A stretch of DNA of 40,427 bases from a virus, in IMG/VR virus record IMGVR_UViG_3300047548_000861, positions 1 through 40,427 of that record; one strand, given 5' to 3'. Positions 1 through 40,427 of this stretch are shown here, one piece after another. Below the pieces are notes generated by a model. That model made no database searches. It was not told the DNA's origin and worked only from the letters and a program-made list of their open reading frames with translations. Made by a program: the position numbers and the translations under genes. Within the stretch, counting starts at the first letter, position 1, and every line of letters begins with the position of its first letter.

Positions 1-647
1 GACCAAAGGCGTTGCTGTTCTTTAAGCCGGTTATTGTGCTCGTATTTGTAAACACAATAGGCCCAAAACCAAGGATCTTCAGCAAACTGCTGATCAGTGA
101 TGTCCTGACATATTTTTTCCATGCTCTGTTCACTGTCGTCCAGTAACTGCACAGGCAATTGAGCTTGACGATAGTTTTCTACTATTTGCTGTCTATTGTG
201 ATCCATGTCAAGATCAAAGTACTGTTGCAACACTTGTTGAACATAATGTACATCTAACAACTGATCAAAATTAACAACGTTGGGATAGACATTGGTGGCA
301 ATGTCATGTTTTATCAACTGGTGATATTCTTGTATGTTGTAAAAGCATTTGTCATACCAAAAATGCAAATTATGATGCCAAGCTGGTTGTTGAGATATTT
401 GTTCTATCAATATCTTTTTGGCATAGACATTGTAGATGGCATTGTAAATGGCTCGTTGGGGCAATATTCTAACCACAGTACTGTACTGTCGTTGGTGCGC
501 TGCCCAATTATTTTCGTGGCTCAGTGACACTGCATTAGATTCAGTTTCCCAGATTCTAAACCCAACTGCCTCTGCTGGCGCATTTTCAATCAAGGCCTTG
601 AGAAAATTACCACTGTGTCCTTCGCGAAATACAATCAATCTAGTCAT
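1..647 (-). CDS. Unknown protein, C-terminus cut by window edge
   Basis: An open frame runs from the ATG at 647 to the left edge without a stop (215 codons seen). I do not recognise it firmly. The N-terminus reads MTRLIVFREGHSGNFLKAL, a hydrophobic strand followed by a glycine/serine loop and helix. This loosely recalls the phosphosulfate-binding loop of sulfotransferases, but that is inference from one short motif. The rest is rich in Gln, Tyr, His and Trp with no obvious membrane segment. Its ATG overlaps the stop of the radical SAM gene upstream (ATGA), so it is translated as the next gene of that operon. Confidence 0.6.
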   Translation of the reverse strand, partial: MTRLIVFREGHSGNFLKALIENAPAEAVGFRIWETESNAVSLSHENNWAAHQRQYSTVVRILPQRAIYNAIYNVYAKKILIEQISQQPAWHHNLHFWYDKCFYNIQEYHQLIKHDIATNVYPNVVNFDQLLDVHYVQQVLQQYFDLDMDHNRQQIVENYRQAQLPVQLLDDSEQSMEKICQDITDQQFAEDPWFWAYCVYKYEHNNRLKEQQRLW

Positions 648-1663
648 TTAAAAATTGCTCGATAAAGGTCCGGATCACACTGTGCCAAATCAGTGCCTTG
701 TAGTTGGTCTCGTTTGACAATGTTGTTTTGTAAGTACTGCACTTTGTCTACTGTGGCCACTGGCATATTGATCACATTACGCTGACTAGACCCCCCTTGT
801 TGCATTGCTAGAACTTTTAAATTGGGTGGTAAAAAGTCCAGTGAATAGTCGCCCAGCGCAAAGTGATCTATTAGATTTATAGGATCACCATGCCGAGTGA
901 CCTGATACTGTTGATGCCATTGCTCTAGATATTGAAGTCGATGTATGTTTAAAATACTCACTGTTCGATTAATTGCTGGCATAACATTGTGGGGCAAGTG
1001 TTCTAAGAAATATTGCCAGTTCTGTTGCCACTGATCCCACTTGGATGGCCAGCGTTGATATTCATGTGCTGCTTCAATGTCGTCAAGGCTAAAGTTTGCT
1101 AGCACTAGCTTGAATTGTTGAAAAAAGTTATTGAGCTTGCTGTTGAACTTGTATGATCCATTGGTACTGAATCGCAGCACCACCTTGGAAAAATCTATTT
1201 TTTCCTTCAAGGGTTCTACGTACTTTACTATGTTTGAGTTTGACCAAGGTTCGCCGCCAGAAAAATTTATTTCTTTGACATGTTTTAATTCTTTAGACAG
1301 CAAGATTTTATGTAATGCGGGTACCGACAAGTTGTAATTTCTTTTGATAGGTATACCTTTGATATTTGCCCATGTAGAACTGTGATCTTCACTGCAAATT
1401 TTACAAGCCAAATTACAATTTTTATTAGGAGTCAAATCCAACACAATGGGATCGCTGTGGTCATGCTCAACCCCGAATTTGTCATTGGCTCCTTGGCGGT
1501 ACGAGTGTTGTCCATTGAGTTCTTGTGTTAAACAAGGCTTACAAAATACTGGATCAACTTCAGTACCATGATAGTTTTCGGGTGCTCGACGGTTATAGCA
1601 ACACACACCAACTTGTGTGCCCATGAGACTTAGACCGTGTTTGATTAGTACGCATTGTTTCAT
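644..1663 (-). CDS. Radical SAM protein (twitch-type, phage family)
   Basis: A 339-aa protein with the radical SAM cluster motif CNLACKIC (CX3CX2C, Cys 83, 87 and 90), followed by the SAM-binding stretch SGGEP. Extra cysteines (CC near 21, CKPC near 43) precede the motif, as in twitch/SPASM-like members that hold further metal or disulfide sites. The family uses a 4Fe-4S cluster and SAM to make a 5'-deoxyadenosyl radical; the substrate here is unknown. A GTG lies upstream at 1678, but I chose the ATG at 1663 because it overlaps the preceding stop as ATGA, the usual coupling in this genome. Two more radical SAM genes lie at 26052 and 35302. Confidence 0.85.
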   Translation of the reverse strand: MKQCVLIKHGLSLMGTQVGVCCYNRRAPENYHGTEVDPVFCKPCLTQELNGQHSYRQGANDKFGVEHDHSDPIVLDLTPNKNCNLACKICSEDHSSTWANIKGIPIKRNYNLSVPALHKILLSKELKHVKEINFSGGEPWSNSNIVKYVEPLKEKIDFSKVVLRFSTNGSYKFNSKLNNFFQQFKLVLANFSLDDIEAAHEYQRWPSKWDQWQQNWQYFLEHLPHNVMPAINRTVSILNIHRLQYLEQWHQQYQVTRHGDPINLIDHFALGDYSLDFLPPNLKVLAMQQGGSSQRNVINMPVATVDKVQYLQNNIVKRDQLQGTDLAQCDPDLYRAIFK

Positions 1664-2181
1664 AACGAAATTTTCCACATGTTCAACAGAGGTTGTTCAA
1701 TGACAAAATCTGTCCGGGCCTTGACAAGGTCTACTAACTTAAATTTAAGGTGGTTGTGTTGAACGTACCTTGGTTCAAACACAATCACAGTGGTAGACTT
1801 AACCCATAATTTTAAAAATTTTACAAAATTTTCCAAGGTTGCATATTTCAAAAACCAGGGGTTCTTAAAGCACACCACACTGTGTTGGGGAATGTATGTG
1901 GGCCTGTGTGTTTCTATGTCAGGCTCTACACAAGCATTGGGATAATACAATTTTGATATATGGCTGGATTCCAAACAGAATATGTCGTCAACTGGCAGAT
2001 ACCAACCCCCAAAATCTACTGCGGTCAATGGCTCATTGAGCTGTGTCAAATAGTGATCATAGACGTCAAGAACACACTGCCCTCGTTTCCAGGCTCGCAC
2101 TGCTGGCCTGTTTTGATGATACAGTCTAATTTCATGGCGCAGTGACAAAGGGTTTCTAAGATAGCCAGTTACTTGTTGCAT
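1660..2181 (-). CDS. Unknown protein, 173 aa
   Basis: Not recognised. The protein has alternating short hydrophobic strands (AVDFGGWYLPVDDIFCLES, VVCFKNPWFLKY, TTVIVFEPRYV) that could form a Rossmann-like sheet. No glycine-rich SAM motif is convincing, so I do not call it a methyltransferase. The ATG at 2181 is preferred over an in-frame TTG at 2193. It overlaps the end of the preceding gene by 13 bases, and its own stop is coupled (ATGA) to the radical SAM gene, so the two products are probably made together. Confidence 0.65.
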   Translation of the reverse strand: MQQVTGYLRNPLSLRHEIRLYHQNRPAVRAWKRGQCVLDVYDHYLTQLNEPLTAVDFGGWYLPVDDIFCLESSHISKLYYPNACVEPDIETHRPTYIPQHSVVCFKNPWFLKYATLENFVKFLKLWVKSTTVIVFEPRYVQHNHLKFKLVDLVKARTDFVIEQPLLNMWKISL

Positions 2182-2657
2182 AATCCATAACAATCCATGG
2201 GATGCGCTGCCACCATGTGATTTCCGTCAACATGCTCAAACTTTGCCAACCTAACAAAATTGGGATTGCATTGGTGCATCAATGTATCCATGGTTTCTTC
2301 AATGCTGTCTGGCAATGCTAGATCAAAATCGTGTCGCAAAATTTCGTACCGATTGATTCCAACATAGGCATAGTCAAGGTCTCCAACCAGCGTCTTGATT
2401 TTTGAAATCAATTGAGATGTTGTCAATCCCATGAGCTTGGGCCCAAACAATATTACTCCTTGGTAGTCCGAATCACTTAAACGGATCTTGCGTTGACATA
2501 TTTCTTTAAACTCAGTATGGCTTCCCAACCATTTCCAAGCAATGTTGTGTTGGCATACAAAATCCAACATGACTTTTTCTTGCGGCAACACTGCCAAATT
2601 AGCTGTTATACCAATACCGCGGAGTTGTTGATCCCTCCAACGGTCATGATTAACCAT
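2169..2657 (-). CDS. Unknown protein, 162 aa
   Basis: Not recognised. A soluble alpha/beta protein with no signal peptide, membrane segment or metal motif. It includes a hydrophobic strand and loop, GVILFGPKLMGL, and a His-rich end (HVDGNHMVAAHPMDCYGL). Its start overlaps the stop of the helicase gene by 8 bases, so it is co-transcribed with primase and helicase. Position alone suggests only that it is expressed with replication genes. It and the following 173-aa gene look like accessory genes carried at the end of that operon. Confidence 0.65.
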   Translation of the reverse strand: MVNHDRWRDQQLRGIGITANLAVLPQEKVMLDFVCQHNIAWKWLGSHTEFKEICQRKIRLSDSDYQGVILFGPKLMGLTTSQLISKIKTLVGDLDYAYVGINRYEILRHDFDLALPDSIEETMDTLMHQCNPNFVRLAKFEHVDGNHMVAAHPMDCYGLCNK

Positions 2658-4104
2658 TTTTTATCTGACCCAGCAACTGCTTGAGTTTGGCACTTTGTAC
2701 ATCAGCTGTGATTTTAGGACCGTCACCAGCTTGGGCCATGGGTTTATCCCAAGCGTGTGTGCCACCTGTGGGTTTTTCCCACTTGGGAGGATCAGTTGGA
2801 TCTGCTGTTTTGCTGGCATTTTTAGCGCGAATAGCTTCCATGATATTGCCAGCTGGCGGTCTTTGTCCTGTATCTTCAATACCTGGATCAGTGATACGCA
2901 TGGTTTCGATGTTGTATTCCAAATCAATCTTTTGGCCCACGCCTGTACTACTACGCGACTTCATACACTGAATTTGATACTTGCCGCGCTCTTTCATTGC
3001 ACGACTTGTAAAGATACCAAACACGTTGTCTGCTGTGTTGATCTTAGAGATACCACCTGAAATATGGCTGTGGTCAAATTCAATCTCTTCCACTGCCGAT
3101 CGGTTCAACTGCGATGCTGTCACAAGCAAGATACCCAGTTCTTTGGCTAAGTTACGCAGTTCTTCTGAAACATACTTGTCCTTGACAAACAAGTCGTTGG
3201 GGCTGACTTTTGCACTCACAGGCATCAACAAGTCCAAGTAGTCTACCATCATAAAGTCTACTCGATGACCTGTTTGAATTTGATACTCTTTAAGGAATGC
3301 ACGAATGTCGTTGATGTTGCTCTGCGCTGGCATGGCTTTGACTCGATAGCTACCAGCTTTCTTACCCACCAATTTAACTTTGAGCGCCGCAGTTTCTTTA
3401 TCCCTGCGAATGTCTTTGGTACTCATGTTGGTCAACATGGCCGCGGTACGCAAACCCGTTAGTTCTTCTGACAGTTCTAGTGTAATGTACACACCATGCA
3501 AGCCCTGTTGAACCCAGTTCAAGGCAATATTCATCATCACCAGTGACTTACCTGAACCCGAGCCACCAGCAAAGATGTTGAGCTCACCACGACTGAAACC
3601 ACCGTACAACAGTTTGTCCATCTGTGGCCAGCCAGTGCTTACTTGCCCGCCGTTGTCAAAGTATTTGTTGAACATGCTTTCGGGATCCATCCAAAAGTCC
3701 ATGCCTAGATCTTTGGTCAAACTGATCTGCACAGCATCTTTGATCAGTTTTTCCACAGGCTCAAACTCACCTTTTTCCAGCAAGTCTGCTGACTTCAAAA
3801 TAGCACGTTCTAGTTCTTGGCGCTTGGTAAAGCCCTCAAACTCTTGCATGAACCACTCAAAGTGACCCTCATTGAGGTCAGGTACTGCTTCAAGCTTGAC
3901 TCCTGTGGCTGCGGCAATCTGTGTGCGCTCGGGCAGTGTTTTGTATTTGTCACTGTGTTCTTTGATAAACTCAGCTGCCGGTCGCAAGTTTTTGTCAAAG
4001 TTTTGCGGATTGTAGATATTTTGAACACGCACATAACTCTGTGCATCTTCCAACATCATTTCCAAGAACAACCGCTGAACATCAATCCCGTAATCTTTTA
4101 ACAA
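2650..4104 (-). CDS. Replicative DNA helicase, DnaB/gp41-like
   Basis: A 484-aa protein with the RecA-type core of DnaB-family helicases: Walker A GGSGSGKS (180-187) after the typical GFSRGELNIFAG strand, a Walker B-like MMVDYLDLL, and the DnaB-like segment LAKELGILLVTASQLNRSA. The N-terminal 130 residues are helical, as in T4 gp41. In T4 the hexamer unwinds the fork 5'-3' and binds the primase. The start is a TTG at 4104, backed by AAGGAAG about 10 bases upstream; the first in-frame ATG would cut into the N-terminal domain. The gene overlaps the primase 3' end by 23 bases. The C-terminal tail is Pro/Gly/Lys rich, perhaps a partner-binding tail. Confidence 0.92.
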   Translation of the reverse strand: MLKDYGIDVQRLFLEMMLEDAQSYVRVQNIYNPQNFDKNLRPAAEFIKEHSDKYKTLPERTQIAAATGVKLEAVPDLNEGHFEWFMQEFEGFTKRQELERAILKSADLLEKGEFEPVEKLIKDAVQISLTKDLGMDFWMDPESMFNKYFDNGGQVSTGWPQMDKLLYGGFSRGELNIFAGGSGSGKSLVMMNIALNWVQQGLHGVYITLELSEELTGLRTAAMLTNMSTKDIRRDKETAALKVKLVGKKAGSYRVKAMPAQSNINDIRAFLKEYQIQTGHRVDFMMVDYLDLLMPVSAKVSPNDLFVKDKYVSEELRNLAKELGILLVTASQLNRSAVEEIEFDHSHISGGISKINTADNVFGIFTSRAMKERGKYQIQCMKSRSSTGVGQKIDLEYNIETMRITDPGIEDTGQRPPAGNIMEAIRAKNASKTADPTDPPKWEKPTGGTHAWDKPMAQAGDGPKITADVQSAKLKQLLGQIKNG

Positions 4105-5050
4105 GTTTCTTCTTCCTTAATTCAATTTTAATTTTGCTGGTTTCCCTGGCCTGCATAATAGTTAGCAAGGTGGCCAATCGACCGTATTTCTTCACAGCGT
4201 CGTTAACGTCTTTACAACCTTCCCAATCAGGGATGCTCACTGCCCAACCCAATTCCACTGCACGGTCAATTAGTTCTATACCAGCGTGATCCTGGTCAGG
4301 CACTACTGTGATTTCTCGGCCTAGGTTTCTTATTAATCTTGCTTGAGCATCACTGATGTTGTTGTGCATCAGTGCAAGGCCGCCAATGCTGAGTGCATCA
4401 AAAATACCTTCCATGACCAACGCATGTTGCCAATTGTCGTGCTGCAAATCTGTGCCAAACACATAACCTGGTTGTGTGTGACTGATAAACTTAGGACTCT
4501 TGTCATCCAACATTCTAGCTGTCCAGCCAACCACTTGCCCATCATAGGTAAAAGGTATTGTGACGTGTGGTCGTACCCAATGTATACCGTCTGTGCGAAT
4601 TGTAGTCATAGCCGGAAAATCTTCGGGCACACAACGGTCTCTCAAGTATTTCCAGTAGAACTTTAGTTCAGGAGTTATAACTTCACTCCCTGGCGGGAAG
4701 TCATCCATCTCATTGAATTTGACTTCACTCAGTGCATTCAGTACTCGAATACGATCATCTAATATACCGTGTATGTTGCGATGTCGTAGGCTTTCTAAGT
4801 TGATTTGATTGATTTCACTTTCAGTCACACCTAGTTTATTCAAAAAACTACGTGCTTTATAACTCAGTGATCTTCCCAAAACAAAGCTGGCAGTGAAACC
4901 GCAGTTGAAGCAGTGATAGCTCCAGCCCTGTTCGGTGGCCTTGAGTCCTCCACGACTGCGCTTTTCTTGACAGCAGGGACAGTTAAAGCTGACCCAGCCC
5001 GAGGGCGTTTGCTTTCGTTTTGTAGGTAGATAACTCAGGATGTCAAGCAT
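4082..5050 (-). CDS. DNA primase, DnaG/gp61-like
   Basis: A 322-aa primase that makes RNA primers at the fork. An N-terminal zinc-binding site is visible as C24-X2-C27 and C47-X2-C50. A Toprim-type core follows, with MEGIFDALSIGG (the acidic Toprim glutamate) and VVPDQDHAG (the DxD pair). Length is close to T4 gp61. The gene is followed by the helicase with a 23-base overlap, the usual primosome pairing. A TTTACA-17-TATACT promoter ends six bases before the ATG and no Shine-Dalgarno is seen, so its mRNA may be leaderless. Confidence 0.9.
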   Translation of the reverse strand: MLDILSYLPTKRKQTPSGWVSFNCPCCQEKRSRGGLKATEQGWSYHCFNCGFTASFVLGRSLSYKARSFLNKLGVTESEINQINLESLRHRNIHGILDDRIRVLNALSEVKFNEMDDFPPGSEVITPELKFYWKYLRDRCVPEDFPAMTTIRTDGIHWVRPHVTIPFTYDGQVVGWTARMLDDKSPKFISHTQPGYVFGTDLQHDNWQHALVMEGIFDALSIGGLALMHNNISDAQARLIRNLGREITVVPDQDHAGIELIDRAVELGWAVSIPDWEGCKDVNDAVKKYGRLATLLTIMQARETSKIKIELRKKKLVKRLRD

Positions 5051-5056
5051 CTACAC

Positions 5057-5085
5057 AGTATAACAAAAATTAACGGTATTGTAAA
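5057..5085 (-). promoter_or_regulatory. Sigma70-type promoter for primase-helicase operon
   Basis: Read on the minus strand: -35 TTTACA (5085-5080), a 17-bp spacer and -10 TATACT (5062-5057). Exactly six bases separate the -10 from the primase ATG at 5050, so a start seven bases after the -10 falls on the A of ATG. It overlaps the last codons and stop of the upstream virion-like gene. Confidence 0.65.
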
Positions 5086-6140
5086 TTCTGTACCAAGCCG
5101 TTTGTTATCAAAGCGGTGGCATAGATGGTGTTATTGAACTGCAACGGCATGTAGCCCGAACCACCATTGGTGACTGTGATTCCAGCCAATCCACCATTGC
5201 CAGTTAGGATAGCTTCGGCTGTGGCGCCTGCACCATCGCCCAAAATTTGAACATAAGGAGGTGCAACATAATTTACACCAGGATTGGTTACGCTGACCCC
5301 GGTCACAACACCGTTGGTAACTGTAACGTTAGCTGATGCTCCATAGCCAACTGAGTTGTTTAGGGCCACACGCAACAGGGGATGGTAGCCCACAGCGTTG
5401 AAATAAATGGTTTCTGTGGCATCATAGTACTGACGACTTTCGGTCACATCATACCAAGTTGATTCATAGTTTTGAGCACCTTGGATTTTGACTGTGCCAG
5501 TGTAGTGAACTAGATCCATTTTGATGGTTGTTAAACTAGATCCGTTTGTGGGTATGTAACTGCTGTAAAATTCTGTGAGTTGAACAGAATTGATGGGCTG
5601 CGGATTCAGTGCCCAATCAGGCCAACCAGTGGGTGCAACACTGACAATCTGATTCTTTCCGTACATGTCGGGAACTGTGAGTTCTGCGCTGGGCACAAAG
5701 TTTGGCATCACGCTGTCAACTATGTTGCAGTCAGCACGAGCTTGGCTGTTGGCATTGACGTATACTGCCTGTCGGTAATCACCTGCTGTGCGCTCAATAC
5801 TGTAGCTGCCGGGTTGGGCAACAATATCCACAGTATCGTCCATTGACAACACTACCTTGACACGGCCCAGGGCTGCACTGAGCACTTCGCATTGTTTTTC
5901 AACAAACAAACGATCACCTTCTTGGTTCATTAATCTAAACACAAACGTAGAGCCTGTGATGTTTACAGGCTTTTGGTCTTGATTGATAAATTCAAATAGG
6001 AGGACGTTGTCAACCCCTTTGTTAACTGTTAGACTTTTTGCGTACACTGGGTCATACCTCATAGTAAAATATCCACCACTGGTGTCAACTAACAACACTC
6101 TGGTAATTTGTTGGTATAAGTAAACGGTGGTTGAATACAT
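5070..6140 (-). CDS. Virion-associated protein with beta-rich Gly/Asn repeats
   Basis: A 356-aa probable structural protein. The N-terminal 110 residues (VNKGVDNVLLFEF, KPVNITGSTFVFRL) look like the small beta domain found at the start of many baseplate and tail proteins. The C-terminal part has two copies of a motif of the type VTNxGxxYxxPxxV/L with GAGATAEA, common in phage tail, fibre and neck proteins. No transmembrane or signal sequence is present. The long start (MYSTTVYLYQQ) is kept because a GAGGA Shine-Dalgarno and a CATAAATAC late-type box lie just upstream. It stands alone between the replication promoter and a divergent plus-strand gene. Confidence 0.75.
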   Translation of the reverse strand: MYSTTVYLYQQITRVLLVDTSGGYFTMRYDPVYAKSLTVNKGVDNVLLFEFINQDQKPVNITGSTFVFRLMNQEGDRLFVEKQCEVLSAALGRVKVVLSMDDTVDIVAQPGSYSIERTAGDYRQAVYVNANSQARADCNIVDSVMPNFVPSAELTVPDMYGKNQIVSVAPTGWPDWALNPQPINSVQLTEFYSSYIPTNGSSLTTIKMDLVHYTGTVKIQGAQNYESTWYDVTESRQYYDATETIYFNAVGYHPLLRVALNNSVGYGASANVTVTNGVVTGVSVTNPGVNYVAPPYVQILGDGAGATAEAILTGNGGLAGITVTNGGSGYMPLQFNNTIYATALITNGLVQNLQYR

Positions 6141-6155
6141 AGCAATCCTCGAATC

Positions 6156-6163
6156 GTATTTAT
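6156..6163 (-). promoter_or_regulatory. T4-like late promoter box (ATAAATAC)
   Basis: Minus strand CATAAATAC, close to the T4 late consensus TATAAATA and matching the form reported for marine T4-like phages. It lies 15 bases upstream of the ATG of the virion-like gene, with GAGGA between. The first bases of the box are the complement of the start codon of the divergent gene at 6162. Confidence 0.5.
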
Positions 6164-6539
6164 GGGTAACAATATATTTGAAAAACTAACGGAAAAATAC
6201 CCGTTCATAACACTTTGCCTCTACGCCAACCAGGAGTATGTAGGGGTAGTACAAAACAGAGACGACACTGTGACCACTATCTACGACTTTGGATCAGTGC
6301 AAAATCAAGAAGACAAGCTGTTGTTTTTGGAGTTAGCCAGTCAGTGGTGGTGGGAAAGCAATCGCAGCATACCCATCAACATATTTCTGCGCCACGATTG
6401 GGACCGTTTTCGCGGTACTCTACGTACCTTTGTCAACAAAGACTTGGAAATCTTGCACGGCCCAACATGCAGTCTGCTGGACATAGCCCGCAAGAAAAGC
6501 AAGAGAAAATCAATTACGCTGGTGCGGCGTCTTGATTAA
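6162..6539 (+). CDS. Unknown protein, 125 aa, plus strand
   Basis: Not recognised. A soluble, charged protein with a Trp/Glu-rich centre (LELASQWWWESNRSIP) and a Lys/Arg-rich C-terminal tail (ARKKSKRKSITLVRRLD) that could bind nucleic acid. It is one of only five plus-strand genes in the window and the only one outside the glycan cluster. It is divergent from the virion-like gene 21 bases away. Its last 26 bases overlap, tail to tail, the DnaE-like gene on the other strand. No Shine-Dalgarno is obvious before its ATG. Frame length and codon content support a real gene. Confidence 0.7.
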   Translation: MGNNIFEKLTEKYPFITLCLYANQEYVGVVQNRDDTVTTIYDFGSVQNQEDKLLFLELASQWWWESNRSIPINIFLRHDWDRFRGTLRTFVNKDLEILHGPTCSLLDIARKKSKRKSITLVRRLD

Positions 6540-7092
6540 GCAAGTTCATATGTAAAGCCACTAAAGCAGCGTAGGCCAAGCTGTGGCTTTTCTTAAACAC
6601 AAATCCCCGACTGCTGTCCCCGTCCCACACTGATGCAAACACTTCGCTCCATGGGCGGTTTTGCAAGTGTGCCTTGCCCGGACGAATAATCGATATAAAC
6701 GCAGCCATTCTTGGAATTGAATCGGGCTGCATCTTTTTCAGCAAATCTGTATAGTTGCCCACGTGAACCAACTGACTGGCCCACTCAGTGTCAGTCCATA
6801 ATCTTTGCCAAGGTGGAGTTGCTGCCAACATCTGTTGATAGTGCTCAGGGCTTTGTACCAAACTGTAAACACTCATATTCAACAGGTCAATTTTGAAGTA
6901 GCCTCGTTGTTCAGCAGTTTCATAGTCCAAAGCAGCACAACCGTTGACAGGATCCCGTGGAATGTCTGTGACATAAATGCCAGAATTGTGTCGACGTACT
7001 TGACCACTAACTTCCAGGCGTGCAGGCACATGCTGAATTAACTTCAGCAGTGCATCCCTGTTGGGTAAGTCGATGTCAATATCTGCGCTCAT
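6514..7092 (-). CDS. Miniature DnaE-like (Pol III alpha-like) protein
   Basis: A 192-aa protein whose motifs follow the order of the DnaE palm and fingers. DIDIDLPNRD (4-13) resembles the PDFDVDF catalytic pair. H35-X2-G38 resembles the HAGG motif. FKID (66-69) resembles KFDFLG, which carries the third aspartate. KKMQPDSIPRMAAF then IIRPG (119-139) matches RLQPD...ALFRPG, and FKKSHSLAYA (166-175) matches FNKSHSAAYA. The PHP, tau-binding and OB domains of the roughly 1,100-residue enzyme are absent, as is most of the sequence between palm motifs. Homology looks real; polymerase activity is doubtful. It sits among structural-type genes, coupled (ATGA) to the fibre-like gene. T4-like phages normally replicate with a family B polymerase, so the role is open. 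Confidence 0.75.
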   Translation of the reverse strand: MSADIDIDLPNRDALLKLIQHVPARLEVSGQVRRHNSGIYVTDIPRDPVNGCAALDYETAEQRGYFKIDLLNMSVYSLVQSPEHYQQMLAATPPWQRLWTDTEWASQLVHVGNYTDLLKKMQPDSIPRMAAFISIIRPGKAHLQNRPWSEVFASVWDGDSSRGFVFKKSHSLAYAALVALHMNLLNQDAAPA

Positions 7093-7457
7093 GCGTTGTC
7101 TACCAATGCTGCCACAATCTTAACTTGCTCTTCGGCTCTTGCCACTGCTTCTAGTGCATCTGCTACACTTGGATGCTTAGCCGCAAGTTCTCGGATACGC
7201 GATTCTTCTGCTATTTTCATTCTAGCCCAGTTTATGATAGATTGTACTTCGCCCGATAACTCTACTGTAGGGTATGAGTTTGCCATCATCAACCATGTAT
7301 GGCCATCGTAGACTTCCATGGTTTGAGTGGAACCATTATAGCGAACTTGTCCTACTAGTGTATTGCCGCTGGTATTCTGATTGTTGTAAAACTGCGGCCA
7401 ACTCACATAACCACCGTTAACTTGAATTCCGTTGCCGGCGTTGACACCTTTAATCAT
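7089..7457 (-). CDS. Short fibre-like virion protein, 122 aa
   Basis: The N-terminal half has the Gly/Asn/Thr-rich pattern of phage fibre or adhesin tips (GNGIQVNGGYVSWPQFY, GQVRYNGSTQTMEVYDGHTW), a motif often seen where a short beta domain displays YDG-W repeats. The C-terminal half (about 70-122) is a regular Ala/Glu/Lys helix of coiled-coil type. It is probably a minor virion or tail protein; the exact place is unknown. Its start has the Shine-Dalgarno-like AGGATGG, and its stop overlaps the ATG of the DnaE-like gene. Confidence 0.7.
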   Translation of the reverse strand: MIKGVNAGNGIQVNGGYVSWPQFYNNQNTSGNTLVGQVRYNGSTQTMEVYDGHTWLMMANSYPTVELSGEVQSIINWARMKIAEESRIRELAAKHPSVADALEAVARAEEQVKIVAALVDNA

Positions 7458-7458
7458 A

Positions 7459-8133
7459 TTACCATCCTGCTTTTTCTAATATATCTTTGACCCAAGCTTG
7501 GTCTGCTGGGTAGTCTGTAAACTTCTTGTGCCAAGCATCTGAATTGATGTACGGCCAAATCATTGCCACTTGCTCAGAGCTCAACTGCTCAAGAAACCCT
7601 AGACCCGACTGCGAATTGTAAATCACCCAAGGGCTAATGCGCCCAGCTGTGATATCATAGCACAAGGCGTTGGCATTGCCATAACGCAACATGTCCTTGG
7701 CTGGATGCCCTGTGGTTTCTTCCCAACGCATGCTTTGTTCAATGGCTCGCTTGAGTGCATCATCCACTGCTTCAACTAACAAGTGCTCGGTTAGATATTC
7801 TGTGTAGACTTGATCACTACACCAACGATCAATCTTTTTGTTGTGCTTCAACAACCAGTCCATGAATCTATGCGGTGCAATGACATGAGTGTTTACACAA
7901 TAGTTTCCAAACTTGACAAATGCTTTGTAATAGCTTGACTCACAAAAGTCATCGTAGGTCTTGAGCTTGGCGCTGCCTTGATGCACTTCATAGAAACGCA
8001 AATAGGCTTGCATGGCTAACCGAACACCCGGTTCATTTTGTTGCATGCGACGACGCTTGGGTTCACACATGTGAACTGCAATGCTGGTTTCACGAGCAAA
8101 CTCTTTTTGGCAAAATTCACACTTAAACGTCAT
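7459..8133 (-). CDS. Protein with N-terminal C2H2-type zinc finger
   Basis: A 224-aa protein. Residues 5-23 carry CEFC, then RETSIAVHMC, a C2H2/C2HC-like finger (Cys-X2-Cys, about 12 residues, His, Cys), followed by a basic patch PKRRRM. The remaining 190 residues are helical, Trp/Tyr rich and without a familiar motif. A DNA- or RNA-binding role is plausible from the finger, but the target is unknown. It could be a phage transcription or packaging accessory factor, though nothing in the sequence decides this. Its start is coupled (ATGA) to the SGNH-type gene upstream, and one base separates its stop from the next gene. Confidence 0.75.
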   Translation of the reverse strand: MTFKCEFCQKEFARETSIAVHMCEPKRRRMQQNEPGVRLAMQAYLRFYEVHQGSAKLKTYDDFCESSYYKAFVKFGNYCVNTHVIAPHRFMDWLLKHNKKIDRWCSDQVYTEYLTEHLLVEAVDDALKRAIEQSMRWEETTGHPAKDMLRYGNANALCYDITAGRISPWVIYNSQSGLGFLEQLSSEQVAMIWPYINSDAWHKKFTDYPADQAWVKDILEKAGW

Positions 8134-8855
8134 GACAGTAGTTTATGCTCATTGATGTAAGATGTCAAGTATTCGTTCAGCACAGCATGTTCGCCGATCT
8201 GAGCATGTTTCATTTCCGGGGGCACATAGTTTTCGGTCATATCATCTGACATTTGTTTTACCCCCTGGCGGTATTGATATTCGATTGCTCGCCAAGCAAA
8301 GCCATGTATGATTTCCGGACGTTTGAATAACTGTAGTCTTGGATCACCAAGGTATTCGTGATATAAATCGTCGGCTTGTTGAAACATCAACACTCGATGT
8401 CCTCGGGATTTCAAATCTGAAATAGTAGCCAACATGCTGTACATTAAATCTTCGGTACGATCAATGATAGACATTACTTCAGTTTTGAGCTTGAGTTTGA
8501 CAAATTGTTCAGTGTCACGTTTTGACCATCCCACTTGCCATAGGTGTGCAAAATTTTGATTCTGAGGATTGGTCCAGCGACCTTCAAAATTGTTTATGGG
8601 TTCGCAGATGGGAATTTCTGATCTACTGATAAACGTCATGCCCAATACGTACAACGTGGGGCGGTTGGTTTGATAACTGTGTTTGAGGGTTGTTCTTAAT
8701 ATACGGCTGTTTGCGCTGCCACCAATGGCCAAAGTTGACGCCCGTGGACCATGCGGGCCCATGATGTTTAATCGACGAGCTAGATCAACATGGCCAGCGC
8801 CGGCAGCGTAACCTTCTGCGTAACTACAACCGTTGACTACCAATTGCTCAATCAT
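8130..8855 (-). CDS. SGNH/GDSL-like hydrolase family protein
   Basis: A 241-aa protein with SGNH-type blocks: VVNGCSYAEGY (Ser 11 as candidate nucleophile in a G-C-S-Y block), GGSANSRI as the glycine/asparagine block, and a C-terminal GEHAVLNEYL that may supply the histidine. The family removes acyl or similar esters from lipids or sugars, and phage members are thought to act on surface glycans. The catalytic Asp-X-X-His is not clear-cut, so activity is uncertain. It overlaps the preceding gene by 8 bases and couples to the zinc-finger gene. A second, more typical SGNH protein is at 34038. Confidence 0.7.
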   Translation of the reverse strand: MIEQLVVNGCSYAEGYAAGAGHVDLARRLNIMGPHGPRASTLAIGGSANSRILRTTLKHSYQTNRPTLYVLGMTFISRSEIPICEPINNFEGRWTNPQNQNFAHLWQVGWSKRDTEQFVKLKLKTEVMSIIDRTEDLMYSMLATISDLKSRGHRVLMFQQADDLYHEYLGDPRLQLFKRPEIIHGFAWRAIEYQYRQGVKQMSDDMTENYVPPEMKHAQIGEHAVLNEYLTSYINEHKLLS

Positions 8856-9300
8856 TCTTCTTGTCTTGTCCAGCTGCCTTTAGATATGCATCAATTTCTT
8901 TTTGTGAAGTAATTGCTGCCATGACATCAATCTCATCATCTTTGTAAGTGGGATACATTGCCTGCAATGCTTTGCGTTTGGCCGATAACCCTGCTTCTTT
9001 TTTCTTGGGAGCGATCCAAGTGTGACGAGGTGTGCCCAAGTCTGGACTTACGCTTGTGGCCATGAGCCACTGCAATTTGGGATGTTTGTTGACGTCAAAG
9101 AAATGCTTGTTGAGTCGCTCATTGGTGGCAATTACATAGAACTCTTGTAGTTCCCGACTGCCTTCAACTGAACTACCCCAGCGAATCATCAAGTAGTTTG
9201 AAAACTTCTTCCTCTCCTCCGCTGTGAGCTCGTCATAAAATGTTCTAACCTTGCGGTCAAACATACGCATTTCATTGGCAATGGTTAATTTATCACTCAT
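8848..9300 (-). CDS. Probable clamp-loader small subunit (gp62-like)
   Basis: A 150-aa protein resembling in layout the clamp-loader A subunit of marine T4-like phages: an N-terminal helical region (TIANEMRMFD), NERLN, then HPKLQWLMATSVSP and RHTWIAPKKKE, and a C-terminal YPTYKDDEIDVM helix. In T4, gp62 joins gp44 to load the sliding clamp gp45. Similarity is by pattern, not strong identity, so this is a tentative call. The gene is in an operon with replication-type regulation. An AAA ATPase at 15316 is the only candidate large-subunit-like protein in the window and is itself atypical. Confidence 0.5.
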   Translation of the reverse strand: MSDKLTIANEMRMFDRKVRTFYDELTAEERKKFSNYLMIRWGSSVEGSRELQEFYVIATNERLNKHFFDVNKHPKLQWLMATSVSPDLGTPRHTWIAPKKKEAGLSAKRKALQAMYPTYKDDEIDVMAAITSQKEIDAYLKAAGQDKKND

Positions 9301-9547
9301 GTTTTTTCTTTAAATTATACATTACAAACAATTGATCTAGCAACTCTTTCATGCCTGAGTCAGTCTCACACATTTTAACAACTTCGTTTAATTCGCTTAA
9401 CATACGCTTGTTTGAACCAGACAAATCGTAGTCCTTGCCAGACTCATACCCAACTACATGTCGTTTAGTTTTGCCAAACTCTCGAGCATAGATAATACCG
9501 TCGGCTCGCTCGTAAATGTACGTTGCGCCTGGCTTGAGAGTGCCCAT
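9293..9547 (-). CDS. Unknown small protein, 84 aa
   Basis: Not recognised. It begins with a beta-hairpin-like segment (KPGATYIYERADGIIYARE) and ends in an amphipathic helix rich in Leu, Met and Lys. It overlaps the clamp-loader-like gene by 8 bases and follows the cupin gene with a one-base overlap (TAATG). Its fixed place in this operon suggests a DNA-metabolism accessory role, but there is no direct evidence. Confidence 0.65.
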   Translation of the reverse strand: MGTLKPGATYIYERADGIIYAREFGKTKRHVVGYESGKDYDLSGSNKRMLSELNEVVKMCETDSGMKELLDQLFVMYNLKKKHE

Positions 9548-9891
9548 TAGTGATTCCTTTTGCCGTCAAACACACAGTTAAAAATCAAGTTCATGTCGCC
9601 GGTGTTGATGACTCTGTGAAACGCACCATCGGGAATCAACACAATGTCACCAGGACTGACGTCAAATGGCTCACTGTCTTCTTCGCCTACAATCATTTGT
9701 CCCCAACCATGACAGAAGAAATATACTTCTTCTTGTCCCACATGTCTGTGTCCACGAGTGCTGTGCCCACGATACAGTTTAGTGCTTGACAACACAAGAT
9801 TGTTTAAAGTTTTGTTGTCTTTCAGCAAGTAGGTTTCGTTGTCCTTGACAACTTCACCGCCAATGTCATTGTTGTGATATTTGATTTGCAT
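9547..9891 (-). CDS. Cupin-domain protein
   Basis: A 114-aa single-domain cupin. Motif 1 reads GHRHVGQEEVYFFCHGWG, with metal ligands His 48, His 50 and Glu 54 or 55. Motif 2 reads PGDIVLIPDGAFHRVINTG, with His 92. Both motifs are intact, so it should bind a metal ion. Small cupins include sugar isomerases, epimerases, dioxygenases and simple sensors, and the substrate cannot be told from sequence. A cupin domain also occurs fused to the nucleotidyltransferase at 24824. It lies between an unknown gene and the 84-aa gene in one tightly packed operon. Confidence 0.85.
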   Translation of the reverse strand: MQIKYHNNDIGGEVVKDNETYLLKDNKTLNNLVLSSTKLYRGHSTRGHRHVGQEEVYFFCHGWGQMIVGEEDSEPFDVSPGDIVLIPDGAFHRVINTGDMNLIFNCVFDGKRNH

Positions 9892-9892
9892 G

Positions 9893-10393
9893 TTACCAGG
9901 CCTTGTTGTAATCTACAATTTCACAGTTACGACTGATGTCTTTGACAAAGTAAACACAGTCGGGCGCATCTTCATCATTAATAGGCACAGCCAGCATCTG
10001 TCCGTTCTTGAGCTTGGGTGCGTACCACGACACTTCGTGATACACATCTAAGATTTCAATGTCAGGGAAACTAGGCCTGTAGCTACTGAGTGGGTTGAAT
10101 TGAAATGCTTTGAAGCCGCGATCATTGATCGATGTCAACGGCAGTACTTCCAAGTCGCCAATGTCGGGTTCGCCAATTAGAATCTGCCAGTCCATGGGCA
10201 TTTTGATTGTTGCTTTGCCAATTCGCAGTACCAAGGCCGGACTGTTAAAGCTTTCCAAGAAGATCAAGGGTATGAAGTGATAGTCGGGATCTTGTGGATT
10301 GCTGTTGTCCAGTATTGCAAAGCGCATGTCATCAACTTCTTCTGGTAGATGATCTAAATCGTAATAGGTATTGTCTAAAGTTAAAATTCGCAT
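9893..10393 (-). CDS. Unknown protein, 166 aa, first gene of operon
   Basis: Not recognised. A beta-rich acidic protein with hydrophobic strands and the C-terminal stretch PDCVYFVKDISRNCEIVDY. There are two in-frame ATGs, at 10399 and 10393. I choose 10393 because a perfect TTGACA-17-TATACT promoter ends exactly six bases before it, the same spacing as at primase (5050) and the 14220 gene. This predicts a transcript beginning on this ATG, with no Shine-Dalgarno. It leads an operon with the cupin, the 84-aa protein and the probable clamp-loader subunit. Confidence 0.7.
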   Translation of the reverse strand: MRILTLDNTYYDLDHLPEEVDDMRFAILDNSNPQDPDYHFIPLIFLESFNSPALVLRIGKATIKMPMDWQILIGEPDIGDLEVLPLTSINDRGFKAFQFNPLSSYRPSFPDIEILDVYHEVSWYAPKLKNGQMLAVPINDEDAPDCVYFVKDISRNCEIVDYNKAW

Positions 10394-10399
10394 ATCCAT

Positions 10400-10428
10400 A
10401 GTATAAATTATTTTTTGGTGCGTGTCAA
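10400..10428 (-). promoter_or_regulatory. Sigma70-type promoter, leaderless geometry
   Basis: Minus strand TTGACA (10428-10423), 17-bp spacer, TATACT (10405-10400), then six bases to the ATG at 10393. The -35 is a perfect consensus and the -10 matches five of six. The -35 lies inside the last codons of the upstream methyltransferase gene. Confidence 0.75.
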
Positions 10429-10992
10429 TATCACACCACAGTCCAAGGTTTGATGTACTACCTCAAACCCATGACTCAGCAAATATACCACTGCTGGACC
10501 GCATTTTCCAATCCAACAATCGTTGTAGCAATATGTGTCGTCAACTGATACCACAGAATCATTATTCAAACACGGCAACAGGGATACTATTTGCCGCATG
10601 TGCTCAATTTGACAGTTTTGATTGGTCATTGTTACGCCACGAGTAGCATACTGAGCCATTTGATACTGAATCGCTGGCGACACTGCGTTGATATCCCAAA
10701 TGTAATCAAAGTTGTCAAGATACAGTACAGATATTCCAAGTCCAGATGTAGAAAATTTCTGGGCCCAGGCACTGCCGGTGTCCACAACAAATTCAGTATC
10801 AACACATCGGCTAGACAATGCCGTACCAGCGTCTGGCAGCACATCAACAGAAATTAGTTTGGTGTTGTAGTCGTGCGCCAGTGCGTCTAACCATACTGTG
10901 CTACCGTCGTCTCGATCACTGCCAATTTCTACAAACACCCCAGACACTGTAGTGGGCATGTAGTTGCCAATGTGTTGATATACTCGTCCCAT
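10408..10992 (-). CDS. Class I SAM-dependent methyltransferase-like protein
   Basis: A 194-aa protein with a Rossmann-type opening, GVFVEIGSDRDDGST (motif I with an acidic end), then KLISVDVLPD (motif II acidic residue) and VLYLDNFDYIWD (a motif IV-like strand). The layout resembles the small methyltransferases often seen beside glycan genes. The substrate is unknown. The start at 10992 is chosen over an in-frame TTG at 11010, because the stop of the preceding gene and this ATG form TGATG, typical translational coupling. It is the last gene of the uvsW operon, and the next promoter is embedded in its 3' end. Confidence 0.7.
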   Translation of the reverse strand: MGRVYQHIGNYMPTTVSGVFVEIGSDRDDGSTVWLDALAHDYNTKLISVDVLPDAGTALSSRCVDTEFVVDTGSAWAQKFSTSGLGISVLYLDNFDYIWDINAVSPAIQYQMAQYATRGVTMTNQNCQIEHMRQIVSLLPCLNNDSVVSVDDTYCYNDCWIGKCGPAVVYLLSHGFEVVHQTLDCGVILTRTKK

Positions 10993-11894
10993 CAGTAAGT
11001 CAATCTCCAATCGTGTAATTCAGGATCATACCTAAATTCAATCTCGGATCTAGTGCTGAATTTTTTATTGATACCCTTGGCCACATTGCCAAACCAACAA
11101 CGGTCACTGTCAAGTACAACATTTTGATAGCACATTTGCCATTTCAACACTATCATGGCGTTGCTCAAAGCATGATTGGGGTTGGGTATGGTAATGGCAA
11201 TGTCGCTTTCGGTATTGAAGCGATTGAAATCAACAACAACTGGTTTGGTTTGATACAGCTTTTTTAGTTTTAGATCGGTGAAACGATCCAGCATGGTAAA
11301 CAAACGATTGAGCTGGTTGGCCCGGAACACTGTGTCCTTGAGTTCATTCTGCTGTGAGAAATCTTGATTGATTGCTGCAACAAAATTACTGTCCACATTG
11401 ACTGAAGGACTGAAATCGTAAGCTTCGCTACGAGACAAGTCCAGGATAAACACCGGATGGTTCTCATAAGCTTCAGCCCAGATTCTAACTGATCCAGGGA
11501 TAAACGTACCTCCACGTTGGCAAACATGATTACTGAGCTTGAGCATGTCTTCGCCAAAGATCTGTGTGTTTATTGTTTCGCTGACATAGACATCGGCATT
11601 GATGTCAGTGTTTAAAAACTCACCTTCCACTACTTCAACACGATTACTGTAACCAGTGCGGGACAATATATCTTTGAGGTAATTGCATCTCAGTGGATCT
11701 CTTTCCACTGCAATGACTTTGCTGGCGCCGGACTGCACTGCCATTATGCTCAGTAACCCTGTGCCAGCACCAATGTCGCACACAGTTCGCCCCGGTGCAG
11801 CAAGCCCAATGGCTTGTCTGTAAAATGCGTTTCTGCCTTGATCGTTGAGCATGGGCAGAAACACCCCGTCGTCTTTGAAAAAGTCTAAGCTCAT
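10992..11894 (-). CDS. Protein arginine methyltransferase-like enzyme
   Basis: A 300-aa class I methyltransferase. Motif I is VCDIGAGTGLLS (38-49), followed by VIAVERD with the ribose-binding Glu 64. The diagnostic part is VSETINTQIFGEDM. Glu 106 and Glu 115 are nine residues apart, as in the double-E loop of protein arginine methyltransferases. A C-terminal IVLKWQM could correspond to the THW-loop region, but weakly. Arginine methyltransferases transfer methyl groups from SAM to guanidinium nitrogens. The target here is unknown and could be a host or phage protein. It overlaps uvsW (ATGA) and is coupled to a second methyltransferase. Confidence 0.7.
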   Translation of the reverse strand: MSLDFFKDDGVFLPMLNDQGRNAFYRQAIGLAAPGRTVCDIGAGTGLLSIMAVQSGASKVIAVERDPLRCNYLKDILSRTGYSNRVEVVEGEFLNTDINADVYVSETINTQIFGEDMLKLSNHVCQRGGTFIPGSVRIWAEAYENHPVFILDLSRSEAYDFSPSVNVDSNFVAAINQDFSQQNELKDTVFRANQLNRLFTMLDRFTDLKLKKLYQTKPVVVDFNRFNTESDIAITIPNPNHALSNAMIVLKWQMCYQNVVLDSDRCWFGNVAKGINKKFSTRSEIEFRYDPELHDWRLTY

Positions 11895-13360
11895 GCCACA
11901 GTCATCCAGTCGAGCCGTTCTTGTGTGAATGGATAGTTAGCTTCTTTGTAGTAGGCTTTTCGCTTGGTGAGGTGTCGCTTGGCGAACTTGCAGGTGCTGG
12001 TGACGTCCCAGATTTGAACAAAGTCTTTGTCCTCAGCTCGTCGGATTCCTCGGCCAATCGATTGTATGACTCTAACAAACGACTTGCCTGGCTCCACCAG
12101 CACCAAGTTAAATATGCGGGGTATGTTGATACCAACAGCGGCCACCCCATAAGTTGCCACGATAATTTTGTCATTGGATTCTGCGACTGAATCATATTCT
12201 TCCTGTCTATCTTTCGATTTTGTTGCCCCAGAGACAAATACTGCTCGATCCCCAAGGCGTTCTACTAATGCGTGTCCGGCAGCTACACGATCCACCAAAA
12301 CCAGCGTATTGCCAGTTTCGTTAACTTGCTGAACAAGATTGGCAATGGTGTCTAACCTGCCTTTCTCTTCCAACAAGTATTTTAATTCGCTTTGATATTC
12401 TTTGAATTCCACATGATCTACTAACTGCACAATGTTAACATGGCATTGTGCCAGCACACCTTGTTGCTGTAGTTCATTGGCACTGAGTCTACCAATAACT
12501 GGTCCAAGACTGACCAACAGTGATTGGCTTTCAAATTTCTCTTTGGGAATGGTTCCTGTCAATCCCCAGCGGATAGGTATCTTGCTCATTACCCCTGTGA
12601 GTAGAGTTTTCAGTGCATCTGCCTTGGCCATGTGTACTTCGTCCACCATGACACATACAACATCCTCAATAAAGTCTCCAATGGTTATGTCAGCAGTGCC
12701 AGATTTTGTGTTTTTCAGCAATACATTGAGACTTTGCCAGGTGCAAATGGTGTGCTTGTGTCCGTGTTCTTTGCGATCGCCAAAATAAACACCCACATCC
12801 AAGCCCACGTTGCGATAGTCTTTTTCTGTCTGTGTCACCAGACTCTTGTTGGGCACAATTACAATGCTACGCCCAAATGGTTCAACTGCCCCACTCAGAG
12901 TAGCAGTCATGATTGTTTTGCCAGCGCCTGTGGCCACTTCCTGTATGCACTGCGGGTTCTGTAAGAAGTTGTTGACAATCTCTACCTGGTAGTCACGCAA
13001 CATAATAGGCTGGCCTTCGGCGGGGTGACCTTTGGGCCATGTCTTGTATGCCCAGCGATTTTCTTCCACAAGATCAAAATCAAATCCAAAGGAGTAGTCA
13101 CGCTGGTCATCAAGTTCCACATCCCAGTTGTATTGTTCCAACATAGGCAATATTTCCGGCAACAGGTTTGTAAATGTGCTGCCGCCCAGTTGGAAGTAAC
13201 TTACTTTGCCGTCCCAGCGCCCTAGTCGAACTGCCGGGAGATATCTAGCATAAGGAACGTCGTATTTGAAAGCATTGACCAGACGCTTGCGCATGTCCAG
13301 GTCCAGGCCTTCGATCTTGATATTAACTTCGTCACGTATGACGATGGTTGCTGTTTTCAT
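11891..13360 (-). CDS. ATP-dependent DNA helicase, UvsW-like
   Basis: A 489-aa superfamily 2 helicase. After an N-terminal DNA-binding region come RDYQVEIV (Q-motif-like), EVATGAGKT (Walker A), VMVDEVH (DEVH box), LTGTIPK (motif III) and QSIGRGIRR (motif VI). In T4, UvsW remodels branched DNA and R-loops, moving the phage from origin- to recombination-dependent replication. The ATG at 13360 gives an ATGA overlap with the preceding gene and is preferred over an earlier in-frame start at 13384. It is followed by two methyltransferase genes, an unusual grouping. Confidence 0.9.
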   Translation of the reverse strand: MKTATIVIRDEVNIKIEGLDLDMRKRLVNAFKYDVPYARYLPAVRLGRWDGKVSYFQLGGSTFTNLLPEILPMLEQYNWDVELDDQRDYSFGFDFDLVEENRWAYKTWPKGHPAEGQPIMLRDYQVEIVNNFLQNPQCIQEVATGAGKTIMTATLSGAVEPFGRSIVIVPNKSLVTQTEKDYRNVGLDVGVYFGDRKEHGHKHTICTWQSLNVLLKNTKSGTADITIGDFIEDVVCVMVDEVHMAKADALKTLLTGVMSKIPIRWGLTGTIPKEKFESQSLLVSLGPVIGRLSANELQQQGVLAQCHVNIVQLVDHVEFKEYQSELKYLLEEKGRLDTIANLVQQVNETGNTLVLVDRVAAGHALVERLGDRAVFVSGATKSKDRQEEYDSVAESNDKIIVATYGVAAVGINIPRIFNLVLVEPGKSFVRVIQSIGRGIRRAEDKDFVQIWDVTSTCKFAKRHLTKRKAYYKEANYPFTQERLDWMTVA

Positions 13361-14220
13361 TCTAATAGTACCTGTTGCACCCACTGGCGTTGTGCAATTT
13401 CAAAAAGTAGGCTATCCCTAGCGCCTTGATATTCTAATTCGGCTACGGGAAATCGCAGTGGCTGTGCCTTGATATTATACACACTTTTAATGCTGTGCGC
13501 AACAAAAAAATCTTGATGTTCATCAATGTAGCGTTGGACTCGACCGTATATGTTGGTTAGGTCTCGATCATAAAATGCCACATTAAAGTCTGCACTGTAG
13601 TGACTGAAGGGGCGAAATGCATCGTCTCCTATGTACTTATCATTGTCATGGGCCAGATCCTCAACAGTTTTTCCAATTTCACAATAGTTTAGGTACACGG
13701 TACCAAACTTGATTCTCCAATCTCCGTACATCCCTTGTAGGTCCGAAGCAAGACGATGCACCTTGGGCATACCGAACCAAGTGCAAACAAATCTAGGTTG
13801 GGCTCCTGCGGCTACACTTTCGCATCGATGTACAGCCAAGTTCAATTCTGCCAAGGCCTTTCTCACAGATTCGGGTGCATTGTTCCAGTAGTCTGAATTT
13901 TGTTGATCCAACAAACCGTGATAGCGTTCAAAAATATTGTGCAAGTAGTTGAGACAGTCTTGTGTGTATTCAAACGGTCTGTTGATTATGACTTGATGTG
14001 CATTGATGGCATCAATACACTGTTGGATAGTGTCCACTGCACGTTTTCTCTCTTCAGCTGGAGTGCCAAATCCGTAGAATCTGTCGGGGTGGTCCAAGGG
14101 CCAGGCTGTTCTCTGGAGCATGCGGTCAACCCAGAGTTCAGCAATGGGTGAATTTTTAATTCGGAATCGTAATTCTAAATCGCCTTGTTGGCCCAGACGT
14201 ATCAGCAAGAATTTAAACAT
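13357..14220 (-). CDS. Unknown protein, paralogue of the 28604 gene
   Basis: A 287-aa protein of unknown function. It shares a clear set of motifs with the 274-aa product at 28604: LNLAVHR (127-132 region), GTVYLNYCEIGKT (173-185) and HYSADFNVAFYDRD (207-220). The conserved His, Tyr, Asn, Glu and Asp residues could form an active or binding site, but I recognise no family. It is the first gene before uvsW, and the paralogue lies between gp32 and uvsX, so both travel with recombination genes. A TTGACT-17-TATACT promoter ends six bases before the ATG, predicting a leaderless mRNA. Confidence 0.75.
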   Translation of the reverse strand: MFKFLLIRLGQQGDLELRFRIKNSPIAELWVDRMLQRTAWPLDHPDRFYGFGTPAEERKRAVDTIQQCIDAINAHQVIINRPFEYTQDCLNYLHNIFERYHGLLDQQNSDYWNNAPESVRKALAELNLAVHRCESVAAGAQPRFVCTWFGMPKVHRLASDLQGMYGDWRIKFGTVYLNYCEIGKTVEDLAHDNDKYIGDDAFRPFSHYSADFNVAFYDRDLTNIYGRVQRYIDEHQDFFVAHSIKSVYNIKAQPLRFPVAELEYQGARDSLLFEIAQRQWVQQVLLE

Positions 14221-14226
14221 TGTAAC

Positions 14227-14255
14227 AGTATATACTTACCGCTTGCAAAAGTCAA
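14227..14255 (-). promoter_or_regulatory. Sigma70-type promoter for uvsW operon
   Basis: Minus strand TTGACT (14255-14250), 17-bp spacer, TATACT (14232-14227), six bases, ATG at 14220. The first two bases of the -35 are the last two of the six-T tract of the upstream terminator, so termination and re-initiation elements are fused. Confidence 0.7.
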
Positions 14256-14279
14256 AAAAGCAGGCACCGAAGTGCCTGC
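14254..14279 (-). terminator. Intrinsic terminator with UUCG tetraloop
   Basis: On the minus strand GCAGGCAC-TTCG-GTGCCTGC followed by six T. This is an eight-pair GC-rich stem with the extra-stable UUCG loop, a textbook rho-independent terminator. It ends the operon of the AAA ATPase and small membrane proteins. Confidence 0.93.
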
Positions 14280-14286
14280 TGTGAAG

Positions 14287-14320
14287 CCTAGGGCCGGAGC
14301 CAACCGTATGTTGCCCTAGG
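14287..14320 (-). other. Hairpin upstream of the terminator
   Basis: Perfect eight-base arms CCTAGGGC and GCCCTAGG (14287-14294 and 14313-14320) enclose an 18-base loop. It lies seven bases after the stop of the 36-aa gene and seven bases before the UUCG terminator. With no T tract of its own, it is more likely an mRNA 3'-end stabiliser or anti-termination structure than a separate terminator. Confidence 0.6.
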
Positions 14321-14327
14321 AAAAAAC

Positions 14328-14438
14328 TTAACTCATGTCTGCTGTGCGAACTGCAAAACCGGACTCTGTGTATTGATCCGCTTCGTCTGCGTTATCAACA
14401 TAGAACAAAAACACATCACCGTCCCAAATTTCGTACAT
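14328..14438 (-). CDS. Unknown acidic microprotein, 36 aa
   Basis: A short frame MYEIWDGDVFLFYVDNADEA... ending in ADMS, with the Shine-Dalgarno AAGGA seven bases before the ATG. It is acidic and aromatic, with no membrane segment, and could form a small beta-hairpin. It is the last gene before the terminator. The good ribosome site and its place in a row of evenly packed small genes support it as real. Function is unknown; small acidic phage proteins are often inhibitors or DNA mimics, but nothing here shows that. Confidence 0.6.
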   Translation of the reverse strand: MYEIWDGDVFLFYVDNADEADQYTESGFAVRTADMS

Positions 14439-14446
14439 ATCGTTCC

Positions 14447-14599
14447 TTAAAAAATTGCATTGGCCGCAGCCGCCGCGTTCCACGCACTGAACACAATGTT
14501 CATCCAACCCAGCCCGTTGTGGCCATTTTCAAAATCTCGAATGGCCCATTTCCACATAAGCCAAGCAAGAAAAATGTTTAATATGACCCAAACACTCAT
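14447..14599 (-). CDS. Small membrane protein, 50 aa
   Basis: Starts MSVWVILNIFLAWLMWKWAI, a single hydrophobic N-terminal segment, and ends with a second mildly hydrophobic Ala-rich stretch (NIVFSAWNAAAAANAIF). It is likely an inner-membrane protein with one or two passes. Its ATG overlaps the stop of the preceding small gene (ATGA). Unknown function, part of the pilin-like cassette. Confidence 0.55.
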   Translation of the reverse strand: MSVWVILNIFLAWLMWKWAIRDFENGHNGLGWMNIVFSAWNAAAAANAIF

Positions 14600-14703
14600 G
14601 ACATCACCGCAACTAAAAATATAAAGAATGCCGCTACAGGATAGCCAAACAACAGAGCCATCATGGCCAACACAGTTCCAAAGAAGGCCTTGTCGCTACC
14701 CAC
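14596..14703 (-). CDS. Small membrane protein, 35 aa, GTG start
   Basis: MGSDKAFFGTVLAMMALLFG and then YPVAAFFIFLVAVMS, essentially two hydrophobic halves around a Tyr-Pro turn. I chose the GTG at 14703 because GGGAG sits eight bases upstream, overlapping the end of the pilin gene. Longer upstream readings of this frame would run through the pilin coding sequence and look like a shadow. Coupled by ATGA to the next gene. Confidence 0.5.
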   Translation of the reverse strand: MGSDKAFFGTVLAMMALLFGYPVAAFFIFLVAVMS

Positions 14704-14704
14704 G

Positions 14705-14980
14705 TCACATACTCCCAAAACTGCCCGGCTTGCCAGCGTTGGGGTTCTCACACCGCACGCCTTTGCCAAACTCATCCATGACCTGTCGTGCTTGGCCTTT
14801 GTCCCCAATCACAAACTTATAGCCGTCAATGCATCGCATTTCGGTCATGCCGTTGATACCATAGCTGATGGTGCTGTTGTTACCTGCGCCGAACATAATA
14901 GGAGCAACAATCGCAGCCAGTATGCCGCAGATTGCAATCACAATCATCAGTTCAATAAGAGTAAATCCACGCTGTTTCAT
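14705..14980 (-). CDS. Type IV pilin-like protein with prepilin signal
   Basis: A 91-aa protein starting MKQRGFTLIELMIVIAICG, a canonical class III prepilin signal: a short basic leader, Gly-Phe cleavage site, the essential Glu at position 5 of the mature form, and a long hydrophobic helix. A small globular tail contains two Cys (50 and 77) that could form the pilin disulfide loop. A host prepilin peptidase would be needed to process it. The start is fixed by GGAG eight bases before the ATG. In a phage it may insert into or interfere with host pili or secretion pseudopili. Flanked on both sides by tiny membrane proteins. Confidence 0.8.
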   Translation of the reverse strand: MKQRGFTLIELMIVIAICGILAAIVAPIMFGAGNNSTISYGINGMTEMRCIDGYKFVIGDKGQARQVMDEFGKGVRCENPNAGKPGSFGSM

Positions 14981-14982
14981 TA

Positions 14983-15093
14983 TTAACTCCAGAGTGATAT
15001 TAGATATTCTGCAATACGGTAGAGACCATAAAAAGCCAATGCAAAATAACCAATGATGAATACAGCCGCCGCAATCTCTACCCACTTGTTCAT
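14983..15093 (-). CDS. Small membrane protein, 36 aa
   Basis: MNKWVEIAAAVFIIGYFALA then FYGLYRIAEYLISLWS, a single transmembrane helix with a charged start. GGAG precedes the ATG by five bases. Its stop codon TAA is two bases before the pilin ATG, so the two are translated in close succession. Function unknown; holin- or antiholin-like roles are possible for such short membrane proteins but not shown. Confidence 0.6.
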   Translation of the reverse strand: MNKWVEIAAAVFIIGYFALAFYGLYRIAEYLISLWS

Positions 15094-15257
15094 TTCAACT
15101 CCTTGTCCCTAAACATCCAAGCCAATGGCGCAAAGATCACTACCATGAACACCAACCAAGGCACAATGACTTCAACAAACATTGCAACACCCAGCAACCA
15201 CACCATGTACAGCGAAAAGGCTGTAGCAATGTAGATCAAATATAGCACAAGGTTCAT
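15090..15257 (-). CDS. Small membrane protein, 55 aa
   Basis: MNLVLYLIYIATAFSLYMVW and then a second hydrophobic stretch to LAWMF, ending in the charged tail RDKELK. Two transmembrane helices are likely. Its stop overlaps the next gene's ATG (ATGA). AAGGAT lies about six bases before the ATG. It is the first small gene after the AAA ATPase, from which it is separated by 58 bases containing an imperfect GC hairpin. Confidence 0.6.
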   Translation of the reverse strand: MNLVLYLIYIATAFSLYMVWLLGVAMFVEVIVPWLVFMVVIFAPLAWMFRDKELK

Positions 15258-15315
15258 AGTGTATCCTTATCGAAACGGGACTTATTGGCACTGCCCGTTA
15301 CGCACACGGCAGGGG

Positions 15316-16341
15316 TTATTGGGCGGGCTTCATGCAAGTAGTCTCAGCAAGACGCTTCCAGTTCAGCGGGCTGAGTTTGCGCAAGTCTGCAATCTTCAGC
15401 GCCATGCGCAGGCTCATTTCACGCAGACGATTTTGCTTCTCGTTCATGAAGTCAATGATGTCGTCTTGCACAGCCTGATCAAAGTCGTAGTCTTGGAACA
15501 ACACACCGTCTTTGGCAATTTGCTTGATGCGCAGGATCTTGTCACGCATGGTGTCCAAGGTCAGGTCCAGATAGTGACAGCGACTTTGCAGTGCATCCAA
15601 GTGGTCCCGCAGTTTCTGCGACTTCATCTTGTCAAACTTCAAGTTAGTGATGAAGATCACAGAGCCTTTGAATTCAAAGCTGTCAGGAATGCCTTCTTGA
15701 CGCAGGATGCGACTGTCAGCAAGCCAGCTAATCTTGCGCTTCTTGCCACTGTCCAGGGCACCCTTCAGCAAGTTCAGTGCAACGTCATCTAGCAGGATTG
15801 AGTCACAGTCGTCAAACACAACCACGCAGTTGGGGTCCGAGTACTTGTAGAGAGTTTGATACAGGCCGATGGGGGTGGCACTGCCTTTGACCACTTCAGC
15901 TCGCAGTCGCTTGCCAGCAACCTTGTCAAACAAACAGGCCTTTTCGATCTCTTGTTCGACACCAAAGCTCTTGCCAACACCGGGCGGGCCCGACACAATC
16001 ATAGCACGAATGTCACCAGACACACACGCTTTACTCATTTCGTGCAGGATGTCAAAACGTTCGCGAATACGGTTCATGGCTTCTTCGTCAGTTTCGACTT
16101 GGGCCACGGGCTTCTCAAAGTGTACGGTGTTGTCGTGCGTCATCTCGCTAGTGTACTCGATATCTGAGATGCTGTCAACCAGCACACGAATCGTTTCACC
16201 AAACTTAGGAAAATTGCCGGCGTTTTTTACAGTGACGTAGCCACCTTTGGCGCCAGTTTGAAACCCAGACACTAGTTCAAAAACAGTGTTGTGAATCTTT
16301 TGACCGCGATAGCTACCGTTGATAATGCGAATCGAACTCAT
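15316..16341 (-). CDS. AAA+ ATPase with N-terminal beta domain
   Basis: A 341-aa protein. Residues 1-65 look like a small SH3/KOW-like beta domain (INGSYRGQKI, GGYVTVKN). The AAA+ core has Walker A GPPGVGKS (118-125), Walker B VVVFDDCDS (173-181), a sensor-1 Asn in IFITN (about 232) and LQSRC (251-255). The Ser-Arg-Cys is reminiscent of clamp-loader subunits. It may remodel a protein or DNA complex. A distant gp44 role is possible, but the N-terminal domain and spacing differ from T4 gp44. It heads the pilin and small-membrane-protein operon behind the first of four repeated promoters. Confidence 0.75.
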   Translation of the reverse strand: MSSIRIINGSYRGQKIHNTVFELVSGFQTGAKGGYVTVKNAGNFPKFGETIRVLVDSISDIEYTSEMTHDNTVHFEKPVAQVETDEEAMNRIRERFDILHEMSKACVSGDIRAMIVSGPPGVGKSFGVEQEIEKACLFDKVAGKRLRAEVVKGSATPIGLYQTLYKYSDPNCVVVFDDCDSILLDDVALNLLKGALDSGKKRKISWLADSRILRQEGIPDSFEFKGSVIFITNLKFDKMKSQKLRDHLDALQSRCHYLDLTLDTMRDKILRIKQIAKDGVLFQDYDFDQAVQDDIIDFMNEKQNRLREMSLRMALKIADLRKLSPLNWKRLAETTCMKPAQ

Positions 16342-16371
16342 TGTGGCTCCGTGTTGTTACGTTATGTTAGT

Positions 16372-16400
16372 ATTATAGCAAATCGGGAATTATTGGTCAA
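16372..16400 (-). promoter_or_regulatory. Sigma70 promoter P1 (AAA ATPase operon)
   Basis: Minus strand TTGACC (16400-16395), 17-bp spacer, TATAAT (16377-16372). The leader ends with GGAGCC as the ribosome site before the ATG at 16341. It is the most diverged but still clear copy of a fourfold promoter family. Its -35 lies inside the last codons of the 46-aa gene. Confidence 0.9.
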
Positions 16401-16530
16401 CTGTTTGTTGCTGTTCGAGAATCTGTTGCGTAAAAACAACACCCCCGTAGGCCAGTTGAAACTGCTCTGCTACTGCCTGGATGAAAAAAGTGTATACTTT
16501 TCCTTTACCGGTAATCAGAGTGTACTGCAT
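16390..16530 (-). CDS. Unknown microprotein, 46 aa
   Basis: MQYTLITGKGKVYTFFIQAV... ending QQQTVDQ. It has a beta-strand-like start and a Gln-rich helical end. It follows promoter P2 by a 28-base leader with GGAGCC before the ATG, so it is a strongly expressed single gene. Its last residues (Thr-Val-Asp-Gln) are encoded by the -35 region of P1. No known family. Confidence 0.65.
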   Translation of the reverse strand: MQYTLITGKGKVYTFFIQAVAEQFQLAYGGVVFTQQILEQQQTVDQ

Positions 16531-16532
16531 GT

Positions 16533-16587
16533 GGCTCCTTTTTGCTTACTATGCCACTATTATAGCAAATTGGGAATTTTTGGTCAA
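16533..16587 (-). repeat. Promoter-leader repeat, copy P2
   Basis: This 55-base block is the same as 17239-17294 except for one extra T in the latter. It contains the whole promoter plus the transcribed leader and the GGAGCC ribosome site. Shorter related copies lie at P1 and P3. Confidence 0.9.
16559..16587 (-). promoter_or_regulatory. Sigma70 promoter P2 (46-aa gene)
   Basis: Minus strand TTGACC (16587-16582), 17-bp spacer, TATAAT (16564-16559). It is identical to P4. The TGA stop of the 79-aa membrane protein is part of the -35 hexamer. Confidence 0.93.
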
Positions 16588-16823
16588 CCTTTTTTCTCAA
16601 CAATTTCTTTGAGTTTTTCTGTGTACTTTAGTTGGCTCAGTCGAACTTGGTACACCAAGTTCATAAAAATGCCCAGCAAAACCACAATGCCCAGGTATGC
16701 AATGGACTGGATGCCATAGTTGGCAATCAACAGATCCAAGCCAGCATTGGCCAGCACAATCAAGAAAATCAGGCCAACAGTGCCCACCAGCACTTCAACA
16801 CCAGCACGTAAACGAATGTTCAT
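16584..16823 (-). CDS. Two-pass membrane protein, 79 aa
   Basis: Two hydrophobic helices (about 9-29 and 40-58) separated by a short Asn/Tyr/Gly loop, a basic N-terminus (MNIRLRAG) and a Lys/Glu-rich C-terminal tail (KYTEKLKEIVEKKG). The topology suggests an inner-membrane protein with a charged cytoplasmic tail. Driven by P3. The ribosome site is weak. Function unknown; candidates include a superinfection-exclusion or holin-type protein, unproven. The stop codon sits in the -35 of P2. Confidence 0.7.
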   Translation of the reverse strand: MNIRLRAGVEVLVGTVGLIFLIVLANAGLDLLIANYGIQSIAYLGIVVLLGIFMNLVYQVRLSQLKYTEKLKEIVEKKG

Positions 16824-16846
16824 AAGTTTTTCATTTCTATGCCACT

Positions 16847-16875
16847 ATTGTAGCACATTGCGAATTTTGGGTCAA
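16847..16875 (-). promoter_or_regulatory. Sigma70 promoter P3 (79-aa gene)
   Basis: Minus strand TTGACC (16875-16870), 17-bp spacer, TACAAT (16852-16847). The spacer and leader show several changes from P2/P4, and the -10 has one mismatch, so it is probably somewhat weaker. Confidence 0.85.
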
Positions 16876-16897
16876 CCACAAACGTAATACTCAAGTA

Positions 16898-17101
16898 TTA
16901 CCGAGCCAGGGTTTGCAGAAACATGTTTTTGAGCTCTTCCACGTCCTCGTATTCCACGTAGAAGTCAGTAGTAGGATCGTAGTACTTTCCCTCTTTGGGA
17001 TCGTAGTACAACACCTGGCCGTTGGGGTAGAAGAACGGACCTTCTAGGCCTTTGCGTGGCTGATACTTTGCATCACGATCGCGCAGAATTTTGTAACCCA
17101 T
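16898..17101 (-). CDS. Unknown protein, 67 aa, Tyr/Pro rich
   Basis: MGYKILRDRDAKYQPRKGLE..., a charged aromatic protein with the repeat-like stretch YYDPKEGKYYDPTTDFYVEY and a C-terminal helix. The ATG at 17101 has AGGAG nine bases upstream and is preferred over an in-frame start at 17149, which would overlap the 42-aa gene. Four bases separate it from that gene, so both come from P4. Unknown function. Confidence 0.7.
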   Translation of the reverse strand: MGYKILRDRDAKYQPRKGLEGPFFYPNGQVLYYDPKEGKYYDPTTDFYVEYEDVEELKNMFLQTLAR

Positions 17102-17105
17102 AGTA

Positions 17106-17234
17106 TTACTCCTGATCGTAAATTTTGTCGCCACGCAGGACCCACACAAAGGCCATGAACACAGAGCTCAGCCAATCTGCCCCCACGCTTCGCATCATAC
17201 GATAACCTTCCATGTAACCAATTTCACGCATCAT
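17106..17234 (-). CDS. Unknown small protein, 42 aa
   Basis: MMREIGYMEGYRMMRSVGAD then WLSSVFMAFVWVLRGDKIYDQE. A basic Met-rich start is followed by one short hydrophobic segment (about 20-33), possibly membrane-associated. Two adjacent ATGs follow AAGGAGCC. First gene behind P4. No known family. Confidence 0.6.
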   Translation of the reverse strand: MMREIGYMEGYRMMRSVGADWLSSVFMAFVWVLRGDKIYDQE

Positions 17235-17238
17235 TGCT

Positions 17239-17294
17239 GGCTCCTTTTTTGCTTACTATGCCACTATTATAGCAAATTGGGAATTTTTGGTCAA
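17239..17294 (-). repeat. Promoter-leader repeat, copy P4
   Basis: The 56-base partner of 16533-16587, differing by one extra T in the T run of the leader. Near identity over both promoter and leader points to recent duplication or recombination between copies. Confidence 0.9.
17266..17294 (-). promoter_or_regulatory. Sigma70 promoter P4 (42-aa and 67-aa genes)
   Basis: Minus strand TTGACC (17294-17289), 17-bp spacer, TATAAT (17271-17266). It is the first promoter of the four-copy array and lies 54 bases after the stop of the late-type gene. Confidence 0.93.
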
Positions 17295-17318
17295 GTACTA
17301 CAGAAGTATTAGTCGTGG

Positions 17319-17341
17319 CAACGCCCGGGACCCGGGCGTTG
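17319..17341 (-). terminator. GC-rich palindrome after late-type gene
   Basis: A perfect 23-base inverted repeat, CAACGCCCGG with complementary arm around a three-base centre, eight bases after the stop of the 176-aa gene. A very stable ten-pair hairpin is expected. On the minus strand there is no T tract, so it may stop or stabilise transcripts without being a standard terminator. The T-rich side (GATTTTGTTTT) is on the plus strand, where no gene leads into it. Confidence 0.55.
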
Positions 17342-17349
17342 ATTTTGTT

Positions 17350-17880
17350 TTAAGTTGTTTTGGGATCTAAAAATGCTGTTCTAATAACGCCAGAGAAACT
17401 AACTTTATCTCCAGCATCGACTATTAAACTGCTGGGACCGGGATATAACGGGGGCTGGCCTCCAACGCTGACGTGATCGTCATATGCATAATGTTCAGAA
17501 CCAGAATCCCAAACTGGTTGGTTTTTAATGTCAAAAATTCCCTTGATAGTGAACCAACCAACCGGCAGATTGCACTCAACTGCATAACCACAAATTAAAA
17601 TGTTACTGCCTTCGGCAGTTATGGTGATATCATAATCAGTTTCGAACGCTATTTTTGATGCAGCTAAGTTTGTATGCTCTAGGGCAATGGTCACTGGCAG
17701 CTCAACAGCATGACTATTTTCCTTGGTGCTGTTTAGAGTCCAATTTAAAGTGGGCTCTAAGTCTACAGAAACTGTAGTTGTTTCTTGTGTGACGCGATTA
17801 ACGGCTGTAATATCTACGTGACTTGGCATTGCTGGAGCAGAATGCACATTGAATATAACTTTGGCAGGTGCTTGAATCAT
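17350..17880 (-). CDS. Probable virion protein, 176 aa
   Basis: A beta-rich protein dominated by Thr, Val, Ser and Asn with Ig-like strand periodicity (VDITAVNRVTQETTTVSVDL, YDITITAEGSNILICGYAV, DKVSFSGVIRTAFLD). No catalytic motif, signal or membrane segment. Composition fits a decoration or fibre-type virion protein; this is inference. A CATAAATAC box and AGAGGAAAA ribosome site lie just upstream, so it is probably a late gene, in contrast to the sigma70-driven genes that follow it. Confidence 0.65.
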   Translation of the reverse strand: MIQAPAKVIFNVHSAPAMPSHVDITAVNRVTQETTTVSVDLEPTLNWTLNSTKENSHAVELPVTIALEHTNLAASKIAFETDYDITITAEGSNILICGYAVECNLPVGWFTIKGIFDIKNQPVWDSGSEHYAYDDHVSVGGQPPLYPGPSSLIVDAGDKVSFSGVIRTAFLDPKTT

Positions 17881-17897
17881 AGCGTTTTCCTCTTGTT

Positions 17898-17905
17898 GTA
17901 TTTAT
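17898..17905 (-). promoter_or_regulatory. T4-like late promoter box (ATAAATAC)
   Basis: Minus strand CATAAATACAACAAGAGGAAAA: the box lies 17 bases before the ATG at 17880 with a purine-rich ribosome site between. Same box and nearly the same spacing as at 6156. Confidence 0.55.
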
Positions 17906-17919
17906 GGTGCAATACTGGA

Positions 17920-18624
17920 TTATTTCCAGAGCTCCAAAATCTGTGGATCTTTTACTTGGTGTGGCTTGGGCTGTCCGTGAAAAACTACCACGGCTGTTTC
18001 GGGCTGTATAGTTACCCCACTACCCGGGGTTTTATATGCTCGTCGGGCAAAATCAAATCCACCATCAAGACATTGCCAGCGATAGCTTTCAAAATAACGA
18101 TCTTCAAAAAATCTACGTTTCTCCACAGAGATTTTAGCACTGAGATAGTCTTGATCACCGGGGTAATTTCTAATAGTGCTGGTTACTGCTTCTTTGATAA
18201 AATCATTGTAGACCCAAGCAAACTCCCCCACGTTCCACCACATCATACTGGAATTCATTAAACCTGGATTTCTACGCTGGAGATAACGAAAATCTCGTAT
18301 ACCCCAAAGACAGCGAGTATCCAACGACCTTATAAAATCCAATTCTCGCACAATGACCATGTCCAAATCGAGATACAATAGATTGCCTTGATGATGTGCT
18401 GGATTAAACAACTGCAATTTATACCACCAAGATTTTTTGGGTCCCGAAATGCCCCAATCGTCTAGACAATGTTTGATCATGTGCGGTGGCACACTGCGGT
18501 CATGCTCGGTGTAGACATGAAATCGCATTTGATCTGCAAACACGCGACGAAGCATGTTGTAGAGATGTTCGACATAGGTCCAGTTGTAGCCCGACCCGTG
18601 TATAACACAAGCACAATCAATCAT
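17920..18624 (-). CDS. Glycosyltransferase, GT-A fold (DxD)
   Basis: A 234-aa protein, probably a nucleotide-sugar-dependent glycosyltransferase. LLYLDLDMVIVRE carries the DxD metal-binding motif, and the region around GIRDFRYLQRR / NSSMMWWNVGE resembles family 8-like transferases. An in-frame start at 18714 exists, but the ATG at 18624 overlaps the preceding stop as ATGA and leaves a normal N-terminus (MIDCACVIHGSGYNW). It acts in the cytoplasm on an unknown acceptor. Last gene of the minus-strand half of the glycan cluster. Confidence 0.8.
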   Translation of the reverse strand: MIDCACVIHGSGYNWTYVEHLYNMLRRVFADQMRFHVYTEHDRSVPPHMIKHCLDDWGISGPKKSWWYKLQLFNPAHHQGNLLYLDLDMVIVRELDFIRSLDTRCLWGIRDFRYLQRRNPGLMNSSMMWWNVGEFAWVYNDFIKEAVTSTIRNYPGDQDYLSAKISVEKRRFFEDRYFESYRWQCLDGGFDFARRAYKTPGSGVTIQPETAVVVFHGQPKPHQVKDPQILELWK

Positions 18625-19469
18625 GCCTGTAGTGCTGAGGAAATTCTTTTTAGCCATAAGCCTTGCTTTAATTCTTCTACTGTATATTCGCTGTGGCAAA
18701 TCTGCACCAGCCACTGTTGTCTGTCAATGTCATAGCTACGTTCGATGTCTTGGATGTCAACGCTTACTGGATGCGCCAAGCTGGTGCTGCTGACAATGGG
18801 TCTACATCCATGCACGGCTGCTTGTATTCCTGGACCCGAATTGTAATTTACCACAGCATGACAATCAAACATTAGATCAAAACTGTCGTATGTATTAGAC
18901 AACTTGATGGGTTTTTCGATTGGTATTCCGGCGGGCAATCGATCGAAATTCAGCACGGACCTTGGGTGCGGCCTAACAACAATAGACCGGTCTGTGTGGG
19001 CTTTTAATCTTTGTATGATGTCTGTGATCCATGCTTCCTGGTCAACACCATCAAGCTGTTGACTACGACTGTGCTGTGCTGCCACAACAATGTGTGAGCC
19101 AGTACCTTTGGCTTGCCCTAAGGAGATACCTAACTTGCTGGGTCGATCCCAATCTAAGTTCTCCAAGTGGCCGTAGTAGCCCTGGGCTGTGATGTTGTTG
19201 ACTGCAATTTTCCAAGTCACGCCGCGATTCAATGCACCCACATCAATTACAATCACTGGTTTGTTTTGGCTGCGATAGTGTTGATACACTTGTCGATTTG
19301 CTGCCATTCGGCCGTTCCACAACACTGACCAAATCACTGCTGCATCACTCCACATAGAATTTTCCTGCGTGCCTATGCCCGCAGCACGAATGCTGTCTAA
19401 CACAGCACCCATGACTGGCGCTGAGTTCAATGCACACTGAGAAGGAAAATAGGCTATGTTTTTGATCAC
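18621..19469 (-). CDS. Capsule-transferase-like protein, paralogue A
   Basis: A 282-aa protein of a family that occurs four times in this cluster. It shares the core HTDRSIVVRPHP and the donor-site-like stretch NYNSGPGIQAAVHGCRPIV, which resemble the C-terminal half of KpsC/KpsS-type capsule (Kdo) transferases. It also shares the end motif H-x-x-Y(C)-x-x-E-E-L/M-x-x-G. Start is GTG at 19469 with AGGG seven bases before. The divergent plus-strand gene begins only 11 bases away. Substrate unknown. Confidence 0.7.
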   Translation of the reverse strand: MIKNIAYFPSQCALNSAPVMGAVLDSIRAAGIGTQENSMWSDAAVIWSVLWNGRMAANRQVYQHYRSQNKPVIVIDVGALNRGVTWKIAVNNITAQGYYGHLENLDWDRPSKLGISLGQAKGTGSHIVVAAQHSRSQQLDGVDQEAWITDIIQRLKAHTDRSIVVRPHPRSVLNFDRLPAGIPIEKPIKLSNTYDSFDLMFDCHAVVNYNSGPGIQAAVHGCRPIVSSTSLAHPVSVDIQDIERSYDIDRQQWLVQICHSEYTVEELKQGLWLKRISSALQA

Positions 19470-19480
19470 TAAATATCCCT

Positions 19481-20266
19481 ATGAAATACAGTGTAGTTAC
19501 CACGTTTAACAGTGACGGTTACAATCGTTATGGGAAGAGAATGATCAAAACCTTTTTGGAAACTTGGCCCCAGGATGTACAACTGTTGGTCTATGCTGAA
19601 GGTTGCAATCTAACTGAGTCTGCACCAAATCTAAAAGTACTTGACCTCGAGGGTCATAGTAAAGAGCTTGTGGCATTCAAAAACAAGTGGCGCAATGTTC
19701 CCAAAGCCAATGGTAACCCTTTTCCGGGCGCAGAGAAAAAAGCATTTAAGTGGCAGGCAGTGCGCTTTGCACACAAAGTCTATGCCATATTCCACGCTGC
19801 CCAAACCTGCGGAACTGAGTGGCTGATTTGGATGGATGCTGACATGGTGTGCCATAGCGCCATCAGTGCTGCCAGACTTGGTGAGCTGTTTCCCGACACA
19901 CAAGAACTTTGCTTTGCTGGTCGCAGCAACAAATTCACCGAGTGTGGTCTTTACGGTATGCATTTGACCAGTGCTGACATACAACAATTTCTTGCTGAAT
20001 TCCAACGCATGTATGACGATGCAGACAATGGGATCTTCACGCTCAAAGAATGGCACGACAGTTATGTGTTTGATGCTGTGCGTGGAAAGTTCAAGCTAAG
20101 AGAACTCAACTGGAGTGCTGGCTTGATTGATGGGGAGGGGCATCCGTTGATCAACTGCGAATGGGGTGCGTACCTTGACCATCTCAAAGGCAATCGCAAA
20201 GATACTGGCAAGTCTAACAAGCCCCGAGATCTAATCAAAAAACGCACCGAAGCTTATTGGCAATGA
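19481..20266 (+). CDS. Glycosyltransferase, GT-A fold (DxD)
   Basis: A 261-aa protein beginning MKYSVVTTFNSDGY, a nucleotide-sugar-type first strand, with WLIWMDADMVCHS carrying the DxD motif near residue 118. The stretch ECGLYGMHLTSADIQQFL and the acidic EWHDSYVFD fit an acceptor-binding half. No signal or membrane segment, so cytoplasmic. No Shine-Dalgarno is seen; CTAAATA stands five bases before the ATG. It opens a four-gene plus-strand operon. Confidence 0.8.
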   Translation: MKYSVVTTFNSDGYNRYGKRMIKTFLETWPQDVQLLVYAEGCNLTESAPNLKVLDLEGHSKELVAFKNKWRNVPKANGNPFPGAEKKAFKWQAVRFAHKVYAIFHAAQTCGTEWLIWMDADMVCHSAISAARLGELFPDTQELCFAGRSNKFTECGLYGMHLTSADIQQFLAEFQRMYDDADNGIFTLKEWHDSYVFDAVRGKFKLRELNWSAGLIDGEGHPLINCEWGAYLDHLKGNRKDTGKSNKPRDLIKKRTEAYWQ

Positions 20267-21078
20267 AAAACTGGATCTATCTTGACAAAAAGGGCAAGGA
20301 CCAATATGTACAGATGTTGGCCAATGGTGCTGGTGCTGCTTGTACACTGTTGGAAACTTGGCGTTACGAGGACAGTCAAGATCCCTTGGTCATACGTGGC
20401 ATAATGAAACACAAAATTATCAAACGTTGCTGGCAAGACAATCGACAATTTAGATACATGGATTCAGGGTACTTTGGTAATAGACCCAGTGCAGCCAATC
20501 CCAACGGCTGGAAGTACTGGCATCGTATAGTTCCCAACAATTTGCAACACGGCGATATCATAGCTAGGCCTGCAGACCGTTGGCAACGACATGGTATTAA
20601 ACTGCGCCCACGTCAAAATCACGGGCGTAACATTTTGATCGCTGCACCAGACGAAAAGCCCTGTGCTTTTTACGGACTTACATTAGATCAATGGATGCGT
20701 GATACCATTGATACTATCAAACAACACACCGATAGACCTATTGTTGTTAGACAACGTCCGGCCAGTAGAGTAGATCGCAAAACTCAACGAGCCGAAGACT
20801 GGTTAGCTGATGTGCATGCTCTAGTTACATTCAACAGCAATGCTGCCACCGAAGCCATAATGGCTGGTGTACCTGTGTTTGTTACAGCACCATGCAATGC
20901 ATCTAGTCCAGTATCAAACACAGATTTAACTAAAATTGATGATCCTTGGTTTGCAGATTCTGACCAGATACATCAATGGGCTTGCCATTTGGCCTACGGA
21001 CAGTTTCACACTGAAGAGCTAGTCAATGGCACCGCTGCACGTATACTTGACGAGACTGAGGAGATATTAAATGCGTGA
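20263..21078 (+). CDS. Capsule-transferase-like protein, paralogue B
   Basis: A 271-aa member of the fourfold family: HTDRPIVVRQRP, LVTFNSNAATEAIMAGVPVFV and the C-terminal HLAYGQFHTEELVNGTAARIL. The first histidine/proline motif is changed (RQRP instead of RPHP). The ATG at 20263 overlaps the previous stop (ATGA) and is preferred over a TTG two codons earlier. Closest in this window to paralogue D (23176), with which it shares YMDSGYFGN / YIDTGYFGN and DRWQRHGIKLR-type segments. Confidence 0.75.
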   Translation: MKNWIYLDKKGKDQYVQMLANGAGAACTLLETWRYEDSQDPLVIRGIMKHKIIKRCWQDNRQFRYMDSGYFGNRPSAANPNGWKYWHRIVPNNLQHGDIIARPADRWQRHGIKLRPRQNHGRNILIAAPDEKPCAFYGLTLDQWMRDTIDTIKQHTDRPIVVRQRPASRVDRKTQRAEDWLADVHALVTFNSNAATEAIMAGVPVFVTAPCNASSPVSNTDLTKIDDPWFADSDQIHQWACHLAYGQFHTEELVNGTAARILDETEEILNA

Positions 21079-21721
21079 ATTTATGGGGTGGTGGTTCCCC
21101 GACATTGAAAGCCACTTTCCAAAAATGCTAAAGAAAAGCGTAGACAAGGGCGGGCCTGCTGAGTATCAGCAACTAGTTCGCTTGCGCAGTCTCAACTATG
21201 TCAAGAACAAGCGAGTGGCATTAGACATTGGGGCCAACGTTGGTCTTTGGAGTCGAGATCTTGTCAAACACTTTGACAAAGTCATTGCATTTGAACCTGT
21301 GTCTATGTTTAGAGAGTGCTTGGCCAAAAACGTCACCAGTGAACGACTATGGGCAAGCCCCATGGCCTTGGGCGATCAAGACATGTTGGCCACCATGGTC
21401 ATCACAGAAGGCAACACCGGACACAGCCACATTGATCCCAACAAAGTTGGCGAAGGTGATGTGCAAGTAATACGTTTGGATCACCTCAATCTTGAGCATG
21501 TTGACTACATCAAAATTGATTGCGAGGGCTACGAGTACAAGGTCATACGTGGAGCCGAACAAACAATTCGACGTTGTCGTCCCATTATTGTGTTAGAACA
21601 AAAGCCGCATGATATGTACGCCAAAGAATACAGTCAATATGCTGCCATTGGCTTGTTGCAAGACTGGGGCATGACCAAATTGGATCAAGTCAAAGATGAT
21701 TGGATCATGGGATGGCAATAA
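21071..21721 (+). CDS. FkbM-type methyltransferase
   Basis: A 216-aa class I SAM methyltransferase of the FkbM type. VALDIGANVGLWS is motif I, VIAFEPV is motif II, and VDYIKIDCEGYEYKVIRGAE is the diagnostic FkbM motif IV region, followed by RPIIVLEQK. Such enzymes O-methylate sugars or other small molecules, so it may cap or decorate the glycan made by its neighbours. Overlaps the preceding gene by 8 bases. Confidence 0.88.
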   Translation: MREFMGWWFPDIESHFPKMLKKSVDKGGPAEYQQLVRLRSLNYVKNKRVALDIGANVGLWSRDLVKHFDKVIAFEPVSMFRECLAKNVTSERLWASPMALGDQDMLATMVITEGNTGHSHIDPNKVGEGDVQVIRLDHLNLEHVDYIKIDCEGYEYKVIRGAEQTIRRCRPIIVLEQKPHDMYAKEYSQYAAIGLLQDWGMTKLDQVKDDWIMGWQ

Positions 21722-22269
21722 TAGACTCTGCATACCAGCAACAACTTGAGCAGTTGCACAGTGCTGGCAAATTCAATCACGGTGCCAAGGCTTACAAAAT
21801 AGTAAGAGACTTCATCAACGAGTATAAACCCACTACGTTGTTGGACTTTGGATGTGGCAAGGGTGGTTTGATTGCCACAGTGTCTGAACTACACCCTGAT
21901 ATCAAAGTGTCAGGTTATGATCCAGGTAACCCTGACTTCAAAACATTGCCCAGTGAGCCAGTTGATGTAGTTGTCAGCACAGATGCCATTGAGCACATAG
22001 AACCGGCGCACCTAGAAGCAACACTAAAGACCATAGGTGCATTGATGACCCGCTGTGGCTGCTTTAGAATTGCCTGCTATCCAGCCAAGAAGAATTTACC
22101 CGATGGTCGCAACGCACACTTGATTGTTCAGCCCCCTGAGTGGTGGCGCGAACAACTAATTGCTCACATGGGTGTTAAAATTATTCGGGAAAAGATAACT
22201 GTTGTAGATCACACTGACAAGTGGGCCCACGTACATGGGCACAACTACGATGTTGTAGTTCACAAGTAA
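21712..22269 (+). CDS. Class I SAM-dependent methyltransferase
   Basis: A 185-aa protein with LLDFGCGKGGLIATV (motif I), VSGYDPGN (motif II) and DVVVSTDAIEHI (motif IV, the acidic-Ile-Glu-His form typical of small-molecule methyltransferases). The ATG at 21712 is chosen over 21700; it overlaps the FkbM gene by 10 bases. It ends tail to tail with the minus-strand gene at 22260, overlapping by 10 bases. Likely sugar or nucleotide-sugar methylation, inferred from neighbours. Confidence 0.85.
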   Translation: MAIIDSAYQQQLEQLHSAGKFNHGAKAYKIVRDFINEYKPTTLLDFGCGKGGLIATVSELHPDIKVSGYDPGNPDFKTLPSEPVDVVVSTDAIEHIEPAHLEATLKTIGALMTRCGCFRIACYPAKKNLPDGRNAHLIVQPPEWWREQLIAHMGVKIIREKITVVDHTDKWAHVHGHNYDVVVHK

Positions 22270-23183
22270 GTTAAGAATCTTTGATAGATTCGTCCTGCAC
22301 GGCCGTCAGCATCACTCCAGTGTGCGGCGGCCAAATCATTTATCCATTGGTCTCTTGCAAATTCTTTAGGAGTTTCTATTAGGCTAATATCAGTGTGTGC
22401 TACATTCCATGTCACAGCAGATACATCGTCAACAAACACAGGCACACCTTCTAACACAGCAGCCACACTGGCTGAGCTATTGAAGAACACAGCTGAGTGT
22501 GCATTTTTCAAATCATCAACCAGTTTTGAGTTCTTGGGATCTACTACAGTGATGTTGTTTTTTGCCCCGCTTTTGCCAACGTAGGCAGCAAAGTCACGCA
22601 TGTCATACTGCCCAGGATGTGGACGTATAACTATGGGGCGTTTTGTGTAACGGCGAATCTCTTCAATTTTTTTAGATAGCCAGACCATGGGGTGCAGAGC
22701 CTTCATAGCAAAACCCCCATCTCGCTGCATGCCTATCAAAATGTATCCAGTGTTGTTGACTTTTGCTGGCTTCATTGAGATGCCTAATTGTTGTTGTATT
22801 TCCCGCCACTTTGACGAATCACTGTTCTTGTTGGCATACTCAGCTCGATCATAAAACGGGCCACCAAGACTGTAACGCAGATAAGTTCCAGTATCGTCTA
22901 AGTATTTGAAACAACTAGCATCAATGCACATGGTTTTGAATCCATGTCGTTGTTGTTCGGCAATGACTTGTTTACGTAATGTAATGTTACGGCCACCGGT
23001 GTTGGTAGTGGCCCAGCCCAACATCACTGCCAATGGACTGGGTTGGTACCTATAGTCCCAATCAACTACAACAGTGCCGCCCGCTGCTCGAACACCTTGA
23101 GCAAAGCTCTCCATGCACTGAATTTTTCTTGAATGCTTGTTGGGATTAGCAATAGAACTTACGTAAACAACAACATCAACCAC
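22260..23183 (-). CDS. Capsule-transferase-like protein, paralogue C
   Basis: A 307-aa member of the fourfold family with the intact core YTKRPIVIRPHPGQY and AVFFNSSASVAAVLEGVPVFV. The C-terminal motif is the most diverged (AAAHWSDADGRAGRIYQRF). Start is GTG at 23183, overlapping the stop of paralogue D by 8 bases. No signal or membrane segment, so a cytoplasmic enzyme is expected. Confidence 0.75.
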   Translation of the reverse strand: MVDVVVYVSSIANPNKHSRKIQCMESFAQGVRAAGGTVVVDWDYRYQPSPLAVMLGWATTNTGGRNITLRKQVIAEQQRHGFKTMCIDASCFKYLDDTGTYLRYSLGGPFYDRAEYANKNSDSSKWREIQQQLGISMKPAKVNNTGYILIGMQRDGGFAMKALHPMVWLSKKIEEIRRYTKRPIVIRPHPGQYDMRDFAAYVGKSGAKNNITVVDPKNSKLVDDLKNAHSAVFFNSSASVAAVLEGVPVFVDDVSAVTWNVAHTDISLIETPKEFARDQWINDLAAAHWSDADGRAGRIYQRFLTYL

Positions 23184-24147
23184 CGTTGAGAATTCTCCAG
23201 GCTGTTCCGTCGCGCATTTCTGCTTCGGTAAATTGGCAATAGCTTATGTGTCTGCACCAAGCTGCCATTTCATCTAGCGTAGGCACGCGAGGATTGTCAA
23301 TTTCATCTAGTGTTTGACTACACAAAGGTGCAGCAGCGTTGGGTCCTAGTGTAATAGCGGGCTTGCCGCACAGCAATGCTTCGCCAGCAGCAATGCTAGA
23401 AAAAGTAACCAAACAAAAAATGTTGTCTGCCAACGCCATTTCCATGGTATCTGTACTTTGGCGTTCGGCGCGACCTTTTTTGAGTCTAACAACCACTTCG
23501 CGATCTGTTTTAGCGCGTATAGTATCGATGGTATTTTGTAGCCACTCTTCCAAATTGATGTTGTAGAGATTCAGCAGCTTTTGGCTTGGCGGCGCCAACA
23601 AAATGCGATCACCATCACGACGAAACTTTCTTAGCTTGAGTCCCAATCGATCCCAACGATCATTGGGACGATCTATAATGGGACCAAAATTTTGTACATC
23701 GTTCTTGGTAATGCGATGGTAAGTTTTCTTTTTACCGTTGCCAAAGTAGCCGGTGTCGATGTAATAAAAATCCCTACCAGCAGCTCGACAAGCTTCCATC
23801 TGTTTGCGTTTTGTCACACCTCGCAAAACAACTGGGGTGGTTTGGTGTTCTTGCTGTGCCCAGGTTGATATTTGTCCACCGCAACCTTGTATAAAACTTT
23901 GTAATATTGGGTCGTACATGTGACCTTTCTCTTCATATCTAACATCACTGTCTATGGCCACACAGTTGAGTGGACTAACATTGGCTAAGCGCAGTCGTAA
24001 GTGTTCCAGTGTCATACCGTAGTATTCGCCAGAGGGATCAACTCGATGTTTTAAGATGTCCTGAAACAATGTGCGAACATCATCGGGCACCATGTCAAAT
24101 TCATGCCTGGGTGGGGGCAGCAATGGTGTGTTTTCTTGATCACTCAT
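23176..24147 (-). CDS. Capsule-transferase-like protein, paralogue D
   Basis: A 323-aa member of the fourfold family with an extra N-terminal region. The core motif is altered to KTDREVVVRLKKGRA, losing the Pro-His-Pro seen in A and C, while LVTFSSIAAGEALLCGKPAIT and the C-terminal HISYCQFTEAEMRDGTAWRIL are well kept. The change may mean a different donor or a non-catalytic partner. The ATG at 24147 overlaps the preceding stop (ATGA). Confidence 0.75.
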   Translation of the reverse strand: MSDQENTPLLPPPRHEFDMVPDDVRTLFQDILKHRVDPSGEYYGMTLEHLRLRLANVSPLNCVAIDSDVRYEEKGHMYDPILQSFIQGCGGQISTWAQQEHQTTPVVLRGVTKRKQMEACRAAGRDFYYIDTGYFGNGKKKTYHRITKNDVQNFGPIIDRPNDRWDRLGLKLRKFRRDGDRILLAPPSQKLLNLYNINLEEWLQNTIDTIRAKTDREVVVRLKKGRAERQSTDTMEMALADNIFCLVTFSSIAAGEALLCGKPAITLGPNAAAPLCSQTLDEIDNPRVPTLDEMAAWCRHISYCQFTEAEMRDGTAWRILNGG

Positions 24148-24827
24148 AATCGTTGCTGGCAATACTCAGTAAAAATTCTTTCACGATGCCACTCATCTCC
24201 TTGTGGCGTATCGGCAAACTCTTGGAAGCATGGTGTACCTAAGGTATAATGCAAGAGCTTGGCATCGGTATTTGGCCCGTATTCATCGGGCAACCAGTTC
24301 CATTCTTTTGGAAGTTCACCAATACGTTGATCTTCTAACCACGAGAAGCGGTGGAGCTCACTACCTGTGGATTGTTGGACGAACTCAGGGGTAAGTTTCC
24401 TGTTAGGAAAGCTAGCACAATTCCACAAAATAACACTACTCCAGTTTTTGCGAGGATAGTCTTCATTTTTTGCTCCTAGGTATTTTACAGGCATGCGAGT
24501 TTTGTAGTCGTGCTTGACCACTTGAACATCTTTGCTGGGATCGCGCATATCCCAAAGTTCAGCAATATCGCCACGAACAATCATGTCACCGTCAATGAAG
24601 ATGGCATGTCCAGAATAGTCCATTAGCCAAGGAACAAGAAAACGTGTGTAGATAAAATGGTTGCTGCCGTCAGTGTGTGTTTCTGTGTAGTCTCGAAACA
24701 AGTTCAAAGCCACAGGCACAATGGCCACTGGTCGACTGCTGTTTCTAATAACAGAATTAGCGCAGGTATGATATGCTATGGCTTCTCTGGGATCATACCC
24801 TATAAAGATAGGAATAATGTCTTTCAT
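24144..24827 (-). CDS. Glycosyltransferase, family 8-like
   Basis: A 227-aa protein with PIFIGYDPREAIAYH at the N-terminus, a segment typical of family 8-like transferases that recognise nucleotide sugars, and HAIFIDGDMIVRGDI carrying the DxD motif (Asp-Gly-Asp). KLLHYTLGTPCF near the C-terminus supplies the usual metal-binding histidine region. Cytoplasmic. Coupled by ATGA to both neighbours. Confidence 0.85.
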   Translation of the reverse strand: MKDIIPIFIGYDPREAIAYHTCANSVIRNSSRPVAIVPVALNLFRDYTETHTDGSNHFIYTRFLVPWLMDYSGHAIFIDGDMIVRGDIAELWDMRDPSKDVQVVKHDYKTRMPVKYLGAKNEDYPRKNWSSVILWNCASFPNRKLTPEFVQQSTGSELHRFSWLEDQRIGELPKEWNWLPDEYGPNTDAKLLHYTLGTPCFQEFADTPQGDEWHRERIFTEYCQQRL

Positions 24828-25588
24828 AGTCGCTCGATATCATCTTCTTCACATAGATCACCGTATTGAATTTCAATAAGTTTGAGCGGTTGGTCAGTTT
24901 CATTGCAAAGCTGATGCCACTCTGTTTTAGCTATCCATGTTGATTCGTGCGCAACCATGACACATTTTATGTCAGAGTCTGTGGTATTGGGATCAACTGT
25001 GTACACTGTTGCAGTGCCTTCAGCTACAAACCAAAATTCTGCACGGTGCTGGTGCCGTTGCATGCTCAAACAAGTCTTGGGATTGACTGTAAGCTCTTTG
25101 AGTTTGACCCCGGGGCCAACTTCGTGCAGCACACGATAGTATCCCCATGATCTTTGTGTGCGCGGCTTTTTCCAATCTTCAAGAATCCACGAACTAGAAT
25201 TTGCTTTGTTGAAGCCGCCAACGCCAAACTCAAATAAAACATTGTCATCAGCAACACTCATTTCAGGAATGTTGTCGCTGGTGCGATCTCCACCGTTGGC
25301 AAATACAATGGTGTCATTGGGGTAACGCATGCGTACCAAACGGATAGCATCACGGCTTGAGCCATCATCATCGTTGTAGACCACGACTTCGTCAACTACA
25401 TCCAATGCACTGACCAGCGCAAAGCGTTCGGTCATGGGCATGAACGGACGTCCTTTTTTGCGAGTTAGCCAAGCGTCGGAATTGACACCAACAATTAGTT
25501 TATCACCCAATTGTCGTGCTGCTTTGAAGTATGCTAAGTGGCCTGAATGGATGGGGTCAAAGCCCCCAGTAACTAGAACAATTTTCAT
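24824..25588 (-). CDS. Nucleotidyltransferase-cupin fusion
   Basis: A 254-aa two-domain protein. Residues 1 to about 135 form a cytidylyltransferase-like domain with VTGGFDPIHSGHLAYF (the HxGH motif, His 14 and His 17) and the SSSWIL stretch. Residues about 150-254 form a cupin: SMQRHQHRAEFWFVAEG (metal ligands His, His, Glu) and a later WHQLCNE. The first domain activates a sugar or alcohol phosphate with a nucleotide; the second resembles the isomerase half of phosphomannose isomerase-type enzymes. GTAAATA stands five bases before the ATG and no Shine-Dalgarno is seen. Probably supplies the activated precursor for the cluster. Confidence 0.85.
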   Translation of the reverse strand: MKIVLVTGGFDPIHSGHLAYFKAARQLGDKLIVGVNSDAWLTRKKGRPFMPMTERFALVSALDVVDEVVVYNDDDGSSRDAIRLVRMRYPNDTIVFANGGDRTSDNIPEMSVADDNVLFEFGVGGFNKANSSSWILEDWKKPRTQRSWGYYRVLHEVGPGVKLKELTVNPKTCLSMQRHQHRAEFWFVAEGTATVYTVDPNTTDSDIKCVMVAHESTWIAKTEWHQLCNETDQPLKLIEIQYGDLCEEDDIERL

Positions 25589-25609
25589 ATTGCTATTTAC
25601 TACGCAGTT

Positions 25610-26062
25610 TTACACGGTGATATCTTCCATGCCGGCTGTGCGTAACTTCACAATGTGTCCCATTTGCCACTGTTTGGCATCAAGTCCTTTCATGATACCC
25701 AACCATTTGTTGCGCAGCAAAGCCACTTCGTTGATGATAGACTCAAAGTCAATTACTTCATCTTCACCGTCAACATACTTTTCAGCATCGCGGCTTGTGA
25801 GTGCTCGTGCATAGGCTTCCAAATACTTTTGGAAATGTTTTCGACGTATCTTACGCAGCTGAATATTGAGATAGTTGAGCACCGCTTCAATTTCTTGCAA
25901 CTGATTAAAACGATGTTCAGTAATGCCCGGAAGTTCTTTGATGTTGCGCTCAACTAAGCCGCCGATGCGACATTCCTTCTTGGCTTCTTCGAGCTCACGC
26001 TCGTAATGCTGGATAAAATCTGGAATGTTTCCAAGACTTGCTGTAATACGACTATACCACAT
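25610..26062 (-). CDS. uvsY: UvsY-like recombination mediator
   Basis: A 150-aa protein with the pattern of UvsY of marine T4-like phages: GITEHRFNQLQEIEAVLNYL, QLRKIRRKHFQKYLEAY, ALTSRDAEKYVDGEDEVID and INEVALLRNKWLGIMKGLDA. In T4, UvsY loads UvsX onto gp32-coated single-stranded DNA. It is basic and helical with no enzyme motif, as expected. It overlaps the radical SAM gene by 11 bases and lies in the same operon as uvsX. Confidence 0.88.
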   Translation of the reverse strand: MWYSRITASLGNIPDFIQHYERELEEAKKECRIGGLVERNIKELPGITEHRFNQLQEIEAVLNYLNIQLRKIRRKHFQKYLEAYARALTSRDAEKYVDGEDEVIDFESIINEVALLRNKWLGIMKGLDAKQWQMGHIVKLRTAGMEDITV

Positions 26063-27302
26063 AATTCAATTCTTTTGTTAACCAAGGAAACACTTGACGC
26101 CAATCAAGTCCTCGACGACGATCTATTTCTGTCAAAAACGCCTGCAATGACTTGAGTTCTTGATCATCCCGTTGATGTTGATTCCATTCAATCTGCAAAC
26201 CTTGCATGCTTTGTTTAGCTGTACGTTGATGCCAATCATCCTCGGGCATTTCAACTAGTATGCGACTAAAGTCACTGTCAAAAAATCCTGACCCAAATAT
26301 CTTGGGGTGTAGATATGGTTTGTTAACCACTACCATAAAGTACTGTTCGATCTGACGATGCTGACGATGCTGATTGATGTACTTAAAAAGTTCGGGCATG
26401 CTCTTCATGCCCAATCCTGTTATAGCCTGATTAATGCTAACACCAATCCACTTTTGTGCCAACACATACTCAAAATTTTGTTGCCACCGTGACATGTCTA
26501 GTCCATGTCTAATATACTCTTGCTCACTGCCCCAGCAATCAATACTGCAAATAAAGTCTAGTTTTTTAATGCGACGATGCTTGAGTAATATTTTAATACG
26601 ATCTAAAAACGTTTGCAACCTTGGCAGTGCAATGTTTAGATTGGTTGTAATAACCAGAGTTAGATGTGGATTGCTGTGTGTTTCTAGATAAGAAAGCACA
26701 TGCTCAAACTGTGGCTGAAACAATGGCTCACCGCCTAGTATGTGCAGTCGGCGTACATGGTGTCCGTGCTGATCCATCCATTGCCAAAACTTGTGTTCCA
26801 GCAAATCTAAATCGGGGTTGCGTGTACTGATGTTTTGCAATCGAACAGAGCCGTAGTTAAACTCACCAAAGCGTATGTTTTCTTGATAGATCTTGCTGCT
26901 GTATTTGTCTTCACAGTAGATACAACTTTGATTGCAGACATTGTCAATGCATATTTCGACTATGCGCGGAGTAACTGCCACTGCGGTAGGATCACTGTCT
27001 AACTCAGGCGGATACATATCAGGTATGCCTAATTGAAACTGGCGGTCACTAAAGCCGCCAGCCTGCTCTACAGAACTACAATACTCACAACCACCTGTGG
27101 GCCATTGTCCGGCCAACATCAACTGTCGGTCATTGACTTTAGATGGGGTGTTGTGAAAATTATCAAAGTCATTGAGATCAATTGGAGTCTCTCGAACTCT
27201 GTGACAAGAATTAGTTTTTCCCGAATAAAAGTTTATGGTGCTCCATGTCCACTTGAGTTGACAGGCTGGATCCGTTTTTATCGGGAAAAACTTTTGGGAC
27301 AT
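26052..27302 (-). CDS. Radical SAM protein between uvsX and uvsY
   Basis: A 416-aa protein with CNQSCIYC (Cys 123, 127 and 130; CX3CX2C) and LGGEPLFQPQ. The N-terminal 80 residues hold extra cysteines (14, 33, and CEYC at 72-75), suggesting an auxiliary metal or substrate-binding region. The substrate is unknown; by analogy with its family a peptide or protein modification is possible, but this is inference. It overlaps uvsY at its 3' end and touches the acidic 84-aa gene at its 5' end, so it is co-expressed with recombination genes. Confidence 0.85.
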   Translation of the reverse strand: MSQKFFPIKTDPACQLKWTWSTINFYSGKTNSCHRVRETPIDLNDFDNFHNTPSKVNDRQLMLAGQWPTGGCEYCSSVEQAGGFSDRQFQLGIPDMYPPELDSDPTAVAVTPRIVEICIDNVCNQSCIYCEDKYSSKIYQENIRFGEFNYGSVRLQNISTRNPDLDLLEHKFWQWMDQHGHHVRRLHILGGEPLFQPQFEHVLSYLETHSNPHLTLVITTNLNIALPRLQTFLDRIKILLKHRRIKKLDFICSIDCWGSEQEYIRHGLDMSRWQQNFEYVLAQKWIGVSINQAITGLGMKSMPELFKYINQHRQHRQIEQYFMVVVNKPYLHPKIFGSGFFDSDFSRILVEMPEDDWHQRTAKQSMQGLQIEWNQHQRDDQELKSLQAFLTEIDRRRGLDWRQVFPWLTKELNYVV

Positions 27303-27556
27303 TATTCATCCCATTCTTCGTCGTAATCAGAGTCCTCTTCTTCTTCGTCGATGCTTTCTTCTTCGTCGTTGTTGGTGTAGTTAGACAGCGCACGTTTAAT
27401 ATCACTGTCTCCACGGAACGCATCCCGAATATCGTCAATGTCGCCATCGTTGTCGATTAGAATACTTACTAAGACTTCAGCGGCTTCTGCTCGATCCACG
27501 GTATTGACATAGCGACGAAGTTCACTCCAAATAACACTAGCTAGATTTTCATCCAT
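27302..27556 (-). CDS. Small acidic protein, 84 aa
   Basis: An N-terminal helical domain (about 1-60) is followed by an extremely acidic tail (NNDEEESIDEEEEDSDYDEEWDE). Such tails often mimic nucleic acid or compete with single-strand-binding proteins such as gp32, whose own tail is acidic. Between uvsX and the radical SAM gene, joined to both by one-base TAATG overlaps. A role in controlling UvsX or UvsY is plausible but not shown. Confidence 0.75.
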   Translation of the reverse strand: MDENLASVIWSELRRYVNTVDRAEAAEVLVSILIDNDGDIDDIRDAFRGDSDIKRALSNYTNNDEEESIDEEEEDSDYDEEWDE

Positions 27557-28611
27557 TACTCAGCTTCCTCCTCAGTGCTACTTACCGTTTCTTTCTGATT
27601 TTTAAAATCTGCCATGAGCTTGTCTAAACAACCATCTTCGTTGGCTTCCCAGGCCTTGCGGAACTGCTTGATAATTTCACCATCGCTTGTGACAAACATC
27701 AGTCGGTTACCATCCTTTTTCAGCAGACCTTTCTTCTCAGCTAGATCAACCAAACCGCTGTGTGGACTCATGCCTGTTTCGTAAGGGATCTTGACTTGCA
27801 CGCCCTCGAATGGCTTGGCATAGCGAGTTTTCATAACCTTACATGCTGCACGAATACCATTGACTTCACTTACTTTGTTGCCATCCTCGTCCTCTTTGAG
27901 TTTGAGCTTGCGCATAGCAACAACGATAGAACTTGCGTAGATAAAGCCTTGGCCACCTGAGATCTTGTCATCGGGGTCAAACATGTCTTGGCTAGCGTAT
28001 GTGTGGTTGGTACAAACAAGACCTACGTTGTAACTACCGAACATGTTTACACAGTTACGAACAAGTGCTGTCAGTGCTTTAGGCTTACGGCCCAGGTCGC
28101 CTTTAAGGTCGCCGCTGTCAAACTGGTTAATATCAGTTGGGGTCAGCAACATACCCAGCGAGTCGATCACAAACAGGACCTTGGGACGTTCGCCATCGGG
28201 TAGAGACTTGTAGTCAGCCATAAAGGTTGAAATAGTCTTGGCCACGTCATCAATCATTGCCATACTCAATTTCAGCAGTTTGCTTTCACTGGTGTCAACA
28301 CCAAGTGCTTTGAGCCAGTCCTCGTCAAGAGCGTTTTCGCTGTCAATCAGCACAACAAAGATACCTTGCTCTTGTGCGTTCTTGATAATGTTCCCTGAAC
28401 AGATGTATGATTTGCCAGCGCCGGATTCGCCAGCAAACACTGTTACTTTACCCAATGGGATGCCACGGTGGAAGTCCCCGCTGATAAGATAGTTCAGGGC
28501 ATAGTTGCCTGTTGAGACCCAGTCAGTGGGGTCATTGAAGCCAATACTTAGGCCATCAATGCTTTTGGTAATTTCTTTACGAAATTTTGAAATGTCAAAT
28601 GGTTTAGCCAT
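27556..28611 (-). CDS. uvsX: UvsX recombinase (RecA family)
   Basis: A 351-aa RecA-family ATPase that pairs and exchanges DNA strands. Walker A is GESGAGKS (61-68), Walker B lies in VLFVIDSLGML, and the L2-like region and ISGGQGFIYASSIVVAMRKL follow as in UvsX. Length is near T4 UvsX (391) with a short acidic C-terminus. It has AGGAT before the ATG and its own TAGACA-17-TATAAT promoter inside the upstream gene. Downstream, in order, are the acidic protein, a radical SAM protein and UvsY. Confidence 0.95.
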   Translation of the reverse strand: MAKPFDISKFRKEITKSIDGLSIGFNDPTDWVSTGNYALNYLISGDFHRGIPLGKVTVFAGESGAGKSYICSGNIIKNAQEQGIFVVLIDSENALDEDWLKALGVDTSESKLLKLSMAMIDDVAKTISTFMADYKSLPDGERPKVLFVIDSLGMLLTPTDINQFDSGDLKGDLGRKPKALTALVRNCVNMFGSYNVGLVCTNHTYASQDMFDPDDKISGGQGFIYASSIVVAMRKLKLKEDEDGNKVSEVNGIRAACKVMKTRYAKPFEGVQVKIPYETGMSPHSGLVDLAEKKGLLKKDGNRLMFVTSDGEIIKQFRKAWEANEDGCLDKLMADFKNQKETVSSTEEEAE

Positions 28612-29428
28612 GATAGATCCTTATGTCAGTTATTTGTGTTCCATTATACGCAATTTTTTTCATTGTGTCTACATCGCGAACTTGTCCAATAGGTATAGTT
28701 CCAAGTCCCAACGTTTTGTCATTAACATTTATGTTGTGTTGTTCGGCCCAGTTATAGAATCCTGATTCAAACAAACTGGTGCGGTCAGGGTCTAACCAAA
28801 TAGCAAATTCTGCGCTGTAGTAGTGGCTGTTTTTGATCCCAGCATAGTCAATAGGTAAACCATCAACATAAATGTCATGATATGTTTTACCTAACTCACT
28901 GTAATTTATAAAAACTGTTCCAACACTTACTTGATGATCAAACAACGCATAGTCCTGGGGTTCCAAGTCTTGACGGGTGTAACATTCCTTGTCAAAGATC
29001 ACAAACCAGGGCCTGCAATCACTATAAGGTCGTTGTTCCAATCGATGCACATAAAAGTTAAGATCGCGTATAGCTGCTTTGACGTCTGTTGGGGCTAGTT
29101 GGAAAAGTTTTGTTGGCTTTCCAAACTCACCACTGAGTTTTTCAAAACAGATGTGTAACTGATTGTACCAATCTTTACTGTCCCAGCTCTGTTCGTCAGC
29201 AACAGGCACAAAATCATGTTTTAGAAAACGATTAATTGTGTTGATTGCTGCTGACAAACGTGCTTTTGCTTGCGATTCGGTAAGAGCATGCGAAAAAGAA
29301 TCTTGTTGGTTGATCGAACACACGGCGTAAGTTCTTTCCAGTAGTTTACACCAGCGTTCCACGAAAGGGTTACGGTAGAGATCTACCGTAACCACATTGT
29401 GGTGATCCACCACAATATCTAATTGCAT
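28604..29428 (-). CDS. Unknown protein, paralogue of the 13357 gene
   Basis: A 274-aa protein of unknown function sharing LNFYVHR (124-129 region), GTVFINYSELGKT (170-182) and YYSAEFAIWLDPDRT (203-217) with the 287-aa product before uvsW. Both have a variable N-terminal part. It is tied to gp32 by a TAATG overlap and to uvsX by an 8-base overlap, and it contains the uvsX promoter near its 3' end. The conserved Asn, Tyr, Glu, His and acidic residues suggest a common enzymatic or binding role in DNA recombination, not identifiable here. Confidence 0.75.
   Translation of the reverse strand: MQLDIVVDHHNVVTVDLYRNPFVERWCKLLERTYAVCSINQQDSFSHALTESQAKARLSAAINTINRFLKHDFVPVADEQSWDSKDWYNQLHICFEKLSGEFGKPTKLFQLAPTDVKAAIRDLNFYVHRLEQRPYSDCRPWFVIFDKECYTRQDLEPQDYALFDHQVSVGTVFINYSELGKTYHDIYVDGLPIDYAGIKNSHYYSAEFAIWLDPDRTSLFESGFYNWAEQHNINVNDKTLGLGTIPIGQVRDVDTMKKIAYNGTQITDIRIYHG
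28643..28671 (-). promoter_or_regulatory. Sigma70-type promoter for uvsX
   Basis: Minus strand TAGACA (28671-28666), 17-bp spacer, TATAAT (28648-28643), with a roughly 31-base leader to the uvsX ATG that contains AAGGAT. It lies inside the last codons of the upstream gene. Confidence 0.75.
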
Positions 29429-30423
29429 TACTTCTGTTGACGAGCGCGGATTAGTGCCAGAATGTCTTCAGCTTTTTGTGCTGGTTTAGCAGCAGATTGC
29501 ACTGGTGCAGATGCAGCCGGAGTGTCGTCTGTGTCAAAAGGGGGATCATCCTCGGTCACAGCAGGCTTGGCTTGAGCAACTGGTGCTGGTGCAGCAGCAG
29601 GTGCTGGTGCAGCATCTTCACCGGCGCCACCAGGTGCTTGAACACCAGCAGGACGGAAGTATTGGCCCCAACGTTCAGTGTCATAAGGTTGACCGTCAAC
29701 GCTGGCTTCAAACATTTCCTTGATCACACGCAGTTCAACTTCACCAGGCTTCTTGGGCAAGAAGCTGCTCAAATCATACAGACCATGCTTTTCAATGGCT
29801 GCTTGTTCGGCTTCTGTGAGTGCAGACTCTTTACGTGCCCACTTAGAACCGTTGTAGTCAGCAAAGCCGCCTTTGCTGCCTTTGGTGATGCGGAAGTCCA
29901 AACCGCGCAGATAGTCGGTTGGCAGTTCTTCCAGCTCAGGATCCATCAATGCGCCTTTGATGGTTGTGAAAATCTGTGGGCCAATGATGAATCGGCGGAT
30001 GGGATTTTCTGGGGTCTTGTCATCGGCCAAGGGGTTCTCACGAACAAAGCCTTGGAAAATGTAACTGCGCTTTTTCCAGTACTTGCGACCCATGTCTTCA
30101 AGGCTCTTGTCCTTGAACCAGGTACGTACTTCTGCCAAGATTGGGCAAGCTTCGCCCCACATCTCAACGCAAGGTACTTGAACCATTACTTGTTTGCTTT
30201 CCATTTCTCCCTTGATGCCGTTGAAAGGCAGTCGAATCATTGCACGTTCGGCCCAGAAAAATGTGTTTTTGGAGTTACCGTCTGGAAGGAAACGGATTGT
30301 AGCTGATTGTCCTTCTTCCATGTTCCAGTGGGGATAAATTGAATTGTCACCACCTGTGGATTGCCCACCTTGTTTTTGTTCAGCTGCCTGTAGTCGTGCT
30401 CGAATTTCTGCTAAAGATGCCAT
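29428..30423 (-). CDS. Single-strand DNA-binding protein, gp32-like
   Basis: A 331-aa protein with a gp32-like layout: a basic N-terminal segment (MASLAEIRARLQAAEQKQ), an OB-type core with aromatic and basic residues (SATIRFLPDG, YIFQGFVRENPL), then an Ala/Pro-rich linker and acidic tail (TEDDPPFDTDDTP). Only two cysteines (CVEMWGEAC) remain near the place of the T4 zinc site, so zinc binding is doubtful. It coats unwound DNA and coordinates UvsX, UvsY and helicase loading. AAGGAG lies before the ATG, and a TTGACA-17-TATACT promoter is about 105 bases upstream. Confidence 0.9.
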   Translation of the reverse strand: MASLAEIRARLQAAEQKQGGQSTGGDNSIYPHWNMEEGQSATIRFLPDGNSKNTFFWAERAMIRLPFNGIKGEMESKQVMVQVPCVEMWGEACPILAEVRTWFKDKSLEDMGRKYWKKRSYIFQGFVRENPLADDKTPENPIRRFIIGPQIFTTIKGALMDPELEELPTDYLRGLDFRITKGSKGGFADYNGSKWARKESALTEAEQAAIEKHGLYDLSSFLPKKPGEVELRVIKEMFEASVDGQPYDTERWGQYFRPAGVQAPGGAGEDAAPAPAAAPAPVAQAKPAVTEDDPPFDTDDTPAASAPVQSAAKPAQKAEDILALIRARQQK

Positions 30424-30508
30424 AGTATTTTCTCCTTAATAAGTTGCCTATGTAGTGTTGCCTATCTAAAATTTTAGATCAATGTTGCCTGTGACACACA
30501 AACAAGAA

Positions 30509-30537
30509 AGCGCATACACCAAGTAAGTATATGCGCT
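30509..30537 (-). terminator. Probable terminator after the 627-aa gene
   Basis: Minus strand AGCGCATA ... TATGCGCT (eight pairs, 13-base loop) followed by TTCTTGTTTG, a moderate intrinsic terminator. The -10 of the gp32 promoter lies within its loop and first arm. Confidence 0.55.
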
Positions 30538-30554
30538 CTTTGCCTTAGTGTCAA
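30526..30554 (-). promoter_or_regulatory. Sigma70-type promoter for gp32
   Basis: Minus strand TTGACA (30554-30549), 17-bp spacer, TATACT (30531-30526), followed by a leader of about 95-100 bases to the gp32 ATG. Transcripts begun here lack the first arm of the terminator hairpin and so escape it. Confidence 0.75.
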
Positions 30555-30567
30555 GTTTATTTATGAC

Positions 30568-32451
30568 TTACTTGCCCAAAGCTAATTTTTTCATTCGATC
30601 CAGTTCGCTTTCGTAGAAGCTGTCTGTGACCGCGCCGCGACGATCCATGGGATCGGTTGAGTCTTCTCCCACAACCGGTGCCACTGCACCAGCCACAGTG
30701 CCGCCCATGCTTTCCATGTAGCCACATTCGGCTAAGCCGTGTTCGGGGCAGTATTCGCCTTCCATGGTGTGGTTGCAGCCACCTTCAGCAACTGTTGGGG
30801 CATCAAAACCACTCATGACTTCAAATGTATTGAGCACATCACCTTCGGGCAAACGTGGTGCAAAATTTCCAGTTCCAAGTTCTTGGTCCAAACGCTGAGT
30901 TACCCACTCGTATGGATCGCCAGTGCGAGCTTTCATTGTACCATAGGGCATTTCGCCTGCGTTGGCATAGTAGTCATACAGTGCGTCATACAAGTCGTCG
31001 TCTAACTCACCACCTTGCTCAAATTGAGCTACTTCGTGTTTGAAACGATCCAAAATGTGATCTAATGTTTCTCCCGATTCGTCAATGATGCGACCTTCTG
31101 TGATTCCAGCGTGGCTGAGAATTTTGTTTAGCAATTTGTCAGCAGATTCAGCCACAGGGGGTGTTGCAGCAGGTTCAGCACCGGCTGCTGGAGTTGGAGC
31201 AGGTTGTGCTGCGCCCTGTGGTGTTGTGTTGAGCTGAATACCTAGCTCTTGCAATCTGGCTTGCACATCTGTGTCATCCCAAACGTTGGCACGGCCATTT
31301 GATTTGGCAGCAAGATCTTCCAAAATGTCAAACAACTGGTCATCACCAATTACGTCATATAGTTGTTCGGTGGCATTGGTAGCATCGGGGCCAACAATGA
31401 GTTCTTTGCTCATTAGCTCATTGAGCTTTTGTTGTGCTTCGGGATTGTCTGGAAGGGCCCAGGTTCCTTCAGAAAGTTGATTGACCCAACTTTCAAAAAT
31501 GTCTGCTTCTTTCATTTGTTGTCCTTGTTGAATTTTAGCCAATACTGGCAAGGCAGCTTCAATTCGGCTGTCTAAGGTTTGTTCAATGAACATTGTTTTG
31601 ATGTCTTGTACCAAATCTTCATGTTCAGTAATGGTTGCTGGATGCCATGATTCAAAATAGCTTGAGTATCCACGGCTGGTTCCAAGATGCTTTAAACTTT
31701 CACGCAACTGTTTGTAGTATGCTTGTGCCTGGGTCGCAAGATCTTGAGTGGTTCCTTCTAAGATGCGCTGGCTGCTGGCACGATTGAATCTGCTGAGCAC
31801 AGCAATTTCATTGACCATTTCAGTGATGTGACACCCACGAATGTCGTAAGGTTTGCCACCTTGTCGCACATGCTCTAACATAGCACGGCCGCCCGCCAGG
31901 CTGCGGAAACCCAGTTTGAATCTTTCACCGTCGGCGGTTTCAATAAACAAACTTTCCACATGTCGATATCTGGCATCGTTTTCGCCCAAGGTTTGATTGT
32001 GGCGAATCATGAGTCTAGCCTCAGTGGGCTGGCCAGCATATGAAACTTTGCGGGTGCCGTAGTAACCTTCAAACAGCCCTTCTTGAATGGCTGCTAATCC
32101 TTGCATAGTATACTTGAGTTGATTGATATCAGAAGTGGTACGAGTCCAACGATTGCGCCTAGCAATCAACCCAATGTGTTGCAAAAAGTCAAAGAATTCT
32201 TGTTTGTCATCGCCTTCCATGGTACGTCCCAAATTGTCACCGTACATGATTTTGAGATCGTTGTCCACGTCCATCACAAGCACCATGGTTCCGTAATTTT
32301 TTCCTGTTCCCGATACATAGTCAAAACTAAACATTTTGGCATCATCCGCTGCGGGCGCAGGTTTTCCAGTTTTATCCAGCATTTCGGGCTGTATGTCTCG
32401 GGTTGCTAAAAAGTCTAGCAACTGTTGTGATAGTGAATTCTCTGTAGCCAT
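30568..32451 (-). CDS. Large unknown protein, probably virion-related
   Basis: A 627-aa protein. Residues 1-330 form a conserved-looking domain (FDYVSGTGKNYGTMVLVMDV, YGDNLGRTMEGDDKQEFFDFL, LFEGYYGTRKVSYAGQPTEARL, SRFNRASSQRILEGTT). A Pro/Ala-rich linker follows (PQGAAQPAPTPAAGAEPAATP), then an acidic C-terminal region with cysteines (CNHTMEGEYCPEHGLAECGY). No catalytic motif is recognised. It lies directly downstream of the terminase, which points to a virion or packaging-linked role. No Shine-Dalgarno is seen; CTAAATA stands seven bases before the ATG. Confidence 0.75.
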   Translation of the reverse strand: MATENSLSQQLLDFLATRDIQPEMLDKTGKPAPAADDAKMFSFDYVSGTGKNYGTMVLVMDVDNDLKIMYGDNLGRTMEGDDKQEFFDFLQHIGLIARRNRWTRTTSDINQLKYTMQGLAAIQEGLFEGYYGTRKVSYAGQPTEARLMIRHNQTLGENDARYRHVESLFIETADGERFKLGFRSLAGGRAMLEHVRQGGKPYDIRGCHITEMVNEIAVLSRFNRASSQRILEGTTQDLATQAQAYYKQLRESLKHLGTSRGYSSYFESWHPATITEHEDLVQDIKTMFIEQTLDSRIEAALPVLAKIQQGQQMKEADIFESWVNQLSEGTWALPDNPEAQQKLNELMSKELIVGPDATNATEQLYDVIGDDQLFDILEDLAAKSNGRANVWDDTDVQARLQELGIQLNTTPQGAAQPAPTPAAGAEPAATPPVAESADKLLNKILSHAGITEGRIIDESGETLDHILDRFKHEVAQFEQGGELDDDLYDALYDYYANAGEMPYGTMKARTGDPYEWVTQRLDQELGTGNFAPRLPEGDVLNTFEVMSGFDAPTVAEGGCNHTMEGEYCPEHGLAECGYMESMGGTVAGAVAPVVGEDSTDPMDRRGAVTDSFYESELDRMKKLALGK

Positions 32452-32461
32452 GGTGTTGTAT

Positions 32462-34048
32462 TTAGTTAAACATTGCTATGAATGGGAATGGTTCAATGAT
32501 GTTATCGCTGTGATCTTTAAGGTGTGTATCTAGTTCAGAGTGATACGTTTGCAGCAGCATTAGCATGCGTACAGCCAGCAAGGATGCCATCACAAGGTCA
32601 TCAGTTTCACCAGGTTTGGCAGCATAACTGGTTCCGTGCGCCACAAAATTCTTGAGTTCGCTAATAAGAGACTTTGATTGTACTTTCATACGACCTGATT
32701 CGATCAGTATTTTGATTTTGTTACAGGCTGTTATTTTTGCTTTGTTTGTGGTGTTAAACCCCTTGCGGAATCTACGTCCTGTGGTACCTTGCACAGAATT
32801 GTCGCTCAAGAAGTAGCCAGGGATGTTTTCTTCTCCGTACTCAGCAATACTAATCAGCGCAGCTTCTCCCAATGTATTGTTTTCTACACTGTAGTAGATG
32901 TTTTTGTCATTCTTGGTTGTAGCATAGAGCTCTTTTACAATATCAGCCAATATCTTAACTTGTGTGGGAACATCAGTGCGGTTGTGTTTCCACTCAGCAA
33001 CTTGAATAGTTGTATCGGCTTCAAATACTTGTATGGCCGCAGGATCTCCACCGGTGCCCAAACTAGGATCCAATGCTACAATATACATTTTGTTGGGATC
33101 TATGTTTTTGTACCAACGCACTTGCCCCGACTTGCGTATAGGCTCTATGCCTTCGAGTTCTAGCAGTTTAATAGGACTAATCAGTGTTTCATCGTTGATA
33201 ACGAATTCGCAGTCCATCTCTCGTCGGAAACGTTCTTCGCCTAGCTGTGCTCTTTGCTCATCGGCCCATTTGTCGTCACGGTCCGGATGTTCACGCCAGA
33301 AAGCACGATAAGCTTTGAAGCCGTTGATGCCCACTCCACCCGGTCTTGGGTTTCCATACTCGTCTTCGGTCTTGTTGGCGCCTTTCCAAATCAACGCAAA
33401 CTGATCTTCGTCACTGTTTGGAGTTGAAGTAATAATAGCTTTACCACCAGTGCTCAGTGTAGGAGTAATAGAAGTCCAAAACTCTGTGGCAATAGTGGGT
33501 CTAACGAACGCAAATTCGTCCAGGTACAGCAGTGTAATAGACATACCACGACCAGTGTTTTCAGTAGTTGTCTGACTTACAATACGACTACCGTTGTCAA
33601 ACTCCAGCGAGCCTTTGTTGTAACTTGTAGCACCAGCTCTAATGTGGTTAGGGCACAGTTCATATGCGTAACGAATACGCTGCATGATTTCTTGTGCGCC
33701 CAGGTATTTGTGTGCAGCAATAAGAATAGTTGAGTCAGGCACAAACATAGCGTACCACAACAAGTAACCAGCAGCCGATGTTGACTTACCTGTCTGTCGA
33801 GGCATTAGCGAGATTGAAAAACGATTTTTGTGATAGTTTTCAATCAGCCTGCGCTGATATTCAAACGGATGGTACAGCATCTTGCCCTTGACTGGGTGCT
33901 GTATATAGAAGAAGTTGTCCATGAAATACATGGGACCATCCACAGGATCAGCGCACCGTGCAAACTCTTCTAGTTCTTGCTCAGTGTATGTTTCTTTTCT
34001 GTGCGGTGCCTTGACCAGCACTGCATCTAAACCTGGTTTAATACTCAT
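32462..34048 (-). CDS. Terminase large subunit, gp17-like
   Basis: A 528-aa packaging motor. The ATPase half has MPRQTGKST (82-90, T4-type Walker A) and LLYLDEFAF with Asp 177 and Glu 178 as Walker B and catalytic Glu. The nuclease half has IVALDPSLGTGGD (Asp 327), YYSVENNTLG (Glu near 400) and ETDDLVMASL near the C-terminus, the three acidic positions of the RNase H-like headful nuclease. It pumps DNA into the prohead and cuts it. Overlaps the SGNH gene by 11 bases. Confidence 0.97.
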   Translation of the reverse strand: MSIKPGLDAVLVKAPHRKETYTEQELEEFARCADPVDGPMYFMDNFFYIQHPVKGKMLYHPFEYQRRLIENYHKNRFSISLMPRQTGKSTSAAGYLLWYAMFVPDSTILIAAHKYLGAQEIMQRIRYAYELCPNHIRAGATSYNKGSLEFDNGSRIVSQTTTENTGRGMSITLLYLDEFAFVRPTIATEFWTSITPTLSTGGKAIITSTPNSDEDQFALIWKGANKTEDEYGNPRPGGVGINGFKAYRAFWREHPDRDDKWADEQRAQLGEERFRREMDCEFVINDETLISPIKLLELEGIEPIRKSGQVRWYKNIDPNKMYIVALDPSLGTGGDPAAIQVFEADTTIQVAEWKHNRTDVPTQVKILADIVKELYATTKNDKNIYYSVENNTLGEAALISIAEYGEENIPGYFLSDNSVQGTTGRRFRKGFNTTNKAKITACNKIKILIESGRMKVQSKSLISELKNFVAHGTSYAAKPGETDDLVMASLLAVRMLMLLQTYHSELDTHLKDHSDNIIEPFPFIAMFN

Positions 34049-34784
34049 TTAATATTTTCTCTGCTAGCAATCTATGCCCCAAGGGGCCAGCATGCATGTA
34101 ATCTCTTGCATACTCAAGTTCTTCACGACTGCGAGTCATTTCTTGATCTGCATGTTTAATTATGCAAGGAATACGGTATCTGTGGCACAGAGCTTCAATG
34201 GCCAAGCAATTTTTGCGCTGGTTAATTTTGGCATTGTCATCTGCACTGAACCAATTCTTTAAGAAAACGTCATGCGATGCTCCGGGTATTTCGCTCATGG
34301 GCATAAACACATCCACTGGCGGAGACCCATTGCTTGTTATCAGCTCCACTCGACTGCGTGGCGGGGTCAGCATACAGACCAACACAGGCTTTAGTTTTGG
34401 TATCCAATACTCTGCCAATCTAAAAGCAGTGTCAGCCGCGGTTCCGGGCCAAGCAATGCTGTTGACATGCATGTTTAGCTTTTTGGCTACCAGCACTGGC
34501 CACAGTGTTTCTTCAGGCAATCCACTGCCAAATGTAAAGCTGCATCCCAGAGCCAGCATACCGCCGGGTTGAAATTCTGCTCCACGAAAACCATTGGAGT
34601 TTATACGATACTGTATGGCGCCTGGTTGCAGCCAACCCTGACGTTCAAAGTATTCGCGATGCTTGGGATCTTGCATCATGTGCTGGAAACTTTGTTCGTT
34701 GTCAGTGTGCAACCAATCATGCACACTGTTGCGATAATAGAATCCAAAATGCCAAGGCTCTGATGTTATTGCGGGAATATCCAT
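34038..34784 (-). CDS. SGNH/GDSL-type hydrolase
   Basis: A 248-aa protein with LALGCSFTFGSGLP (Ser 82 nucleophile block), SIAWPGTAADTAFRL (glycine block) and DYMHAGPLGHRLLAE (the Asp-X-X-His type C-terminal block). Probably an esterase acting on an acylated sugar or surface glycan. No signal peptide is visible. It is embedded between terminase and a 2OG-oxygenase-like gene by overlaps of 11 and 19 bases. Confidence 0.8.
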   Translation of the reverse strand: MDIPAITSEPWHFGFYYRNSVHDWLHTDNEQSFQHMMQDPKHREYFERQGWLQPGAIQYRINSNGFRGAEFQPGGMLALGCSFTFGSGLPEETLWPVLVAKKLNMHVNSIAWPGTAADTAFRLAEYWIPKLKPVLVCMLTPPRSRVELITSNGSPPVDVFMPMSEIPGASHDVFLKNWFSADDNAKINQRKNCLAIEALCHRYRIPCIIKHADQEMTRSREELEYARDYMHAGPLGHRLLAEKILNEY

Positions 34785-35311
34785 GTGTATGTTGTAAGTC
34801 TATAACTGTTTTGTGGCACCGGCGTTAGCATGGCATGCCACAACAGCCGACGATAGCCAGTTTCGTCAGGCTGATTGATCATTATGTAACCGTCGTTGGG
34901 CTGTTCAGGAACTTGATGTCTCACCGCAGCAGGATCTTTGTACCAATAAAATGTTGTGCCAGGGCCGCGCCAAGTCAAGTGTAAGCTGCCCGGTAACTCA
35001 CCATCAGTGTGCATAGTACAGACGAATCCCGGTTCGTCGACCCAAAACGCTGTGCCAGCATAAGGTGCAATTCGTCGACCCAGTTGTTGCTCTAGGTCAG
35101 GCCATATAGATTCAAAATGCCTGTGCCAATCTGCGATCCAAGGTATAGATGATTCTTCAATGCGGCGTCGACGCCATTGTTCTTGTCCCTCTTGTCTTGC
35201 CCATGGCAAACTCATCCAATCCGTGGACATTACTTGATCCACAATGTGCTGTGGCATTACCTGTTGTATTTTGTAAAGATTACGCTCTTGATCAACTGGT
35301 GTTACTTGCAT
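34766..35311 (-). CDS. 2OG-Fe(II) oxygenase-like protein
   Basis: A 181-aa protein with a double-stranded beta-helix pattern. His 101-X-Asp 103 (MHTDGELPGS) and His 159 (LLWHAMLTPV) are the likely iron ligands, and Arg 171 could hold 2-oxoglutarate. This family hydroxylates proteins, nucleic acids or small molecules; the target is unknown. The ATG at 35311 is used because an upstream in-frame start lies deep in the preceding gene. It overlaps the radical SAM gene by 10 bases. Confidence 0.7.
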   Translation of the reverse strand: MQVTPVDQERNLYKIQQVMPQHIVDQVMSTDWMSLPWARQEGQEQWRRRRIEESSIPWIADWHRHFESIWPDLEQQLGRRIAPYAGTAFWVDEPGFVCTMHTDGELPGSLHLTWRGPGTTFYWYKDPAAVRHQVPEQPNDGYIMINQPDETGYRRLLWHAMLTPVPQNSYRLTTYTWIFPQ

Positions 35312-36444
35312 AGGTGCGCCAACTCCGGCCAAAGTTTTTTAAATTCACCAGCTTTGTCAGCATGGTACAATGTTTCAATTTTTTCAATGTGGTCTGCGAA
35401 CTGTGTACCCAACTTAGCATCAGGTGCTGTGATAGATTGATATTTTTCCAATGCTTGGTCAAAGAATCCTCGTTCGCTGTCAGTGGCAATGTTTAATGCA
35501 TAAAACTTTTCAAGTTCCTGTATTGCTAATGCAGCAACATCGGGCCCGTGCAAGAATGGATCAAGGTAACTGGGCTGAAACAAGTTTTGCCACAATACCG
35601 AAAGACCACGTTGATGAACAAATTCTCTGAACTCACACAGACGTGTGGCATTGTAGATGTTGTACACTGCATGTGCGCCGCCCCAGTGTCCATTGTGCTT
35701 CATTAAATTCTGCACAAGGTCTAAATTTTTCAACATCAGTTGCCAGTCGGTGCCGTAACGCACATATTCAAATCTATCCCCAATGTTGTCAAAACTAATA
35801 CTCCAACCCACACGTTGCCGTTGTTGCAGTTTTTGAAATATCTTGTTGTTTTCCAAGTCAACATTGAGGTTGGTTATCAGTGTTACTATGGCTGTGTCAG
35901 GGATGACGTCTAGCAAGCGTTCGTTTTCAGGCAGCAGCAATGGCTCGCCGCCGACCAAGGCAACCTCGTGAATATGCTCACGATGTTTTTCAATAAAATC
36001 ACAAACTTGTTGATAGTAAGGTCTTGTGCCGGACCGATAAAATACTTTTTTCAATGACGCCCATTTGCTACTGCAAGCTTCTCCGCAATAGTTACAGCTA
36101 AGGTTGCAAGTGATGTTCCATCTCACATCAAAAATCACAGGATAGTGATATTGATCCCCGGCTGTGGCATAATCAAAATTGGGATTGACGGAGTTGTGCC
36201 AGGCACGTTCTGAGCTGGCGCCTAGTCGTTCAGCTTTGACACAATTTTCACAATAAGCATGTGGCTTGCCTTGGGCCAAGGATGCACGTATCTCTTTGAG
36301 CTTGGGACCGTTGAGTATGTTTTCGATGGAGTCGTTCTCAAGGCTACCCAACATGTTAGGGTTACCGGCACAACAAGTCTTTACGCTTCCTCGAGGGTTG
36401 ATATGCAACCCTCGCCATGGGGCTGCACAATAAAAATTACTCAT
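35302..36444 (-). CDS. Radical SAM protein with N-terminal Cys-rich region
   Basis: A 380-aa protein with CNLSCNYC (Cys 113, 117 and 120) and VGGEPLLLPEN. The N-terminus resembles an SPASM-like segment moved to the front: CAAPWRGLHINPRGSVKTCC, then LGSLENDSIENIL and CENC, which would bind an auxiliary cluster in related maturases. A peptide or protein substrate is likely by family analogy. No Shine-Dalgarno; GTAAATA stands four bases before the ATG. It is followed by the 2OG-oxygenase-like and SGNH genes in one overlapping block. Confidence 0.88.
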   Translation of the reverse strand: MSNFYCAAPWRGLHINPRGSVKTCCAGNPNMLGSLENDSIENILNGPKLKEIRASLAQGKPHAYCENCVKAERLGASSERAWHNSVNPNFDYATAGDQYHYPVIFDVRWNITCNLSCNYCGEACSSKWASLKKVFYRSGTRPYYQQVCDFIEKHREHIHEVALVGGEPLLLPENERLLDVIPDTAIVTLITNLNVDLENNKIFQKLQQRQRVGWSISFDNIGDRFEYVRYGTDWQLMLKNLDLVQNLMKHNGHWGGAHAVYNIYNATRLCEFREFVHQRGLSVLWQNLFQPSYLDPFLHGPDVAALAIQELEKFYALNIATDSERGFFDQALEKYQSITAPDAKLGTQFADHIEKIETLYHADKAGEFKKLWPELAHLCK

Positions 36445-36451
36445 GTGGTAT

Positions 36452-36676
36452 TTACTTACGGTTTTGCTGAGTCATTGCAAACCAGGCTGGTGTGCCTGGA
36501 CGAATGCCCTGAGCTTGTGCTTGGTTGCGCTGTGCAAAATAAGATTCGGATGTTTTGGTTACTGGGGCAGCGGGCATGCCCATGACGGAATAAATTGGAT
36601 CTGCGGGATCTAAATAGCAATCTTCGTTGGGATCACTGTAACTCAAATCCCGAGAAGTGAATTTGAGTTCCCTCAT
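36452..36676 (-). CDS. Unknown small protein, 74 aa
   Basis: Starts MRELKFTSRDLSYSDPNEDC. A polar, Pro/Gln/Ala-rich protein with little predicted fold, ending QAQAQGIRPGTPAWFAMTQQ. Such short disordered proteins are common in virion and core-protein blocks. The ATG at 36676 overlaps the thermonuclease stop (ATGA). Function unknown. Confidence 0.65.
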   Translation of the reverse strand: MRELKFTSRDLSYSDPNEDCYLDPADPIYSVMGMPAAPVTKTSESYFAQRNQAQAQGIRPGTPAWFAMTQQNRK

Positions 36677-37107
36677 TGACACCAGCTTTGTTTGGCTTCG
36701 CCGTAGTATTCACGAGCAAAACCATTGGCTATCAGTCCTTGGCGCAGACTACGGCCATCTAGAATGATGTCTCCCAAGACACGACCACCAAACTTGTCCC
36801 AGTTGTAAAGAACAACTTGTCGTTTCTGACTGGATGCCACTGCACTTTTGGTAAATTCAGTTGCGGCTTTGCCTCTAGCATCTTCTTGGGGGCACTGGGC
36901 TCGAAATCCTTTTTCAGGTGTGTCCACACCGTATATTCGTACAGCCAGTTCTGGCTTGAGCGGAGCAGGTAGAAAAGGGGCAGCAATTACAACAGTGTCT
37001 CCGTCGTTGATGCGCACAATTTGTGCATCATATGTGACGCCTTGTGGAGCTTTTTGTGCGAAGGCCAGCAAAGGTGCTGCTAGTAAAAGTGCAATAATTT
37101 TTTTCAT
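36673..37107 (-). CDS. Exported thermonuclease (SNase family)
   Basis: A 144-aa protein with a signal peptide MKKIIALLLAAPLLAFAQ (likely cleavage after AFA) followed by an SNase domain: VRINDGDTVV (Asp 35, Asp 37), VRIYGVDTPEKG (Arg 57, Asp 62, Glu 65) and FGGRVLGDI (Arg 109). All expected catalytic residues are present. It should cut DNA or RNA outside the cytoplasm or in the periplasm with calcium. The ATG at 37107 touches the previous stop (TAATG). A longer upstream reading would overlap the neighbouring gene and lacks a signal. Confidence 0.9.
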   Translation of the reverse strand: MKKIIALLLAAPLLAFAQKAPQGVTYDAQIVRINDGDTVVIAAPFLPAPLKPELAVRIYGVDTPEKGFRAQCPQEDARGKAATEFTKSAVASSQKRQVVLYNWDKFGGRVLGDIILDGRSLRQGLIANGFAREYYGEAKQSWCQ

Positions 37108-37475
37108 TAGTATCCCTTGAATCCCTGTATTGGGCTCTTTGTATTCACTGCTGGATGTTCTTGGCTTTTTAGGTCGCCTTTGTTTAGGTCCCAGTGTTTG
37201 GCACCAATTGCTTTGTAAGCTTTTTCTAGCATCCTTTGCTCGACTTCGGTATATGGAGCGGCTATGTCGTTGCGGCCTGCCCAAGACTCTGCGTCTACTG
37301 GTTGAGCAAAATCGTTGCCATCGTTGCAGGCAGCGGCCATCATAACACGGTTGAGCTCATATACGCGATCGGCAAATTCTTTGTCGCGAAATTTATTCAA
37401 ACCAACAGTGGCATTTTGAAGTCGCTTACTAATCTTGCCCCGGTGCTCTTCAGCTATAAATTCGCGAGCTCTCAT
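37107..37475 (-). CDS. Unknown protein, 122 aa (MRAREFI type)
   Basis: Begins MRAREFIAEEHRGKISKRLQ, an N-terminal opening I associate with small virion or core-associated proteins of marine T4-like phages. The middle has CNDGNDFAQPVDAESWAGRN and the end is Gly/Lys rich. Helical and basic, with no membrane segment. It lies among structural genes and is probably a minor virion or scaffold-associated protein; that is inference. Confidence 0.7.
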   Translation of the reverse strand: MRAREFIAEEHRGKISKRLQNATVGLNKFRDKEFADRVYELNRVMMAAACNDGNDFAQPVDAESWAGRNDIAAPYTEVEQRMLEKAYKAIGAKHWDLNKGDLKSQEHPAVNTKSPIQGFKGY

Positions 37476-37477
37476 CG

Positions 37478-37798
37478 TTATACGCCGTTAGATCCTGCTA
37501 GAGCAGAACTTGCAGTACCTAGTTCTTGCACTGTAAAGTTTGCGCCAGTAATTGTCAACTTGTTGCCAACACCGACATAAATGTCTTGACGACTGTTAGC
37601 AGGAACTTGTACTGCGGCGCTGTAAATGTTACCAACTGCCACACCAGCATTGGCAGTATTGCCATTTGCTGGGTTGCGATATGTTAGCTGCACAGCTTCG
37701 ACTTGAAAAGTTACAGCAGTATTACCTGTGCTGATTCTTGCTTTGTCAGTGTACCAGGCTTGTGCTGATGCACTTGTATAAACGTTTGCTTGTGCCAT
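37478..37798 (-). CDS. Probable virion protein, 106 aa
   Basis: A beta-rich Ala/Val/Thr/Asn protein (ANVYTSASAQAWYTDKARIS, IYSAAVQVPANSRQDIYVGV, KLTITGANFTVQELG). The composition fits a capsid decoration or tail-associated protein. No catalytic residues are evident. Its start touches the stop of the 57-aa gene and two bases separate its stop from the next gene. Confidence 0.7.
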   Translation of the reverse strand: MAQANVYTSASAQAWYTDKARISTGNTAVTFQVEAVQLTYRNPANGNTANAGVAVGNIYSAAVQVPANSRQDIYVGVGNKLTITGANFTVQELGTASSALAGSNGV

Positions 37799-37971
37799 TA
37801 TTTCTCATCCTTAGTAGTAGGTGCAACATAAGGCTGATACAACTGACGTGTCTGATGCAGCACGCCAGGAATGTCCACAGGCTGTTGCTTGTAACCAGTA
37901 GTAGCGGGACTGTGCGGATTTTGTTGCACAGGTGTATTGGGTACGGGGTTAAATGGTGTATAGATTGACAT
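37798..37971 (-). CDS. Small Pro/Gln-rich protein, 57 aa
   Basis: MSIYTPFNPVPNTPVQQNPH... ending APTTKDEK. A short, disordered, Pro/Gln/Thr-rich peptide, too short for an ordinary ORF cut-off. The stop overlaps the next ATG (TAATG), matching the style of the operon, which supports it as a real gene. Possibly a virion linker peptide; unknown. Confidence 0.65.
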   Translation of the reverse strand: MSIYTPFNPVPNTPVQQNPHSPATTGYKQQPVDIPGVLHQTRQLYQPYVAPTTKDEK

Positions 37972-37980
37972 AATAGTTAC

Positions 37981-38940
37981 TTACCAGGCTCGGCAGCTCC
38001 AATAACGTGCTTTCCAACGTGGACCCGGATTGTCGCAGTTGTGACGAGCACGGAAGTTCTTGCGGCGGCCAGGAATGTGTTTTTTGATACGCATCTTCTT
38101 GTCACCAAATTCAACCTTGACAACATTTCCGTTGGGTTTCTTGACATAGACTTTAGACTTCTTGACGTCGCCTTTCATGGGCTTGCCCAAGGGAACTTTG
38201 CGTCCGCGATATTCAGCTTCTTCTATTTGGTCCATGGGCACATCATACTGGTTGAGTTTGTTCTTTAAGTTCCACTCAACTTGTCGGACCCAACCCGATA
38301 CATCGCTAGATCCAATTTCGTCCCAGTCGCCTACAGAATCAGCAACATCGTCAATGGCTTGACCCACATACACAGGACCGTATTTGGACAGCAAGTCAGT
38401 ACGTTGCATCAGTATGCGGCGAGTGATAGCTTGTGCTACTGGACTGTCTTCTTGCCCAGGATTGTGCAAAGGACCTTCAGCAATGGCGTCAGCTTTATTG
38501 CTTTCAATATAGTCAGCAGCAGTATCTACGTAGTCCGCAGCCTTGTTAATTTTGCTTTGTACCCACTCAGGCATGTTTTCGTTGTCATCTAACATGCCTG
38601 TGAGTTTACGAGCTGCACGAACGATTGTGGCAAGATCATCTTTGGCCATATCGCCTTCGTAATCAAACTCACCTGCATCAGCAACACTGTGCATGGCTTG
38701 ATCATCTTCAGATTCTTCCTGATCCATGTCAGTAGTGAAATCTTCGTTGGTGCTGCATCCGCAGCCTTCCAACAGCTCAAGCAGTCGGTCATCAGCAGCA
38801 ATGACGTAACCATCTTCAGCTACATCAACGATGTAGCTTTCTAACAGGGTATCCTCAAGCTCAATTGAAAAGTTGTCTCCAATTGTAGGCGGATTCAACT
38901 TTTCATCTGCTTCGGCTAGATAATCAGCTAAAGTTTTCAT
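37981..38940 (-). CDS. Prohead-core or internal virion protein-like
   Basis: A 319-aa acidic protein. The N-terminal part is a helical domain with LLEGCGC and an Asp/Glu-rich linker. The C-terminus (KVYVKKPNGNVVKVEFG, then FRARHNCDNPGPRWKARYWSC) is a basic Cys/His motif of a kind I associate with assembly-scaffold and internal head proteins of marine T4-like phages. It may bind DNA or metal. The ATG at 38940 overlaps the preceding stop (ATGA). No enzyme motif. Confidence 0.6.
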   Translation of the reverse strand: MKTLADYLAEADEKLNPPTIGDNFSIELEDTLLESYIVDVAEDGYVIAADDRLLELLEGCGCSTNEDFTTDMDQEESEDDQAMHSVADAGEFDYEGDMAKDDLATIVRAARKLTGMLDDNENMPEWVQSKINKAADYVDTAADYIESNKADAIAEGPLHNPGQEDSPVAQAITRRILMQRTDLLSKYGPVYVGQAIDDVADSVGDWDEIGSSDVSGWVRQVEWNLKNKLNQYDVPMDQIEEAEYRGRKVPLGKPMKGDVKKSKVYVKKPNGNVVKVEFGDKKMRIKKHIPGRRKNFRARHNCDNPGPRWKARYWSCRAW

Positions 38941-40427
38941 TTGGCTTTGTATTCTTTCCACATGTTAGTCAAAGCAAAAATGCTTTCTTGAACTTTTTCC
39001 ATGTCGCCGTCGCCGTCTAAGTCAGCTTCCTTCTTACCAGCAGCACGGGCCTTGGCCAGGTTACCAGTAAACTTGTTACCTTCTTCTACGTCGTCTTCTT
39101 CAACTTTTTTGCCTTCAGTCTTGATACCGGCCATTTCCATCATGCGCTTGATAGCATCTTCTTCTGCTTCAGCGTAGCTTTCTTGACGCTCTTCTTGACT
39201 AGCAATAACAGGCACTGTGGTCTGGCCTGTTGACTTTGGCTTGTTCAAGCCACCGCTGTATTGCAGTGCATCGTCACTGGTTTCTGTGTCAGTGGGATAG
39301 TCAGGGGCGTTTTCTGTAGCTGTAGTATCACCGTAGGTTTCGTCCATTTGATCGCCACAACTGCAAGGACTTGTGCCGCATCCACAACCACCTTGGTCAC
39401 CACCAACGCCGGCCATCTTCAACAGCTTGCCCAGGTATTCAGCATCCTCGTCGGTTGCTGTAACAGTCAAACTTTTTGTTGGGCCGCCGTGGGCATCGTT
39501 GTTCATGTTCATGCTGACGTTCATAGACTCAGCAATCATTTCTTCTAATTCACGATTGATTGAGTCGTAAATGCCTTTGCCAAAACTGAATCCGCTTGAT
39601 GCAGTAGGTGTGCCTGATCCACCTGCTTCTTCAGTTTTTTCTTTTTTCTTCTTTGGCTTTTCAGCAGACTTGTCGGCACCGTCTTCTTTCTTGGGAGCCT
39701 TTTCTGGCAAGCCTTTGTGCTTGGTGCTTGCAAAGTCCTTGGCAGCTTTTTTAGGCATTTCCTTGGCTACTTTGGCCACTTCCTTGCTGGCTGGCTTTTC
39801 GCCTTTTTGTGCAGCGTGGACCATGCCCATGAACTTTTGTTGCTTCTTGCTTACTGCTTTTTCTTCTAACTCTTCTCCGCTGAGTTCTTTCTTCTTGCGA
39901 TCGATGTCAGCAACAGCAGCATCACGACCCATCATAGCGCCGCGGTCAGTTCCAGCATGCTTGTTCAAGAAGTTCTTGGCCATTTTACGAGCAGCTTCTA
40001 GTTGCTCAGGAGTCTTGCAAGATGCAATAACTTTAGCCAGCTTGACTAAGTCATCGCCGCCTGTGCCTTCTTTGGTCATCAACTTAGACTTGCCGCTAGG
40101 ACCCTTGGCGCCCATTTTGCCGCCTGTGCCCTTGGGACGACCACGACCGCGCTTTGGAGCATCAGCTGAGCTGTCATCGTCGGCGCCGACCGAAATACCT
40201 TGATCGTCTGTGCGACGAGTTACTCGACGACCAGTAGCTGTGTGCTCAATGTCGTGCTTGGCACCACGCTCAACGCTACCGACTGCTGGCTTGGCACGAC
40301 GACGTTCGACGTCTTTCATCATGTCATCCCAACCTTCGTCAGTTGCTTTCTTTTTGTTAGTTCCGTGACCGCTTACTGCCTTTTTCATTGCGTCAGCAGC
40401 AACTTGACCTAGCATTTCGTCAACTTC
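38937..40427 (-). CDS. Scaffold-like protein with AT-hook, 5' end beyond window
   Basis: The frame is open at the right edge; at least 496 residues are seen. It has a long charged N-terminal region with PKRGRGRPKGTGGK, an AT-hook-type minor-groove-binding motif, then Lys/Glu-rich coiled-coil-like stretches. SMNVSMNMN and SLTVTATDEDAEYLGKLLKMAG are followed by the cysteine cluster GGCGCGTSPCSCGD. The C-terminus is Lys/Asp rich. Likely a prohead core or DNA-associated internal virion protein. An internal Met at 40415 exists, but upstream codons are also open, so the true start is probably outside. Confidence 0.6.
   Translation of the reverse strand, partial: EVDEMLGQVAADAMKKAVSGHGTNKKKATDEGWDDMMKDVERRRAKPAVGSVERGAKHDIEHTATGRRVTRRTDDQGISVGADDDSSADAPKRGRGRPKGTGGKMGAKGPSGKSKLMTKEGTGGDDLVKLAKVIASCKTPEQLEAARKMAKNFLNKHAGTDRGAMMGRDAAVADIDRKKKELSGEELEEKAVSKKQQKFMGMVHAAQKGEKPASKEVAKVAKEMPKKAAKDFASTKHKGLPEKAPKKEDGADKSAEKPKKKKEKTEEAGGSGTPTASSGFSFGKGIYDSINRELEEMIAESMNVSMNMNNDAHGGPTKSLTVTATDEDAEYLGKLLKMAGVGGDQGGCGCGTSPCSCGDQMDETYGDTTATENAPDYPTDTETSDDALQYSGGLNKPKSTGQTTVPVIASQEERQESYAEAEEDAIKRMMEMAGIKTEGKKVEEDDVEEGNKFTGNLAKARAAGKKEADLDGDGDMEKVQESIFALTNMWKEYKAK

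Follow-up and report, generated by a model that had tools for sequence, protein, structure and literature searches.

Is DNA synthesis in jumbo phages shared between polymerases of two unrelated families? Bearing on this question is one short gene in the stretch of viral DNA analysed here (40,427 nucleotides, from IMG/VR record IMGVR_UViG_3300047548_000861; hereafter the window), in which a preliminary description had recognized a DnaE-like protein in a phage expected to carry a family B polymerase. The open reading frame was correctly placed at 6514-7092, on the minus strand, and encodes 192 aa as described; its ATG start shares 4 nt with the stop of the upstream gene. We refer to its product as the C-half, and to that of a partner gene, introduced below, as the N-half. 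The features that we assigned to the C-half gene are as follows, with residues of the cellular enzyme in E. coli numbering.

6514-7092, minus strand: C-half, 192 aa, phrog_11778; C-terminal half of a split mini Pol III alpha, predicted to bind metal and template (profile match, AlphaFold2, Foldseek, hhalign)
7069-7083, minus strand: DIDID, residues 4-8, equivalent to E. coli D401, D403 and D405, with D4 and D6 as the palm metal ligands (invariant in 212 relatives; register as in Mtb DnaE1 PDIDIDFDDRRR)
6991-7056, minus strand: residues 13-34, 22 residues in place of 99 in DnaE, the 77 missing ones corresponding to the thumb, E. coli 433-509 (domain limits from PMC4703070)
6979-6990, minus strand: H35-x-x-G38, equivalent to E. 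coli H511 and G514 (family conservation, DnaE profile alignment)
6886-6894, minus strand: K67-I-D69, equivalent to E. coli K553 and D555, the third catalytic Asp (family conservation, DnaE profile alignment)
6673-6684, minus strand: R137-P-G-K140, equivalent to the E. coli R639-P640 region (family conservation, DnaE profile alignment)
6571-6597, minus strand: FKKSHSLAY, residues 166-174, with H170 equivalent to E. coli H760, the proposed steric gate, and Y174 to Y764 (conservation; PMC8485763)

The motifs stand in the DnaE order, as had been proposed, and the earlier RPG and FKKSH assignments were right. All three palm aspartates are indeed kept, but the DxD pair had been placed one step off, at Asp 6 and 8: the E. 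coli motif reads P400-D401-F-D403-V-D405 and is matched by D4, D6 and D8 of the C-half, the catalytic pair being D4 and D6 (D401 and D403), with D69 matching D555. Among 212 unique C-half members, conservation is complete (1.00) at D4, D6, D8, H35, G38, P45, K67, D69, L71, R137, P138, K140, H170 and Y174. Throughout the C-family D401, D403 and D555 never vary, and D405 is kept in DnaE but is Asn in PolC (PMC3919608); because D8 corresponds to D405, the C-half is of the DnaE type. We also observed that K140, directly after RPG (6673-6675), belongs to a family-invariant RP[GASNE]K where E. coli has Pro642, and it may make a family-specific contact.

The relationship to DnaE is apparent from profiles as well as from the predicted fold. 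PHROG 11778, annotated as "DNA polymerase" (197 positions), covers residues 3-188 of the 192 with an E-value of 9.6e-51. When a 90-member C-half profile was aligned by hhalign with a 9-member DnaE profile, residues 33-139 fell on E. coli 509-641 (probability 95.8, E 7.7e-9), pairing H35/G38 with H511/G514, K67/D69 with K553/D555, and R137-P138-G139 with 639-641, at approximately 22% identity across the aligned part. The score of this alignment was 69.4, against a maximum of 22.7 in 30 column-shuffled controls. The AlphaFold2 model of the C-half has a mean pLDDT of 91.7 and a pTM of 0.82; in a Foldseek comparison with the PDB each of its top ten matches is a Pol III alpha, with a probability of 0.94-1.0 for eight, and the eleventh is noise. 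The query-normalised TM-scores are modest (0.36-0.52), as is to be expected because the thumb and part of the fingers are missing. Single-sequence searches of the C-half (Pfam, NCBIfam, and phmmer against the PDB) matched the RPG stretch alone, with insignificant E-values; the top raw PDB match, Vac8, was dismissed as a chance match. A family-profile hmmsearch against the PDB was also weak (E 0.055), and profile-profile and fold comparison were needed. Judged by these profile alignments and the predicted model, the C-half shares its ancestry with the palm and fingers of DnaE; as far as the fold goes, it withstands the refutation that the preliminary description had set, a predicted fold unlike that of the DnaE palm/fingers.

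A large part of the cellular enzyme is nevertheless absent. The thumb-sized gap falls between R12 and H35, the equivalents of E. coli R411 and H511, and the earlier estimate of about 90 residues missing between the aspartates holds up well: D6 and D69 are 63 apart, D403 and D555 are 152 apart, and the difference is 89. A second gap, of 88 residues, lies between RPG and FKKSH; among what is lost there are R709 and the 680-688 region, which are invariant in our DnaE set. The C-half also lacks the PHP, HhH, OB, clamp-binding and tau-binding parts, and ends near the equivalent of E. coli 775-780. A PHP domain was found in 0 of 20 related records, and we looked in related records for separate genes that could supply the missing fingers or PHP and found none, except in one genome with a separate 557-aa DnaE. 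Because of the 77- and 88-residue gaps, the lack of PHP, and the location of the GRGS motif in another gene (see below), we regard the C-half as a half-core derivative and not a usual DnaE.

The 557-aa protein is an observation in its own right. It is a PHP-less, single-chain DnaE-like protein encoded besides both halves in a 337-kb IMG/VR phage (G022; L409:450-2123, minus strand). Its closest phage match is in an uncultured 484-kb phage record, at 36.5% identity, and it is absent from the other 30 records searched.

Such a fragment could be a decoy or mimic that titrates the host clamp, tau or exonuclease, or else a decaying relic of a host dnaE, and a decoy for clamp or tau and a relic kept for binding had been suggested at the outset. 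Phages in general are known to use mimicry, and the C-half does resemble a fragment of the host enzyme. The regions by which DnaE binds the clamp and tau are, however, absent from it, as is the thumb, which in E. coli is in contact with the exonuclease (PMC4703070). An identity to DnaE of approximately 22%, coupled with invariants common to members from phages of very different hosts, is the opposite of host-tracking mimicry, and the C-half has no match in PADLOC. Decay is excluded by residue invariance, as the catalytic residues of both halves are unchanged across hundreds of sequences. We therefore consider a decoy or relic extremely improbable.

The remainder of the palm was found in a second gene. 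A search of C-half-bearing records with the Pfam DNA_pol3_alpha profile identified this gene in 8 of 9; the match covers positions 18-98 of the 260 in the profile. Its product, the N-half, is approximately 172 aa long (PHROG 11127, phrog_11127), carries the GRGS nucleotide-binding motif, and aligns without gaps to E. coli 323-393, with 17 of 71 residues identical. The N-half profile matches the DnaE profile with an E-value of 7.6e-9; its AlphaFold2 model has a pLDDT of 89.1, and the best Foldseek match is again Pol III alpha, though more weakly than for the C-half (probability up to 0.89). In 93 N-halves R103, E107 and GRGS do not vary, and the DnaE-invariant Arg390 is replaced by Glu in all 110 of 110 (e.g. 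L096:3001-3516). The N-half ends 1-3 residues past EF[LF] (E. coli 391-392), that is, at 393-395, in 110 of 110 cases, and C-halves begin 1-16, mostly 2-3, residues ahead of DxDxD (E. coli 401). The termini of the two proteins are complementary, and they therefore represent one DnaE palm, cut between E. coli 393-395 and 401. No hidden N-half was found within the window, itself a 40-kb fragment, and no fused or adjacent halves among the loci fetched; in GAP32 the N-half lies 33 kb from the C-half, near topoisomerase II genes and the clamp loader.

This second gene bears directly on the proposal, made in the preliminary description, of a stand-alone minimal primer or end-filling enzyme. A 192-aa protein acting alone as a minimal polymerase, primer-maker or end-filling enzyme would have the three metal ligands and the steric-gate His in a single chain, and that chain folds confidently by itself in prediction. 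Yet the part of the palm with GRGS, invariant in DnaE, resides in a second gene that is co-inherited with the first and cut in a complementary fashion, and we hold independent action of the C-half to be very unlikely.

By tblastn the C-half was found in 63 phage records, nearly all of them jumbo phages and including RaK2, GAP32, 121Q, PBECO4, Munch, CBB, PA5oct, Atu_ph07, Phosso, SCTP-2 and XacN1, with identities of 29-40% among the 60 listed. At least 591 stretches in IMG/VR encode a C-half relative (591 of 600 matched stretches). The N-half is also present in 59 of the 60 listed phage records that have the C-half, the exception being a 109-kb record. Among the IMG/VR contigs of at least 290 kb that we tested, all 4 with the C-half also had the N-half, and all 5 with the N-half also had the C-half; shorter fragments frequently carried a single half. 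In a mirror-tree comparison, the N-half and C-half tree distances were correlated with r 0.885 over 31 pairs (permuted maximum 0.26), and the nearest neighbour agreed in 15 of 31. Because shared ancestry alone can yield such a correlation, it demonstrates vertical co-inheritance and not contact between the halves.

A cellular origin of the C-half was considered and rejected: 84,980 prokaryote genomes gave 12 matches, all of them MAG contigs (L397-L408) labelled from Natrialbaceae to Pelagibacter, which are probably phage DNA binned into genomes. A family B polymerase, expected from the start, was identified (PF00136) in 19 of 21 related records, and the mini Pol III alpha is therefore additional to it. 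We also rejected a constant proofreading partner, as PF00929 was present in 11 of 13 isolates but in 0 of 10 large IMG/VR relatives.

The genes around the C-half gene in the window were assigned as follows.

2650-4104, minus strand: DnaB-like replicative helicase, gp41-like (phrog_19, E 1.1e-67)
4082-5050, minus strand: DNA primase, gp61-like, downstream in the same replication module (phrog_47, E 1.1e-37)
6162-6539, plus strand: convergent ORF of phrog_11637, sharing 26 nt with the 3' end of the C-half gene; conserved beside that gene, and not counted here as part of the polymerase (PHROG match, locus comparison)
11891-13384, minus strand: UvsW-type DNA helicase, upstream in the same module (phrog_16, E 1.3e-76)

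The C-half gene thus lies between UvsW and the primase-helicase pair. It had been described as lying among virion-type genes; virion-protein annotations do occur among relatives of certain flanking genes, but the nearest assignable genes are those for the primase, the DnaB-type helicase and UvsW. The same order of UvsW, C-half and primase-helicase occurs in GAP32, RaK2, PBECO4, XaC1, CBB, Phosso and Paride, the gene upstream of the C-half being annotated just as DNA helicase in Phosso and Paride. A homolog of phrog_11637 lies tail-to-tail with the C-half gene in 215 of the 227 loci with enough sequence, and overlaps it in 175, an unusually stable opposite-strand pair within a co-directional replication module.

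Several other ORFs of the window, all on the minus strand, deserve mention. Three radical-SAM-like ORFs (644-1678, 26052-27302 and 35302-36444), one with a SPASM domain, lie in a phage replication and structural region. The ORF at 14705-15085 carries a type IV pilin-like N-methylation motif (PF07963, E 1.3e-10), which is unexpected in a phage. At 24824-25588 a cytidylyltransferase-like domain is joined to a mannose-6-phosphate isomerase-type cupin, and ORFs nearby resemble glycosyltransferases by eye.

We believe that the C-half and the N-half quite probably constitute a split, thumb-less mini Pol III alpha of RaK2/GAP32/Atu_ph07-type jumbo phages, assembling non-covalently and performing short synthesis beside the family B replicase. 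Most likely, assembly would rejoin the palm across the cut described above. In the predicted active site, D4, D6 and D69 would bind the metals, K67 and H35/G38 together with the GRGS of the partner would contact the nucleotide, and H170 would act as the steric gate. Because there is no thumb, PHP, OB fold or clamp-binding tail, the pair would be slow, distributive, and without proofreading of its own, and an enzyme of that kind would be expected to extend primers or fill gaps over short patches, alongside the family B replicase of the phage. This role is our guess from the anatomy of the pair and its primase-helicase neighbourhood. The gene neighbourhood, together with an analogy, may point to primer extension in particular: in Bacillus, DnaE extends primers before hand-off to PolC. 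That no working C-family polymerase known is smaller than this pair, and that it serves solely for a brief hand-off in which primase products are extended before the family B replicase takes over, is a possibility that we put forward tentatively and regard as somewhat doubtful.

The change of Arg390 to Glu and the loss of the thumb and much of the fingers, including R709, mean that the pair could instead be a non-canonical nucleotidyltransferase or a DNA-binding assembly. Halves that assemble but no longer polymerise would form a DnaE-derived structural or DNA-binding subunit, holding primer-template junctions or tethering replisome proteins, and a family B polymerase is at hand for synthesis. 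DNA binding alone, however, explains poorly why hundreds of divergent sequences show no change in the three metal aspartates, the equivalents of D405, K553 and H511, GRGS, or the steric-gate His. Invariant metal- and nucleotide-contacting residues in both chains argue against a scaffold as they do against a decoy or relic, and we judge a non-polymerising subunit unlikely. If the split mini Pol III alpha is active, it would be a minimal C-family catalytic core, with approximately 265 residues of DnaE-like sequence and no thumb, PHP or clamp contact, and also a case in which nature has rebuilt the palm of a replicative polymerase from two pieces. Were the hand-off to the family B replicase also true, bacterial-type and archaeo-eukaryotic-type polymerases would be combined in one phage replisome.

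A two-gene split minimal DNA polymerase III alpha of group 2.2 jumbo phages was published by Iyer et al. in 2021 (PMC7824862), and the protein of the window is a further member of that system. The family (PHROG 11778 with its partner PHROG 11127) and the phage group are the same, as are, judged from relatives, the two-gene arrangement and the company of a family B polymerase, and nothing essential differs; the window contributes one more member, from an uncultivated phage whose N-half would be encoded beyond the 40 kb. Before that, the genome papers of CBB and Atu_ph07 had reported truncated Pol III alpha genes (172 aa, PMC5259590) and a Pol III alpha gene (PMC6102473), respectively. In the open-access literature that we searched, we found no bench test of the split enzyme. 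To the published description we add the exact breakpoint, the thumb-sized deletion, the Arg390 change, and the co-occurrence figures. With cellular DnaE (E. coli Pol III alpha) the phage pair has in common the palm and part of the fingers, the motifs DxDxD, HxxG, KxD, RPG and FxKSH, and the predicted fold; it differs in being made of two chains, in lacking the thumb, PHP, HhH, OB, clamp- and tau-binding regions and approximately 90 fingers residues, and in having Glu for Arg390 in the partner. The full-length or PHP-less DnaE proteins of phrog_405, found for example in Streptomyces, Mycobacterium and Pbunavirus phages, also place a C-family catalytic core in a phage, but they do so as a single chain with thumb and full fingers, and with no such split.
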